Shown here: piece after piece, positions 1-54,929 of the stretch
How the letters are laid out: each line of letters starts with the position of its first letter
Numbering within the stretch: position 1 is the stretch's first letter
Origin: an uncultured Ruminococcus sp.
GTDB lineage: Bacteria; Bacillota; Clostridia; Oscillospirales; Ruminococcaceae
DNA length: 54,929 nt
Assembly: GCA_902788785.1 (NCBI GenBank)
Contig: CADALT010000017.1
Span: forward strand, 1 to 54,929
Direction: 5' to 3'
Notes under the pieces: generated by a model
What the model saw: the letters and a program-made list of their open reading frames with translations, nothing else
Databases searched by the model: none
What the model was told of the DNA's origin: nothing
Translations under genes and position numbers: made by a program

Positions 1-185
1 ACACCGCACAACCACCGACTAAAGCCTTTGCGCACCATCCACTTGCAGATTTTCCGTCATCTTTCCCAAATTTTCCTTGAAAGGCGTCAGCCTTCCTGCA
101 TCAAATTTAGAAAACCTGACGAAAAATCTGAAACATCAGTTTCACTGATGTTGGGCGTATCCGGTACACAATGGTTGTGCGGTGT
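1..185. repeat. Structured palindromic repeat at left edge (MITE-like)
   Basis: Positions 1-14 (ACACCGCACAACCA) are the exact reverse complement of 172-185. Nested inside are 46-59 against 117-130 (one mismatch), an AAATTT pair, a small hairpin at 81-94 (AAGGC/GCCTT) and a hairpin at 134-150 (CATCAGT/ACTGATG). The whole unit would fold into one long branched stem and has no ORF. This architecture fits a non-autonomous palindromic mobile repeat. The window starts at the first base of the stem, so it may extend further left. Confidence 0.6.
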
Positions 186-289
186 TGCCTTAATATTTTT
201 ATAGGTCATGATCGACCCACTTTTATATTATATATTTTTATCTTTTTTTAAAAGGGGACACAAGGTCACAATGGCTGAGTTCTATGTTT

Positions 290-320
290 AAAAACAGCCT
301 TCAACAAGGAAGGCTTGTTT
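290..320 (-). terminator. Rho-independent terminator after the 105-aa gene
   Basis: The stem AGCCTTC/GAAGGCT (296-302 with 309-315) and a 6-nt loop are followed, on the minus strand, by a run of five T. It lies just past the stop codon at 341 and closes the leftmost transcription unit of the element. Confidence 0.7.
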
Positions 321-340
321 AGTATTGAACGGCTTGATCG

Positions 341-658
341 TCAGATTTCCGTATTAAGAAGCTTTGATACTTCCTCGCTGAAAATGTCACTGACATACTC
401 TGAAAGATAATCAAAAGCCTGATCGTATATCATACATTCCTTGCCATCCTTGATATAGTATATACCGACCACGTTTTTTACAGCGCCATCCTCATCACAA
501 TATACCGCAAGGCAATATATGCTCTTTCGGTCAACATCTACGTTTAGACCGTGCAGAAAAGATTTAATGAGCAATTCCTCTTGTATAGAGGCTGTGTATT
601 CGCAGAACAAAACAGAAAAACTCTCCCCTGCTCTGGATACAGCTCCAACTATATTCAT
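341..658 (-). CDS. Hypothetical protein, 105 aa, conjugative element
   Basis: I do not recognise this protein. It is short and acidic, has no signal peptide or membrane segment, and is probably cytoplasmic. The start is ATG at 658 with GGAGTG about 9 bases upstream. It sits 16 bp after the stop of the 458-aa lipoprotein gene, so the two are almost certainly co-transcribed and end at the terminator at 290-320. Its place at the end of the lipoprotein unit suggests an accessory role in the conjugative element, but nothing in the residues gives a function. Confidence 0.75.
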   Translation of the reverse strand: MNIVGAVSRAGESFSVLFCEYTASIQEELLIKSFLHGLNVDVDRKSIYCLAVYCDEDGAVKNVVGIYYIKDGKECMIYDQAFDYLSEYVSDIFSEEVSKLLNTEI

Positions 659-674
659 TCAGATCACTCCTTCA

Positions 675-2051
675 TCATTCCGGACTGTCAATGTATTCCA
701 CATCTCCATCTTCTCTGGCATTTGCTTTATCACGCATTTGCGCAATTTTCTCATTTGCTTCTGCATCCACAGTATTGAGATCTTCACCATCATCAGCATC
801 CTTATTCTTTGATATAGTATCCATATCTGTCTGAGGTATATCTATATCATCGATCTGACGCTTATCACCTACAAGCTCATCATCATTGACAAGATCTTCC
901 AGTGCCTTTATATCAGATTCAGAAACTGTACTTGCAGAATATGTAAATCTCTCGTATTCTTCTGTGAGTTTATTATATGTAGTAACTACCAGACATCTGT
1001 CTTTATAGCAAATAGCCTGCTGTAAGGAGCTGTCCTCAAATACCCAGTCTATGCCGAGTTTATATACGTCATCAGCTAAAAACATACTGTCATTCCTGCC
1101 ATACTGAGTGGCAATATCGCCCTCACTGTTCAGGATCTTATAACCCTGCAAGGCTCTGTTTTTCATTGCGTTTGTATCAAGATACTCTCCTGTTTCATCA
1201 TCATACTCAGCAAGTGCATGATAAGGATCAAATGTGGTCCTCATACCATTCTGTACAAGCTTTGAATAATAGAATTCTTTAACAGTACGCTCTGAAAACG
1301 CCGTATCATTTTCAGCAGGATCAAGTATTACCATCAATCTTTCCCTTGATGTCTGTACAAGGAAAGTATTATCATCAAGTCGTGCGTATTCATATATTTC
1401 AGGTACGATATCAGGGATATACTCGGTGTTAAGGTCAAGCAGTGAATATGCCTTGCACCAATCCTTATCGCAATCATAAAGGATATTGTATATTTCTGTT
1501 CCCTTGATATCGGACTCGGAATTTTCTTTGTTAGTAAACATTATGCCGCTCACGGGCACATTTAGTATGGAATAATCATCTTTTTCATTTCTCTCTATCT
1601 GAATGCCTTCTTTAAAAGAATAGTTACCGTCGCTTTCTTGGGTGAAGCTGCTTTCCACGCTGCCCATCCAAGAAACGATATCTTCCCAGGAGGTCTCTTC
1701 TTCATTGAACCACTGAGTATCATTGATTATCGGCTGAGACAGAAAATTAACAACAAAGTCCTGGTAGTCCTTATCACTCCAGAAACTGTTAGGCTTGCTG
1801 TCTCGGAGCTTTCCGTTATTGGATTTCATAGTCTCCATTGTATCCAGCACTGCTTCTTTAAGCTGATTAGTACGGGTAACACCGCCTCTGTAGTCATTCT
1901 GCTGCATCTCTTTTGCAAGCTTTTCTGCTTTAGCCGCAGCCTTCGCTTCATCATCACCCGCAGCATCCTTGCTTGTAGTGCATCCGCTTAATGCGGAGAT
2001 GATACACATCAAAGTTACAGCCATCAATGTGGTTCTTTTTATAATAGTCAT
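675..2051 (-). CDS. Predicted lipoprotein of the conjugative element, 458 aa
   Basis: The N-terminus is a lipoprotein signal peptide: a basic start, a hydrophobic core, then the lipobox LSGC with the modified Cys at residue 24. The mature part is a hydrophilic, acidic surface protein with a Lys/Ala-rich helical stretch just after the Cys and a low-complexity acidic tail. No enzymatic motif was seen. The start is ATG at 2051 with AAGGAG upstream. It would be anchored on the outer face of the cytoplasmic membrane, where a structural or substrate-contact role in the type IV channel is plausible. A palindromic repeat (2076-2167) lies directly upstream, inside the probable leader. The 105-aa gene follows 16 bp downstream. 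Confidence 0.75.
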   Translation of the reverse strand: MTIIKRTTLMAVTLMCIISALSGCTTSKDAAGDDEAKAAAKAEKLAKEMQQNDYRGGVTRTNQLKEAVLDTMETMKSNNGKLRDSKPNSFWSDKDYQDFVVNFLSQPIINDTQWFNEEETSWEDIVSWMGSVESSFTQESDGNYSFKEGIQIERNEKDDYSILNVPVSGIMFTNKENSESDIKGTEIYNILYDCDKDWCKAYSLLDLNTEYIPDIVPEIYEYARLDDNTFLVQTSRERLMVILDPAENDTAFSERTVKEFYYSKLVQNGMRTTFDPYHALAEYDDETGEYLDTNAMKNRALQGYKILNSEGDIATQYGRNDSMFLADDVYKLGIDWVFEDSSLQQAICYKDRCLVVTTYNKLTEEYERFTYSASTVSESDIKALEDLVNDDELVGDKRQIDDIDIPQTDMDTISKNKDADDGEDLNTVDAEANEKIAQMRDKANAREDGDVEYIDSPE

Positions 2052-2075
2052 CGATACTTCTCCTTCAAAACTATA

Positions 2076-2167
2076 TTAAACGGCATAAATTTCTATACAC
2101 TCGGCACTTATAAAAATACAGTTATATTTTTATAAGCACCGAATGCAGAAATTTAAATGTCGTTTAC
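2076..2167. repeat. Palindromic repeat, copy 1
   Basis: The ends are TTAAACGGCATAAATTTCT (left) and GCAGAAATTTAAATGTCG plus TTTAC (right), which are imperfect inverted repeats. The interior is a second strong stem, ACTTATAAAAATA against TATATTTTTATAAG. The same ends occur at 40987-41078 in front of an unrelated gene, with a different interior. It is non-coding and lies about 25 bp upstream of the lipoprotein start. Confidence 0.75.
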
Positions 2168-2170
2168 TAT

Positions 2171-2207
2171 AAAAAGGGCTGTTCAGAATTACCAAACAGC
2201 CCTTTTA
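2171..2207 (-). terminator. Terminator after the pilin-like gene
   Basis: A 12-bp stem (AAAAGGGCTGTT at 2172-2183 with AACAGCCCTTTT at 2195-2206) is followed on the minus strand by a T-rich tract. It separates the PrgI/pilin-like unit from the lipoprotein unit. Confidence 0.8.
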
Positions 2208-2283
2208 TCATAATCTACAATACATAGCTGCGGATCATTCTATCCGTCTTTTATTAGCAGATAAATTATTCTGCATTACCAAA

Positions 2284-2652
2284 TTAGGTGAGGACACCAA
2301 TACCATTAGGTCCAAGTATGCTCTTCATAGTTATCATAACAATACCGGACATTGTCATGATGATACCTTTGGTCTTAGCTTCGGGCTGGCTCTGCATAAA
2401 GCTCATAACTATCTCATATACACCATAAACACAAAGTGCAACACCTGCAAATCTTGTTATAGTGAGCAATATACCGATCACTTTAAGCATCGCTGTATTG
2501 GCATCTATATTTTTATTCGTACCACCGGGGGTATCACCAAAATCTGCAAAAGCCTGTGTCATAGCAACATTAGCAACCGTTGATGCAGCAGCTGCAAAAG
2601 CCGAAGCCTTTACCAGTGCGTTTCTGATCTTGTTCTTTCTTGTCATTTCCAT
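2284..2652 (-). CDS. Maff2/VirB2-like small membrane protein (pilin candidate)
   Basis: This is a 122-aa protein with a Sec-type signal peptide (basic start, Ala-rich core, likely cleavage after AFA near residue 36). A short polar stretch follows, then two hydrophobic helices at about residues 57-82 and 97-113 joined by a small polar loop. The layout matches VirB2/TrbC pilins and the Maff2 family found beside PrgI in Gram-positive conjugative elements. It probably forms part of the transfer channel or a surface filament. The ATG at 2652 has GGAAAGGCGG upstream. It lies 22 bp after the PrgI gene and ends at a strong terminator. Assignment to Maff2 is by pattern and position, not by a computed match. 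Confidence 0.7.
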   Translation of the reverse strand: MEMTRKNKIRNALVKASAFAAAASTVANVAMTQAFADFGDTPGGTNKNIDANTAMLKVIGILLTITRFAGVALCVYGVYEIVMSFMQSQPEAKTKGIIMTMSGIVMITMKSILGPNGIGVLT

Positions 2653-2674
2653 TGTCTTTTGACCGCCTTTCCTC

Positions 2675-3091
2675 TCAGCCTATAAGCTGAGAACTCTCAA
2701 GTTTTGCTTCTTTTTTATCCACTTTCGTATGTTCAGCATGGATAGCATTCCATGACGAAGGAATAGCGATTTTTTCACCGTACAATTTTTCAAATCCATT
2801 CGGGTCATACTCATGATCTGTCTCCCATATATATTGTCTCGGGGAAAACAAATTTTCCTGAAGTACCGTTCTTACAAATTCAAAGAACGAAAGACCGAAA
2901 GGTTTGAAAAATCCGATAATAAGTATTATCGTTACGGGTACAAGTGCAAGTTCAAGGCTTCCCTCTGTCATTTTATAAACTGCAAAGCCCGAACCTAATG
3001 CCAAGGTTATGTAACCGGCTTCTTTCAAAGAAAAGTTACCGATATCCTTTGTCTTAAATTTTCTAAGATCCTGTGAAATCTTGATCTCCAT
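2675..3091 (-). CDS. PrgI-family type IV secretion membrane protein
   Basis: The 138-aa product has a short charged N-terminus, a hydrophobic region at about residues 24-60 that fits two membrane helices, and a hydrophilic C-terminal half. This is the layout of PrgI (PF12666), a VirB3-like partner of VirB4 in Gram-positive conjugation systems. I place the start at ATG 3091, which has GGAAGGTGA 10 bases upstream. A longer in-frame reading to 3139 would begin inside the conserved 21-bp box and has no ribosome binding site. It is followed at 22 bp by the pilin-like gene. Confidence 0.8.
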   Translation of the reverse strand: MEIKISQDLRKFKTKDIGNFSLKEAGYITLALGSGFAVYKMTEGSLELALVPVTIILIIGFFKPFGLSFFEFVRTVLQENLFSPRQYIWETDHEYDPNGFEKLYGEKIAIPSSWNAIHAEHTKVDKKEAKLESSQLIG

Positions 3092-3119
3092 AAGTCTGAG
3101 TTCACCTTCCATATATATA

Positions 3120-3140
3120 ATGTCGATGTTGCCCCACAAA
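3120..3140 (-). promoter_or_regulatory. Conserved 21-bp element box, copy 1
   Basis: On the minus strand this reads TTTGTGGGGCAACATCGACA plus T. It matches the copies at 7004 and 18164 at all but one or two positions. If read as a promoter, TTGTGG is 17 bp from ATATAT. It lies in the short gap between the VirB6-like and PrgI genes. Confidence 0.6.
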
Positions 3141-3168
3141 TTTATAAAAAAGATAAATTCAAAAAAAT

Positions 3169-4008
3169 TTATGCCAAAGCTTCTTTAAGTGCTTGTCTTA
3201 TTGCACTGATACAACCGATCTCAGCTATAGGAACTATCAGAAATCCCAGCATTGCAGTAAACAGATCCCACACAGCTTTAATCGAATCTTTTTCGGCTTT
3301 CACATCATTAAATGCAGAAATATTTTTAGTTATTTCTGATATTGCCAAAGCGTTACCCAGTTTGACTACCAATATAAACGATGCTCCGTATAAAACTGTA
3401 GCCAGCAATCCCTTACACCATTTTATCGCCTGTGAATTTTGTCCGCTATAAATATCAGCCAGCGCTATTGGCGAAATGCCGACACGGAAAAGAAGTTCTA
3501 TCTTATATCCAATGGCTTTATATTTCCATACCAGCTGACAAACAATTGTAATTATCCAACAGCCGATAGAAGGAAGGATAAGGAGCAATGCAAGCATAAA
3601 ACTCGCTTTGCCCATAACAGCATTCAATGTATCTTTCAGATCAACAATAGCTTCTTTTCCGGGATTAAATGTATCCATTTCTTTAATAAAACTATTACCC
3701 ATATCTACCAATGAATGTACTATCGTTTTGGCATTACCAAGCACAACTATTGCAGCTACCAACTTGATAAAAGGTACTGCAAAAGTTTTTATTGTAAGGT
3801 CGGTAGATTCAAAGGCATATTTACGGTTTACCTCCAAAAGGAAATAGATCAGCGTAAAACCGATACCCACCAATGCAAAATACCCCCACAAATCGTCTAC
3901 AAACCCAAGCTGTTCAGGTGTGATACATAGCTCATCTGATGTGAGTGCACTGTCTTCCGTAATTCTTTTTAAGACCCAATCCAACAGTTTGATAATCAAT
4001 TTTCCCAT
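3169..4008 (-). CDS. VirB6/TrbL-like polytopic membrane protein
   Basis: This 279-aa protein has about five to six hydrophobic segments (roughly residues 40-60, 75-100, 128-155, 200-225 and 250-270) separated by short polar loops. There is a conserved-looking cytoplasmic loop after the third segment. Position between the coupling protein and PrgI, together with the topology, supports a VirB6/TrbL-type inner-membrane channel component. The start is ATG 4008 with AAAGGAGATAAG upstream; that site begins within a few bases of the coupling-protein stop at 4029. No catalytic motif is expected or seen. Confidence 0.75.
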   Translation of the reverse strand: MGKLIIKLLDWVLKRITEDSALTSDELCITPEQLGFVDDLWGYFALVGIGFTLIYFLLEVNRKYAFESTDLTIKTFAVPFIKLVAAIVVLGNAKTIVHSLVDMGNSFIKEMDTFNPGKEAIVDLKDTLNAVMGKASFMLALLLILPSIGCWIITIVCQLVWKYKAIGYKIELLFRVGISPIALADIYSGQNSQAIKWCKGLLATVLYGASFILVVKLGNALAISEITKNISAFNDVKAEKDSIKAVWDLFTAMLGFLIVPIAEIGCISAIRQALKEALA

Positions 4009-4028
4009 TTGTTCTTATCTCCTTTCAC

Positions 4029-6050
4029 TCAGTTTTTTGCTAATTTTATCATGTTCTGATTATTCTTGAAATAGGTGTTCAATTCAAAGCCCTGCTCTTC
4101 AAGTTTCTTCTCGATCTTTTTCAAAAGACCCCAGCGGCGGTGCTGTGTCAGAAGGAGTTTTCTGCACAGAAACGGTCTGTTGCCACGCACTATCACATAG
4201 CAGTCATCTCTGAAACCCGAATTTATCGAATCTATATCATCCATAGTCACAAGGTTTACTTCCGTAGGTGTAAAAGTGGTCGAAGGACCCGAGTTGCTGG
4301 ACGATGTGGATCTGACCTTGATGGTCTTTTTACCAAGCGCCTTCTGGATATACTCCTTATCCTCCGTATCGATATCGGGCACGCCCAGGAAAACCGTAGT
4401 ATCGCAGTTATCGGGGATTATGCCCCATTCATTCTCTTTATACATGGTTTTCAGCTGATCAAGACCCTGTATTACCACCGTACTGCCTATACGATATTTT
4501 CGGCTGGTAGCAAGTATTGTCAGGAAATTAGGTATCTCACCGATATTCTTGAACTCGTCAAGCAGGAAGTTTACGTGTATCGGCAGCGCAGGTTTCTTTG
4601 CATATTCATCACTGCCCCAGATATACATTTTATCGATATTATCTATGAGCATTTCCATCGCTTCTTTATTGACGCTGGATTTATACGGCTTTTTGCGCTT
4701 ATAAACGATATTATATATCTTTGTGCCATTGACATAATCTTCTTCAACTATATTACTGTGTGAAGATACATACGCCTTTTCTTCAGCACAAAATTCATCA
4801 TACAGAGCTCTTTTTTCATCAGACAGTCTTGAAAGCCTGTCAGCAAGTGCTCTCTCTTCCAGATCGAAAAGTGAACTGAACTCACCGTATACATCACTGT
4901 ATTTCTTATCACTCCGGGCTTTTTTCCTGAAGTCCTCTCTAGCCATCCTGTCATTTATGATGTTCTCATAAAACTCAACAGCTTCTTCCCTTGTTTCAAA
5001 ATAATCGAACATAGGAGTACCGACACGGTATCCAATATGGAATTTACCTCTGAGCTTTTGTTCACCCAGTTCATAAAGTCTGCCGTAAAGCTGAGAATAC
5101 AGCATAGCGATCAGAAAGTTGTACGCCTGATGCGACTGAGGGATACCCAAAAACAGGTAACTCTGCTGTGTAGCTATCGTATCTATGGATATATTCATCT
5201 GCGGATGTTCAGTATCAGTCCTGGTGACGTTATCAACTGCCTGTGTCGCAAATATCTGAAGATCTACCGCTGTTGTTATCAGGATAGTATTAGCTGTCTT
5301 TTGGGGAGCGATAAGGAAAGTGTCATAATATAGCTTGGTCTTATACTTTCCGCCTGCTGTCTTGTCGATCTCTTCGATCTCACCGTCAGGTCTGCGTCTG
5401 GCTATACCGACCTTGACGAACCATTCCTCCATTTCAAGTGTAAGAGGGCTCTTGGGTTCTTCTCCCGAATCCTCATCTCCGCCTATCTTTGCCATCTGGA
5501 CTTTATCGAGAACAGTCCTGAAACATTTATCCTTGATCTCAATCTCGTCATTTTCCAATATATAATAGATAAGCGCAGTCATGAAAGCTTTCTCCGATTT
5601 ATCCCAGAACGGGTCGCTGCCGCCTGCTTCCTTGCCTGCTTTAGCATTCTTCATGTAAAGATCGACAAGTACATCGACCTGTTTTTCAGAGATATTTCCG
5701 TCTGCATCGTAAACGTTCATCAGGGGATTATAGTGATTGCTCAATGTAAAATCAGATGCGTTAAAAAGATAAACATTATATCCTCTTGCCATCAGATATG
5801 GAGCAAAGCTGCTGAATATATCTCCCGATGGGTCTGTAACGACCACCGAACAATTCTCCTGAAGAATATTTGGTTTTATGTACTTAAAAGTTTTACCTGT
5901 ACCTGTACCGCCTATGACAAGTACATTGGCGGAACGATTGCATATCTCATTGTTAAGGCTAAGACTTACAGGATACTTACCCTTGAACATTGCGAACAGC
6001 ATATTATCATCAATATAATCAGGATCACTATACCTTTTGTCTGTTTTCAA
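4029..6050 (-). CDS. VirD4-type coupling protein, ATPase part
   Basis: This is the motor half of a type IV coupling protein, which recruits the relaxase-DNA complex and feeds it into the channel. Walker A GGTGTGKT is at residues 47-54 and Walker B LLDEF near residue 495, followed by the sensor-like segment typical of VirD4/TraG. The C-terminal tail is basic. Unlike usual VirD4 proteins it has no N-terminal membrane helices. Those are on the separate upstream gene, which ends with the sequence that normally precedes this domain. The start codon is TTG at 6050, with AAGGGGTGA six bases upstream overlapping the stop of the membrane part. This makes a genuine two-gene arrangement more likely than a sequencing break. 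Confidence 0.9.
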   Translation of the reverse strand: MKTDKRYSDPDYIDDNMLFAMFKGKYPVSLSLNNEICNRSANVLVIGGTGTGKTFKYIKPNILQENCSVVVTDPSGDIFSSFAPYLMARGYNVYLFNASDFTLSNHYNPLMNVYDADGNISEKQVDVLVDLYMKNAKAGKEAGGSDPFWDKSEKAFMTALIYYILENDEIEIKDKCFRTVLDKVQMAKIGGDEDSGEEPKSPLTLEMEEWFVKVGIARRRPDGEIEEIDKTAGGKYKTKLYYDTFLIAPQKTANTILITTAVDLQIFATQAVDNVTRTDTEHPQMNISIDTIATQQSYLFLGIPQSHQAYNFLIAMLYSQLYGRLYELGEQKLRGKFHIGYRVGTPMFDYFETREEAVEFYENIINDRMAREDFRKKARSDKKYSDVYGEFSSLFDLEERALADRLSRLSDEKRALYDEFCAEEKAYVSSHSNIVEEDYVNGTKIYNIVYKRKKPYKSSVNKEAMEMLIDNIDKMYIWGSDEYAKKPALPIHVNFLLDEFKNIGEIPNFLTILATSRKYRIGSTVVIQGLDQLKTMYKENEWGIIPDNCDTTVFLGVPDIDTEDKEYIQKALGKKTIKVRSTSSSNSGPSTTFTPTEVNLVTMDDIDSINSGFRDDCYVIVRGNRPFLCRKLLLTQHRRWGLLKKIEKKLEEQGFELNTYFKNNQNMIKLAKN

Positions 6051-6056
6051 CTGATC

Positions 6057-6890
6057 TCACCCCTTGATATCCATGTGTCTCTGCCTGTATTTTTTATAGT
6101 CACTCATTGTGGCAAATCTTGCATTACCGTGTTCAACGCCCTCTCTTCTTGCCTTTCTCTGTGCAGCACGGTCCCAGAACAGTAAAGCTGCTACAGCACA
6201 CACTGCAAAAGCGATACCAAATGAGGTGAAGAATATATCAACATAGAACGGAGATAAGCATATCGGCGTATCATTAAAGAACCACGAAAAGAAACACTCG
6301 AATGTATTTCTCACATTGCCGCTATTAGCAATGAAATATGAGTTTGCCATAATGCCGAAATACGAAGAGATCGCCAATGTAACGATAACCGATGCGATAA
6401 GCTTATTCCGTATAGAAGGCTCGGCATCTTCAACTTTGCCAAATGTCGCTTTTTCAAATGTTGCCTGATTTGTATATTTTCTGCGAGGTTCGCTAACGAT
6501 CACATCAGTATCATCATCGGTGAATTCTTTAAGTACCTCTCTGCAGCCGTCAATGATCTGATGGAGTCTGTTTATAGTGTCTTCACTTATCGTTATTTCG
6601 GCAGCAAATTCCTGATCTTCAGGAAGATCGGTCTCTTTGCCCAGTTCATGAAGTCTACCTATAAGCTCTTTTTCCTCCTCATCATCAAGCTCGGGTTCAT
6701 TAGGGTACTGACAGTCAAAGGGGTCGCACCAGAAAGGACTGCTCCCCAGAACTATCTCGCCCTGACGTATGCTGTCGATTATCTCATCATCACCATCAGG
6801 TTCCGGAGCGTAAGTATTATCCTCTGCCTTTTCAAGTTCTTCAAGATCATCTTCAAAGATATCGTCAAGCATCATGTTTCGGTTTACCAT
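6057..6890 (-). CDS. Coupling protein, membrane part (split VirD4 N-terminus)
   Basis: The 277-aa product has a long acidic N-terminal region (about residues 1-160) and two membrane helices at about 165-190 and 215-240. It ends with NARFATMSDYKKY and a short tail. That ending resembles the juxtamembrane GSARWAT-type segment that in ordinary VirD4 proteins lies between the helices and the nucleotide-binding domain. The next gene supplies the missing ATPase domain six bases downstream. The two products probably assemble at the membrane. ATG at 6890 has AAGGAG upstream. The acidic extension is unusual for this family and could contact another secretion component. Confidence 0.75.
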   Translation of the reverse strand: MVNRNMMLDDIFEDDLEELEKAEDNTYAPEPDGDDEIIDSIRQGEIVLGSSPFWCDPFDCQYPNEPELDDEEEKELIGRLHELGKETDLPEDQEFAAEITISEDTINRLHQIIDGCREVLKEFTDDDTDVIVSEPRRKYTNQATFEKATFGKVEDAEPSIRNKLIASVIVTLAISSYFGIMANSYFIANSGNVRNTFECFFSWFFNDTPICLSPFYVDIFFTSFGIAFAVCAVAALLFWDRAAQRKARREGVEHGNARFATMSDYKKYRQRHMDIKG

Positions 6891-7003
6891 TCTTCTTCCG
6901 CTCCTTATATTTTGGTATATTATATCATCACAGGCTAAAAGATGCGCCTGCTGCTTTCAGGTATCGGCATCATCTGCAATAATATGACCGCTCTATAATC
7001 ATT

Positions 7004-7024
7004 ATGTCGATGTTGCCCTACAAA
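7004..7024 (-). promoter_or_regulatory. Conserved 21-bp element box, copy 2
   Basis: On the minus strand this reads TTTGTAGGGCAACATCGACA plus T. It lies between the terminator of the 1,928-aa gene and the coupling-protein operon. As a promoter, TTGTAG is 17 bp from GATTAT. A TATAAT closer to the gene (near 6920) has no good -35. Confidence 0.6.
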
Positions 7025-7032
7025 CGACCATA

Positions 7033-7064
7033 ATAAAGGCAAGGTATTAAAACCCTGCCTTTAT
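7033..7064 (-). terminator. Terminator after the 1,928-aa gene
   Basis: The stem AAAGGCAAGG/CCCTGCCTTT (one mismatch) lies directly after the stop at 7071. The T tract on the minus strand is weak (TTTATTA), so some read-through into the coupling-protein genes is possible. Confidence 0.6.
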
Positions 7065-7070
7065 TTTATC

Positions 7071-10000
7071 TTACTCGAGATCGATTACCCTTGTTCTGGT
7101 CGTATCATTGATGAGCCATGAGTATATCGCAAACGATTTGCCCGAGAAATCGTTGCCTTCGTCTATACCATGCAGGTATATATTTCCAAGACCATCAACA
7201 GATTTATAATCGCTGCCGATACCCTTGTCGTTCATTGATGTAAGATCAACAACTACCGGTACATTAGGCTTTATGACCTGACCTGTGGAAAGTTTTATCT
7301 CTTCATCCAATATGCCTATGAATACACAGAATTTCTCACGCTGATTTTCTTTTATCTGATTTGCATAGAATCGTCTTTCACTCTCAGTACCGAAATTCTG
7401 TATCAGGCAGCAATATGAAGGCAGCACCACATCATTAAGATCATCAGTTTTAAGATGGACGATAGTATCACCCGGCAGCGCATTTGATGAATTGCTGCTG
7501 CTCTCAAAAGTATAATTTTTAGATGCATCTTCGCCTCTTTCAATGATAGTTTTGCCGTTATGATGCCTTATATAGTTTACAAATGCTTTTTCATCACCTG
7601 CGGTACAGCATCCTGCATAAGTCACCGTACGCTCGATGCCGTCAGGATCGAGCATCGACACTGTCAGGCCCTGACACGGCTCATCAAGGAAATTATGTTT
7701 GTGAAGGTCGTTAAAGTGTCCTTTACCGACAAAGCCCAAAGTCTCCCTGACTGCTTTTTCTCTTTCCGAAGAGAAATTACCGGCATACTTTGTTTTAAGA
7801 GCATCTACTACCTTATTTATATCAGCCGTACTTAAAGGCGCTTGTCCTGCACCCTTATAACCGCATCCGTAAGGGATGATCATTTCATGTGTCACCTTTT
7901 TGCCGTCCAGGGTCTCGACTTCTGTCTCACCCTTTTCACCCAATGAACCATGGCAAATCTCCTGTGGGATATCAAAGCCGTAGGTATCATACCAGTCAGA
8001 ACAGAATTTCATCAGTGCCAGCGTCATATTATCACTGTTCCAGCCTTCATATTCCCTGATATTACAATCATGCGTCGGAAATACATTATCGCCCTTTAGG
8101 ATGACACAGTCAACATCGAATATATCTCTGAGTGTATGCCATGCTGTAGAACCACGCAAATCATATCCCGATTTCCATTCTTCACCAACTACTTTGACAT
8201 TCAGACCCTGCATACCCGATGCTGAACCCTGAGGATCAAAAAGCGGAGATCTCGCACCTCCCGATGAGGCGATCGTCTTTAGATTATCATATTGAACATT
8301 CTCGGTAATGACCTTTCCTCTTATCTCATCATAGCCATTGGCTTTCATGTCAAAATTATCTGCAAGCGGCTTACCGGAATTATCGTCCTGCATATCTATC
8401 ATATCTATCTGCTCATTTGTCATTGAATAAGTAACTCCATGTGAATGAACACAGATATGTCCGCCGCAATAAGAGAATGTATGACCTGAGCAGTCTCTTT
8501 TGAACGCATTTTCCTTTTGCTCATAGAGACATACCTTAGCATTGAGCACTCGGTACATTTTCTTATGTTTTGGAACTATACGAGAAATTTCGTCCACATC
8601 TATAGTGTATTCGCCAGCGGGCAATCCCGTATTCCAATATTCTCTTTCTCCATCAGGATGAACAATGAAGAGGTGGACAATATCTCCGGCTATGTATCCT
8701 TCATTGTCCTTTTCAAAGTCTATAGAATTCAAGCCAACATCTACACACTTTTTCGCATCGTAGTGGTTTCCATCATTACCGGTACCATGAACTATAAGCA
8801 TGTATGCCATTCCTGTGCCGCCTTCTGTGCTCAGAACATTACTAAATCTGTCATAATGAACTTGTTCTTTTTCGGTGCCGCCTTCCAAAGGTCTGTCAGG
8901 ATCTTCCCAAGTCTCTATCGTCGCATCGGAATAGTCTACCTTGAATTCGGGTTTCTCGTAGCTTGTCTTTCTGAACAGATCTCTGTTACTGTCAAGGAAA
9001 TACTTTGTCTCGGGAAGTGATGCATTGTCATATTCAGCCCTCAAAGCAGCTTCGACATTTGCCTTGGCAGCCTCCTCACTGTCATACCAGCCATCGGAAC
9101 CTTCGTGATACTCTAATGTATCTGTATTAAAATCCCAATCATTTACATTGCCCGAGTACCAGCCGTCACCGCCCGTACTGTTCGCATAGACAACCTTAGA
9201 ATCACTCACCTCATCTGTCTTGAACTGTTTCCAGCAGTGATAATTCTTTGTCTGACTTTCTATGAATTTAAAGGTATCCTCATCAGAACCCATATTTTCA
9301 CGCAGGCATACTTCCTCATTTTTATCTGCAAGATTGTCCATAGTAACGGTAACTTCATACTTACCTGTATCCACGGGGAATTTTATACCTGTAGCGTCAT
9401 CGCCATTCTTCCAGAAAAATGGTGAGATCCTGGGAGTATCGGCATTTTTGTTCCAGAAAATCTCAAATTTGTTTTTTACAGGATTTTTACAATAGCCGAG
9501 AATACTTGCGTTCTCTTGATCGATATTACTCGTTATATCTATTATTCCTGTATCTGTATTTATCATTATCGGCTCATTCTTATAGTATTTTACTTCAAAG
9601 GCGATCTCTTCCTGATGCGAATCGCTAAATAATGTGCTTGCATATTTACAAACAGTTGAGTAGCCAACGTGCTTTTGACAGAATTTCCTCATAGGCTCAT
9701 ACTTTGCTGATGTAAACGGAGCTTTTACGGTGTTCCATAGCCACTTAAAGAAACCTACTGTGTTGTCTGCCAAATTTTCCCATTTAAGTTGTGCCGGAGT
9801 TTTACCGAGTATGCTCTGCTCTCCCTTATCGAGATCTGCAATAGATTCATCAAGATCCATGCCGTACATAACATCGACCATGCAGATTATATCCTTTATA
9901 TTTGATGTATGACCGCTCTCTATAGATGAATAGCCGTATGGGTTGGATCTTACACTTCCATCCGGAGCTATAACTTTATTATCGATCTTATCGAATGCAT

Positions 10001-12857
10001 TATTATTTGCACCGAATGAGGTTATCTGTTCACCGTCATAATGCCATACTGTTTTCTCTTCACCATTCTCGTCCTTTTTCTTTTCTTTCTCCGTTATGAG
10101 ATGTGTACTGTCGGTAAGAACATCAGCATTATACGAATGAGGTATTGTAATTTTAGTACCCGAATATTTTTCATAATCATAAGCAGATCTGGTCTCGGGC
10201 TTATTATCCTTGTAAAAAGGATTTATAGCTATATCGGAATAATAACCGTTTTTGTCTTTATCCAGAAGAACAAGATCGTCGAAATTCGATATGTAGTCCT
10301 GAAATTCCTGATAGTCAGCACCATAACGATTTCTAACCCTGTCTACAGAGATAGCATTATAATCCTGTACATCTTCCTCGACCCATTCCTGTTCCATTGG
10401 AGAAAGAACTTCATAATATAGTTTCCATCCTATTGTGTCTTGATATGTTTTGGGCTTAGATAGACCTACCATATCAAGAAACGAAGAAATACACTGAACA
10501 GCAGCTATACAAACAACCATAGCTGCTGTAAGCATAAACATCACAGCAACAGTAACAATAACTACCTTTTTTCCAACAGCACTCAAGACATTCTTGAAAT
10601 TTATCAGGAATCCGCCTAACTTCGTGCCTGCTACCTTAAATAGGACCTTATTTTTTAATGCTCTGTATCTGCCTAAAATACTGCGTTGTCTTCTGGCTGC
10701 TTTCTTAACTGCTTTAGCCTGTGCTTTTTGTGCTTTTGCAGCATGCTTTGCAAGTTTTTGAGAGGAAACCTGCTTAGGCGGTTTTTTAGCCTTTGGCTTC
10801 TTAGGAGTCTTTGCTTTTGCAGTCTTAGGTTTAAGTACGCCTTTGCCATATTTAGATGATGACTTGAGTTTTGCTCCTTTGCGAAGTTTGACATATGTAA
10901 CGCCCTGACGCAGATAAATTATACTCTGCGTTGTATACTCATAAGCTTTTTTAACCTTAGTATACGCATTATACAGCTCAGCAAATGTACCTGAATCATC
11001 GGCTTTAAGCAACAGATTCAAACCTATACGCTTAAGATCTTTAAGATCTTCTCTTAATATTTGTGTTCGATTGAGTTTCATCAAAAACTGCTGTGTGTGT
11101 TTAGATATACCAAACCTTTTTAGCTGAGCAGAAGACAACTTTCCTATTTTATCCGGATCGATCGTCCACTTACCATTCTTTTTAGAGAAAATATCAATGC
11201 CTTCTTTTTGAGCCCTCATAATAAAGGCTTTATTTATCTCTAAAAGTTTATCAGCATTGAAGTTTGCTCTGGTCACATTTACGCCAAGATCCTTTTGTAT
11301 GCTTATCATATTCTGCAAAGCTGAATACTCGGAAGGATTAAGCGTACACATCTTACTTTTAAGAAGCGAATCTAAAGATGTCTTTTCCGCAGCTGAAAGA
11401 TTTTTGCCGAATTTGAGAGAATATGCTTCTGCTGCCGTTGACAGATGATATTTCTCCATTGCATTCAGCTTTATCTCACCTAAGCCTGCTGCTTTTGCAT
11501 TGGATAGTTTATCAAGTACACCTATCTGCTCTCGGCTAAGACCAAGTTCGCCGCTCTTTTTAAGTATATTTTTTAAAGCATCACCGTTTTCGCCAAACTT
11601 AGTTACATCTAACATCGAAGTTTTGTATGTAAAAGGGCTATTCGATATATGCCAGTCCGTGTTAAGTTCCGATGCAATATCATTAAGCTCATGCAGGGCA
11701 AAATCAACTCTTACACAAGTCGTTGTTCCACTGCTGTTGATCTCATTTCTCTGAGTCTTCTCCACATCAGAAAGCGAGATCTGAGATTTTATCTCATTCC
11801 AATCGGCTTTATTGAAACCTTGCACATCATTATCCTGCTTTATCTTATCGAGCTTTTTGAACAAAACCTCTCTCTCTGAAAAATCAAGATTATTAACATG
11901 ACCACTGTTGTAAAATGAATTTATTGCCTGAGTTTCTTTATATGTAAATTTTGCACGATCAGTATTATACAATGAATACATCATATCGCCCTGAGTTTTA
12001 CTGATCGCCATATCCTTGTAGAAACTCTCAGCTTTAAAATTATCTGTAACAGCATAATCCTGCTTATATATATTCTTTATTATAGCCTCTGAATTTGAAA
12101 CGATAGGCTGTATCTTTGTTTCATGATCGAAAGATGACTTATTTAAGATATCCTCGGCTGTATTTATGCGTTCCTCATGCCTTTTCAGAATGCTTTCTCT
12201 TGTTGCGTCATCAGTAACCAGTTTACCATCTATGACGACGGTCTCATTATTTATTACAACGGCGCTTTTTGCCATACCTGAAGCGGGTCTGTACTTTTCC
12301 AGCTCAGTGCCTATTTTGACCATATTATTTATAACTTTACCAAGTGCATCCATCTCATCGGTCAAATAGTTATAGAGATCTCCATCACCGCTCTCATTGC
12401 CATGTTCATCAAGATACTCGGTCTTGAAAGGTTTTTCGGTGCCAATATCCATTCTCGAACCTGCATCACGGATAACATCTGCTGCAGAAACAGATGACAT
12501 ACTTGCCCCTGCCATTTTCTTAGCAAGTTCACTGTCGGCATTAAGATCGGAATAATTTATCTCACGGGGGATCTCGATCAGGATCTGACCCATGACTTTT
12601 CTCGACGATCCTACAGCATCTATTCCCTGATCTTTCATGTCCTGCAAAAATCTTGAAGCATCTTCCTTATTTGAAAAAGCTATACGTTCATAATCAGAAC
12701 TATTATAGTCAGACTGAGAATGGAGCTTGCTGAACATTTCATTTACATTATTTTCATAAACTCTGTTAGCTTCATTCATTCGTTTTGCTATAGCATGATC
12801 AATGGCTGAATCTAAAGATCTGACACCATTCTCTTTATACGAACCGAAATTAGCCAT
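7071..12857 (-). CDS. Giant membrane-spanning conjugation protein, 1,928 aa
   Basis: The product has a long helical N-terminal half (about residues 1-680) and a very Lys/Ala/Pro-rich linker (about 680-740). One strong membrane helix follows (about 763-790), then a long polar C-terminal half probably outside the membrane. The region after the helix resembles the large mobile-element proteins found near VirB4 in clostridial elements. Near residues 1697-1880 a weak NlpC/P60-like pattern can be traced: a helix with GFVGKG, then GCC near 1749, then ALPGD near 1792. The usual DCSGF signature is absent, so peptidase activity is doubtful. ATG 12857 is chosen over GTG 12863 because GGAG is at good distance only from the ATG. 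The gene ends at a terminator. Confidence 0.75.
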   Translation of the reverse strand: MANFGSYKENGVRSLDSAIDHAIAKRMNEANRVYENNVNEMFSKLHSQSDYNSSDYERIAFSNKEDASRFLQDMKDQGIDAVGSSRKVMGQILIEIPREINYSDLNADSELAKKMAGASMSSVSAADVIRDAGSRMDIGTEKPFKTEYLDEHGNESGDGDLYNYLTDEMDALGKVINNMVKIGTELEKYRPASGMAKSAVVINNETVVIDGKLVTDDATRESILKRHEERINTAEDILNKSSFDHETKIQPIVSNSEAIIKNIYKQDYAVTDNFKAESFYKDMAISKTQGDMMYSLYNTDRAKFTYKETQAINSFYNSGHVNNLDFSEREVLFKKLDKIKQDNDVQGFNKADWNEIKSQISLSDVEKTQRNEINSSGTTTCVRVDFALHELNDIASELNTDWHISNSPFTYKTSMLDVTKFGENGDALKNILKKSGELGLSREQIGVLDKLSNAKAAGLGEIKLNAMEKYHLSTAAEAYSLKFGKNLSAAEKTSLDSLLKSKMCTLNPSEYSALQNMISIQKDLGVNVTRANFNADKLLEINKAFIMRAQKEGIDIFSKKNGKWTIDPDKIGKLSSAQLKRFGISKHTQQFLMKLNRTQILREDLKDLKRIGLNLLLKADDSGTFAELYNAYTKVKKAYEYTTQSIIYLRQGVTYVKLRKGAKLKSSSKYGKGVLKPKTAKAKTPKKPKAKKPPKQVSSQKLAKHAAKAQKAQAKAVKKAARRQRSILGRYRALKNKVLFKVAGTKLGGFLINFKNVLSAVGKKVVIVTVAVMFMLTAAMVVCIAAVQCISSFLDMVGLSKPKTYQDTIGWKLYYEVLSPMEQEWVEEDVQDYNAISVDRVRNRYGADYQEFQDYISNFDDLVLLDKDKNGYYSDIAINPFYKDNKPETRSAYDYEKYSGTKITIPHSYNADVLTDSTHLITEKEKKKDENGEEKTVWHYDGEQITSFGANNNAFDKIDNKVIAPDGSVRSNPYGYSSIESGHTSNIKDIICMVDVMYGMDLDESIADLDKGEQSILGKTPAQLKWENLADNTVGFFKWLWNTVKAPFTSAKYEPMRKFCQKHVGYSTVCKYASTLFSDSHQEEIAFEVKYYKNEPIMINTDTGIIDITSNIDQENASILGYCKNPVKNKFEIFWNKNADTPRISPFFWKNGDDATGIKFPVDTGKYEVTVTMDNLADKNEEVCLRENMGSDEDTFKFIESQTKNYHCWKQFKTDEVSDSKVVYANSTGGDGWYSGNVNDWDFNTDTLEYHEGSDGWYDSEEAAKANVEAALRAEYDNASLPETKYFLDSNRDLFRKTSYEKPEFKVDYSDATIETWEDPDRPLEGGTEKEQVHYDRFSNVLSTEGGTGMAYMLIVHGTGNDGNHYDAKKCVDVGLNSIDFEKDNEGYIAGDIVHLFIVHPDGEREYWNTGLPAGEYTIDVDEISRIVPKHKKMYRVLNAKVCLYEQKENAFKRDCSGHTFSYCGGHICVHSHGVTYSMTNEQIDMIDMQDDNSGKPLADNFDMKANGYDEIRGKVITENVQYDNLKTIASSGGARSPLFDPQGSASGMQGLNVKVVGEEWKSGYDLRGSTAWHTLRDIFDVDCVILKGDNVFPTHDCNIREYEGWNSDNMTLALMKFCSDWYDTYGFDIPQEICHGSLGEKGETEVETLDGKKVTHEMIIPYGCGYKGAGQAPLSTADINKVVDALKTKYAGNFSSEREKAVRETLGFVGKGHFNDLHKHNFLDEPCQGLTVSMLDPDGIERTVTYAGCCTAGDEKAFVNYIRHHNGKTIIERGEDASKNYTFESSSNSSNALPGDTIVHLKTDDLNDVVLPSYCCLIQNFGTESERRFYANQIKENQREKFCVFIGILDEEIKLSTGQVIKPNVPVVVDLTSMNDKGIGSDYKSVDGLGNIYLHGIDEGNDFSGKSFAIYSWLINDTTRTRVIDLE

Positions 12858-12896
12858 TTTCACCAGCTCCTTTTTTTGTCATCATTCCAACTTCTC

Positions 12897-13544
12897 TTAC
12901 ATATAGTCTGTAAACTCATCATTACTGAGTATTTCTTCTGATACTTCGGCATCATCATAAGAATAATCATCATCGTCATATTCACCGTAAGCATCTTCCA
13001 ATCTTGAAGCCTGAGCTTCCTTGTATAGTTCTTCCTCATACTCTATATCAACAAGAGATACCTCTTCTATACCGAACTCGAAACGGTTATTTGCAAAGGC
13101 AAGTCCCACAAAAATGATCTCACCATCGTCCTCAGCCGCAAAAATAGGGTTTATTATGCTGACGCAGTAAGATCTGCTGTTTTCAAGTTCAGGCTTTATA
13201 AGGTCGATAGTCAAAAAGTAATCGGCAGGCTGACCTTTAATATTTTGTTCGGAATTATGCTTGACCATAGCATCCCAAAGAATCCTTATCTTTTTCAGAT
13301 CAAAAAAATTACCGTCAACTTCGTGGATATGGAAATATACATATCCATCCTCCATGTTGACGTATATCTCATTGACAGCTGTTTCGACAGCCTGTGTAGT
13401 CAGTACCAGTTCTCTGCCTGTACCGTCACTTGCTTCCATACCTTGTCTGAGAGTTGCCACCACGCCGCATTTCTGCACCTTTTCAACGCAGGTCTTCAGC
13501 GTCTCCATTGTCTCATCCGAATTAAGATTTATAGAACTTATCAT
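12897..13544 (-). CDS. Hypothetical acidic protein, 215 aa, conjugative element
   Basis: I do not recognise this protein. It is soluble, with no signal peptide or membrane segment, and ends in a strongly acidic Asp/Tyr-rich tail (about residues 180-215). The ATG at 13544 follows TAGGAGGATATCCAG: the stop codon of the preceding gene forms part of its ribosome binding site, so translation is coupled to the degenerate-GGDEF gene. The giant membrane protein follows 39 bp downstream. An acidic tail next to a Lys-rich linker in that protein suggests a possible pairing, but this is only inference. Confidence 0.75.
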   Translation of the reverse strand: MISSINLNSDETMETLKTCVEKVQKCGVVATLRQGMEASDGTGRELVLTTQAVETAVNEIYVNMEDGYVYFHIHEVDGNFFDLKKIRILWDAMVKHNSEQNIKGQPADYFLTIDLIKPELENSRSYCVSIINPIFAAEDDGEIIFVGLAFANNRFEFGIEEVSLVDIEYEEELYKEAQASRLEDAYGEYDDDDYSYDDAEVSEEILSNDEFTDYM

Positions 13545-13556
13545 CTGGATATCCTC

Positions 13557-14591
13557 CTATTGTGCTATCAGATCGATAAAATCTTTATCCTGATATACAC
13601 CATACAACGTATCTCCGTCTTTATATATACCCGTTCGGCAAAGCTCAGCCTTTTCATCCTTACTGTCCCAGAGGACATAGTCATATAAGCCGTTGATATT
13701 CTCTCTTATGGGGAATAATTCTTTGCCGTCCGACACACGTTTGCCAAAGTTTGCAGGGATACATACACCTTTATGAGTATATATCTTATGTTCAAATTCA
13801 CCCTCGGAAGCCTTGAAGAATGCCACATTCAGCAGTCCGTCACGACCAAAACGGCAGCTTACAGAAAACTGAACGCCGCCTACTCCGAAAGTTACATTTT
13901 TACCGCTGTACAAACGATATTCAACTGCATCATCTACCACTACTATAGTACTCAGCGACGCCAACGGTTTAAGATATTCCGTTGGGAAAACATATACCTT
14001 GACCATCTGGAATTTAGGTTTGATGGTAGTCAGTTCTATAACAGTGTACCACATGGTTTTCCTGAACTTACGCTTGTTTGTTTCCTGAAGTTCATAAGGA
14101 GTATTCTGAACTACGACACCGTTGCGTACTCGTTCAAATTTCTTTTTAGCCTTATGACTGAACATTTTTTCAATACCCTGCTGTATCTGTTCCTGCGACT
14201 TTTCCTTGGTAAATACATCTTCTATCAAACCGTAATACACATCATACTCATCCGAAGGCTCATCAAGTATGGCTGTCATCTTTTTTATACTCTTCTCAGG
14301 GCACAGAAAATTAAATTTCTCGCCCGAGATATGAAATACCAATATGCCGTTCGATACGACAAGATATATAAATCTCCTCAGAAAATAATCTCCGTAATCA
14401 TGACTCTCTCTATTGGCTTTACGAAGATCGACATTCACACATACAAGGTGATACGTATCTTTATCACTCAAACCATCCATAAAATCAAGAAAGGCTTTTC
14501 TGTTTGGAAAGCCATGTTTAGTGGTATAATAGTCTTTTTTTCTTACAGTGACTTTCTCATCCGAGAAATAATCGCTATACACACTCGTCAC
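13557..14591 (-). CDS. Protein with degenerate GGDEF-like domain
   Basis: Residues about 25-125 follow the outline of a GGDEF (diguanylate cyclase) domain: GFPNRKAF at 27-34 where GLPNRRAF is usual, VDLRKANRESHDYG from residue 54 where the metal- and GTP-binding helix lies, and SGEKF at 89-93 in place of GGDEF. Loss of both glycine/aspartate signature positions argues against cyclase activity. It may bind nucleotide or act as a structural or signalling scaffold. The C-terminal two thirds is unrecognised and rich in beta-type sequence. The gene overlaps the upstream sigma-like gene by 17 bp and is coupled to the acidic protein downstream. The GGDEF relation is my pattern reading, not a computed match. 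Confidence 0.65.
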   Translation of the reverse strand: MTSVYSDYFSDEKVTVRKKDYYTTKHGFPNRKAFLDFMDGLSDKDTYHLVCVNVDLRKANRESHDYGDYFLRRFIYLVVSNGILVFHISGEKFNFLCPEKSIKKMTAILDEPSDEYDVYYGLIEDVFTKEKSQEQIQQGIEKMFSHKAKKKFERVRNGVVVQNTPYELQETNKRKFRKTMWYTVIELTTIKPKFQMVKVYVFPTEYLKPLASLSTIVVVDDAVEYRLYSGKNVTFGVGGVQFSVSCRFGRDGLLNVAFFKASEGEFEHKIYTHKGVCIPANFGKRVSDGKELFPIRENINGLYDYVLWDSKDEKAELCRTGIYKDGDTLYGVYQDKDFIDLIAQ

Positions 14592-15003
14592 CTACCCACT
14601 CAACACCCGATACTAATCTAATATTATCGGTCTTTTCAGACAATATTGTCCTGACATAAACGATGCTGTAATTGGCCTCATTTATAAGCTCTGCGATCTT
14701 ATATGCATTTTCGGGAGTAGGATCTATGCCGTGCTTATCGCATATATTGATTATGCGGTTATAGTGCGTGAGTGTATCCTTTTTTAAGCCCTTGCTTTTT
14801 GCGGACTCACGGAATATTATCTTCTTGATAATAGTGTACAGCAGACATTTGTTTTTTTCTGTATATATTTTCTCAGCAAGAGTCAGGTCTTTATTAAGGT
14901 ACATAAGTACCTCCTGAGAAATATCATCTTTGTCTCCAAGTGATGAGCTGATGCGGTAGAGCCTTACAAGGTCTCTGACTGTACTGTTCAGCCATTCCCA
15001 CAT
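14575..15003 (-). CDS. Small sigma-factor-like protein, 142 aa
   Basis: The sequence resembles parts of an RNA polymerase sigma factor. An N-terminal helix carries GDKDDISQEVLMYL, like the DLVQEV segment of region 2. Residues about 80-122 read like a region 3 helix-turn-helix (G-I-D-P-T-P-E-N-A-Y-K-I-A-E-L, then V-R-T-I-L). There is no clear region 4 for -35 recognition, and the protein is short. It could be an alternative sigma factor, an anti-activator, or an unrelated helical protein. It overlaps the 60-aa gene upstream by 16 bp and the degenerate-GGDEF gene downstream by 17 bp, so the three are tightly co-expressed. Confidence 0.5.
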   Translation of the reverse strand: MWEWLNSTVRDLVRLYRISSSLGDKDDISQEVLMYLNKDLTLAEKIYTEKNKCLLYTIIKKIIFRESAKSKGLKKDTLTHYNRIINICDKHGIDPTPENAYKIAELINEANYSIVYVRTILSEKTDNIRLVSGVEWVGDECV

Positions 15004-15170
15004 AATACCTCTCCTTTCACTTTCTTTATTCCTTTTGTTTCTTTACACATCAGTCTTATTATCTCGGCTGCCTCTTCATGAGTGTTGCCAAGACAAAAAT
15101 TATCTTTACTTATGTAGTACGGTTCGTCTTTCAGAAATTTTTCCATATCTTCCATGTTTTTAAAATTCAC
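14988..15170 (-). CDS. Hypothetical small protein, 60 aa
   Basis: This is the first gene of the block that ends with the giant membrane protein. It is charged, with two predicted helices and no membrane segment. The start is GTG at 15170, with GAGGG eight bases upstream. It overlaps the next gene by 16 bp, which supports it as a real gene despite its size. No family is recognised. Confidence 0.6.
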   Translation of the reverse strand: MNFKNMEDMEKFLKDEPYYISKDNFCLGNTHEEAAEIIRLMCKETKGIKKVKGEVLCGNG

Positions 15171-15403
15171 TTTGATGTCCCTCTTTCTAAAATCTATATA
15201 TTACAGCAAAGCGTTTGCAGGATCACCGACAAACGCAATGCAGTAATGCTCTAAAGCAGTTACACATAACGGTCGTTAACCACTAGCATATAGTGTAACA
15301 CTTTGTAGGTTTTAACAAGGGGACATTATGACAAAACGTCCTGCATTTGTTAAATAATTCATCATATTTAATTACTTTTATCTTATTAAATTATTGTATT
15401 ATT
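15171..15403. other. Non-coding region rich in dyads, upstream of the 60-aa gene
   Basis: Between the VirB4 stop and the 60-aa gene lie several inverted repeats: GCGTTTG/CAAACGC (about 15209-15234), TAACG-GT-CGTTA (about 15267-15278), CACTA-gcata-TAGTG and AGTGT-a-ACACT (about 15280-15302). On the minus strand TTGTTA (15313-15318) and CACTAT or TACACT form a candidate promoter. The TACACTAT core is shared with the VirB4 promoter at 18104. There is no clear terminator for VirB4. A transfer origin or a regulated promoter are both possible. Confidence 0.5.
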
Positions 15404-18007
15404 CTAATTCTCATCTTCTTCATCGAGCACGGGAATATCTATATCATCTGCAAAATGCTGCTTATTAAACTCTACCCTTTCCTTTTCAAGAACAGCTTTT
15501 CTCTTCTTTGTTCTTTCAACGTCATTCGGGTTAGTGGACATAAGACCATACAGCTTTGAGTCTGTCGGAAGTCTGTAGTTCATAGGTATGAGCACACGGT
15601 TGTTATATATAAGACCGATACCCGAATCTTTATCCTTGATATAATCAATAAGAGAATCCGCAACGTTCCAAAGACGCTGAACAGTTTCCTGACCGACAGG
15701 CGACTGTTTTAGGATTATAAAGAAGCCTGTGTTATTGAACATACCTGTTCCCTGGGAAGTTCTGAGCAGGTCTGCGATATCCTGTGTGATACCTGTCATG
15801 ATACCGCCGTACTTACGTACACGCTTGAAGTACGCAAGAATGGTAGATGCAGAACTCTCTGTCTTGAAGAACAGATGGAACTCATCGAGGTATACCCATA
15901 TGGATTTGTTTCTGCCATATTTGGAATTCAATTCCTTGTTCTTGACGATACGAGTCCAGATGTGTGCAAGACAAACCTTCATCGCCATCTCTGTCATTTT
16001 TTCGGGCAGATAAAGCAGGTTAAATATAGTAAGTCTGCTTTCGCTCTGAATATTGGTATGGTGTGCAAAGAGGTTATAGTTACCGATACAATAAGGTTCG
16101 ATAGCCTGTGCGATCTTGTTCGACTCGGCTGTCTGGTCTGCAAGCAGCTGCTCATAGAAATCAACAAGTGTGGGACATATCTCGGGATAAATATTTGTAT
16201 TATCGCCGTCCTCATGTCTTCTTGTCATCTCTTCTATATAAGGCTCGTACATTTTGTTGCAGGCTCTGTGGATCGCATTGACCTCAAAGGGATTACATTC
16301 ACGGTTTCTTCCGAGTATCGACTCTACCAGACCTACCATATAGTCGCACTTGTCTGTAAGAGGTGTAGCCCTCTCATCCTCCCACTCCATGGACATATCA
16401 CATGGATTTATGTGGAAATCCGACTTAGCTTCGAGGTCAATGATCGTACCACCCAGAGACTCGCCTATGAGTCTGTACTCGTTCTCGGGGTCAAGGATTA
16501 TCATATCGTCTTCACTGTCAAGCAGATTAGGTATGATCTCACCCTTTGTTATGAAGGACTTACCGGAACCTGACTGACCAACGATAAGACCATTTGCCAG
16601 CCTTGAACGCTTACGGTCATACATAGCCATATTTTTCGACTGTGCATTGATACCGTAGAAGTGACCTTTCTTATCATTAAGTTCCTGTATGTTGAAGGGG
16701 AACAGTGCGCAGGCATCATCACCCGTAAGCATACGGTCTATGATTATTTTACTGTTACCCACAAGCAGTGCGGTATTAAGACCTCTTACCTGCTGACCGA
16801 ACAGGATATTCGGATTGAGCGAATAGTCCGTACACTTAGACTTGTACAGTGCCTCGATATTGACCATTTCCTCCTCGGACTCACCTATGAGAGTTGTCAC
16901 AAGGGTCGCATAGAATATCTTTTTACCTTCCTGTACAACGTCATTACGCAGCTGCTTAGACTCATTCTGAGCCTGTACCAGGTCATCATTGATAAGGTCT
17001 GGAGAATAGCCGGCCTTATACGCTTGCTGGGTCGCCTTGATAACATCAGCCTTTATAGATGTATCCTGCATCTTAACAAGCATAAGAGCTTTCTTTCTGG
17101 GAACAGCCTTAAGCTGAACGACAGTTACCATCTCGTAAGGAAGATTAGTTACACTGGTCAGGAATGAAGTATCCAGCGAGGAAGGCAAATTATTGAAGCT
17201 GTAGGACTTAGCAAATCTGTTCTCGGACAGCTGGAGCATATTTTTTGTCTTAGTGATCGTCTGCGGAGCGATAAGGTCCTTGACAGATGTACCGGACTTT
17301 TTTAGGGCATTAACGTTCAGATTTAAAGATACTTCGCCTTCATCATCGACATTATGTTCAAAAAATCTGTCATACTCAACATCAAAAGGTACGCCGTCAG
17401 AACCGTTAAGTATCTCATGCATAACTCTCAATCTTTCGATGGCATCGAGCTGAGTTACACCTACACGGTTTATCTGCTTAACAGATTCCTGCAAAGATAT
17501 ATCAGCAGCACTGAAAACAGTCTGAGCATCTTTAAGGGAAGACTCTTTTACATTGAGCATTATGTACTTCTCTTTACTGATATCGTTTCTGCCTTCGGTT
17601 ATCTTAGCATCGATTATCCGGTTATAGTCAATTCGCCACTCATCAAGTCCATCGCCCTTAGGCTTAATGTGGTAGTTATCGGCAAGCTGCTCCATGGTAT
17701 TGCGCTTATTTACAATGATGATCGAAACATCCACGTTATCAGGAAAACGGTTGATGAACTTGCTGTAGTTTTCAAGTATATCCCACTGTTTATGATCTGA
17801 TTCGGTGATAAAATTAGCGTCTTCCACTTTATAGATCTTTGAATAGTTTCCGCCCTTGGTGAGGATAATACCATCCTCGGTTATCTTATCAAAATCAAGC
17901 ACTTCCTGAACAGTAGTTGCCATCTTTTTCACCTTGGGGGGCGTTTTACCTTTTTTGGCTGCCTGATCTTTTTTTCCCTTTCCAAGCAACTTTTCAAATG
18001 AATTCAT
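15404..18007 (-). CDS. VirB4-type ATPase of the type IV secretion system
   Basis: This 867-aa cytoplasmic ATPase is the main motor of the conjugation channel. The N-terminal half carries the VirB4/TraC-type membrane-associated region. Walker A GQSGSGKS is near residue 476, followed by the IILDPENEY segment typical of VirB4. Walker B is WVYLDEFH near residue 706. A Gln-containing motif (GITQDI) follows, and the C-terminal tail is charged. Length and motifs are normal for the family. ATG 18007 has AAAGGAG upstream. A promoter (TTGTTA, 17 bp, TACACT) lies about 100 bp upstream and the conserved 21-bp box about 160 bp upstream. Confidence 0.95.
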   Translation of the reverse strand: MNSFEKLLGKGKKDQAAKKGKTPPKVKKMATTVQEVLDFDKITEDGIILTKGGNYSKIYKVEDANFITESDHKQWDILENYSKFINRFPDNVDVSIIIVNKRNTMEQLADNYHIKPKGDGLDEWRIDYNRIIDAKITEGRNDISKEKYIMLNVKESSLKDAQTVFSAADISLQESVKQINRVGVTQLDAIERLRVMHEILNGSDGVPFDVEYDRFFEHNVDDEGEVSLNLNVNALKKSGTSVKDLIAPQTITKTKNMLQLSENRFAKSYSFNNLPSSLDTSFLTSVTNLPYEMVTVVQLKAVPRKKALMLVKMQDTSIKADVIKATQQAYKAGYSPDLINDDLVQAQNESKQLRNDVVQEGKKIFYATLVTTLIGESEEEMVNIEALYKSKCTDYSLNPNILFGQQVRGLNTALLVGNSKIIIDRMLTGDDACALFPFNIQELNDKKGHFYGINAQSKNMAMYDRKRSRLANGLIVGQSGSGKSFITKGEIIPNLLDSEDDMIILDPENEYRLIGESLGGTIIDLEAKSDFHINPCDMSMEWEDERATPLTDKCDYMVGLVESILGRNRECNPFEVNAIHRACNKMYEPYIEEMTRRHEDGDNTNIYPEICPTLVDFYEQLLADQTAESNKIAQAIEPYCIGNYNLFAHHTNIQSESRLTIFNLLYLPEKMTEMAMKVCLAHIWTRIVKNKELNSKYGRNKSIWVYLDEFHLFFKTESSASTILAYFKRVRKYGGIMTGITQDIADLLRTSQGTGMFNNTGFFIILKQSPVGQETVQRLWNVADSLIDYIKDKDSGIGLIYNNRVLIPMNYRLPTDSKLYGLMSTNPNDVERTKKRKAVLEKERVEFNKQHFADDIDIPVLDEEDEN

Positions 18008-18057
18008 TCGATATAACTCCTTTCAGCCACACTGCAGATATAAAGCGTTAGAGATCA

Positions 18058-18132
18058 TAAGCTATGTTAAGGTCTATAGCTTTACGATCAATTTGCAGAA
18101 CATAGTGTATCATTTTGCGCTAGTGATAACAA
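18058..18132 (-). promoter_or_regulatory. Promoter and leader hairpin of the VirB4 gene
   Basis: On the minus strand TTGTTA (18127-18132) is 17 bp from TACACT (18104-18109). The dyad TATCA/TGATA overlaps the promoter. In the leader, AAGCTAT/ATAGCTT (18058-18081) can form a 7-bp hairpin just before the ribosome binding site. Confidence 0.6.
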
Positions 18133-18163
18133 GACAAATCCGCAAAATCTTCTCAAAATAAAA

Positions 18164-18184
18164 ATGTCTATGTTGCCCTACAAA
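18164..18184 (-). promoter_or_regulatory. Conserved 21-bp element box, copy 3
   Basis: On the minus strand this reads TTTGTAGGGCAACATAGACA plus T, upstream of the VirB4 promoter. If it is itself a promoter, TTGTAG is 17 bp from TATTTT. Confidence 0.6.
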
Positions 18185-18251
18185 TTTCGACAGATAATAA
18201 AACAAGTATTTCGCCAAAAAATATCAGGCTAACGCAGCATATAAATAAAAG

Positions 18252-18280
18252 TTGCACAAGACCGAGCATTATGCTATAAT
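18252..18280 (+). promoter_or_regulatory. Promoter of the DUF1848 gene
   Basis: TTGCAC and TATAAT are separated by 17 bp, 24 bp upstream of the chosen start. Confidence 0.8.
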
Positions 18281-18303
18281 TATACCGAAGGATGGTGAGG
18301 ACA

Positions 18304-19230
18304 ATGATAATCAACACAGGTATGCGCACGGATATCCCTGCATTTTACTCGGAATGGTTCATGAACAGGATACGGGAAGGCTTTGTGCTTGTCAGAAACC
18401 CTTACTGTCCCGAACGGATAACAAGGTATGAACTTAATACAGATGTGGTGGACTGCTTAGCTTTCTGTACGAAAGATCCTGCACCTATGCTGAAATATCT
18501 TGATGAACTTAAAGCATACCATCAATACTGGTTCGTCACTATAACGCCTTACGGAAAAGAGATCGAGCCCAATGTTCCGCCGAAAGAGGAAGTGATGCAT
18601 AGCTTTATCGCTCTTTCAAGATCGGTGGGGATAGACTGTGTGGGCTGGCGTTATGACCCTATATTCATTGACAGGGTATACACTCCCGAGCGGCATATAA
18701 ATGACTTTGAGCTGATGTGTAAAACACTTTCGGGTCATACAAAAGTATGCGTTATCAGTTTTATTGATCTGTATGAAAAGGTAAAGCGCAATTTTCCGCA
18801 GGCACGAACAGTCAATCAGAAGGAGCGCATCGCTCTGGGCAGTGCTTTTGCAGACATCGGCAGCCGTTACGGGATAACGATAAAAGCCTGTGCCGAGGGA
18901 AATGATCTTGCGACCTATGGCGTGGACTGCGGCGGCTGTATGACACGGCAGACTTTTGAAAAAGCCATAGGCAGTAATATCATCGTACCTAAAAAGAGAT
19001 CACAGCGTGCCGAATGTGCCTGTGTGCTGGGTACAGACATCGGCGCATACGATACCTGCGGACATCTCTGCCGATATTGCTATGCAAATTACGATCATGA
19101 AAATGTCAGAAGAAATATGAGACTTCATGACCCCGACTCTCCGCTGCTGGTGGGGAAAGTACAGGCAGGCGAGATCATCCATCAAGCCGTGCAGGAAAGC
19201 TGGATAGACCGTCAACTTTCGTTTTTTTAA
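18304..19230 (+). CDS. DUF1848 family protein
   Basis: The 308-aa product matches the DUF1848 pattern: FVLVRNPYCP near the N-terminus, the central ITPYG and WRYDP segments, then a cysteine-rich C-terminal region with DCGGC and CGHLCRYCYAN. The Cys spacing suggests bound iron-sulfur or zinc, and the family has been likened to radical-SAM proteins, but its reaction is unknown. The ATG at 18304 is preferred over one 12 bp upstream because GGTGAGG is correctly placed for it. It is the first gene outside the conjugative block and is transcribed from its own strong promoter. Confidence 0.85.
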   Translation: MIINTGMRTDIPAFYSEWFMNRIREGFVLVRNPYCPERITRYELNTDVVDCLAFCTKDPAPMLKYLDELKAYHQYWFVTITPYGKEIEPNVPPKEEVMHSFIALSRSVGIDCVGWRYDPIFIDRVYTPERHINDFELMCKTLSGHTKVCVISFIDLYEKVKRNFPQARTVNQKERIALGSAFADIGSRYGITIKACAEGNDLATYGVDCGGCMTRQTFEKAIGSNIIVPKKRSQRAECACVLGTDIGAYDTCGHLCRYCYANYDHENVRRNMRLHDPDSPLLVGKVQAGEIIHQAVQESWIDRQLSFF

Positions 19231-19277
19231 CTGCGTACATCTTATTTAATACACTATAATTGTTCACATACCTGTAC

Positions 19278-19306
19278 TTGAAAATGTAAGTGGGGTATGT
19301 TATAAT
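19278..19306 (+). promoter_or_regulatory. Promoter of the GH115 gene
   Basis: TTGAAA and TATAAT are spaced by 17 bp, about 65 bp before the start codon at 19370. Confidence 0.8.
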
Positions 19307-19369
19307 TCTCTGAGGTGGATGCAGGCTGATTCAGCCATTAAAAACTTAGAAAGCAGAAGGTGTAAAATA

Positions 19370-22252
19370 ATGAAAGAACTTATCATAAGCAGCGGTAAAA
19401 AGCTGCATTTCATATACAGCGAAGGCTGCGAAACGGGTATAGTTAAAATAGCCCGAAAGGTGGCGAATGATGCTGAAAGAGCCATAGACGCTGTCACGGA
19501 AGTTTCGCAGGTGAGCGGTGATGTTTCAGCGGAAGGCAATGCAATGCAGGTGGCATTCGGTGTTGTGGGTCAGAGCAAAATGCTTGATGATCTTTGTAAA
19601 GATAAAACAGCTGACCTTTCCTCGGTCGCAGGAAAAAGAGAAGTATACGGATTTTTTGTACTGCCTGACAAAAATATGATAGTTATTGCAGGCAGTGACA
19701 AGCTGGGCGCTATATACGGACTTTTCCATATGTCTGAGCTTATGGGAGTCTCACCGCTGACAGATTTTTCATCAGTTGTGCCTGCAAAGAAAAGCGAACT
19801 CAAACTGACAGAAAAAGACAGTATGATCTCAAAAGAGCCGTCAGTCAGGTACAGAGGTTTCTTCATAAACGATGAATGGCCCGCTTTCGGCAACTGGTGC
19901 ATGAAGAATTTCGGCGGCGTAAATGCAAAAATGTACGACCATGTTTTTGAGCTGCTTTTAAGGCTTAAAGGCAACTATCTCTGGCCTGCCATGTGGTCAT
20001 CGTGTTTTGCGATGGAAGGACCCGGACTTGCAAGTGCAGAGCTGGCGGATGAATACGGGATATACATGGGGCTTTCACATCACGAGCCTTGTTTAAGGCA
20101 CGGTGAGGAATACAGCAAAGTCAGGGGCAAGGATTCAATATACGGTGATGCCTGGGATTTCCGCTCGAACAGAGAGGGCATAACACGTTTCTGGCGTGAC
20201 GGCTTGCAGCGAAACGGTCATCTTAGAAATGTAATAACCGTGGGTATGCGTGGAGAGAGAGACTCTACGATCCTCGGCGAAGAGGCTACGCTGAAAGATA
20301 ACATAGATCTGCTCAGAGATGTGATAAAGACACAGAATGAGCTTATCCGTGAGAACGTTGATGCAGACCTTGAAAATGTGCCCCGTATGCTGGCACTTTA
20401 TAAAGAGGTCGAACCATATTACTATGGTGATAAGAACACAGAGGGACTGAAAAACGATCCCGAGCTTGACGGCGTGATACTTATGCTTTGCGACGATAAT
20501 CATGGTTACATGAGAAGTCTGCCCGATGAGGAGATGCGCAGGCATAAGGGCGGTTTCGGTATGTACTATCACTTTGATTATCATGGCGGTCCCGTTTCGT
20601 ATGAATGGATAAATTCCACATATCTGCCCGAGGTATGGGAGCAGATGACAGCCTGCTATGAGCATGGCGTGGATCAGCTTTGGATAGTCAACGTGGGTGA
20701 CCTCGGCTTGCAGGAAATGCCGCTTTGCTATTTCATGGATCTGGCTTATGACTACGAGAAATACGGCATATCTGCACCGAACACCACAGACGCTTACATG
20801 GAAAACTGGATGAATATACAGTTTGGCGGTGCACTGGAGGATAATGACATCAAGCTGCTGGCAAAAAGCTATACCGAGGCTGTTAGGCTTATCCACGACC
20901 GCAGACCCGAACATCTTAATGAAAATATTTATCTGCCCCAGGGCTTTGGTGAGGCTTATGACCTTATAAACAACAGGATACCAAGATTGAAAAAGGTATT
21001 CTCGGATATGGCAAAAAAGCTCCCCGAGGAGTACAAGGCAGCGTATACCGAGCTTATCGAGTACAATATGCTGGGCGGACTCAACCTTATAGAAATGTGG
21101 ATAAACAAAGGCTATAACCACTATTATGCAGGCATAGGTGCAGTATGTGCAAATGACTTTGCCGAGAGAATAAAGGACGCTCTGGCTTATGATGCGATGC
21201 TGAGAGACAAGCTGCACAGTGCCGACAACGGCAAGTGGTACGGCTTCGGGCTGGCTGAGCATATAGGTTTTTGCAACTGGAACTGTGAAGAATCCAAAAT
21301 GCCCGTTATTGAAACGGTGATACCTGTCGGAAGAGCTGAAATGGCTGTGGGTCTGCTGTTTGAAAACGGTGAGACAAGAGGTCTTGACTGGACGAAAAAG
21401 CCCCTTACCATAAACAGGTTTGTCAAGCTTGACAGCAGTGAAAAACGATGTGCGGGATTTTTTGCTGCACTTTGCGGCAGAAGTGCCATCGACTACACGG
21501 TAAAGACCGACAAAAATTGGCTGATACTTGACAAAACAAACGGCAAAGTAAACGCTGAAAAACCGCTGACAGAACACTTCGTAACTATCGATGATGAGAA
21601 GCTGCTTGCTAAACATCAGAGTGAAAATATAGTCAGAGACAAGGCTGTTATAGAAGTGAAGTACGACGGCGGATGTGTGAATATAACCGTAAATGCGGTG
21701 GCAGTACGTGAAAAGTGCGAGAATGTGTTCACCGAGGAAAACGGTGTGATCTCGGTTCTGGCTGAACATTTCACTGAAAACAAGGCAGCAGACAACGCAG
21801 TATTCAAGGTGCTCAAAGATCTGGGAAGAGATGAGAGCGCAGTCAAGATATTCCCTGTTGATGCAGATATTTCCGATATGTCAAGGACACCGTATGTTGA
21901 ATACAGCTTTAACACCTGTGAAGAGGGAATGTTCGATTTAAACTTTATGATCGAGCCCACAAGTCCCTTCAAATTCGGCAGTAAGATAAAGCTGGCTTAT
22001 TCGCTCAACGGCGGCGATATCATAACAAGGGACGTGCTGCGTGATGACTATGAGGCAGGTGTCACCGATGAATGGGCGCAGGGCGTGCTCGACCATGTAA
22101 GAGTGATACAGGAAAAAGCAATGCTCAAAAGCGGTCTGAACACTTTGAGATTTTACGGTATATCAAAAGAGGTAGTTCTGGAAAAACTGGTGCTGGTACG
22201 TGAAGGCACTAAGCTTCCCAAGAGCTATTTCGGTCCGCAGGAAAGCATATGA
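19370..22252 (+). CDS. GH115 xylan alpha-1,2-glucuronidase
   Basis: This 960-aa protein removes glucuronic or 4-O-methyl-glucuronic acid side chains from xylan or xylo-oligosaccharides. Family-typical segments are visible in order: an N-terminal domain, then WPAMWSSCFAMEGP (about residue 204), MGLSHHEPCLRHGEEY (about 232), the GMRGERD segment (about 300), and the long catalytic and C-terminal beta-rich domains. There is no signal peptide, so it probably acts inside the cell on imported oligosaccharides. I start at ATG 19370, which has AGAAGGTG upstream; the in-frame reading can begin at 19319 but without a ribosome site. It appears to be monocistronic, ending at the strong terminator at 22263. 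Confidence 0.9.
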   Translation: MKELIISSGKKLHFIYSEGCETGIVKIARKVANDAERAIDAVTEVSQVSGDVSAEGNAMQVAFGVVGQSKMLDDLCKDKTADLSSVAGKREVYGFFVLPDKNMIVIAGSDKLGAIYGLFHMSELMGVSPLTDFSSVVPAKKSELKLTEKDSMISKEPSVRYRGFFINDEWPAFGNWCMKNFGGVNAKMYDHVFELLLRLKGNYLWPAMWSSCFAMEGPGLASAELADEYGIYMGLSHHEPCLRHGEEYSKVRGKDSIYGDAWDFRSNREGITRFWRDGLQRNGHLRNVITVGMRGERDSTILGEEATLKDNIDLLRDVIKTQNELIRENVDADLENVPRMLALYKEVEPYYYGDKNTEGLKNDPELDGVILMLCDDNHGYMRSLPDEEMRRHKGGFGMYYHFDYHGGPVSYEWINSTYLPEVWEQMTACYEHGVDQLWIVNVGDLGLQEMPLCYFMDLAYDYEKYGISAPNTTDAYMENWMNIQFGGALEDNDIKLLAKSYTEAVRLIHDRRPEHLNENIYLPQGFGEAYDLINNRIPRLKKVFSDMAKKLPEEYKAAYTELIEYNMLGGLNLIEMWINKGYNHYYAGIGAVCANDFAERIKDALAYDAMLRDKLHSADNGKWYGFGLAEHIGFCNWNCEESKMPVIETVIPVGRAEMAVGLLFENGETRGLDWTKKPLTINRFVKLDSSEKRCAGFFAALCGRSAIDYTVKTDKNWLILDKTNGKVNAEKPLTEHFVTIDDEKLLAKHQSENIVRDKAVIEVKYDGGCVNITVNAVAVREKCENVFTEENGVISVLAEHFTENKAADNAVFKVLKDLGRDESAVKIFPVDADISDMSRTPYVEYSFNTCEEGMFDLNFMIEPTSPFKFGSKIKLAYSLNGGDIITRDVLRDDYEAGVTDEWAQGVLDHVRVIQEKAMLKSGLNTLRFYGISKEVVLEKLVLVREGTKLPKSYFGPQESI

Positions 22253-22262
22253 TATTAAAACG

Positions 22263-22295
22263 AAAACGGCAGGGAAAGATTTTTCCTTGCCGTTT
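22263..22295. terminator. Bidirectional terminator between GH115 and the metalloprotease
   Basis: A long stem (AAAACGGCAGGGAAA with TTTTCCTTGCCGTTT, imperfect) lies between two convergent stop codons and can serve both strands. Confidence 0.85.
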
Positions 22296-22313
22296 AGTAT
22301 TATTCATATTATT

Positions 22314-23312
22314 TCAGCGCTTTAAGATATCTATAACGCCCTGGATTATCTCGGGATCGGGATAACCCTTGCCTTCCTCGCCGTCGATACCGTACTGCAT
22401 CGCAGCCGAAAAGTTATCAGCCATACACTCCTCGGGATCGATCACATAATCAGTATTCCTTCCCATAACTTCATCAAAGTTAGATGCCTGATCCATGGTA
22501 TAATACACATCTGTTCCGTCTATAGGTACAAGCGCTACATCTGTCACAAAACCGTTTGGCGGATCATTTTCGGAATAATCCTCCGTGCAGATCCACACAA
22601 GGAAACAGTCTGTATCTTTGCCATCGATATTATATGTCGCATACGAATTGTGGTGTTCCACATCGGGATTATGGAAATACTTTGCACTTACACTGGGCGG
22701 CATCTCAAAATCATGATCTGCAACGGTAAAGTTGATGAGGGAATACATCTCAGCTCTGAAATCGGGATCGTTTCTGGTAAGACAATGGAACAGTTCGTGC
22801 CACATCAAATGCTCAAAATATTCGCTTGCTTTTCCGGGAATACTGCCGACCAGAATATTCGCAGAATTCAGGTAGATCTGAGTGCCGTGAGTATATCCGG
22901 CGTTAACTCCTTCGACCTTCATATCCGTTTTTATGTATACGATCTCCTCCTTTAACTCAGGAAGTTTGTATCCGTTTTTATTAAGCTTAGTTACCATTTT
23001 TGCAATATTGCGATCCAATAGGTATTTCTCAAAAAAATTGAAATCCTTTATCTCATCGGTAGTTGCATCTAGCAATTCATCAAGTGTTCCGCCGTTTCTT
23101 TTAAGCCTGTAATCAATATCATTCTGTGAGAAATCGGAATAATACTCGGTGTTTGAGAGAAGAAGTTCCCTGCCCTCTTCGGCGGATGCGAAATGGTGGG
23201 GCAGCTTTTTCGCTTTGATCTCGGTCGATACCACATCGAATACTAACAATAGCAAGATGAGGATAAATAAGATCAATAAGACCCTTTTGAATTTACTTTT
23301 CTTCTTTTCCAT
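22314..23312 (-). CDS. Membrane-anchored HELFH metalloprotease-like protein
   Basis: The 332-aa product has a basic start and one strong hydrophobic helix (about residues 9-28) that anchors it, with the rest outside the cell. HELFH at residues 172-176 fits the HExxH zinc site of a gluzincin-type peptidase. PEECMADNF at about 293-301 could provide the third zinc ligand (Glu). I do not recognise the exact family. ATG 23312 has AAGGAG upstream. The promoter lies at 23376-23404, back to back with that of the next gene. Confidence 0.7.
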   Translation of the reverse strand: MEKKKSKFKRVLLILFILILLLLVFDVVSTEIKAKKLPHHFASAEEGRELLLSNTEYYSDFSQNDIDYRLKRNGGTLDELLDATTDEIKDFNFFEKYLLDRNIAKMVTKLNKNGYKLPELKEEIVYIKTDMKVEGVNAGYTHGTQIYLNSANILVGSIPGKASEYFEHLMWHELFHCLTRNDPDFRAEMYSLINFTVADHDFEMPPSVSAKYFHNPDVEHHNSYATYNIDGKDTDCFLVWICTEDYSENDPPNGFVTDVALVPIDGTDVYYTMDQASNFDEVMGRNTDYVIDPEECMADNFSAAMQYGIDGEEGKGYPDPEIIQGVIDILKR

Positions 23313-23375
23313 GTTCTGTTCTCCTTTTCTTTTTTCTGTCTATTATGAGCAAACCGAATATTTACTCTAAATTGA

Positions 23376-23404
23376 ATTATAAATCATTTTCATACAAAAG
23401 TCAA
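23376..23404 (-). promoter_or_regulatory. Promoter of the metalloprotease gene
   Basis: On the minus strand TTGACT and TATAAT are 17 bp apart. Confidence 0.8.
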
Positions 23405-23421
23405 GAATTAGATCTGCTTTG

Positions 23422-23450
23422 TTGACTTTTAACAAGAAATGGAATATAAT
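23422..23450 (+). promoter_or_regulatory. Promoter of the 220-aa gene
   Basis: TTGACT and TATAAT are spaced by 17 bp. It is divergent to, and 18 bp from, the metalloprotease promoter. Confidence 0.8.
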
Positions 23451-23496
23451 ATTAAACAACAAAATTACTTCAATATCATTTCATCGGAGGTGTAAC

Positions 23497-24159
23497 ATGA
23501 ATACGCTTGAGATACGAAATATCAAAATTTCAAACAACTATGAAAATGAGTGTTTCTTCATTGATGGTATCCCCCTGCATGAGTATATGGAAAAATGGGT
23601 CGGAACCTCAGACAAGGAAAATGACTTGCGTGATTTTACACCTCTTGATGACCTTGCATTGACCTGGAAAGGTTCGTTTGATAATGATGGTGATGCCAGG
23701 TTCATGCGGTGGCTTATGGAAAAAGACAAGCTGAATATCCCAATATTGTCATGCTCTGATGATATGGACTTCTCATGCATAGTTATTGTGGCAGAAACAG
23801 AAAAGACCGATAAATATGTTTATTGGAAACGTATCGGAATGATAGATCATGCAAATGAAAGCCATAAACAAGAAAAAGAGTATGGTATCGTATTTGCCGA
23901 CAATTATACTGATGAGGATTGGGAAAAGTATGCAGATGCGGCTTTAATGCAGGTCGATAGTGCCGAATGGAGGGAATGGATATCTGCTAATTGGTCGGAA
24001 GAACTGTTCCGCAGGCGCATAAACTACACATATCATTACTATCAGGACGACAGAAATATCAAGTGGCTATGCGAATGTAACTGGTGCTTTGACAGAACGG
24101 CATACGACAGACTTGCTGCATCTTGCAGACCGAAATGGTGCATGGACAAAGATGAGTAA
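23497..24159 (+). CDS. Hypothetical protein, 220 aa
   Basis: I do not recognise this protein. It is soluble, acidic and rich in Trp, Tyr and Asp, with no signal peptide. A C-terminal segment carries several Cys residues (WLCECNWCF). The size and composition recall immunity-type or uncharacterised stand-alone proteins, but there is no toxin gene beside it. Translation starts at ATG 23497, with CGGAGGTG upstream. It has its own promoter and a very strong terminator, so it is a single-gene unit. Confidence 0.7.
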   Translation: MNTLEIRNIKISNNYENECFFIDGIPLHEYMEKWVGTSDKENDLRDFTPLDDLALTWKGSFDNDGDARFMRWLMEKDKLNIPILSCSDDMDFSCIVIVAETEKTDKYVYWKRIGMIDHANESHKQEKEYGIVFADNYTDEDWEKYADAALMQVDSAEWREWISANWSEELFRRRINYTYHYYQDDRNIKWLCECNWCFDRTAYDRLAASCRPKWCMDKDE

Positions 24160-24194
24160 AAGCTGCGTATCTCATTCGTGGGATACGCAGCTTT
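24159..24194 (+). terminator. Terminator of the 220-aa gene
   Basis: A 13-bp perfect stem (AAAGCTGCGTATC with GATACGCAGCTTT) begins at the stop codon and is followed by a short T-rich stretch. Confidence 0.85.
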
Positions 24195-24263
24195 GATTTA
24201 TTGGTCAAATTATTATTAACAAGGATACGACTTATATTACACTATGAAGCTTATGCTCATATA

Positions 24264-24989
24264 TCAGTTTAAGCCGTTTATCCAATCCTGTATCTCACTT
24301 TCGGAAATACCTGCATCAAGTCTGTCGCCATCGAGCCAGTTACCGCTGCCTGCCTTTGATGCGAGATCACTTCCGCTTCTGCCTATGGAGCTTCCGCCCG
24401 AAGTGCAGAAAGGTATAACGGTCTTGCCATCAAAGCTGTGAGCCTCAACGAAAGTGCTCATTATCCTGGGGGCATCTCCCCACCAGATAGGATAACCGAT
24501 ATAGACCGTTGTGTAGCCGTTCAGGTCAACAGTATCATTTGCTATTGCAGGACGTACATCGGGATCGTTCATTTCAATGGTGGTACGGCTGTTCTTATCG
24601 TTCCAGTCAAGATCAGCATCAGAGTAGGGCTCGGCAGCAACTATCTCGAAAATATCAGCATCGGTGACTTTTGCTATGCGCTCGGCTACGCCCTTTGTCG
24701 TACCTGTTGCAGAGAAATACACAACTATGGTATCGCTGCCTGCGCTTTCAGGCTCATCAGCTGCAGCGGAAGTTTCTTCCGTCTTTTCGGGTACTGCCTT
24801 ATCCTCATCGGGCTGTGCAGTTTCCGGTGTTTCAGCGGTCTGCTGATCCTGCTGTGTCTGAGTTTCCTGCACGGCTTCGGTTGTCTGCTCAGTTGTGTTT
24901 TTCGCAGATGAAGTGCTTGCGGTACTTCCGCAGGCGGTAAAGCCTATCATGCACAAAACGGCTGCCAATGATATCATCATCTTTTTCAT
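24264..24989 (-). CDS. Flavodoxin-domain lipoprotein
   Basis: The 241-aa product begins with a lipoprotein signal peptide and lipobox (FTAC, then GST). A long Thr/Gln/Glu-rich linker (to about residue 85) follows, then a flavodoxin fold that begins VVYFSATGTTKGVA, the FMN phosphate loop. GYPIWWGDAPR and the segment PFCTSGGSSIG are also typical of this flavodoxin group. It would sit on the outer membrane face with bound FMN and carry electrons. ATG 24989 is chosen, with AAAAGGAG upstream, over a GTG nine bases earlier. The promoter overlaps a TGACAC dyad and has a second one downstream, so expression is probably regulated. Confidence 0.85.
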   Translation of the reverse strand: MKKMMISLAAVLCMIGFTACGSTASTSSAKNTTEQTTEAVQETQTQQDQQTAETPETAQPDEDKAVPEKTEETSAAADEPESAGSDTIVVYFSATGTTKGVAERIAKVTDADIFEIVAAEPYSDADLDWNDKNSRTTIEMNDPDVRPAIANDTVDLNGYTTVYIGYPIWWGDAPRIMSTFVEAHSFDGKTVIPFCTSGGSSIGRSGSDLASKAGSGNWLDGDRLDAGISESEIQDWINGLN

Positions 24990-25030
24990 ATGATACACTC
25001 CTTTTGATAAGTCTTGTTGCTTTTGTATTC

Positions 25031-25080
25031 TGACATCGTGTCACTATAGATATTATAGCACCATTCTGACACTGTGTCAA
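25031..25080 (-). promoter_or_regulatory. Regulated promoter with two TGACA..TGTCA operators
   Basis: On the minus strand TTGACA (25075-25080) and TATAAT (25052-25057) are 17 bp apart. The dyad TGACACTGTGTCA (25067-25079) overlaps the -35, and TGACATCGTGTCA (25031-25043) lies just downstream of the -10. The layout is that of a repressor site pair. The repressor is not identified. Confidence 0.75.
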
Positions 25081-25153
25081 TATATATTTTATATTTTCAG
25101 AAATTTCGTCATACCGCACATATTGCCGCCGACAGATTTATTGAAAACACCCA

Positions 25154-25192
25154 CAAAAAAAACAGCCTTATCCCGTATCACAGGATAAGACC
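25154..25192 (-). terminator. Terminator of the two-domain flavin reductase gene
   Basis: The stem CCTTATCC/GGATAAG(A) is followed on the minus strand by a run of eight T. Confidence 0.85.
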
Positions 25193-25204
25193 GTATCATT
25201 CATA

Positions 25205-26356
25205 TTATTCTTGATCACAGCGCCGCAGAAGATCTTTTTTCTTCAGACCGTTCTTGCGAAGATATGCAAGCCAGCTCATATTTGCGGACATCATATATAG
25301 TTTGCGTGGGAAACCGCTGACATCGGCATAGATATCCTTTTCGGTCCCTGAACTGTTTACCGCCTTGCTTAGCTTTTGCATACCTATGGCAACGTTTTTG
25401 GCAGGACCCTTTTCAAAGGATGCCGAGATGACCATCTTGCCCAACATTTCGCCTGCGCCCACAGCGAGACCTCCGCCGTAGACATAGCCGCAGTTATCGC
25501 ACCATTTTTTCATCATGCCCATGAGATTGCTTATCTGCCTGCTTTCATAAAAACCCATATTCGCAATGACATAGACACGCTTATCTGCGCACCTGCCCCT
25601 TGTTTCCAGCTTTTCCATGAGACGCAGTACCGCCGAGGGTATACCGTCAACATAAAGCGGCATACCAAGCACCAGCTTTTCGGAATTTGCCAGTATATCA
25701 ACCAGTTCGTCCTGTTTATTCAGGTACGATACCAGGTCGATGCTTTGCTTTGTCCCGTCTATGTAACTCTCAAACCGATCAAGTATCATTTTGGTATTTG
25801 CGTTTTTACCTCTCAGGCTACAATTAAGCAGAACGGTACTTCCCTGTTCACATTTATATGCGGCACTATTATTCTCCGCAGGTGCGCACTCTTCAAAGCG
25901 TATATCCTTTATAATGCCATGAAGATTTAAGCAAACAGCCTTGATGTATTTTTCGATTTGTGCCTTGTCATCATCAGTAAGTCCGCTGCCCCTGAAAATA
26001 AAAGTAAAAGGCTTATCCTCGGGATAGCGGCTTTTATGGTGCATCTCGCCGTTTATTATCTCGAAATACGGCAGCACCCAGCCTATACTTCTGTCAAACA
26101 CATTTTTGATAAAGCTGCTGAATCCGCCGTAGGTATAACGGCTTATGACCATAACTTCATCCGCTTTGCTGATAAGTGCGCCCATATTATCAAAGCCGTC
26201 TTTTATCACGCATTTCCCCGGAGTTTTTATCCAGCACCCAAAACATCCGGTGCATGGGTGTATCTTACCATTATCGGATATTATCTTCCAGCCGCTGTGA
26301 TCTGCGGAAACTTTCTCCCATTCTTCATCATTAAGGTCATGTATCAGCAGTTTCAT
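25205..26356 (-). CDS. Two-domain flavodoxin-fold NAD(P)H-dependent reductase-like protein
   Basis: This 383-aa protein contains two flavodoxin-like modules in tandem. The first (about residues 1-190) has CTGCFGCW..PGKC and the segment ISKADEVMVISRYTYGGFSSFIKN, typical of iron-sulfur flavoprotein/NADPH-FMN reductase relatives. The second starts near residue 195 (NCSLRGKNANTKMIL) and has the matching GMPLYVDGIPSAVL segment. It would bind FMN in the cytoplasm. The start is ATG 26356 with GAGGAG upstream; an in-frame extension to 26443 lacks a ribosome site. Its promoter (26386-26414) is followed by a TGACA..TGTCA dyad like those at the flavodoxin lipoprotein gene, which suggests shared control. 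Confidence 0.8.
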   Translation of the reverse strand: MKLLIHDLNDEEWEKVSADHSGWKIISDNGKIHPCTGCFGCWIKTPGKCVIKDGFDNMGALISKADEVMVISRYTYGGFSSFIKNVFDRSIGWVLPYFEIINGEMHHKSRYPEDKPFTFIFRGSGLTDDDKAQIEKYIKAVCLNLHGIIKDIRFEECAPAENNSAAYKCEQGSTVLLNCSLRGKNANTKMILDRFESYIDGTKQSIDLVSYLNKQDELVDILANSEKLVLGMPLYVDGIPSAVLRLMEKLETRGRCADKRVYVIANMGFYESRQISNLMGMMKKWCDNCGYVYGGGLAVGAGEMLGKMVISASFEKGPAKNVAIGMQKLSKAVNSSGTEKDIYADVSGFPRKLYMMSANMSWLAYLRKNGLKKKDLLRRCDQE

Positions 26357-26385
26357 TTTTGCATATCTCCTCTCTGTTTTTATAT

Positions 26386-26414
26386 AGTATAGCACGATGA
26401 TGATAAAAAGTAAA
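26386..26414 (-). promoter_or_regulatory. Promoter of the two-domain flavin reductase gene
   Basis: On the minus strand TTTACT and TATACT are 17 bp apart. Confidence 0.7.
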
Positions 26415-26436
26415 GTGCGCAAACTCACTTTTTGAT

Positions 26437-26450
26437 ATGACATTTGTCAT
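26437..26450. promoter_or_regulatory. TGACA..TGTCA dyad between divergent promoters
   Basis: ATGACATTTGTCAT is a 14-bp dyad. It has the same half-sites as the two operators at 25031 and 25067 but a spacer one base shorter. It lies between the minus promoter at 26386-26414 and the plus promoter at 26458-26486. Confidence 0.55.
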
Positions 26451-26457
26451 GACACGA

Positions 26458-26486
26458 TTGACGTTTCGTTTCAGATATGGTATCAT
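26458..26486 (+). promoter_or_regulatory. Promoter reading into the group I intron core
   Basis: TTGACG and TATCAT are spaced by 17 bp. The expected transcript starts near 26492, about 35 bases before the 5' strand of the P3 pairing of the intron core. Confidence 0.65.
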
Positions 26487-26490
26487 ATTT

Positions 26491-26780
26491 ATATTACCTG
26501 AAAGGAGCAGAATATGACTTACGAAGAAGCAATGCATGATATACCAATGGGCAATACACAGCCTATTAAATAATGTGTATGAAAGTATCCGCAGCCAAAC
26601 CGACTACGCTTCGGCGGTGTTATATAATTCATAAGCAACTTTAAGTCGGGAGGTTCAGAGACTATAATTGCTTCCTAGAAAACAGGCGATATTGTTTTCA
26701 GGTATTGGATAGTCCAAAATGTTGCGTCGGATAGGGCGGCGTATAATTGCAACACGGTGGGTCGTGCCGTGGTGAGGAAA
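26491..26780 (+). ncRNA. Group I intron catalytic core
   Basis: Conserved group I elements occur in order. Q-like TATCCGCAGCCAAACCG starts at 26586. R-like GGTTCAGAGACTATA starts at 26652, and S-like TTGGATAGTCC starts at 26705. P7 pairs GACTAT with ATAGTC. P3 is an exact 8-bp pairing of 26526-26533 (GAAGCAAT) with 26667-26674 (ATTGCTTC). P5 pairs ATACACA (26554-26560) with TGTGTAT (26574-26580). P6 pairs ACCGACT with AGTCGG, P8 is GAAAACA/TGTTTTC, and P9-type hairpins are TGTTGC/GCAACA and CACGG/CCGTG. P4 is weak: the P element reads CAATGGGCAA where TGCGGG would be expected. No homing endonuclease is present and the splice sites are not resolved, so the core may be decaying. Confidence 0.8.
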
Positions 26781-26820
26781 ACGACGTTATTTCTAAAATA
26801 TGAACAGCCACGATACTACC

Positions 26821-26849
26821 TTGACGACAAATCAAGAACGTGGTATAAT
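26821..26849 (+). promoter_or_regulatory. Promoter of the 205-aa gene
   Basis: TTGACG and TATAAT are spaced by 17 bp, 23 bp before the ATG. Confidence 0.8.
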
Positions 26850-26871
26850 CTTAACGAAAGGAAGTGTTTTT

Positions 26872-27489
26872 ATGAAAAAGCTGAAAAAATGGCAGAAAAT
26901 AGTTATTGGAGTATTGGTGGCGCTAATCGTTGTCATCGGCGGATTGAAGATATTTAAAAGACCGATTTTATCGGCGGTGCTGTCTGAGGATGAACAGTTT
27001 CAATATGACGCTTACTGTAAGGGAAAACGAGCTTTAAAGAACATTGGCTTAAACATGGATTGTGACCTAGTTTTCGTTTTGGACGAAACTGATGACTCTA
27101 TGCTAATATCATCTTTTTATTCCGACAAATTAAATCAAGTTCAAACTTATGTGCATTATTTAGATACGGAATGTTATTATAATGAAGATATGGGATACGC
27201 TTTCAGTGCAATGACTGTAGAATTCGATGATGATTCTCATTTACCTTTAATGATTAATCTAAATGAAAAAGGATATGACGAGTTTCCAATTGAAACAATT
27301 ACGCGGAGAACAGACTTATTTGAGTTTTATACAGATGAATATGAGCGTCAGTTTAATATGGATACGTACGATATTAAGATTAATAACAACGTTTCGCAAC
27401 TCAGACAATCGGCGCTTGAAAGCGGGACAATAAACAAATCCAAAACTAAATTAAGAAAAATAGAGATTTTATATTATATATTTAGATAA
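26872..27489 (+). CDS. Hypothetical membrane-anchored protein, 205 aa
   Basis: I do not recognise this protein. A Lys-rich start is followed by one hydrophobic helix (about residues 9-28), so it is anchored in the membrane with the acidic remainder outside. It is Asp/Tyr rich and has no Cys pair or catalytic motif. ATG 26872 has AAAGGAAG upstream and its own promoter. The DNA is more AT-rich than its neighbours and lies between a group I intron core and gene remnants, which suggests recent acquisition. Confidence 0.65.
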   Translation: MKKLKKWQKIVIGVLVALIVVIGGLKIFKRPILSAVLSEDEQFQYDAYCKGKRALKNIGLNMDCDLVFVLDETDDSMLISSFYSDKLNQVQTYVHYLDTECYYNEDMGYAFSAMTVEFDDDSHLPLMINLNEKGYDEFPIETITRRTDLFEFYTDEYERQFNMDTYDIKINNNVSQLRQSALESGTINKSKTKLRKIEILYYIFR

Positions 27490-27525
27490 CCTCACAATAC
27501 ATTAGATATTATATAATGGCGTCAA

Positions 27526-27541
27526 AGAAGTATTTACTTCT
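27526..27541. repeat. Short perfect palindrome
   Basis: AGAAGTATTTACTTCT has 7-bp arms with a 2-nt centre. No T tract follows, so it is not a typical terminator. It lies between the 205-aa gene and the DUF1653 remnant. Confidence 0.4.
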
Positions 27542-27603
27542 AGTGGTTTTCATGCATTGAGTCAAGATGAACTGCTGGAGCAATTGAACGACTTTAACGC
27601 AAG

Positions 27604-27755
27604 TGATCGGTATTGCAAAACACTCCGAGACTCTTGAACCTATGGTGGTTTACCGTGCACTTTACGGCGAACACGGTATCTGGGTGCGCCCTGCATCCAT
27701 GTGGAGCGAGAGTGTGGGGAACGTATTGAGGTTTACAAAGATTAACGATGAATAA
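27604..27755 (+). pseudogene. DUF1653 gene remnant (3' part)
   Basis: The reading frame VIGIAKHSETLEPMVVYRAL, then YGEHGIWVRPASMW and RFTKINDE, ends in TAA. This is the usual core and end of a DUF1653 protein (normally about 70 aa or a domain). The upstream half is missing; the preceding sequence is in another frame and looks like part of something else (ALSQDELLEQLNDFN). The stop overlaps the ATG of the esterase gene, which may once have been translationally coupled to it. Confidence 0.65.
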
Positions 27756-28458
27756 GGAAAATATAACTATAGCAGAAAGACAATGTACGGTATACAGCGC
27801 ACGATCCCCTGCCTGTCTGCTGATACAGCCATCGGGTGCGCACGAAAATGAGACTCTGCAAAATGAGATAAAGCATATTGCTAAACTGACCGATCTGCCG
27901 TTTATATTCGCAGCATTTGAGATAAAAAACTGGAACACTGAACTTTCTCCGTGGGAGGCTGCGCCTGTTTTCGGTGACGAACCTTTTGGCAGCGGTGCAA
28001 AAGAAACTCTCGACCTTATCGAAAAAGAACTTATCCCTAAACTGACCGAGAGGTATCAGCTTGACAGGGATATACCCGTGATACTCGGCGGATATTCGCT
28101 GGCAGGTCTTTTTTCGCTGTGGGCAGGATATGATTCGGGCAGGTTTTCTGCCATTGCCGCAGTATCGCCTTCTGTTTGGTTTCACGGGTGGCTTGGATAT
28201 ATCGCTCAAAACCTTCCTCTGTGCGACAACATTTATCTTAGTCTTGGAAGAAAAGAGGAAAAGACAAGGAACAAGGTCATGGCGATGGTCGGCGGCAATA
28301 TCCGCAGACAGTATGAACTGCTGAAAGAAAACGGAACAAATACAGTTCTTGAGATCAACAACGGCGACCATTTCACTGAACCCGAACTGCGCACGGCAAA
28401 GGGCTTTGCGTGGTGTATCAAAGAAGCGGCAGGCGGCAAACTTAAAGATCACCATTAA
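27748..28458 (+). CDS. Alpha/beta-hydrolase, putative esterase
   Basis: The 236-aa product has the nucleophile elbow GGYSLAG (Ser near residue 117), a later NNGDHF segment supplying the likely catalytic His, and the general layout of the putative esterase (IroE/esterase D-like) family. There is no signal peptide, so it is cytoplasmic. ATG 27748 overlaps the stop of the DUF1653 remnant (gATGAATAA) and has only a weak ribosome site, so its expression may depend on that remnant's transcript. It ends at a strong bidirectional terminator. The substrate cannot be predicted. Confidence 0.8.
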   Translation: MNKENITIAERQCTVYSARSPACLLIQPSGAHENETLQNEIKHIAKLTDLPFIFAAFEIKNWNTELSPWEAAPVFGDEPFGSGAKETLDLIEKELIPKLTERYQLDRDIPVILGGYSLAGLFSLWAGYDSGRFSAIAAVSPSVWFHGWLGYIAQNLPLCDNIYLSLGRKEEKTRNKVMAMVGGNIRRQYELLKENGTNTVLEINNGDHFTEPELRTAKGFAWCIKEAAGGKLKDHH

Positions 28459-28462
28459 CTGC

Positions 28463-28501
28463 AAAACGGTCTTATCCCTGTATCGGGGACAAGACCGTTT
28501 T
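28463..28501. terminator. Bidirectional terminator after the esterase gene
   Basis: The stem AAAACGGTCTT/AAGACCGTTTT, with a further CCC/GGG pairing, lies between convergent genes. Confidence 0.85.
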
Positions 28502-28514
28502 CATGTATAGTTCA

Positions 28515-29114
28515 TCAGCTCTCTGATCTTAGCATTGCCAGCTCCTCATCGGTAAGCGGGCGATATTCTCCCTCCGCCAGTTTTTTATCCAGCATAAGCG
28601 TACCGATGCTTTCACGGCACAGATAGAATATCCTGCAACCCACCGATTCGAGCATAAGCCTGACTTCGTGCTTTTTTCCCTCGGTTATCGTAAGCTTTGC
28701 CGAAAACGCAGGACCGTCGGGATATTTCATATAACGCTCTGCCCTATCCTTGGGCATCATATCTTTAAGTTCGTGTATAAGGTATTCATCTAAAAATTCA
28801 AACCTTGCCTTTTTTGTTACATATCCCGACATCTGTATGCCGTTTTCCAAACGCTGCTTTTTCTCATCATCCATAGTACCCAAAGCATAAAAGAAATATG
28901 TCTTGCTGATGTGTTTGCCCGGCTGCATTATCTTCTGATCCAGCTCTCCGTCATTTGTAAATATAAGCAATCCGCAGGTGTCTTTATCAAGTCTTCCCAC
29001 AGGGTGAAGCTGTACTGCGAGCTCATCGGGAAAATAGTCCATTACAGTACGGTGCAGCGCATCTGAACGTGCCGTGACACAGCCCTGCGGTTTATTAAAC
29101 ATATAGTATAGCAT
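28515..29114 (-). CDS. RsuA/RluB/E/F-family pseudouridine synthase
   Basis: This 199-aa enzyme isomerises a specific uridine in ribosomal RNA. The catalytic signature GRLDKDTCGLLIFTNDG starts near residue 40, with the catalytic Asp in RLD. The N-terminus begins directly with MFNKPQGC, so the S4 RNA-binding domain of RsuA and RluB is absent, as in the RluE type. The later GKKHEVRLML segment is also typical. ATG 29114 has AGAGGAT upstream. The target position is not predictable from sequence alone. Confidence 0.85.
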   Translation of the reverse strand: MLYYMFNKPQGCVTARSDALHRTVMDYFPDELAVQLHPVGRLDKDTCGLLIFTNDGELDQKIMQPGKHISKTYFFYALGTMDDEKKQRLENGIQMSGYVTKKARFEFLDEYLIHELKDMMPKDRAERYMKYPDGPAFSAKLTITEGKKHEVRLMLESVGCRIFYLCRESIGTLMLDKKLAEGEYRPLTDEELAMLRSES

Positions 29115-29188
29115 CTTTATCCTCTCGTGTTATTATATATATCAGTAAAACTATCCGTTTGCTGTCCAATATTTTGTACATAGTTTTT

Positions 29189-30109
29189 TTACCACTCGCT
29201 TATTATCCTGCTAAGCCGTCTGTCAATGTCGATACGAGTCTTTTTGCACTCCTTTGGGTGATCTTTAAGCGTCTTGAATGTAAACCTCAGCAGAAGCGAT
29301 GAACCGAATGGCAGTACGATCTCCAGCATCGACTGCGGGAATACAAAGTGCGAACCATATTCATAAGTAAGTTTAGCGACCCTGCATTCATGGGGCAGTG
29401 CTTTCAGGCGCTCTGTCATTCTTTCGATGTATCGGCAGGTATCCCACAGCGAATCGTCCTGAGCTCCCACCAATACCAGTTTACCCTTTATTCGCCCGAC
29501 CTTTATCTTCATATCCTCTGTAACAGGGCACAGCTTTTCTGAAAGATCGAACATATCCCTTGCCGCCGCCATATCACCTCTGCGCTTTGCTTCTTCACTG
29601 AGCTTTTGCCAGTATTCGGGATGGCGGTAAGCATAGGGCAGATACGGTAGACTCTTACCCCTGTACGACAGAGTCGATTCGTTATTTCCGGGGCGTTCTC
29701 TTGCACCATCGAGCCCATCACGGTAAAATCCTTCCATAATGAAGTCAGAGGGTGAAAGTGCGATGGTCAGGGTAATGTCTGGTATAAACGATGCTGCTGC
29801 AAGCGCTGCCATGCCTGTGGTCGATGCACCGACGATACCGAACTTCACACAGCCCTTGCTTTTAAGGACTTCTATGGCTTTTTCATAGCTTTCTATGGGA
29901 TAGTCATGGTATGCATAGTCCTTGGTCTCGCTCGACATCGCCATAACATTACAGCCTTTTCTGTGCAGCCATTTTACACCCATCTTCACCATCATGTCGT
30001 CTATCCTGTCACCCAGCATAAGGATAACGCCACGGTCACAGGGGGCGGGATTTTTATAATATGCCCCATAAAAGCCATCATTTTTTGTACTATAGTATTC
30101 TCTTTTCAT
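29189..30109 (-). CDS. Alpha/beta-hydrolase, BAAT C-terminal-like
   Basis: This 306-aa protein resembles the acyl-CoA thioester hydrolase/BAAT C-terminal family. The nucleophile elbow is GASTTG (Ser near residue 95), the acid is in GAQDDSLWDT, and the His is in YGSHFVFP. The natural substrate is unknown. Its ATG shares one base with the stop of the TetR gene (TAATG), so translation is coupled. It is the last gene of an aldo/keto reductase-TetR-hydrolase operon, and may detoxify or process the compound sensed by the regulator. Confidence 0.75.
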   Translation of the reverse strand: MKREYYSTKNDGFYGAYYKNPAPCDRGVILMLGDRIDDMMVKMGVKWLHRKGCNVMAMSSETKDYAYHDYPIESYEKAIEVLKSKGCVKFGIVGASTTGMAALAAASFIPDITLTIALSPSDFIMEGFYRDGLDGARERPGNNESTLSYRGKSLPYLPYAYRHPEYWQKLSEEAKRRGDMAAARDMFDLSEKLCPVTEDMKIKVGRIKGKLVLVGAQDDSLWDTCRYIERMTERLKALPHECRVAKLTYEYGSHFVFPQSMLEIVLPFGSSLLLRFTFKTLKDHPKECKKTRIDIDRRLSRIISEW

Positions 30110-30720
30110 TATTTTACTCCCCCATTCAGCACAGCTATTACCGCATCGACAGTCAGGCTGCGCATAACATCAGCCTCAAAGCCGTACAGCTCATTATTCA
30201 TCATCATATGGCAGTGCTGCTCCATTATACCTATCGCAACATAGGCTCTCTCACGGATATTGCATTTATCATCAAGCACAGCTGCAAGCTTATTTATAAC
30301 GTCATCCATTTTTTTGGCGCTTATGTCGCTGTAAAGCTTTCTCACATCTTCGTCCGTATGCTGAAGACCTTCCAGTTCCTCATGTATCTCACGATATTTT
30401 ATATGGAACTGCTCAAAGCTCTTCAAGACACTTACAAGCGCCGCCTTTAGATCAGTAACGTTTTCGGGGATACTCATATCACCGATGTTTGCCATACTTA
30501 CGATTTTATCTGCACCATATTGTATAGCCGAGAGCAGTATGTCTTTTTTATTCCTGAAATATCTGTAAGCTATACCTGTGGAGACTCCTGCCTTTGCCGC
30601 TATCTCATCGACCTTTGTGCTGTGATAGCCTTTTTGGGCATACATCTCCAGCGCTGCCAAAAGCAGTTTTTCTCGGGTTTTCTGTGACCGTGCCTGAACA
30701 GGCTTTGCTGTTTTTTCCAT
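30109..30720 (-). CDS. TetR-family repressor
   Basis: The 203-aa product has a classic TetR helix-turn-helix at about residues 25-60 (KVDEIAAKAGVSTGIAYRYF). A helical ligand-binding domain with little identifiable specificity follows. It is coupled on both sides by TAATG overlaps to the aldo/keto reductase upstream and the hydrolase downstream. Two identical-type dyads flank the operon promoter and are the probable binding sites, giving autoregulation with ligand induction. Confidence 0.9.
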   Translation of the reverse strand: MEKTAKPVQARSQKTREKLLLAALEMYAQKGYHSTKVDEIAAKAGVSTGIAYRYFRNKKDILLSAIQYGADKIVSMANIGDMSIPENVTDLKAALVSVLKSFEQFHIKYREIHEELEGLQHTDEDVRKLYSDISAKKMDDVINKLAAVLDDKCNIRERAYVAIGIMEQHCHMMMNNELYGFEADVMRSLTVDAVIAVLNGGVK

Positions 30721-31658
30721 TATTTTCTCCTCTTTTTCGGGACAAGTATCCTGAACATATCGTGCCCCATGACCTTTGCATTTGAACTGTCAGCCGCTTG
30801 TTCAAGGCGGCGGATCTCTTCTTCCGTAAGTTTTATCTGCACCGCCTCGGCAAGTTCGCTGACCTGCTTAGGCTTACGGCATCCGCAGACAGGTACGACG
30901 CCTTTGTTTGCACAGTAAGCCTCAGCCACCTGCGGTACCGTGATATCGTGCCTGTTCGCAACGGCTATCATTACTTTATACAGCTCACGCATTTTTCTTT
31001 TCTGGCGGTCCATAAAGAATTTCATTAGCGAAAACTTTGTCTTTACTCTAGGGTCTGTGAGCATACCTTCTTCAAGCACTGCCCATGCCCAGAAGGATAT
31101 ACCGTTTTCCCTGCACCAGTCAAGCAGACCATTCTTCTCCCACTCACGGGAAATAAGACTGTAATGGTTCTGCACACCGTAAAGAGGTATACCCTCCTTA
31201 TCCAGTATTTCTTTGGCAAGCCTGCATTCATCAAGGTCAAAATTCGACACACCGATATGACCTATCCTGCCCTCTTTATAAAGCTCGATCATCTCCGCCA
31301 GATGCTCCTCTATATCTGTTGGCAGATGCAGCCAGTATATTTCAATGCTTTCACGCTTGAAATCAGCCAGGTCCTTTTCAAAAGATCTGCGCACGCAGTT
31401 TTTCTTATAATGTTTCATAGGAGTAAACTTAGCGGACAGGATTATATTTTCTGTACCAAATTCGCCTATCATTTTCTGTGCCTTGCCAAGTCCGTAATCA
31501 CGGGCAAGGTCGTAGATCATAAGCCCTTTGTTTTCAGCTTCACGCATAGCTTCGATAATAATGCTGTCCTCCACATAGCTTCCTCTGAGCACTTTGCCGT
31601 ATGCCTTACTGCCCCACGAGTTAGTACCTATGACTGCTTTTGCCTCTATTCCTTTCAT
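30720..31658 (-). CDS. Aldo/keto reductase
   Basis: This 312-aa NAD(P)H-dependent reductase has the family residues in order: YDLARDYG (Asp and Tyr of the tetrad), SAKF (Lys), YWLHLP (His), then GVSNFD and the QNHYSLI segment. The C-terminal PVCGCRKPKQV segment fits the NADP phosphate site. It converts an aldehyde, ketone or sugar, but the substrate is not evident. ATG 31658 has GAAAGG upstream. It is the first gene of the TetR-controlled operon. Confidence 0.9.
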   Translation of the reverse strand: MKGIEAKAVIGTNSWGSKAYGKVLRGSYVEDSIIIEAMREAENKGLMIYDLARDYGLGKAQKMIGEFGTENIILSAKFTPMKHYKKNCVRRSFEKDLADFKRESIEIYWLHLPTDIEEHLAEMIELYKEGRIGHIGVSNFDLDECRLAKEILDKEGIPLYGVQNHYSLISREWEKNGLLDWCRENGISFWAWAVLEEGMLTDPRVKTKFSLMKFFMDRQKRKMRELYKVMIAVANRHDITVPQVAEAYCANKGVVPVCGCRKPKQVSELAEAVQIKLTEEEIRRLEQAADSSNAKVMGHDMFRILVPKKRRK

Positions 31659-31680
31659 ATGATTGCTGCCTTTCTAAATA

Positions 31681-31750
31681 TGAGATATTTCTCACATTTA
31701 ATATATCACATCGTAAAGGATTTGTCAATAGAAAAGTGAGATTTTTCTCA
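31681..31750 (-). promoter_or_regulatory. TetR-controlled promoter with two TGAGA..TCTCA operators
   Basis: On the minus strand TTGACA (31723-31728) and TATATT (31700-31705) are 17 bp apart. TGAGATTTTTCTCA (31737-31750) lies upstream of the -35, and TGAGATATTTCTCA (31681-31694) just downstream of the -10. Both are 5-4-5 dyads, as expected for a TetR dimer. Confidence 0.8.
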
Positions 31751-31761
31751 TATTTCAATAT

Positions 31762-31800
31762 AAAAAACAGGCAAACGCCTTAAAATAAAGCATTTGCCTG
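31762..31800 (-). terminator. Terminator of the two-component/ABC operon
   Basis: The stem CAGGCAAA/TTTGCCTG is followed by six T on the minus strand. Confidence 0.85.
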
Positions 31801-31817
31801 CTAAAACTTATCTGTTC

Positions 31818-32708
31818 TCATGAAACGGATCTTTCAAGGCTGACTGTTATGGTCAGCACATCATTTTCAAGATTTGCAAAGATATTTCCGCCCATAGCTT
31901 CCATAAACTCTTTACATATATAAAGTCCGATACCTGCGCCGTTTGCTGTTCTGGAACTGCTCGCACGGTAGAATTTATCGAACATTTTCTCGGTATCTAT
32001 CTGCTTTTCGGATACAGTGTTTGACACAGAAATATTGACCGTATCATCGGTATGTATCACAAAATCAAGGCTGCCGCTGCCGTATTTTATACCGTTTGAT
32101 ATCAGGTTTTGCAAAACTCTGGTAAGCATTTTTCTGTCAGCCCGTACATAGATTGGTACGCCGCTGTCTTCAAAATGCGGCTCAACGCCTTTTCCCTCAA
32201 AATTCGGGTAATTTGCAAGTATCAGTTCACAGAGCATATCATTCACATCTATCTTATCCATAACAGGCTCTATGCCATTTGAGTCGATGACAGAAAGCTC
32301 GAAAAAATCATTCACAAGGCTGCTGCAATATCTGGCTCTTTCCAGTGCGATATCAATATTGGCACGCTGTTCTTCATTCTCGGCAGACCTCTCCGCAAGC
32401 TGCAAATATCCCACCACCGAAGTCAGGGGAGTGCGTATATCGTGGGAGATATCAGCGATAGCCTGTTTCAGCGCAGCCTGCTCTTTGGTGACATTCAGCT
32501 TAGCCATATAGTCATTCTCTTTCATGAGATTTATCTTTTTTACGACTTCCTCTAATTCATCACCGTCAAGGGTGGTGGTTATAAGAGGGTTTTCAGGGTC
32601 ATCGAGCTGTTCGGACAGTGAGCTTATCCTGCTTTTTAACGAGATAAGCCTTGCCGCAAGCAGACATACAGCGACAAAAAGCACTGTTATAATTATCGTT
32701 TCTGCCAC
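31818..32708 (-). CDS. Sensor histidine kinase
   Basis: This 296-aa kinase has one N-terminal membrane helix (about residues 4-24) and almost no extracellular part. The H box is ISHDIRTPL (His 89), the N box NLISNGIKYG and the G box GAGIGLYICKEF. The start is GTG at 32708 with AAGGAG upstream. It is the last gene of an operon with a response regulator and an ABC transporter. With no sensor domain of its own, it probably senses through the transporter, as in antimicrobial-peptide detoxification modules. Confidence 0.9.
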   Translation of the reverse strand: MAETIIITVLFVAVCLLAARLISLKSRISSLSEQLDDPENPLITTTLDGDELEEVVKKINLMKENDYMAKLNVTKEQAALKQAIADISHDIRTPLTSVVGYLQLAERSAENEEQRANIDIALERARYCSSLVNDFFELSVIDSNGIEPVMDKIDVNDMLCELILANYPNFEGKGVEPHFEDSGVPIYVRADRKMLTRVLQNLISNGIKYGSGSLDFVIHTDDTVNISVSNTVSEKQIDTEKMFDKFYRASSSRTANGAGIGLYICKEFMEAMGGNIFANLENDVLTITVSLERSVS

Positions 32709-32724
32709 TGTATCATCTCCTTGT

Positions 32725-33423
32725 TTATCTTACTTCTGTTCTTCTGAATATCCAATGGGTCAGTGCCAGCATCGCTGCAATAGTCAAAACAGCGAATACT
32801 CCGGAAAGAAAAAGTGTTTTTGTATCACTTGTTTGTGCAAGGCTGAAACACGAAAGCTTGAAAACATACTTGTCACTCAGAAAATTGCGGAGCATATTAC
32901 AGGTGAAAAATGTAAATACAACTGTAAAAGCTATGCCTGCCAGCGCCTTTTTAAGAGCAAACACTATAAACATCACACAGCCCACTATAGCACCTATCTG
33001 TACTAATATGACCAATGACCAGATCAGATTACGGCTCTTGAACATGGTGCTGTCAAACCCGTATCTTACCCAGAAACCTGCAACTGTCGAGACTACATAT
33101 ATCATATGTATCAGTGCCGAGATAACAAATGATACGATCGTCTTTGTGAAGATCACGGAAAAACGTGTCCTGCCCAGTTTTATCTCGTTATGTATCGTCC
33201 TGTTGAGAAAATCATTCCCCACGAACCATGATACTATAGATGTGGCAATGAACATCAACGATGTATCGCACAATGTTAAACTGAAGACCTTTGCGCTGTC
33301 AATACCCGATGGGAATTTCAGATAGCCGTAGGCAAAGCCTGCTGCTGCCATGATAGCTATCCCGACATATATCATCCAGAACCTTACTGCTTTAAAGCTT
33401 TCCACTCTGAACTGATCACGCAT
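32725..33423 (-). CDS. ABC-2 type transporter permease
   Basis: The 232-aa product has six predicted membrane helices and a cytoplasmic N-terminus, the layout of lantibiotic/bacitracin-resistance permeases. The start is ATG 33423, which has AGGAGGTG upstream and overlaps the end of the ATPase gene by 8 bp. A longer reading to 33462 would lie inside the ATPase gene. It forms a transporter with that ATPase. Confidence 0.85.
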   Translation of the reverse strand: MRDQFRVESFKAVRFWMIYVGIAIMAAAGFAYGYLKFPSGIDSAKVFSLTLCDTSLMFIATSIVSWFVGNDFLNRTIHNEIKLGRTRFSVIFTKTIVSFVISALIHMIYVVSTVAGFWVRYGFDSTMFKSRNLIWSLVILVQIGAIVGCVMFIVFALKKALAGIAFTVVFTFFTCNMLRNFLSDKYVFKLSCFSLAQTSDTKTLFLSGVFAVLTIAAMLALTHWIFRRTEVR

Positions 33424-34339
33424 TTTCAACACCTCCTGTAACACCGAGAAAATATTCTTCAAGACTCTGTTCCGTAACAGAAAATTCCTTTGTAACTATC
33501 TGATTTTCCATAAGAAGCTTAGCGATGTCCTCAGCCTTTTCTATTTGCGAGAACAAGTGCATGGTCTCATCATCGACAACCTTATATTCCGCATCACTGT
33601 AGGCATTCTCAATAACTGTGATACATCTTGGGAGTTCGTTTGTACGTACTTTAATGTACTGCCTGCATTTTGTTTCAAGTTCATCATGGGTCAGCGACTC
33701 GATTATCCTGCCCTTATGGATGATATAATAATCTGTAGCCAGCAGATAAAGCTCGTTGAGGATATGGCTTGATATAAAAAGCGTCACATCGTTTTCCTCA
33801 TTCAACTTTTTGAGCAGTACCCTGAGTTCTGAGATATTCTTCGGATCAAGACCGTTTATGGGTTCATCAAGTATCAGCAGTTTGGGCTTGCCGACCAGTG
33901 CCAGTGCAATGCCCAGGCGCTGTTTCATACCCATGGAGAATTTCTTTACCTTCTTGCTGCGTACCTCTTTTAGACCCACCAGGTCAAGCAGTCTGTCACA
34001 GACCCCCTTGTCAGGGTTGCCTATAAGCACCCGCTGCAGCTCCAGGTTCTGGTAAGCAGTGTAATTTGGATAAAGCGTCGGGGCTTCGATGATGCTGCCT
34101 ACCCTGCGGCGCATTTTAAGTATATCAGCCTGTGTGTTCTTGCCAAATAGAGTAAATTCACCGCTCGTCGGATAGCTGAGTCCTGTTATAACTCTCATCA
34201 GCGTGGTCTTGCCTGCGCCGTTCTCACCTATAAAGCCGTAGATGTGTTTTTCTTTGATGCTTATGCTCACATTGTCAAGAGCAAGAAAATCACCGTATTT
34301 CACGGTTATGCCGTTTGTTTGCAGTATGATGTTATCCAT
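33416..34339 (-). CDS. ABC transporter ATP-binding protein (BcrA-like)
   Basis: This 307-aa ATPase has Walker A GENGAGKTT, signature FSMGMKQRL, and Walker B LLILDEP followed by NGLDP. A C-terminal extension of about 90 residues follows. These features resemble BcrA/lantibiotic-immunity ATPases. ATG 34339 has AAAGGAGG upstream; an in-frame extension to 34369 has no ribosome site. The order regulator-ATPase-permease-kinase suggests a self-regulated efflux or immunity module against a peptide antibiotic. The substrate is inferred only from this order. Confidence 0.9.
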   Translation of the reverse strand: MDNIILQTNGITVKYGDFLALDNVSISIKEKHIYGFIGENGAGKTTLMRVITGLSYPTSGEFTLFGKNTQADILKMRRRVGSIIEAPTLYPNYTAYQNLELQRVLIGNPDKGVCDRLLDLVGLKEVRSKKVKKFSMGMKQRLGIALALVGKPKLLILDEPINGLDPKNISELRVLLKKLNEENDVTLFISSHILNELYLLATDYYIIHKGRIIESLTHDELETKCRQYIKVRTNELPRCITVIENAYSDAEYKVVDDETMHLFSQIEKAEDIAKLLMENQIVTKEFSVTEQSLEEYFLGVTGGVENA

Positions 34340-34432
34340 AATGCAGACCTCCTTTTCTTTCTTGCTCATATAATAACATACGATGTCTTAAACATTCTTC
34401 ACCAAATCTAAAGAAATTCTAAAGATGTTAGT

Positions 34433-35104
34433 TCATAAGCCAACTAAGCGGTAGCCCATGCCGTAAACTGTCTCGATATACTCTTCGGAAGTGAGCTTTG
34501 CTATTTTCTTGCGGAGGTTGCTTATATGGACGTTCATGGTATTGTCGTCGCTCAGATATGTATCCCCCGAAACGCTCTCGTACAGCCTGCGCTTTGAAAA
34601 TATAGTCTTGGGATTTTTCAGCATAAGCTCAAGTATTGCGTATTCTGTCGCAGTACAGGTCATCTCATTTTCTCCGAGATAAACACGTTTTGAACCTGTA
34701 TCAAGTTTCATATCCTTGAAAAACAGCATATCGGAAGTTTGTGCCTCGGTACGGCGCAGGACTGCCTGTATGCGCAGCAATACTTCATCAATATCAAATG
34801 GTTTAGTGATATAGTCATCGGCGCCTATCTTAAAAAGCTCTATCCTGTTATAGACTTCAGATTTGGCTGAAATAATGATAACAGGTGTGTTCTTGACCTT
34901 GCGAAGTTCTTTCAGGACCTCCTCACCAGTTTTGAGCGGAAGCATCAGGTCCATAAGTATTATATTATGATCGCCCGAAAGCGCCTTATCCAGCCCATCA
35001 AGACCATTTTCGGCACTATCCGCATTATAGCCGCTTTGGGTCATTATCCTGCACAGCAGGTCATTTATAGATCTGTCATCCTCTATCACAAGTACTGAAA
35101 GCAT
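34433..35104 (-). CDS. OmpR-family response regulator
   Basis: The 223-aa regulator has a receiver domain with the acidic pair (VIEDD), phosphoacceptor Asp52 (LMDLMLP), Thr/Ser in IISAKS, and Lys in ITKPFD. A winged-helix DNA-binding domain ends with YIETVYGMGYRL. It is phosphorylated by the kinase at the end of the operon and probably activates its own operon. ATG 35104 has AGAGGTG upstream. Confidence 0.92.
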   Translation of the reverse strand: MLSVLVIEDDRSINDLLCRIMTQSGYNADSAENGLDGLDKALSGDHNIILMDLMLPLKTGEEVLKELRKVKNTPVIIISAKSEVYNRIELFKIGADDYITKPFDIDEVLLRIQAVLRRTEAQTSDMLFFKDMKLDTGSKRVYLGENEMTCTATEYAILELMLKNPKTIFSKRRLYESVSGDTYLSDDNTMNVHISNLRKKIAKLTSEEYIETVYGMGYRLVGL

Positions 35105-35154
35105 TGTAACACCTCTTTTTGTTCTGAACGGTAAGTTTATGCATTACAGATATA

Positions 35155-35183
35155 ATTATATCATAGAATTCACAAAAAAGCAA
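35155..35183 (-). promoter_or_regulatory. Promoter of the two-component/ABC operon
   Basis: On the minus strand TTGCTT and TATAAT are 17 bp apart, about 50 bp before the response regulator start. Confidence 0.65.
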
Positions 35184-35196
35184 CATTATAAAAATG

Positions 35197-35363
35197 CGCT
35201 GAACATTGCCGAGGTCGAATACATCTCGTCCGCAGGACTTAGAGTTTTGCTCTTGGCACAGAAGACCATGGCGAAAAAAGGCGGCATGAAGCTATCAATG
35301 TGGACAAGGACATCATGGATATATTCGAGGTCACGGGATCTTCTGATATACTTGGCATTGAGT
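35197..35363 (+). pseudogene. STAS-domain (anti-sigma factor antagonist-like) remnant
   Basis: The frame LNIAEVEYISSAGLRVLLLA is the phosphorylation-site region of a SpoIIAA/STAS protein. It continues to GGMKL, after which the reading shifts by one base to INVDKDIMDIFEVTG and SSDILGIE-stop. The first part of the domain is missing and a frameshift lies near 35293. It is a decayed copy and no start codon is usable. Confidence 0.7.
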
Positions 35364-35399
35364 AATGTACAATTTTTTGTACTATAGCAAGATCAAAAC

Positions 35400-35438
35400 A
35401 GCGCTCATCATGAAAGCCTACGTTCCATGATGAGCGCT
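35400..35438. terminator. Bidirectional terminator
   Basis: A perfect 13-bp stem (AGCGCTCATCATG with CATGATGAGCGCT) is followed by GTTTTGATC on the minus strand. It ends the membrane protein gene at 35447. Confidence 0.8.
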
Positions 35439-35446
35439 TGATCGTA

Positions 35447-36058
35447 TCATATAAGGATACTAAGTCCCAGAAACATTACCGCACCTGCAATATTGCCCTT
35501 TGCAGGAAGCTTTGTGGGTGCGAGCAGCACAAACAGCGGCAGCGTATTGAAGACACAAGCCCACACAGGCAGGCTTGTCTTGCCCGAAACGACAAGCACC
35601 AGTAAAGTCCCTGCGAAAACCAGCAGTCCCACATATGCTGCGGCAGCCGCTGCTGTCCTCTTGAAAAAGCAAAGCACAGTTTCAAGTGCTTCATCAGTTC
35701 TGCCGAGCTTTATGTAAAACCACTCAACAGCGCCGCAGAAAACATGGTGCGCAGTTATCGGTACGATGAAGAACATTCCCGAAATGAACATTATCTTTCC
35801 CGAGATGTACGAATACTCCTGCGCCCAACGGCTAAGTCCGATATATCCGAAAGCCGCCATAAACAACGCCATCACGCCGTCCAGCATAGAAAGCTCTATC
35901 CTCCGCAGCGGCATTTTTTCAAACAGCTTTTTCATCTTTTCGCTGTCTGAGGTATCCTTCTTAAAATCAAATCTGCCGTCAGGCGTATAGGCAAGCAGGC
36001 AATCGGTAATACCGCAGATAATATGCCCAAGACAAGCAATGATAAGTGTGAGTTTCAT
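35447..36058 (-). CDS. Hypothetical polytopic membrane protein
   Basis: The product has about 203 aa and six predicted hydrophobic segments with short loops. No family is recognised with confidence. Either ATG 36058, which has GGGG nine bases upstream, or the ATG at 36073 could be used. It follows a TetR-family gene by a few bases and is probably the gene controlled by it, which would make it a candidate export or stress membrane protein. Confidence 0.7.
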   Translation of the reverse strand: MKLTLIIACLGHIICGITDCLLAYTPDGRFDFKKDTSDSEKMKKLFEKMPLRRIELSMLDGVMALFMAAFGYIGLSRWAQEYSYISGKIMFISGMFFIVPITAHHVFCGAVEWFYIKLGRTDEALETVLCFFKRTAAAAAAYVGLLVFAGTLLVLVVSGKTSLPVWACVFNTLPLFVLLAPTKLPAKGNIAGAVMFLGLSILI

Positions 36059-36085
36059 GTTTACAGACCCCATTCTAAAAAACAG

Positions 36086-36712
36086 CTATACCTTTGGTTT
36101 TTCCAGCATTATAGCTTTTTTCCAGTCAAAGAAACGACAGACTATCCTGCAATGTTCTTCTATCTGCTCCCAGGTCATATTATGCACAAAGGGCTCGCAG
36201 ATACAGGTCCAGAATGAAGATACGAGTACATGAAGTTCCTGCGCAGTTATATCGGTCTTTGCCATACCTCGTTTTTGGGCTTCAAGATAATACTGCTCAT
36301 AGGAAAAGCTTGCTTTGGTGACAAAATCGTGGTTGAAGTTCTCATAGCGTGTGCCTGACGCCTTATCGATAAGCAGTGAAAAGGTATCACGGTATTCATA
36401 CAATGTGGTGAACATTGGCAGCATAGTCTCATAGGTCATTTCCCATGAGGCATATACTTCAGCATCGCTCAATGCTGAAAAATCCGGATTCGATCGGCTC
36501 TCCATAAATTCAGTCAGAGCAGCTACGATATCCTCCACCACTGCACAGAAAAGCTCCTCTTTGCCTTTATAGCGCTTATAAACTGCGCCTGTGGTTATAT
36601 CCGCATTCATACAGATGGTTTTGAGTTCAGCTTTCAGGAAACCGTTTTTCAAAAACTCTGCTTTCGCACTTGCAAGCAGCCTGGGATCAATGCTTTTATC
36701 GGGGGTTGACAT
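36086..36712 (-). CDS. TetR-family regulator
   Basis: The 208-aa product has the TetR helix-turn-helix at about residues 20-55 (LKTICMNADITTGAVYKRYKGKEEL is the core region, with helix ITTGAVYKRY). The helical effector domain is of unknown specificity. ATG 36712 has AAAGGAG upstream. A dyad lies between its promoter and start, which fits autoregulation. The membrane protein gene follows in the same operon. Confidence 0.88.
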   Translation of the reverse strand: MSTPDKSIDPRLLASAKAEFLKNGFLKAELKTICMNADITTGAVYKRYKGKEELFCAVVEDIVAALTEFMESRSNPDFSALSDAEVYASWEMTYETMLPMFTTLYEYRDTFSLLIDKASGTRYENFNHDFVTKASFSYEQYYLEAQKRGMAKTDITAQELHVLVSSFWTCICEPFVHNMTWEQIEEHCRIVCRFFDWKKAIMLEKPKV

Positions 36713-36738
36713 AGTATCACTCCTTTGATGATCGGATT

Positions 36739-36785
36739 ATCAATAAATCGTTTATCATTATATCAGATGTTGTTTTGATTGTCAA
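36739..36785 (-). promoter_or_regulatory. Promoter and probable operator of the TetR-membrane protein operon
   Basis: On the minus strand TTGACA (36780-36785) and TATAAT (36757-36762) are 17 bp apart. Directly downstream, TGATAAACGATTTATTGA contains the dyad ATAAA-CGA-TTTAT. Confidence 0.75.
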
Positions 36786-36820
36786 GCATAACAGCTCGTT
36801 CCAATACATTCAGACATATC

Positions 36821-36852
36821 AAAATAAGGAGCTGCCGCACTCAGCAACTCCC
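36821..36852 (-). terminator. Terminator of the rhodanese lipoprotein gene
   Basis: The stem GGAGCTGC/GCAACTCC (one wobble) is followed by TTATTTT on the minus strand. Confidence 0.65.
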
Positions 36853-36860
36853 TATAAACA

Positions 36861-37982
36861 CTATTCTGCACGGAAAACTACCGACACCTCGCCATCACCA
36901 AAGGCTTCAAGCAGCTCATCTTTATCGGCATTGATATGCCCAAGCTTAGTCAGCTGCCACCTGTTCTCGTCATAGTAAAGTGCAAGGGTGTCGCCCTGAT
37001 AGAGAATTATATCCCCTGCCTGCGTGACTATCTCGGTATCATTGGTCGGCAGTTCAAAACCAAGAGACGCATTCTTTTCAAATCCGCCGTAATCGTTCAT
37101 ATCAAGTGTCAGCGGACTGCTTTTTATCTTCTCAACAAAGGCTTTTGCTGAACTGTTATCCTCTAATTCTACATCAAAATCTGCACCGTTGATGGCGACC
37201 ACGACCGAAGTATCGTTCTGCATATCCGTACTTAGTTCGCTGATAATAACATTCAGTCCGTCATCTACCTTAGCTGAAAAGACCTCTGCAGTATCATCCA
37301 TAGTGTTAGTTACTGTGATCTTGGTTTCGCCCTGTTTTAGTCCTTTGAATGTGAATATCACATCGAAGCCCGCACCATCGAGCTGCTCATGATCTTTTTG
37401 GTGATAAACTTTATTTTCGGTATACGAAAGAACATCGGGATCCTCAATCACAACATTATATTCGGGTCCGCCGCCGTCAAAGGAATCAAAGCTCAGCTGC
37501 GCATCTGCCGTGGTATCATCGTTCCCGGAAAGGCTCGTTTCACTTACGGGAGCCGCTGTTTCGGAGGTTTCTCCATAAACAACATCACCTTTCCAGTCGA
37601 TTATACCGCCGAACTCATACACGTTTTTATAGCCCATATCAAAAAGCTTCTGTGCCGCTTCCTTGCTGCGCCTTCCGCTGCGGCAGTAGATAAGTATTAT
37701 CTGTTCCTTATCAGGCAGTTCCTCGGGCATTTCAGTACCTATGCTCTCATTGGGTATACATATCGCCCCGGGGATATGATACTCGTCGTATTCGTCCTGC
37801 CGTCTTACATCGACCACTATCTGTCCGCCTTCAAGCTTCATCATCTCAGCGGCTTGTTCCTGAGATATCTGCGTATATGAATTTACCATACCATCACCGT
37901 CCATAACTTCGCCTTTCGATGAACAAGCTGCAAAAGCCAGCACCGCCGCAACACATAAGACCGATAAGATAATACCTTTCAT
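36861..37982 (-). CDS. Lipoprotein with rhodanese and cyclophilin-like domains
   Basis: The 373-aa product begins with a lipoprotein signal (lipobox AFAAC). A rhodanese domain at about residues 40-135 has the active-site loop YCRSGRRS. A linker and a beta-rich middle part (about 165-250) follow, then a C-terminal domain (about 255-365: VVVAINGADFDVELEDNSSA through DIILYQGDTLALYYDEN) that resembles the cyclophilin-like fold of PF18050. It would sit on the outer membrane face and may handle sulfur or protein thiols. ATG 37982 has AAGGAGGCGG upstream. It is a single-gene unit. Confidence 0.8.
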   Translation of the reverse strand: MKGIILSVLCVAAVLAFAACSSKGEVMDGDGMVNSYTQISQEQAAEMMKLEGGQIVVDVRRQDEYDEYHIPGAICIPNESIGTEMPEELPDKEQIILIYCRSGRRSKEAAQKLFDMGYKNVYEFGGIIDWKGDVVYGETSETAAPVSETSLSGNDDTTADAQLSFDSFDGGGPEYNVVIEDPDVLSYTENKVYHQKDHEQLDGAGFDVIFTFKGLKQGETKITVTNTMDDTAEVFSAKVDDGLNVIISELSTDMQNDTSVVVAINGADFDVELEDNSSAKAFVEKIKSSPLTLDMNDYGGFEKNASLGFELPTNDTEIVTQAGDIILYQGDTLALYYDENRWQLTKLGHINADKDELLEAFGDGEVSVVFRAE

Positions 37983-38014
37983 TTTTCCGCCTCCTTAAAA
38001 AAACTTGTAATTGT

Positions 38015-38043
38015 ATTTTACCATATAGAGCCCGTCATTTCAA
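38015..38043 (-). promoter_or_regulatory. Promoter of the rhodanese lipoprotein gene
   Basis: On the minus strand TTGAAA and TAAAAT are 17 bp apart. Confidence 0.7.
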
Positions 38044-38065
38044 GTGGTTATGGGCAATTTTTGAT

Positions 38066-38094
38066 TTGACTATCGTGCAAAGCCGTGATATAAT
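38066..38094 (+). promoter_or_regulatory. Promoter of the C39-like lipoprotein gene
   Basis: TTGACT and TATAAT are spaced by 17 bp. Confidence 0.8.
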
Positions 38095-38155
38095 ATACCT
38101 GATAAGTCGATGATATAACATCTGAGAAAACTTTTTTATGAGAAGGTGATATAGG

Positions 38156-38983
38156 GTGATAATAAAAAATACAGCGATGATACTTTTGCTCACACTCGTG
38201 CTGATCTCATGCGGTCTATCGGAAGAGGCAGACACAGCAAGCAGCTACGTTACGAGTGAAACTCAGACAGTTACCTCGACCGTAAATACCGAAACAACTG
38301 CCGTGACATCGTACACCACCGCCGATGATACAACGCTCATCACCGAGTCGGAAACTGCCACGGAGACTGCCGCAGAAGTCACCGAATTTCCCGATGAAGT
38401 GCTGATAGATACAGGCACGTTCAACCAGTACCAATGCTCCCTTGCAGGCAGTACCGCCTGCGGTGCGACTGCTGGCACATTGCTATTGCAAACTGTATCT
38501 TATGTGACGGGCGACGAACTCATCGAGCGCATGGACACCATACGCAATTATTCAGCGCTGGGCGATGATTACAGCTGCGGTGCACCGCAATACTATCTTG
38601 CAGGCTATCAGATAAGCAACTGCCTTAACAAATATCTGGAGGATAATGGTTTTGATGGCTATCATCTTACAAACCACCGCACAGACCGCTCCACCGAAGA
38701 AACACTGATTCAGCTGCTGGCAACAGGCAGACCTGCCGTGCTTGAAGTCTGCTACGCAAACGGCACTATGCTTTCGGATTTTCAGGGATATTCCCACTGG
38801 ATATGCGTAAACGGCTATCGTATCACCGATGAGGGGGTACAGTTTCGATATTCCGATACCATTACCGATACGCAGATGTGGGTCGATTCCGACCTGCTGG
38901 ATATATCAAATGCAAATGTTTCCTATGGGAACTTTTACCTACAGCCCGAAATGTACATCGTCTCCTTTGACACCCCTATTTGA
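38156..38983 (+). CDS. Lipoprotein with C39-like peptidase domain
   Basis: The 275-aa product starts with a lipoprotein signal (lipobox LISC, then G). A long Thr/Ser/Glu-rich stalk (to about residue 80) follows, then a papain-like C39 domain. The likely catalytic Cys is in AGSTACGATAG, and the His in SHWICVNGY. It would be anchored outside the cell and cleave a peptide or act as a binding module. The start is GTG 38156, with AGAAGGTG upstream. It is transcribed alone and ends at a strong terminator. Confidence 0.75.
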   Translation: MIIKNTAMILLLTLVLISCGLSEEADTASSYVTSETQTVTSTVNTETTAVTSYTTADDTTLITESETATETAAEVTEFPDEVLIDTGTFNQYQCSLAGSTACGATAGTLLLQTVSYVTGDELIERMDTIRNYSALGDDYSCGAPQYYLAGYQISNCLNKYLEDNGFDGYHLTNHRTDRSTEETLIQLLATGRPAVLEVCYANGTMLSDFQGYSHWICVNGYRITDEGVQFRYSDTITDTQMWVDSDLLDISNANVSYGNFYLQPEMYIVSFDTPI

Positions 38984-39002
38984 GTACTCTCATACAGATA
39001 AC

Positions 39003-39033
39003 AAGAGCCGACCTTACTGCAAGATCGGCTCTT
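39003..39033. terminator. Bidirectional terminator
   Basis: The stem AAGAGCCGA/TCGGCTCTT lies between convergent genes. Confidence 0.85.
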
Positions 39034-39040
39034 TACTATA

Positions 39041-40945
39041 TCATCTGTCATCTTTTTTATGAGCTTCCTGCTTCATCTCATACATAGCCTCGTCTGCCAT
39101 GCGGAAGTATTCATCGTACTCCAATGTGGTATCGGGTTCGACGACAACATAGCCAAAGCTTACGCTAAGTTTGAACGGCAGGCTGTAATCATCAGAGATA
39201 TGTTTGGATTTCTCTTCCATCAAGCTCTTTATAGCCAGCATCTTTTCAGTATCATCATACTCACCGATTATAACGAACTCATCACCGCCGTAGCGTACAG
39301 CCTTCCAGCTTTTTGGCACAGAATTCTTTATTACCTCTGCCACTATCTTTATCGCCAGATCGCCCTGAAGATGTCCGTAATGGTCGTTTATGACCTTCAT
39401 TCTGTTGATATCGGCGACCACGATTATCGCTCTGCTTTTGGCATGGCGGAGTTCATCAAGATAGGGAATAACTATCTTCTCATATCCCATTCTGTTATAA
39501 AGACTTGTCAGCTCATCTCTTACAGAGATCTCTGCAAGTATCTTATTGAGATTTTCCAGCCTGATATTCTGCCTTGCCCTTTCGATAGCAGATGCTGTAT
39601 GCCTTACCAGGGAGTTCATATATAAATCCGTTATCAGCTTATGATTATTTTTGCCTAAAAAATATCCTATACATTCTGCCCCGGCATGGAGAGGTACAAA
39701 AACATATATCACAGTTTCTTTACTGTCATTATCATAATACGGCACCATATCACTGCGGGAAATGATATGCCTTTTGACCGACACACCGTCTTTCATGCCG
39801 CAGATAATATCAATGGTATCACTGTAGCCCTCACTCCTGCTGTTTTCGTCATTGCCCATGGAGTCTACAAAGCTTTGGTCGAGACATACAAAGAAATCAT
39901 CACCCTCATAGGAATGGCTCTTTTCCCACATCTCGGTTAGTGCTGTATGTACATCATCAGGATCCTTGACGTGTGCGACGCAGTTATCCATTTCGATCAG
40001 GTGCCAGTCAAACAAGGTCCTTTCCACAGGCATGATGAATGATCTTCTTCTGGCCTCCTGCTGTATCCTGATACCCTCATTGCCCATGGAACAGCCGCAG
40101 CTTTCGCCCAGGTCGAATTTTGAGTCGTACACCTTATCTCCGAAATCAGGCTCACCGTTCATAAGTCCCACAAGACTGTCCATAGCCTGATAGCATCTTT
40201 CCTCCCAGCCACGGTCTACAGATGCCAGTATGGGTGAGAAATTATTGCCGCTCCTGAGATTATCATAGCCCGTCACCTTTACATCCTGCGGCACTTTTAT
40301 ACCAAGTTTATCAAGCACCACGCAGGTAGCCAGCGCCATTGAGTCATTTGCACATATGAAAGCATCAGGCAGTTTATCAAGCTTTGATACAACACCGGGC
40401 AGCTGTTCTTCAACTATCTTATAACTCCAGCAGCCCTCAAACACCTTGTTTTTATCGAATGTCAGACCATACTTCTCCATGATCTCGACTACGGCTTGGT
40501 ATCTCGCCTGACTCTCCTCATTATCAAAAGGACCGCTTATCCAGAACACATCCTTAACATCATGAACGACTACCATATGCTCCATTAGCTCTCTCATGCC
40601 GTTTATATTTTCGGTCCTTATGCAGTTTATTCCTTCAAGTTCAGCTTCCAGACAAATGGAAGGCACACCTGCATCGAGCACTTTTTCACGCAGTATCGCA
40701 TTCTCGCCTGCATTATTAAGTGTATTTCCCAAAAGCAGTACGCCTTCAAAATCATTAAGATCGGGAAGATTTAATATATTCAGTTCGCCCTTCGTATTAT
40801 CTTCGGTTATATCATAGGAGGTGTAATCCAGAAAAATAAATATATCTATATTATCTTCGGCTGCACGCTTTCTGATACCTTCCAAAGCGAAGTCCAGGTA
40901 ATCATCATTCCAACCATTTGTAAATACGGCAACTTTCTTCTTCAT
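39041..40945 (-). CDS. Diguanylate cyclase with LacI-type periplasmic-binding sensor
   Basis: The 634-aa protein has no signal peptide or membrane helix. Residues about 1-280 form a LacI/ribose-binding-like ligand domain (KKKVAVFTNGWNDDY; DAFICANDSMALA; VTGYDN), without the DNA-binding headpiece. A middle region and a coiled-coil linker follow. The GGDEF domain begins near residue 460, with YGGDEF near 551. The RxxD inhibitory site that usually lies five residues before GGDEF is absent (SWKAV there), so product inhibition may be lost. It probably makes c-di-GMP in response to a cytosolic sugar or related ligand. ATG 40945 has GGAGG upstream. A palindromic repeat lies in its leader. Confidence 0.88.
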   Translation of the reverse strand: MKKKVAVFTNGWNDDYLDFALEGIRKRAAEDNIDIFIFLDYTSYDITEDNTKGELNILNLPDLNDFEGVLLLGNTLNNAGENAILREKVLDAGVPSICLEAELEGINCIRTENINGMRELMEHMVVVHDVKDVFWISGPFDNEESQARYQAVVEIMEKYGLTFDKNKVFEGCWSYKIVEEQLPGVVSKLDKLPDAFICANDSMALATCVVLDKLGIKVPQDVKVTGYDNLRSGNNFSPILASVDRGWEERCYQAMDSLVGLMNGEPDFGDKVYDSKFDLGESCGCSMGNEGIRIQQEARRRSFIMPVERTLFDWHLIEMDNCVAHVKDPDDVHTALTEMWEKSHSYEGDDFFVCLDQSFVDSMGNDENSRSEGYSDTIDIICGMKDGVSVKRHIISRSDMVPYYDNDSKETVIYVFVPLHAGAECIGYFLGKNNHKLITDLYMNSLVRHTASAIERARQNIRLENLNKILAEISVRDELTSLYNRMGYEKIVIPYLDELRHAKSRAIIVVADINRMKVINDHYGHLQGDLAIKIVAEVIKNSVPKSWKAVRYGGDEFVIIGEYDDTEKMLAIKSLMEEKSKHISDDYSLPFKLSVSFGYVVVEPDTTLEYDEYFRMADEAMYEMKQEAHKKDDR

Positions 40946-40986
40946 GATGACCTCCATACACTGAGATCTACGTCATTTAATATATA

Positions 40987-41078
40987 GTAAACGACATTTT
41001 AATTTCTGCACAGGCACTTGTCGGAACTATGATACTTGTTTCAGTGAGTGTCCATGTACAGAAATTTATGCCGTTTAA
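40987..41078. repeat. Palindromic repeat, copy 2
   Basis: The ends match copy 1 at 2076-2167 in reverse orientation: GTAAACGAC then AATTTCTGCA on the left, and TGTACAGAAATTTATGCCGT on the right. The interior differs. It lies between the promoter at 41139-41167 and the diguanylate cyclase start, so it is transcribed in the 5' leader. Confidence 0.75.
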
Positions 41079-41138
41079 TATAATTAGGCGCAAATAACCT
41101 CTTCCGAAATTAAAGCGCTAAGTATCTGACCTATAACA

Positions 41139-41167
41139 ATTATAGCATATACAACATAAAAAGTCAA
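41139..41167 (-). promoter_or_regulatory. Promoter of the diguanylate cyclase gene
   Basis: On the minus strand TTGACT and TATAAT are 17 bp apart. The predicted leader is about 185 nt and includes repeat copy 2. Confidence 0.75.
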
Positions 41168-41232
41168 TGGTATCTGTGAGAATTGTTTATTTTTATATAA
41201 TTTGACAAACTATTGGTTATATATACCAAAAA

Positions 41233-41733
41233 TCAGCCTATCCTTTTGGCGAGTATAACACAGACCATCTCCCTGGAGCCGTCCTTTTTGATGCGCATAT
41301 TTTCCCACCTGAAGCTGTCGCTCGTGATATCGGAGAATATCCAAAAAGCGTCCTCCTCATCAAGCACCTTGCCTGCGAGCCTGTCACCTGCCTGCCTGAA
41401 ACAAAGCCTTTTCATGCAATGGTCGCAGGTGTACACCACATCATAGCACTTTTCTTCCTTGTTGAACATCCTGACAGAAGTACCGTACTCGCCGTCGGGC
41501 TGAGGTGAGGTATCCCTTGTCTCCCTCGATGGGAATATGAAAATATCCTGTACGCCTGCACCCTCGAGAATACGCCTGAATATCCATTCGCCTTTTACGT
41601 GCCTTTTCTGACCGTCCTCGGTTATATCGAAATAATCGCAGTCCCAGTCACCGATAAGCGGAGCGAACCAGTCATACTCCTTGGGTATCTTGCTCGACCT
41701 AGTGCTGAGTAATGCGCCAATAAAGCTATCCAT
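41233..41733 (-). CDS. Hypothetical protein, 166 aa (possibly lipocalin-like)
   Basis: The protein begins with WFAPLIGDWDCDYFD and has alternating beta-type segments with several Trp and Cys residues. The pattern recalls DUF1579/lipocalin-like soluble proteins, but I am not certain. ATG 41733 has AGAGGT upstream. It lies 14 bp after the zinc-ribbon gene and probably belongs to the dcd operon. Confidence 0.6.
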   Translation of the reverse strand: MDSFIGALLSTRSSKIPKEYDWFAPLIGDWDCDYFDITEDGQKRHVKGEWIFRRILEGAGVQDIFIFPSRETRDTSPQPDGEYGTSVRMFNKEEKCYDVVYTCDHCMKRLCFRQAGDRLAGKVLDEEDAFWIFSDITSDSFRWENMRIKKDGSREMVCVILAKRIG

Positions 41734-41747
41734 AACTTATACCTCTT

Positions 41748-41978
41748 TTATTTAAAAATCTTCTTTGAATTCAGTATAGCCGCCATATCCGAGCGGTCTA
41801 TCCATTCTTCCGTGTATCCGCAGTCACAGCAGATATATCTCTCCACGAAAACAACGCCGGATAACACAGTTGCCCTGCACTGGATATTATTTCCGTATGT
41901 GCCGTCGGGGTGACCGTCATTTTTTATCATTACGATATTGTTTCCGCCGCATTTTATACAAGTTTTGCTGTTTTTCAT
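41748..41978 (-). CDS. Small zinc-ribbon protein, 76 aa
   Basis: Two Cys pairs, CIKCGG near the start and CCDCGY near residue 54, form a likely zinc ribbon. The protein is otherwise unrecognised. ATG 41978 has AAAGGAGG upstream; an in-frame reading to 42029 lacks one. It follows dcd by about 80 bp. Confidence 0.7.
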   Translation of the reverse strand: MKNSKTCIKCGGNNIVMIKNDGHPDGTYGNNIQCRATVLSGVVFVERYICCDCGYTEEWIDRSDMAAILNSKKIFK

Positions 41979-42060
41979 AGCTGCCTCCTTTATGTCCCTG
42001 AAACTTGCAATGTTATTCTCCTCTGTCATTACAGTTTATGTCTGCCGATCACTTAACCCA

Positions 42061-42597
42061 CTATCGCTTGTCCCTGTCCATGAATACCCTTGAACCTGTT
42101 GCACCTCGCTGACCCTGATACTTGCCGTCATAAGGACGAAGCGCCTTATCGTCCATCTTAGCGAATACCAGCTGACCCACTCTCCTGCCTGCGGTCAGTT
42201 CGATGGCGCATCTGTTGGCATTAAAGAGTTCAAGCGTTATCTCGCCCTTAAAGCCGGGGTCTACCCAGCCGGCATTCTGTATGAAAAGTCCCATTCTGCC
42301 AAGGGAGCTCCTGCCCTCGACAAAAGCTGTCAGGTCATCGGGAAGCTCAAAATATTCCTTAGTTGTTGCCAGCACGAACTGTCCCGGCATTATCAGATAT
42401 TTATCCGCAGTTATGGTCTTATAGCCTATCTCATCACCCAGCGTTATTATGCCCGATGAAGTATCCTCCACCACGCTGAAAGTATTGCCAAGCCTTATAT
42501 CCACGCTTGCAGGCTGTATCTGTTCATCATCTACAGGCTCGATAACAAGCGATTTTTCTTCGATCATTCTTTTTATTGTCTTATCCGAAAGTATCAT
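42061..42597 (-). CDS. dcd: dCTP deaminase
   Basis: This 178-aa enzyme converts dCTP to dUTP for thymidylate synthesis. Typical motifs are QPASVDIRLG, EGRSSLGRMG with the catalytic Ser/Arg, and WVDPGFKGEITLEL with the catalytic Glu. A later GQLVF and the C-terminal Y-D-GKYQGQ segment complete the family pattern. The length is normal for the monofunctional or bifunctional dCTP deaminase family. ATG 42597 has GAGGTG upstream. A consensus promoter lies 30 bp away. Confidence 0.93.
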   Translation of the reverse strand: MILSDKTIKRMIEEKSLVIEPVDDEQIQPASVDIRLGNTFSVVEDTSSGIITLGDEIGYKTITADKYLIMPGQFVLATTKEYFELPDDLTAFVEGRSSLGRMGLFIQNAGWVDPGFKGEITLELFNANRCAIELTAGRRVGQLVFAKMDDKALRPYDGKYQGQRGATGSRVFMDRDKR

Positions 42598-42626
42598 ATA
42601 GCACCTCACTGTTTAAATATGATATC

Positions 42627-42655
42627 ATTATAACCCATATGTAACATTTTGTCAA
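42627..42655 (-). promoter_or_regulatory. Promoter of dcd
   Basis: On the minus strand TTGACA and TATAAT are 17 bp apart: a perfect consensus. Confidence 0.88.
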
Positions 42656-42715
42656 CAAAATGACCAAAATCATAAAAATATTCTGTCTTATTTTCTATCA
42701 CTGTATTACCTAAAC

Positions 42716-42747
42716 AAAAAGGGTACTCCCACAATATGGAAGTACCC
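42716..42747 (-). terminator. Terminator of the beta-helix gene
   Basis: The stem GGGTACTCCC/GGAAGTACCC is followed by five T on the minus strand. Confidence 0.85.
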
Positions 42748-42761
42748 CATGATCTCGTTTA

Positions 42762-45338
42762 TCAGAATGCAGCCCATCTCTGGACAAATACCGAAGGATC
42801 ATGCGCATTATTCATGACCATGACCTCATCTGTGCGCTGCTGCACGGTAAGCTGTTCCGTTTGCGCCTGCGAAGAAGTTTCCTCCCCCTCAGGCACGTAA
42901 CTTTCCGCCAACTTATCTGCCGCCTCCACGATAGAGTTTTCTTCAACTATCATTGAGCTGTCAGCTGCGGGTGTCACTGTAACGTTCTCAGCAGCCGATG
43001 AAGAGCTGTTCTCTGTCATCGAGCTTGATGTGACCACTGCGTAATTCTCCTTCAGCGGTGAAGCTATGGCGATCTGCTCATTGCGCTGTTCGGTGACGGT
43101 CGCACCGTCTGTCAGGCTTATATCGAAGTTGAACTCCTTGAAGCCGTAGAACTGTCCGCAGCCGGATACAACTGCCGCAGCCTTGCCTGCTGCAAAGTTA
43201 TTATAGAACTTGACCTTATAATCAATATCCTTGATAAGCTCGCAGCCATCGAGATATACCTTGAAATCGGGCTCGATATATCTGCCGCTGTATTTATATA
43301 CAGGTATTATATCCGAGGTACAGCCGCTCAGGGAAGCTTTTGTCCTGACAGCCATAGGCTGCGAGACGCTTTCTGTTACACCGTTATCAGTCTTGAGTAT
43401 CGCATCGACCCTGTATTCGTATCTGGTATTTGAAGGCAGTCCGTCGTCACTGAAACTTGCAGTGCCTACCACAGCGACTTCCTTGAACTCACCGCCTGAA
43501 GAAAGCGCTCTTCTCTTTACGGAATAACCATCGGAGTTGCCCTCACTTGTCCACGAGAGCTGTATATGGTCGCCATATACACCATCAGCGATTATCTGCG
43601 AAACAGGTCTTGCATAAACATTTCCCATATAGTTTGAACCGCTATCGGAGAATTTATTATCCGATACATAAGCATCAGCATCTTCCGCTGCGTTTATGCA
43701 GGCGGTCTTACAGCCTGTAAAAGTATTGCTCTTTACGTTTATGCCGCTGACACCTGTAAGCATAACACCGCAGTCCTCACTGCCCTCGATGGTATTGTTT
43801 TCTATCTCAGCCTTTGCACCGTCAGAAACGGTTATGCCGTTCTCGAAGGAATTGGTGAGCTTATTGCCCTTGATGGTCAGTGCCGCATTGTTCTCGGCTC
43901 TTATACCGCTGGCCGAACTGTTCATGCAGATGTTGTCAGCCACCAGTCCGTCTGTACCGCCCAGCACGCTGACCGAATCGCCCTGACTTCCCATCAGGTT
44001 ATTGTTCTTCACGGTAACGCCCTGAGAATACTTGACGTTCACGAGATTTGAGTCATAAGTCTCCGTATCGGAAGGACAGCCTATGGTATTTGAACTTACC
44101 AGCACACCGGTCGTATCGTTCATCGTTATGCCGATACCTGCGGTGGTGATATTGTTCTGTTCAATGAGTACGCCCTCGACCTTATAATCGTGGTCGGGAA
44201 AAAGTCCGTCCTGCACCAGTCTGCCGTAAAGGCTTATACCGTAGGGCTTGGGGCACTCGGAAGTGATGAAAGTGCTGATAGTATTGCCCCTTATGACCAT
44301 ATCGGAAAAATCGTTTATCCTGTCATATATCCCGTCAAAGCCATCCACGGGGACATTATAGCCCGAGCTTTCCAGACTTGTCATATTCTTGAAAGTTATA
44401 CCGCTGCCCACATTGGTAAGAATATTGTTCTCTATGGTACAGCAGCGGTAATTCTCCATGATTATCGCCACATCATAGATATTATTGAAGGTATTATCGG
44501 TTATGGAGAAATTTGTATAGTACTGTCCCACCGTTGCGGAATGGGAACCTATACCTCTCATAGTATCATAGAAATTATTGTTGCGTATTATAACATTATC
44601 ACAGGAAGTATCATCAAAGGGCTCAAAACCTTCAAAGAGGTTCTCGTTATTGAGCATATCGAACTGTATCGCCTCTTTGTGCTTAGCACCCCTGAACTCA
44701 TGGAACTTGCAGCCCTCTATGGTGACATTGCGTATACCGCCAAGTTCGAGATGGTGACAGTTGTAATTGTCCTTAAAATCAACATTCCTGATCCAAAGGT
44801 CATGCAGATGTCCCATACGGATATGAGAGAATGTGTACACATCATCGTTGGTATTGCCGTCAAGGCAGCCGCCCTCGATAACGATATTCCTAGAGGCATC
44901 AAAGCCGCCGTCATCATTATCCATATAGTTCATTATCATGCAGCCTTTTTTATAGTCTCTGCGGAGCGTAGCACCCTCCATATACAGCCATGTATTGGAG
45001 TGGATATACAAACATCCGCTTATGCTGTATGTGCCGCTTGGTATGATGACCTTGACCTGCACATCATCATTGGCGTGTTCGCCTGCATAATCAAGGGCTT
45101 TCTGGATCGCTTTTCTCGAATCCTTCTTGCCCGTGGGATCGGCACCCAGGTCTGCCACATTCACAGCAAGTGCTGACTTATATCCGCTTATGCTTGCACC
45201 TGTTGCATAAGCGCCTGATACGCTGCCATAATCATAAGCCTTGCATTCCAATAAAAAACGCCCCGACGAAAGCAAGACCGCAGCAAAAAATGCAGCAGCC
45301 GCCTTTGACAGGGCAGATCTCATCTTTACAGATATCAC
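42762..45338 (-). CDS. Secreted right-handed beta-helix protein with fibronectin-type module
   Basis: The 858-aa product has a Sec-type signal peptide (basic start, Ala-rich core). An N-terminal segment (DLGADPTGKKDSRKAIQKAL) typical of pectin-active and related beta-helix proteins follows, then many short parallel beta-helix repeats (NVTIEGC, NNNFYDT, ENNIL, GNTIS and similar) to about residue 590. A fibronectin type III-like domain follows (about 595-690), then a beta-rich domain and a Ser/Glu-rich tail. It may bind or cleave plant polysaccharide, but no catalytic triad is evident. The start is GTG 45338 with GAGG upstream. ATG 45323 is an alternative. No dockerin is present. Confidence 0.75.
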   Translation of the reverse strand: MISVKMRSALSKAAAAFFAAVLLSSGRFLLECKAYDYGSVSGAYATGASISGYKSALAVNVADLGADPTGKKDSRKAIQKALDYAGEHANDDVQVKVIIPSGTYSISGCLYIHSNTWLYMEGATLRRDYKKGCMIMNYMDNDDGGFDASRNIVIEGGCLDGNTNDDVYTFSHIRMGHLHDLWIRNVDFKDNYNCHHLELGGIRNVTIEGCKFHEFRGAKHKEAIQFDMLNNENLFEGFEPFDDTSCDNVIIRNNNFYDTMRGIGSHSATVGQYYTNFSITDNTFNNIYDVAIIMENYRCCTIENNILTNVGSGITFKNMTSLESSGYNVPVDGFDGIYDRINDFSDMVIRGNTISTFITSECPKPYGISLYGRLVQDGLFPDHDYKVEGVLIEQNNITTAGIGITMNDTTGVLVSSNTIGCPSDTETYDSNLVNVKYSQGVTVKNNNLMGSQGDSVSVLGGTDGLVADNICMNSSASGIRAENNAALTIKGNKLTNSFENGITVSDGAKAEIENNTIEGSEDCGVMLTGVSGINVKSNTFTGCKTACINAAEDADAYVSDNKFSDSGSNYMGNVYARPVSQIIADGVYGDHIQLSWTSEGNSDGYSVKRRALSSGGEFKEVAVVGTASFSDDGLPSNTRYEYRVDAILKTDNGVTESVSQPMAVRTKASLSGCTSDIIPVYKYSGRYIEPDFKVYLDGCELIKDIDYKVKFYNNFAAGKAAAVVSGCGQFYGFKEFNFDISLTDGATVTEQRNEQIAIASPLKENYAVVTSSSMTENSSSSAAENVTVTPAADSSMIVEENSIVEAADKLAESYVPEGEETSSQAQTEQLTVQQRTDEVMVMNNAHDPSVFVQRWAAF

Positions 45339-45444
45339 TAAGCCTCTATCCTTTCGCTTATCTTCTCCAATTATTATACCACAGTTCCGGGAGGATTTTT
45401 TGTTTTTTATGCCCGAATACCATGAAAAATTTTTACACAAAAAT

Positions 45445-45473
45445 ATTATAACATCTAACATCGGATTTGTCAA
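45445..45473 (-). promoter_or_regulatory. Promoter of the beta-helix gene
   Basis: On the minus strand TTGACA and TATAAT are 17 bp apart. Confidence 0.85.
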
Positions 45474-45504
45474 GCCCGAAAGCGCCAAAAACCGACCATT
45501 TATT

Positions 45505-45981
45505 TCAAAGCGGACATTCGATGGTAAGCATTTTCAATGAAAAGCCGTTTTTCTCATAAAATCGCATACCGTCCTCGTTCTGCGGAAAGACCTGCGTTCT
45601 CAGAAATTCGGCACCATTAGCTTTTGCATATTCTTTAACGGCTGACATTAGTCTGCTGCCGACACCTTTGCTTCGGTATGCCTTTGTTACGACCATATCC
45701 TGTATATAGATATTTATCTGAGGTCTTAAACAGGGTATGTCTTTGGCTTTCAACAAAACAATATGCACAAAGCCAACCATATCTCCATTTTCTTCTGCGA
45801 CGAACAAAGCCTGCGCATCATCTTCAAACATACCATTATTTAAACGTGACGAACCATCGCTCATCACAAAATGCTCGGGCTGATAATGCACTGCATCTTT
45901 TTCAAGCTCGGTGTAGAGCTTTGCAAGACTTTCGGCATCAGCTTTTACAGCCCTGCGGATCAAAACACTGCATTTTTCCAT
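45505..45981 (-). CDS. GNAT-family N-acetyltransferase
   Basis: The 158-aa enzyme has the acetyl-CoA binding motif YRSKGVGSRL near residue 102, a preceding strand (IYIQDMVV), and the C-terminal FYEKNGF segment. It transfers an acetyl group to an unknown amine. ATG 45981 has GGGAGG upstream. Confidence 0.88.
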   Translation of the reverse strand: MEKCSVLIRRAVKADAESLAKLYTELEKDAVHYQPEHFVMSDGSSRLNNGMFEDDAQALFVAEENGDMVGFVHIVLLKAKDIPCLRPQINIYIQDMVVTKAYRSKGVGSRLMSAVKEYAKANGAEFLRTQVFPQNEDGMRFYEKNGFSLKMLTIECPL

Positions 45982-46013
45982 AAGACTTACCCTCCCAGCC
46001 TAAATATAGTAAT

Positions 46014-46042
46014 ATTATAAAACTTTTTAATTATATTGTCAA
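46014..46042 (-). promoter_or_regulatory. Promoter of the GNAT gene
   Basis: On the minus strand TTGACA and TATAAT are 17 bp apart: consensus. Confidence 0.85.
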
Positions 46043-46162
46043 TATTTCTCCGTCATTTTAGTAAAACTGCCTGATAACGTGGTAAACTTTTGTTAAATGC
46101 GTGTAATGCCCGTGACGGTATACCCAATATGTAAAAAATCTAAAGTTTTTTTGGAAAAACAC

Positions 46163-46191
46163 TTGAAATATCGTTGGAAATAGTGTATAAT
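46163..46191 (+). promoter_or_regulatory. Promoter of the GAPDH gene
   Basis: TTGAAA and TATAAT are spaced by 17 bp, 35 bp before the ATG, with an AGGAGG ribosome binding site. Confidence 0.85.
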
Positions 46192-46225
46192 AGATACAGA
46201 AATTTTTTCTAGGAGGTACAATACA

Positions 46226-47203
46226 ATGGCAAATGTAAAAGTTGCAATTAATGGTTTTGGTCGTATCGGCCGTCTGGCTTTCAGACAGATGTTCGTGCTG
46301 AAGTTCGATACTGCTCAGGGCGGTTACTGCGGAAGGATCGGCGAGAACACTCACACTGTTTCTGCTGATGACGAGGCTAACACAATCACAGTTGACGGCA
46401 AGACTCTGCAGATCTATGCAAAGGCTAACGCAGCTGAGCTTCCTTGGGGCGACCTGGGTGTTGACGTAGTTCTGGAGTGCACAGGTTTCTACTGCTCTAA
46501 GGCTAAGAGCCAGGCTCACATCGATGCCGGCGCTAAGAAGGTAGTTATCTCTGCTCCTGCAGGCAACGATCTTCCTACTATCGTATTCTCTGTTAACGAG
46601 AAGACACTGACTAAGGATGACAAGATCATTTCTGCTGCATCCTGCACAACTAACTGCCTCGCTCCTATGGCTAAGGCTCTGAACGACTATGCTCCTATCC
46701 AGAGCGGTATCATGAGCACTATCCACGCTTACACAGGCGATCAGATGATCCTCGATGGTCCTCACAGAAAGGGCGACATGAGAAGAGCTAGAGCAGGTGC
46801 TGCTAACATCGTTCCTAACAGCACAGGTGCTGCTAAGGCTATCGGTCTGGTTATCCCTGAGCTGAACGGCAAGCTGATCGGTTCTGCACAGAGAGTTCCT
46901 GTTCCTACAGGTTCTACAACTATCCTGACAGCAGTTGTTAAGAAGGCTGATGTTACAGTTGACGGTATCAACGCTGCTATGAAGGCTGCTGCTTCTGAGT
47001 CCTTCGGCTACAACACAGATCCTATCGTTTCTTCCGACGTTATCGGTATGAGATATGGTTCTCTGTTCGATGCTACTCAGACAATGGTTTCCAAGATCGC
47101 TGACGACCTCTTCGAGGTACAGGTTGTTTCTTGGTACGACAATGAGAATTCTTACACATCTCAGATGGTAAGAACTATCAAGTACTTCGCAGAGCTGGGC
47201 TAA
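46226..47203 (+). CDS. gap: Glyceraldehyde-3-phosphate dehydrogenase with N-terminal deletion
   Basis: This 325-aa protein belongs to the glycolytic GAPDH family. The N-terminal GFGRIGR, catalytic SCTTNC (Cys140), the HAYTGDQ segment with catalytic His, and WYDNE near the end are all present. After FRQMF (residue 23) the sequence jumps to [10 protein letters not shown]. In typical members about 22 more residues lie here, including the second strand of the Rossmann fold and the VNDL Asp that binds the NAD ribose. The deletion is in frame, and the remaining gene has the strong codon bias of a highly expressed gene. It could be an impaired copy, a paralogue, or an assembly error. A strong promoter, a consensus ribosome site and a strong terminator frame it. 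Confidence 0.9.
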
Positions 47204-47231
47204 TCCATTACTGCAACTTAATAGTGAACTT

Positions 47232-47264
47232 AAAGCTGTGCAGATCATTCTGCACAGCTTTTTT
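47232..47264 (+). terminator. Terminator of the GAPDH gene
   Basis: A perfect 13-bp stem (AAAGCTGTGCAGA with TCTGCACAGCTTT) is followed by a run of T. Confidence 0.9.
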
Positions 47265-47268
47265 GTGT

Positions 47269-48054
47269 TTATAGCGCCACATCAAGGCTCATCATCAATA
47301 TAAACCCGACCATAACACAGATAGTGCCCGCACGGGAATCTTCAAGATGTGCCTCGGGGATAAGTTCATCTGCCACCACGTAAAGCATCGCACCTGCCGC
47401 AAAAGCCAGCATCCATGGAAGTATAGCCTCAACTGTGCCGGCTATGAGCACAGTTATCAGTCCGAATATCGGTTCAACGATACCCGATGCCATGCCTGCC
47501 AGAAAAGACTTGCCTCTGCCAATGCCCGATTGTCTCAGCGGTATCGAGATAGCTGCGCCCTCGGGAAAATTCTGTATACCCATGCCCACTGCAAGCGCTA
47601 CTGCCGCCGCAAACATCGCAGGCTCGCCCGTATTGGCTGCCACCGCAAAGGCAAGGCCCACCGCCATTCCCTCGGGTATGTTATGCAGGGTTATGGCAAA
47701 TATCAGCATGGCTGTGTGTCCGAGCCCTCGTTTTACACCCTCGGCTCTGTCGGGCTCGGGATGAAAAAACGGCAGCAATTTATCAAGTCCCATGAGAAAT
47801 GCCACGCCCAGTGCAAACCCTCCTGCCGCAGGTATCCAGCCGCTTTTGCCCAGTTTCTCGCTTTCTTCTATCGCAGGTATGAGCAAGCTCCACACCGATG
47901 CCGCTATCATTACGCCTGCGGCAAATCCAAGAAAAGCCTTCTGCGCCTTTTCACTGAATTCGTCCTTCACCATGAACAGCACCACCGCCGCCCCCAGTGC
48001 CGTCATCAAAAAAGTAAAGCCTGTTCCGCAGGCAGTCCATATCAATCCCGTCAT
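47269..48054 (-). CDS. ZIP-family metal transporter
   Basis: The 261-aa product has eight predicted membrane helices. The metal-binding motifs of the family are visible in helices 4 and 5: HNIPEG and QNFPEG. A variable loop rich in Glu/His-type residues lies after the third helix. It moves zinc or another divalent cation across the membrane. ATG 48054 has GGAGGG upstream. Confidence 0.9.
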   Translation of the reverse strand: MTGLIWTACGTGFTFLMTALGAAVVLFMVKDEFSEKAQKAFLGFAAGVMIAASVWSLLIPAIEESEKLGKSGWIPAAGGFALGVAFLMGLDKLLPFFHPEPDRAEGVKRGLGHTAMLIFAITLHNIPEGMAVGLAFAVAANTGEPAMFAAAVALAVGMGIQNFPEGAAISIPLRQSGIGRGKSFLAGMASGIVEPIFGLITVLIAGTVEAILPWMLAFAAGAMLYVVADELIPEAHLEDSRAGTICVMVGFILMMSLDVAL

Positions 48055-48112
48055 AGCAATGACCCTCCTGTTTTTATTTCATACTATGCAGAGGGGGCTT
48101 GTTTTGTCAAAA

Positions 48113-48145
48113 AAAGCGGCACAGCCTTGTTAGCTGTACCGCTTT
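48113..48145 (-). terminator. Terminator of the 283-aa membrane protein gene
   Basis: The stem AAAGCGGCACAGC/GCTGTACCGCTTT (one wobble) is followed by seven T on the minus strand. Confidence 0.9.
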
Positions 48146-48161
48146 GTATGCATTATTCAGT

Positions 48162-49013
48162 TTAGCTGATACCCAGGAATTCCAATCTGTTCTTCTTAGG
48201 CATTACTGTTACCGAGGTCTTCTTCAGTTCGCTCTCGGGAGTCAGTCTGTACAGTACCACCAGCTTGCCGTCCTCTTCAGTCCAGCCCACATCAGGAACT
48301 ATACCACGCACGCCCTTGTTAGAGATGGTCTTCTGTATACCCTTCTCTTTCAGAGTGAAGAACTTGAGCTTGATATCGTTGCCGTAAGGTACAACGCAGA
48401 TGTTTACTGCACCCTTATCACTGTTCTGCACATCGTAAATGATAATTCTGTACTTACCATCAGGTGAAAGTGCGTTTTCATCCTTTGTGACATCGCATAT
48501 CTTAGTGTACTGTGACTTATAGAAGTCAAATACATCGGTGTCTCTGTCCATATCAGCATCAAGAACAGTCATTGTAGATGTTCCGCCGAAAAGCATATTA
48601 AATACGAAATATGCCACAAGACCAAGTACATATACCAGCAGGTATATCGTACCCATTACGACCTTGACTGTCTCGTGAGTACCTGCCGCAAAGAAGATTA
48701 TCAGTCCAACTACCAGCGGCGGCACGATAAGTATCCAGTCATACATATTGAACAATATCAGACAGAACGCCAGCAACAGCATCAGCACGCTTATGATCTT
48801 CGTGATCAATACATCTCTTGAATACAGCATCAGTACCAGGAAGATAACGCTCGCCGCAACGTAAACCGTAAAGAACGATTGCTCTTGTCCTGCTGTGAAT
48901 TCCAGATCATAATCGAACGTCGCATAGACCATCATACCTATAACCGCAAAGTATACCAGGTTGAAGACACCGACCGCTCTTTTGACCCAGATATTGGATA
49001 AAAACTCCTTCAT
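48162..49013 (-). CDS. Hypothetical membrane protein, 283 aa
   Basis: About five hydrophobic helices fill the first 165 residues, and a C-terminal soluble domain (about 170-283) of beta-type sequence follows. No family is recognised. ATG 49013 has GGAGGAAC upstream. Two possible promoters about 140 and 240 bp upstream leave a long leader with small hairpins. Confidence 0.7.
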   Translation of the reverse strand: MKEFLSNIWVKRAVGVFNLVYFAVIGMMVYATFDYDLEFTAGQEQSFFTVYVAASVIFLVLMLYSRDVLITKIISVLMLLLAFCLILFNMYDWILIVPPLVVGLIIFFAAGTHETVKVVMGTIYLLVYVLGLVAYFVFNMLFGGTSTMTVLDADMDRDTDVFDFYKSQYTKICDVTKDENALSPDGKYRIIIYDVQNSDKGAVNICVVPYGNDIKLKFFTLKEKGIQKTISNKGVRGIVPDVGWTEEDGKLVVLYRLTPESELKKTSVTVMPKKNRLEFLGIS

Positions 49014-49350
49014 ACCCTATAGTTCCTCCTATCCGATCAAACGCTTTGATTACAGCGCTTTATATCAAATTATGGTAAGCGAAGATAACTAACGCTCACT
49101 ACGTTAACAGCAGACTTTATCCTCTTATTAAAAGTCCGCCGCATATCGGTCATACAAAACTATTTTACACTAAAACTGTCTAAAAATCAAGCAGTTTTCA
49201 AAAATTCGTATATATGCATAACCGCACCACTGCCAGTAACGAACATTGTCGCTTAACTTAATAATTATAACACTTTTCCGCTTAAAATACAAGGTCATTC
49301 CAGCTTAATTGTAACACTTCACAAAGCACATAGCTAGAATTTGGTCAATC
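49014..49350 (-). promoter_or_regulatory. Long upstream region with two promoters and leader hairpins
   Basis: On the minus strand TTGTAT (49287-49292) and TATAAT (49264-49269) are 17 bp apart. TTGATT with TAAAAT, also 17 bp apart, lies about 100 bp closer to the gene. The leader contains several small inverted repeats (ACTTT/AAAGT, TAACG/CGTTA, GCGCT/AGCG). There is no ORF, tRNA or known riboswitch that I recognise. Confidence 0.5.
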
Positions 49351-50463
49351 TCAACTATTAACTGCATCTATAAGCTCTGCAATAATGCCATTTGATACCA
49401 AATAGCCTTTTCTTGTAAGCTTCACACGGTCTTCCCCGACCTCAGCAAGCCCGTGGCTCTCAAATAATTTTGCACGTTTTAACAGACTTTCAGCCGCTTC
49501 AGGTGAATATAGCTGTGTCACTCTGTCAAGGCTTATACCTTTACTTAATCGGAGTCCCAGCAGGATATATTCCTCACCGCTGTCAACACTTTCCTCCGTG
49601 ATAATCTCGGGCTGTATCTCGCTTTCAATAAAGCGTTTCACGTCCGAGGGACAGCAATAACGCTTGCCGCCATAGAAAGAATGTGCCGATGGTCCGAAAC
49701 CCAGATACTCTTCACATTCCCAATATTTGTTATTGTGTCTTGACTGAAAGCCCTCTTTGGCGAAATTCGAGATCTCGTACTGCATGAAACCATGTGCCTC
49801 CAGCTCCTCTGCGGCTGTCAGATACAGGTCGCACATTTTATCATCATCTGCGACCTTGTTTCTCACCTCATCGCAGTCAAAAGCTGTGCCTTCCTCGATC
49901 TTCAACATATATGCCGAGATATGGTTAAGAGGCAATGCACACAAGGCATCGACCGAGCGTTTTATGCTCTCGCTGTCCTCACCGACCGAGCCCAGCATCA
50001 GATCGCCCGAAATATTCGTAAAGCCCACTTTAGCCGCAAGCTCGACAGCTTTTACAGCAGTATCCCTGTCATGGAGCCGCCCGAGAAATCTCAGCTTTTC
50101 ATCATCAGCCGACTGTATCCCGAAAGAAAGGCGGTTCACACCTGCTTGTCTGTAACCGATAAGCTTTTCCTCATCGACCGTACATGGGTTTGCCTCCAGC
50201 GTTATCTCGGCATTTTTAAGCCCGAACACTTCCCGGCACGTTTTCACTATCCGCCATATCTGCTCTGCAGCTAGCACCGAGGGCGTTCCGCCGCCGAAAT
50301 ACAGTGTATCCGCCTCAGCGCCCACATCCCTGTACCTTTCCATATTACGGCAGACTGCCTCAACATAGGCATCAGAGTTCTCTGCACTGAACGGCACAGA
50401 GTAAAAGCTGCAATAGGGGCATTTTCTCAGGCAGAAAGGAACGTGGACATAAATGCCGATCAC
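49351..50463 (-). CDS. hemW: Heme chaperone HemW (radical SAM, coproporphyrinogen oxidase-like)
   Basis: This 370-aa protein has the radical-SAM motif CLRKCPYC near residue 11, the GGGTPS segment near 58, and the later SFGIQS and HISAYML segments typical of HemW/HemN-like proteins. It probably inserts or carries heme rather than oxidising coproporphyrinogen. The start is GTG 50463, overlapping the upstream stop by four bases (GTGA). The lepA-to-hemW order is common in Firmicutes and supports the assignment. Confidence 0.9.
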   Translation of the reverse strand: MIGIYVHVPFCLRKCPYCSFYSVPFSAENSDAYVEAVCRNMERYRDVGAEADTLYFGGGTPSVLAAEQIWRIVKTCREVFGLKNAEITLEANPCTVDEEKLIGYRQAGVNRLSFGIQSADDEKLRFLGRLHDRDTAVKAVELAAKVGFTNISGDLMLGSVGEDSESIKRSVDALCALPLNHISAYMLKIEEGTAFDCDEVRNKVADDDKMCDLYLTAAEELEAHGFMQYEISNFAKEGFQSRHNNKYWECEEYLGFGPSAHSFYGGKRYCCPSDVKRFIESEIQPEIITEESVDSGEEYILLGLRLSKGISLDRVTQLYSPEAAESLLKRAKLFESHGLAEVGEDRVKLTRKGYLVSNGIIAELIDAVNS

Positions 50464-50933
50464 CTTTCGTCCTCCCCATCGCTGAATGCGTTATCTATAT
50501 ACTGACCTGCTTTTTCGCTGTTTGAGCGAAATTTTTCAATAGTCTTCCTCGCAAAAAATCTTATGACCCAGATGATATACATTATAAGCGATATCACCAG
50601 CGCATACACGATAAACACGATGGTGCCCTGCAAACCAAGTCTGAAATACACCGACCTTTTCACCAGCATTTCCATCACCGCAGGATGTATAGCCAGCGAG
50701 CACACAAAGCCCAGCACGCCGCTGTAAGCCAGTGTACAGATTATCCCGATGAAAGCTTCCTTAAAGCTCATACCCGAGAATTTTATGCCTGCGAATATGA
50801 ACCACGCTGTAAGCAGCAGCAGTCCCCCGCCTGTGGAGATATTCGCATAGACCTCATAAAGTACAGGAATCAGCACGGCACCCGTAAGTCCCAGTATGAT
50901 AGCCTGTTTCATTGATCTTCGTAGATCTGTCAT
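50460..50933 (-). CDS. Hypothetical membrane protein, 157 aa
   Basis: Four hydrophobic helices fill most of the protein, and a charged C-terminal tail follows. No family is recognised. ATG 50933 has AGAGGG upstream. It overlaps hemW by four bases and is part of the lepA operon. Confidence 0.75.
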   Translation of the reverse strand: MTDLRRSMKQAIILGLTGAVLIPVLYEVYANISTGGGLLLLTAWFIFAGIKFSGMSFKEAFIGIICTLAYSGVLGFVCSLAIHPAVMEMLVKRSVYFRLGLQGTIVFIVYALVISLIMYIIWVIRFFARKTIEKFRSNSEKAGQYIDNAFSDGEDER

Positions 50934-50991
50934 CTTATTCCCTCTTTTGCCATTTCTGTCTTGTATGTGTTAAGGCAGCGCTGAAAGTGCA

Positions 50992-51453
50992 TCATTTAAA
51001 AATATGCACGGTGCCGAAGAGATCCTTCATTCTTATGATAAGCATAGCCACCGATGCCGCACTCAGGAACACGCCTGCGATAACGCTTGCCCTGGCATTG
51101 CCGTCATAGACCTTTTTGCGTTTTTTATCCAGCATCAGCCTGCATTCTCTGCCCTCGGAATAAAGCTGCCGCTTCATTATCATTTCGCAGGGGAACACAT
51201 TGGGATATTCCTCATCGCCTATCTTATAGTTAGGTGTCTTGAAACCGAAACGCTCGTTGATGGTTATCTTTGATACTTTCCCCGTAGTGCGCTCGCATCT
51301 GAGCAGTCTTACGGCACTGAAAGCAAAGAACACAAAAAGTGTTGCCATCATAAAGAGCATCAGCAGCATCAGACCGAAAAGGATAAGCTCTGTCGATACA
51401 CCGAGTATCAGCAGCAAAACAATTATGATAAGCAGTATGATAAGTATCTCCAT
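50992..51453 (-). CDS. Hypothetical membrane protein, 153 aa
   Basis: A very hydrophobic N-terminal third (two helices) is followed by a soluble middle part and one helix near the C-terminus. No family is recognised. ATG 51453 has GGGGG upstream. It lies 38 bp after lepA. Confidence 0.75.
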   Translation of the reverse strand: MEILIILLIIIVLLLILGVSTELILFGLMLLMLFMMATLFVFFAFSAVRLLRCERTTGKVSKITINERFGFKTPNYKIGDEEYPNVFPCEMIMKRQLYSEGRECRLMLDKKRKKVYDGNARASVIAGVFLSAASVAMLIIRMKDLFGTVHIFK

Positions 51454-51491
51454 GCATATCCCCCGTTTCTGACACCGTTAAGATGTCACTG

Positions 51492-53297
51492 TCAGTCGTC
51501 CAGCTTCAGCACGCTCATGAAAGCTTCCTGCGGTACGGCTACCGTACCCAGCTGGCGCATACGCTTTTTACCTTCTTTTTGCTTTTCAAGCAGTTTTTTC
51601 TTACGTGTGATATCACCGCCGTAGCACTTTGCAAGCACGTCCTTACGCAGAGCCTTGATGGTCTCACGGGCGATTATCTTGCCGCCTATGGCAGCCTGAA
51701 CAGGCACCTCGAACATCTGTCTCGGGATATTCTCCTTCAGCTTCTCGGTGAGCCTTCTGCCCCTTGCATAGGCTTTCTCTTCGTGTACGATGAACGAGAG
51801 CGCATCGACTATCTCGCCGTTGAGCAGAACATCGAGCTTGACAAGCTTGGATGGTGCATAGCCTTTAAGCTCATAGTCAAAGGACGCATAGCCCCTTGTT
51901 CTTGATTTAAGGGCATCAAAGAAATCATACACGATCTCATTCAGCGGCAGGACATAGTGCAGGTCAACACGGTTCTCGTCGATATACTGCATATCCACGA
52001 AAGTACCACGCCTGTCCTGACAAAGCTCCATTATATTGCCCACGAATTCCGACGGTGTATAGATATGTGCATTGACCACGGGTTCTTCCGCAGAAGCCAC
52101 TGTACCGGGGTCGGGATAGTTTGTGGGGTTATCTATATACTTGACCTCACCGCTTGTGAGCGTTACCTTGTATATAACAGAGGGCGCTGTGGTGATAAGG
52201 TCAAGGTTATACTCTCGTTCCAGTCTCTCCTGGATTATCTCCATATGCAGAAGTCCCAGGAAACCGCATCTGAAACCAAAGCCCAGTGCTATTGATGTCT
52301 CGGGTTCAAAAGAGAGTGAGGCATCGTTTAGCATCAGCTTTTCCAGCGCATCACGCAGATCGCCGTACTTTGCGCCGTCAGCAGGATATATACCGCTGAA
52401 CACCATGGGATTTACCTTTTTATATCCCGGCAAAGACTCGTCACAGGGTCGCTCGGCATTAGTCACCGTATCACCCACACGGGTATCGCCTATATCTTTG
52501 ATGGAAGCGGTGATATAGCCGACCTCACCTGCGTGCAGTTCGCCCACAGGTACAAGATCCTTAGCGCCCATATATCCCACTTCAACGGTCTGGAACTCAG
52601 CCTGCGCCGCCATCAGCCTGATGGTATCGCCTGCTTTGATATGACCCTCCTTGACCCTGACATAGATTATAACGCCCTTGTACTGGTCATAGTAGCTATC
52701 AAATATCAGCGCTTTCAGGGGTGCATCGTCATCACCTTTCGGTGCAGGTATATCAGTAACTATCCTTTCAAGGACTTCCTTTATGTTAGTACCCATCTTA
52801 GCCGAGATCCTGGGTGCGTCCATTGCAGGTATGCCTATGACGTTCTCGACCTCATTGCAGGCACGCTCGGGGTCTGCGGAAGGCAGGTCTATCTTATTTA
52901 TTACAGGCAATACCTCCAGATCATGTTCGATGGCAAGGTAAGTGTTTGCCAGAGTCTGCGCCTCGATACCCTGTGAAGCATCAACTATCAGCACTGCACC
53001 CTCACAGGCAGCCAGCGACCTGCTGACCTCATAGTTGAAGTCAACATGACCGGGAGTATCAATAAGGTTGAAATAATAATCCTCACCGTCATCCGCATGA
53101 TAAGTGAGCCTTACAGCTCTCGCCTTTATAGTTATGCCACGCTCACGCTCGATATCCATATTATCCAGCAGCTGATCTTCCATCTCACGCAGTTCAACGG
53201 TCTCTGTCAATTCCAGTATCCTGTCGGCAAGGGTCGATTTGCCGTGATCTATATGGGCAATTATGCAGAAATTTCGTATCTTATCCTTTGGGGTCAT
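51492..53297 (-). CDS. lepA: Elongation factor 4 (LepA)
   Basis: This 601-aa ribosome-associated GTPase has AHIDHGKST (G1), [17 protein letters not shown] (G3) and NKIDLP (G4). The LepA-specific C-terminal region follows ([40 protein letters not shown]). The length is normal. ATG 53297 is preferred over GTG 53303, with AAAGGAAAG upstream. A consensus promoter is at 53352-53380. Confidence 0.97.
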
Positions 53298-53351
53298 ATG
53301 CACTTTCCTTTCCTGTGACGATCATGATCGCATATTATCTCATTCTAAGTA

Positions 53352-53380
53352 ATTATACCACATCTTCATGACGATGTCAA
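53352..53380 (-). promoter_or_regulatory. Promoter of the lepA operon
   Basis: On the minus strand TTGACA and TATAAT are 17 bp apart. Confidence 0.88.
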
Positions 53381-53395
53381 ATAGCAAGTACAAAA

Positions 53396-53421
53396 AACAG
53401 AGTTCCCGAAAGAACTCTGTT
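53396..53421 (-). terminator. Terminator of the dockerin protein gene
   Basis: The stem AACAGAGTTC/GAACTCTGTT is followed by a run of T on the minus strand. Confidence 0.88.
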
Positions 53422-53427
53422 TGAAAC

Positions 53428-54663
53428 TTATTTCAGTGGACTTATGCCCTTGATATGAGAAGCCAGCATGGATATATCGGTAACATCCAGTCTGCCGTCA
53501 CTGTTTATATCGGCAGATGCTCTGCCGTCCTTAGCGACCGCTTTCACACCCTTTATGTGAGCAGCTATCTCGGCTATATCGGAAACGTTTATATATCCGT
53601 CACCATTGGCATCGCCCATAGAGAACGGCTTTACATCACCGTCGTAAAGATCCTCGGGAGGTGTCCACTTATCTGCTTCGGCAGGGGGAGCAAAGGCATA
53701 GATCTTATAATATCTTGCATCGCCTGCCTGATAGTTATAATTATTTATATGGTCATTGACCTGTACGCCCTGACCTCTGCCGAAGCCATGGTCGGTACCC
53801 GTACTCTCGATACGCCAGTCAATATCCTTGTAATTCCACATGGGGGATATGCGTGTTGCCACATCATCCATGTTCTTTTCGGTAAGATATGCAGTGTACG
53901 CTTTGACTTCCTTAGCTGAACTGAACTCGCCCATATAGAACCACATATGATCTCCACCGGGGTCTCTGGTAGTCAGGTCCTTGTCATTATACGACAGCGC
54001 CAGCACCACCGAACCTACAGGTATCTTATCGCCGTTCTTCATCATGTAATACGGCAGATCCCAAGTATATTCGCCGTTTTTGACCACATTGATCTTTACT
54101 CTGCTGCCGTCGGCAGTCTTCCAGTAAACATCATCATTTATACCATCGAGATCATAGCCGTTGGTATTCCAGCCATGGGTGGAAGGTGGTATGCGGTTAT
54201 ATTTGTAGGAAAAGGCTACCTGTCCGAAATAATCATAATCCGAACCATAAAAGCCCTGAGTGCTAACACCCAGACTTGCCAGCACGTACACAACAAGCTC
54301 AGAGCAGTCAAGACCGTACTTTGCTATCTGCTGAGTTATCTCCTCATTGGACTGATGGGAAAAATCGTAACCTCTGTTGTGGTTATACTTTGCCCCCAGT
54401 TCAGCAAGATACATCGCCCTCGCAATAAAGTCCTCACCCGTGGGCATATTTATCTTATCCAGCGTAGTGCCAGCAGGACTTTCAAGCATCTGCGCCATAA
54501 CGTCGGTGAGCTGTTCGTTTTCGTCCGCAGTCTCATCAGCGACCTGTTCAGCAGCTGTGTTTTCCTGCGCAAACTCATCTACGCTTTCAGCATAGGCAGG
54601 CAGACACATATTTCCCAGCATTACCGCAGCTGCAACTGCCGCAACTGTTTTCTTTTTTAACAT
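53428..54663 (-). CDS. Secreted NlpC/P60-like protein with type I dockerin
   Basis: The 411-aa product has a Sec signal peptide (cleaved after AYA near residue 25) and an acidic stalk (to about 65). A catalytic-type domain follows with the possible nucleophile in YGLDCSELVVYVL and a His in GGDHMWFYMGE, as in NlpC/P60 or CHAP hydrolases. The C-terminus is a type I dockerin with two calcium-binding repeats: GDANGDGYINVSDI and ADINSDGRLDVTDI. The dockerin would attach it to a cohesin scaffold on or near the cell surface. ATG 54663 has GGAGGAAAG upstream. It follows a GH3 gene on the same strand. Confidence 0.88.
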   Translation of the reverse strand: MLKKKTVAAVAAAVMLGNMCLPAYAESVDEFAQENTAAEQVADETADENEQLTDVMAQMLESPAGTTLDKINMPTGEDFIARAMYLAELGAKYNHNRGYDFSHQSNEEITQQIAKYGLDCSELVVYVLASLGVSTQGFYGSDYDYFGQVAFSYKYNRIPPSTHGWNTNGYDLDGINDDVYWKTADGSRVKINVVKNGEYTWDLPYYMMKNGDKIPVGSVVLALSYNDKDLTTRDPGGDHMWFYMGEFSSAKEVKAYTAYLTEKNMDDVATRISPMWNYKDIDWRIESTGTDHGFGRGQGVQVNDHINNYNYQAGDARYYKIYAFAPPAEADKWTPPEDLYDGDVKPFSMGDANGDGYINVSDIAEIAAHIKGVKAVAKDGRASADINSDGRLDVTDISMLASHIKGISPLK

Positions 54664-54689
54664 TAACTTTCCTCCGTCTATGTATTCTT

Positions 54690-54929
54690 TTATTTGAGTA
54701 TTCCCCTGTTTTTCTTGACTTTCAGTATCCTTGCAACGCTCTCATTTATCCTCTGTTCTGATATCTCACCGTTCTTTACAGCCGTTTCAAGACCGTCCAC
54801 CGCAGCCGACAGATCCGCAGGCATAAGCAGTATATCTCCGCCTGCCTCCACGACCTTTACAGCAGCCTCTTCAGCCGAATAATTATCCGTCACAGCACCC
54901 ATCATCAGCGAATCTGTGATGACCAGACC
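54690..54929 (-). CDS. Glycoside hydrolase family 3, 3' end only
   Basis: The visible part of about 79 aa begins, at the window edge, with GLVITDSLMMGAV. This is the GH3 catalytic segment with the nucleophile Asp in ITDS. It runs through AGGDILLMPAD to the C-terminal end at 54690. The short tail after this domain fits a NagZ-type beta-N-acetylhexosaminidase or a related single-domain GH3 enzyme. The start lies beyond the window. Confidence 0.85.
   Translation of the reverse strand, partial: GLVITDSLMMGAVTDNYSAEEAAVKVVEAGGDILLMPADLSAAVDGLETAVKNGEISEQRINESVARILKVKKNRGILK

Follow-up and report, generated by a model that had tools for sequence, protein, structure and literature searches.

The core of a group I intron needs both the P3 and the P4 helix. 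Among the described members of this class are the IStrons, which combine such an intron with an IS element of the IS200/IS605 or IS607 type; they are found in protein genes that have no relation to each other, and ORFs are lost from some of the copies (PMC4227781). We describe here a locus in a contig of an uncultured Ruminococcus species (CADALT010000017.1; the whole stretch of 54,929 nucleotides that was analysed is called "the window" below) that is very probably a 5'-truncated relic of a group I intron whose cargo is not an endonuclease; this intron would once have interrupted a DUF1653 gene and then lost its front in one deletion. The first-pass annotation of this DNA had offered a self-splicing intron, a leader ribozyme or a decaying fossil as explanations of a group I-like core, and the last of these three appears to be the right one, the front parts being missing. 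The features of the locus are collected in Table 1.

Table 1. Features of the split DUF1653 gene and the intron remnant (positions in the window).
Feature	Position	Strand	Remarks
DUF1653 gene promoter TTGACG-17-TATCAT, TG before second hexamer	26458–26486	+	Consensus match only
5' exon remnant, first 13 DUF1653 codons (MTYEEAMHDIPMG)	26514–26552	+	Genus orthologues start MT[YF].[EQ]A...I..G and continue uninterrupted
Deletion junction, exon fused to intron at P5	26547–26556	+	Placed within ~10 nt
P5 hairpin	26554–26560 / 26574–26580	+	7 bp, perfect; letters re-checked
Group I 3' half-core (P4', P6 with long insert, P7, P3', P8, P7')	26586–26716	+	Model R1
P4 3' strand, TCCGCA	26588–26593	+	Orphan, no 5' partner
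P6 and extension	26600–26605 / 26644–26649	+	6 bp, perfect; covaries in A1 and A3
P7, encloses P3' and P8	26660–26665 / 26709–26714	+	6 bp, perfect
P3 3' strand	26667–26674	+	Orphan; its 8-nt complement at 26526–26533 is exon
P8	26678–26684 / 26693–26699	+	7 bp, perfect
P9 stem	26721–26725 / 26749–26753	+	5 bp, perfect
Cargo gene promoter TTGACG-17-TATAAT, TG before second hexamer	26821–26849	+	11 of 12 consensus matches
Cargo ORF, 205 aa	26872–27489	+	One N-terminal membrane segment; between P9 and 3' exon
Intron 3' end	27490–27599	+	Putative 3' splice site after G27599; position from orthologue alignment only
3' exon, rest of DUF1653 gene to stop codon	27600–27755	+	PF07866, E 1.1e-16; 100% self match 27603–27752

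A single DUF1653 gene starts in the upstream frame, at the ATG at 26514, and finishes in another frame 0.9 kb downstream; the 50 codons that lead up to the stop codon at 27753–27755 encode the C-terminus of the DUF1653 protein, so that an exon ORF does continue beyond the core, where none had been seen before. DUF1653 matches are present in 22 of 41 genomes (own genome included), and of 19 orthologue loci in other genomes 18 could be read (the remaining one, L310, was not recovered by the pattern); all 18 have a single uninterrupted frame through the missing stretch. Seven of them begin with MT[YF] and align to the window frame at 26514, and the rest have their start a few residues further on. 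About ten residues present in all 18 orthologues are missing from the window, which resumes at the CAA codon at 27600, which indicates an insertion and a deletion between codon 13 and approximately codon 24 of one gene. The first 20 nucleotides of the window coding sequence are identical in the intronless orthologue L314 of the same genus. The orthologues diverge from the window at the deletion junction, and homology to the phage locus L279 (see below) starts at 26577. At the other end G27599, the putative terminal G, agrees with the exon alignment. The intron-derived sequence runs to about 27599, well past the end at 26780 that had been given for it. The own genome has one DUF1653 match, that of the window, and one R1 match (R1 is explained below), the single-copy finding being limited by the state of this genome, a draft of 67 contigs and 90.57% completeness.

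The promoter that had been noted upstream of the core does exist, but together with its ribosome-binding site it belongs to the split DUF1653 gene. The adjacent TGACA..TGTCA dyad also exists; it is a perfect dyad, ATGACATTTGTCAT, at 26437–26450, upstream of a flavodoxin-like ORF that diverges from it on the minus strand, reading downward from 26443 or 26366. The genome has ATGACANNTGTCAT in exact form at just one further place (C16:29683–29696), and the same dyad lies between ATPase-like and kinase-like frames in L003. It looks like an operator of the neighbouring genes and not a part of the intron.

Between the two exons a group I intron core is present, as judged from its letters, with class membership by descent: P7, the G site, is found in order with J6/7 and J8/7, as are P6, P8 and P9. 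The order of elements reported in the first-pass annotation is upheld by the perfect pairing of P5, P6, P7, P8 and P9 and by the R1 match; the ends that it gave are not. R1 is a covariance model of the 3' half-core made from 31 other loci, with the window and L279 left out, and its score of 50.3 bits (E 4.1e-10) at 26586–26716 exceeds chance expectation and is flattered to some degree, as the training loci were gathered by motifs read from the window and the score partly rewards those motifs; no other place in the window matches up to E 10. P6 and P8 covary in the 31-sequence alignment, where 98.6% of cells are paired and 79 are changed on both sides, a covariation that none of 500 shuffles reached, and P7 is invariant there. 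In a five-sequence half-core alignment that includes the window the pairs hold in 95.4% of cells and ten pairs are changed on both sides, figures that lean towards the model because this alignment was fitted to it. As a control on the motifs, 18 of 78 viral loci picked by two of the window's motifs were scanned, and 13 of these 18 carry an RF00028 gathering match at the motif place.

The Rfam check that had been suggested, an empty outcome of which was to count as a refutation, gave no match: RF00028 finds no group I intron in the region at the gathering threshold (the window is below that score, 50 bits) nor at E up to 10, and in the whole own genome it gives only one weak place elsewhere (16 bits, E 0.165). 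This negative carries little weight because RF00028 is insensitive here, only eight of the 16 R1 training loci scanned reaching the gathering score, and it illustrates that a group I core can be present yet invisible to Rfam once its 5' half is deleted. Folding lends the core no thermodynamic support, as 26491–26800 has z = -0.65, with 24 of 100 shuffles folding at least as well, and the unconstrained fold is without P7, which appears only when forced, at a cost of about 2 kcal/mol (-59.6 vs -61.5).

Missing from the locus are P1 and P2, the 5' strand of both P3 and P4, and some ten codons of the exon. The P4 that had been called damaged has indeed no 5' partner, exon letters standing in the place of that strand, and there are no intron letters between codon 13 and P5 that could supply a P1 with internal guide sequence and a 5' splice site. 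In L279, intron-like sequence of about 230 nt precedes P4', and the window has none of it. The "perfect 8-bp P3" of the earlier reading is a real match of 26526–26533 with 26667–26674, but only one of its strands is intron, the 5' strand being DUF1653 coding sequence. Shuffling the exon stretch yields eight Watson-Crick pairs to the P3' zone in 151 of 20000 cases, and random 41-mers of the window yield them in 34 of 20000; among eight orthologue loci checked the octamer is found only in L314. By these sequence comparisons the helix is an accident of exon codons, though an uncommon one, because intronless L314 has the same octamer in its coding sequence. A perfect helix read by eye can thus be an exon-codon accident, and an intronless orthologue settles the matter.

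This bears directly on whether the locus could be an active, divergent self-splicing intron that uses the 26526–26533 P3 and a weakened P4. Intact P5 through P8 and the presence of the 8-bp P3 complement speak for it, but the 5' strand of P3 and the bases at the P4 place are DUF1653 codons, host coding sequence lies where P1, P2 and both 5' strands should be, the splice site would need to precede the start codon, and the product would still miss about ten codons; we regard an active intron as highly improbable. The position of the element between a promoter and a gene would suit a leader ribozyme with a regulatory role, comparable to the allosteric ribozyme that responds to c-di-GMP in Clostridioides difficile. 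The upstream element is however a coding exon, its promoter and ribosome-binding site belong to the split DUF1653 gene, a separate promoter precedes the downstream ORF, and there is no riboswitch match, which leaves a leader ribozyme barely credible.

The truncated relic that we favour would have arisen as follows. An intron with a cargo gene in its 3' (P9) region, inferred to come from a phage, would once have interrupted the DUF1653 gene near codon 22, and this ancestor presumably spliced itself out. One deletion, which began near codon 13 of the exon and reached as far as P5 of the intron (both points approximate), would then have taken about ten exon codons, the 5' splice site, P1 with the internal guide sequence, P2 and the 5' strands of P3 and P4, and would have left the cargo gene untouched. 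With its front lost, the remnant should be unable to fold a group I core or to choose a 5' splice site, and as a consequence the host gene would be split and the intron a relic. The deletion could be an assembly fault, in which case the genome would hold a complete intron from which the contig lost about 0.2 kb; the genome is a draft and the join of exon to P5, with its short shared letters, could be a mis-join, but nothing else odd was seen at the junction, and such a chimera seems very unlikely.

The cargo gene has its own predicted promoter and can, by its sequence, still be expressed, although the 55-kb window has nine promoters with TG of at least this strength, which are no rarity here. 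Its protein has no homing-endonuclease match, the first-pass annotation having also noted no such enzyme at the locus, and no convincing family match; no relative other than itself was found in 29 genus and 396 family genomes, viral contigs, phages and plasmids. A PADLOC JetB match (E 0.0019, 16 bits) is too weak to use. The predicted structure has a mean pLDDT of 44 and was set aside. The remnant might be that of an IStron whose transposase genes were lost, in keeping with the range of insertion sites and the loss of ORFs noted above for that group (PMC4227781), but the cargo ORF has no TnpA or TnpB match in Pfam, PHROGs or NCBIfam up to E 1, the cargo of L279 is also not a transposase, and the own genome has no second copy; an IStron origin is very doubtful. 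The unusual cargo may mark group I introns that carry phage accessory genes.

A DNA search of 297 family genomes found no second intron, and the short partial matches in 51 of them are mostly to the promoter and start region of the cargo gene. Pattern GGTTCAGAGACTATAATTGCTT, allowing up to two mismatches, is present in one of 396 family genomes, the own one. R1 matches five genomes among 295 relatives at E up to 0.1: the own genome, G082 (two places), G115 and, weakly, G476 and G005. The places in G082 (L332 and L336) and in G115 (L333) are group I introns in genomes of the same family, of which L332 and L333 reach the RF00028 gathering score and L336 is absent from that list. No DNA relatives were found in phages or plasmids, and no intact copy of the intron inside a DUF1653 gene was found. 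The first ORF after P7 (at least 90 aa, within 1200 nt, same strand) in 31 viral motif cases matches LAGLIDADG_1 in one and LAGLIDADG_3 in another, and the remaining first ORFs are for the most part ordinary genes of phages or hosts. The intron motif is also found in 54 genome contigs (L217–L270), many of them Patescibacteria MAGs, in which tRNA-like 3' halves are seen by eye after P9, and these are probably tRNA introns.

The nearest of 90 motif loci is L279 (IMGVR_UViG_2857971645_000001), with a score of 82 (the next has 48; 1000 shuffles that keep the motifs reach 50 at most). The insertion in L279 splits a tape-measure gene, PHROG 4211 profile positions 577–946 lying before it and 958–1448 after it, and no Rfam group I match was found in this locus up to E 10. 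Its P5 is in the same place as that of the window with different letters, and by eye a stem-loop with GGATAG resembles the window P9. The inserted DNA (6900–9600) has ORFs of 221, 132 and 200 aa on both strands, none with an endonuclease match. Within the 13.3 kb of L279 just three promoters combine TG with no more than one mismatch, at 9194–9166, 8158–8130 and 6965–6993, each of them ahead of one of these cargo ORFs; by eye a short ORF precedes the 221-aa ORF behind the same promoter. The 200-aa protein is weakly like the window cargo at the N-terminus (BLASTP E 0.018), a likeness reached in none of 2000 shuffles with the membrane segment and in 14 of 2000 without it. In viral contigs the 200-aa protein finds only itself, and in 247 relatives two weak, apparently unrelated places.

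A search with the L279 tail protein (90 records) led to phage record MT837120.1, in which the tail gene stops at the same region as in L279 and is followed by an R1 match of 37.1 bits (E 2.6e-7; 26 kb). Its P7 is GAGCAT/GTGCTC, changed on both sides, and a 12-of-12 promoter without TG precedes a 112-aa ORF; the contig ends before a 3' exon, and there is no Rfam match up to E 1. The 112-aa ORF is coiled-coil-like, and a 307-aa ORF lies on the other strand (both in 5070–7667). In MT835469.1 the tail gene is interrupted at the same place, between profile positions 929 and 963, and the inserted DNA has ORFs of 114, 247 (DUF3800), 304 and 118 aa. The R1 score there is just 10 bits (E 0.024 when 901 nt are searched with filters off), with no match at E up to 1 in a wider search, and the single such promoter of this record does not precede any of the cargo ORFs listed. 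In 8900–16760 of this record the tape-measure gene is broken by several insertions; one ORF matches a treble-clef zinc finger (DUF4379, E 1.3e-13), and a DUF3800 ORF is at one site. MT837120.1 looks like L279, and MT835469.1 is suggestive of a third phage record of this kind.

With L279, MT837120.1 and MT835469.1 as support, we tentatively propose, as a reading somewhat short of even likelihood, that an intron lineage homed in the tape-measure genes of gut phages and prophages provides a neutral landing pad for "moron"-like genes, each equipped with a strong promoter, that replace the homing endonuclease; the tail gene would work via splicing, the cargo would be expressed independently, and the intron could move together with its cargo into a chromosomal gene, of which the window would be a dead example. 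A limited literature search found nothing that joins tape measure protein gene, intron and self-splicing, and we do not claim that tail-gene introns are unreported. From these relatives one may ask whether accessory genes of phages, equipped with promoters, travel in group I introns as splice-neutral carriers; if they do, the known cargo of these introns would extend beyond homing endonucleases and transposases.

Compared with known systems, the locus shares with the RF00028 group I introns the order P5-P4'-P6-P7-P3'-P8-P7'-P9, the TCCGCAGCCAA and GGTTCAGAGACTATAAT motifs and a P7 of GACTAT/ATAGTC, and differs in being unmatched by that model, in lacking the 5' part from P1 to P3 and in its long P6 insert. 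With the L279 intron it shares letters of J5/4, P4', the start of P6, P3' and J8/7, GTCGGATAG in P9, the lack of a homing endonuclease and a cargo after P9 with a near-consensus promoter, whereas the L279 intron interrupts a tail gene of a phage, has retained its 5' part and carries three cargo ORFs on both strands. The IStrons CdISt1 and BcISt1 (PMC4227781) are likewise group I introns with non-endonuclease ORFs in varied Firmicutes protein genes, but the present intron carries no ORF of transposase type. The group I introns of phages and bacteria that encode homing endonucleases (PMC3984707) belong to the same ribozyme class; the window intron differs from them in a cargo that is not an endonuclease and in its host gene, DUF1653.
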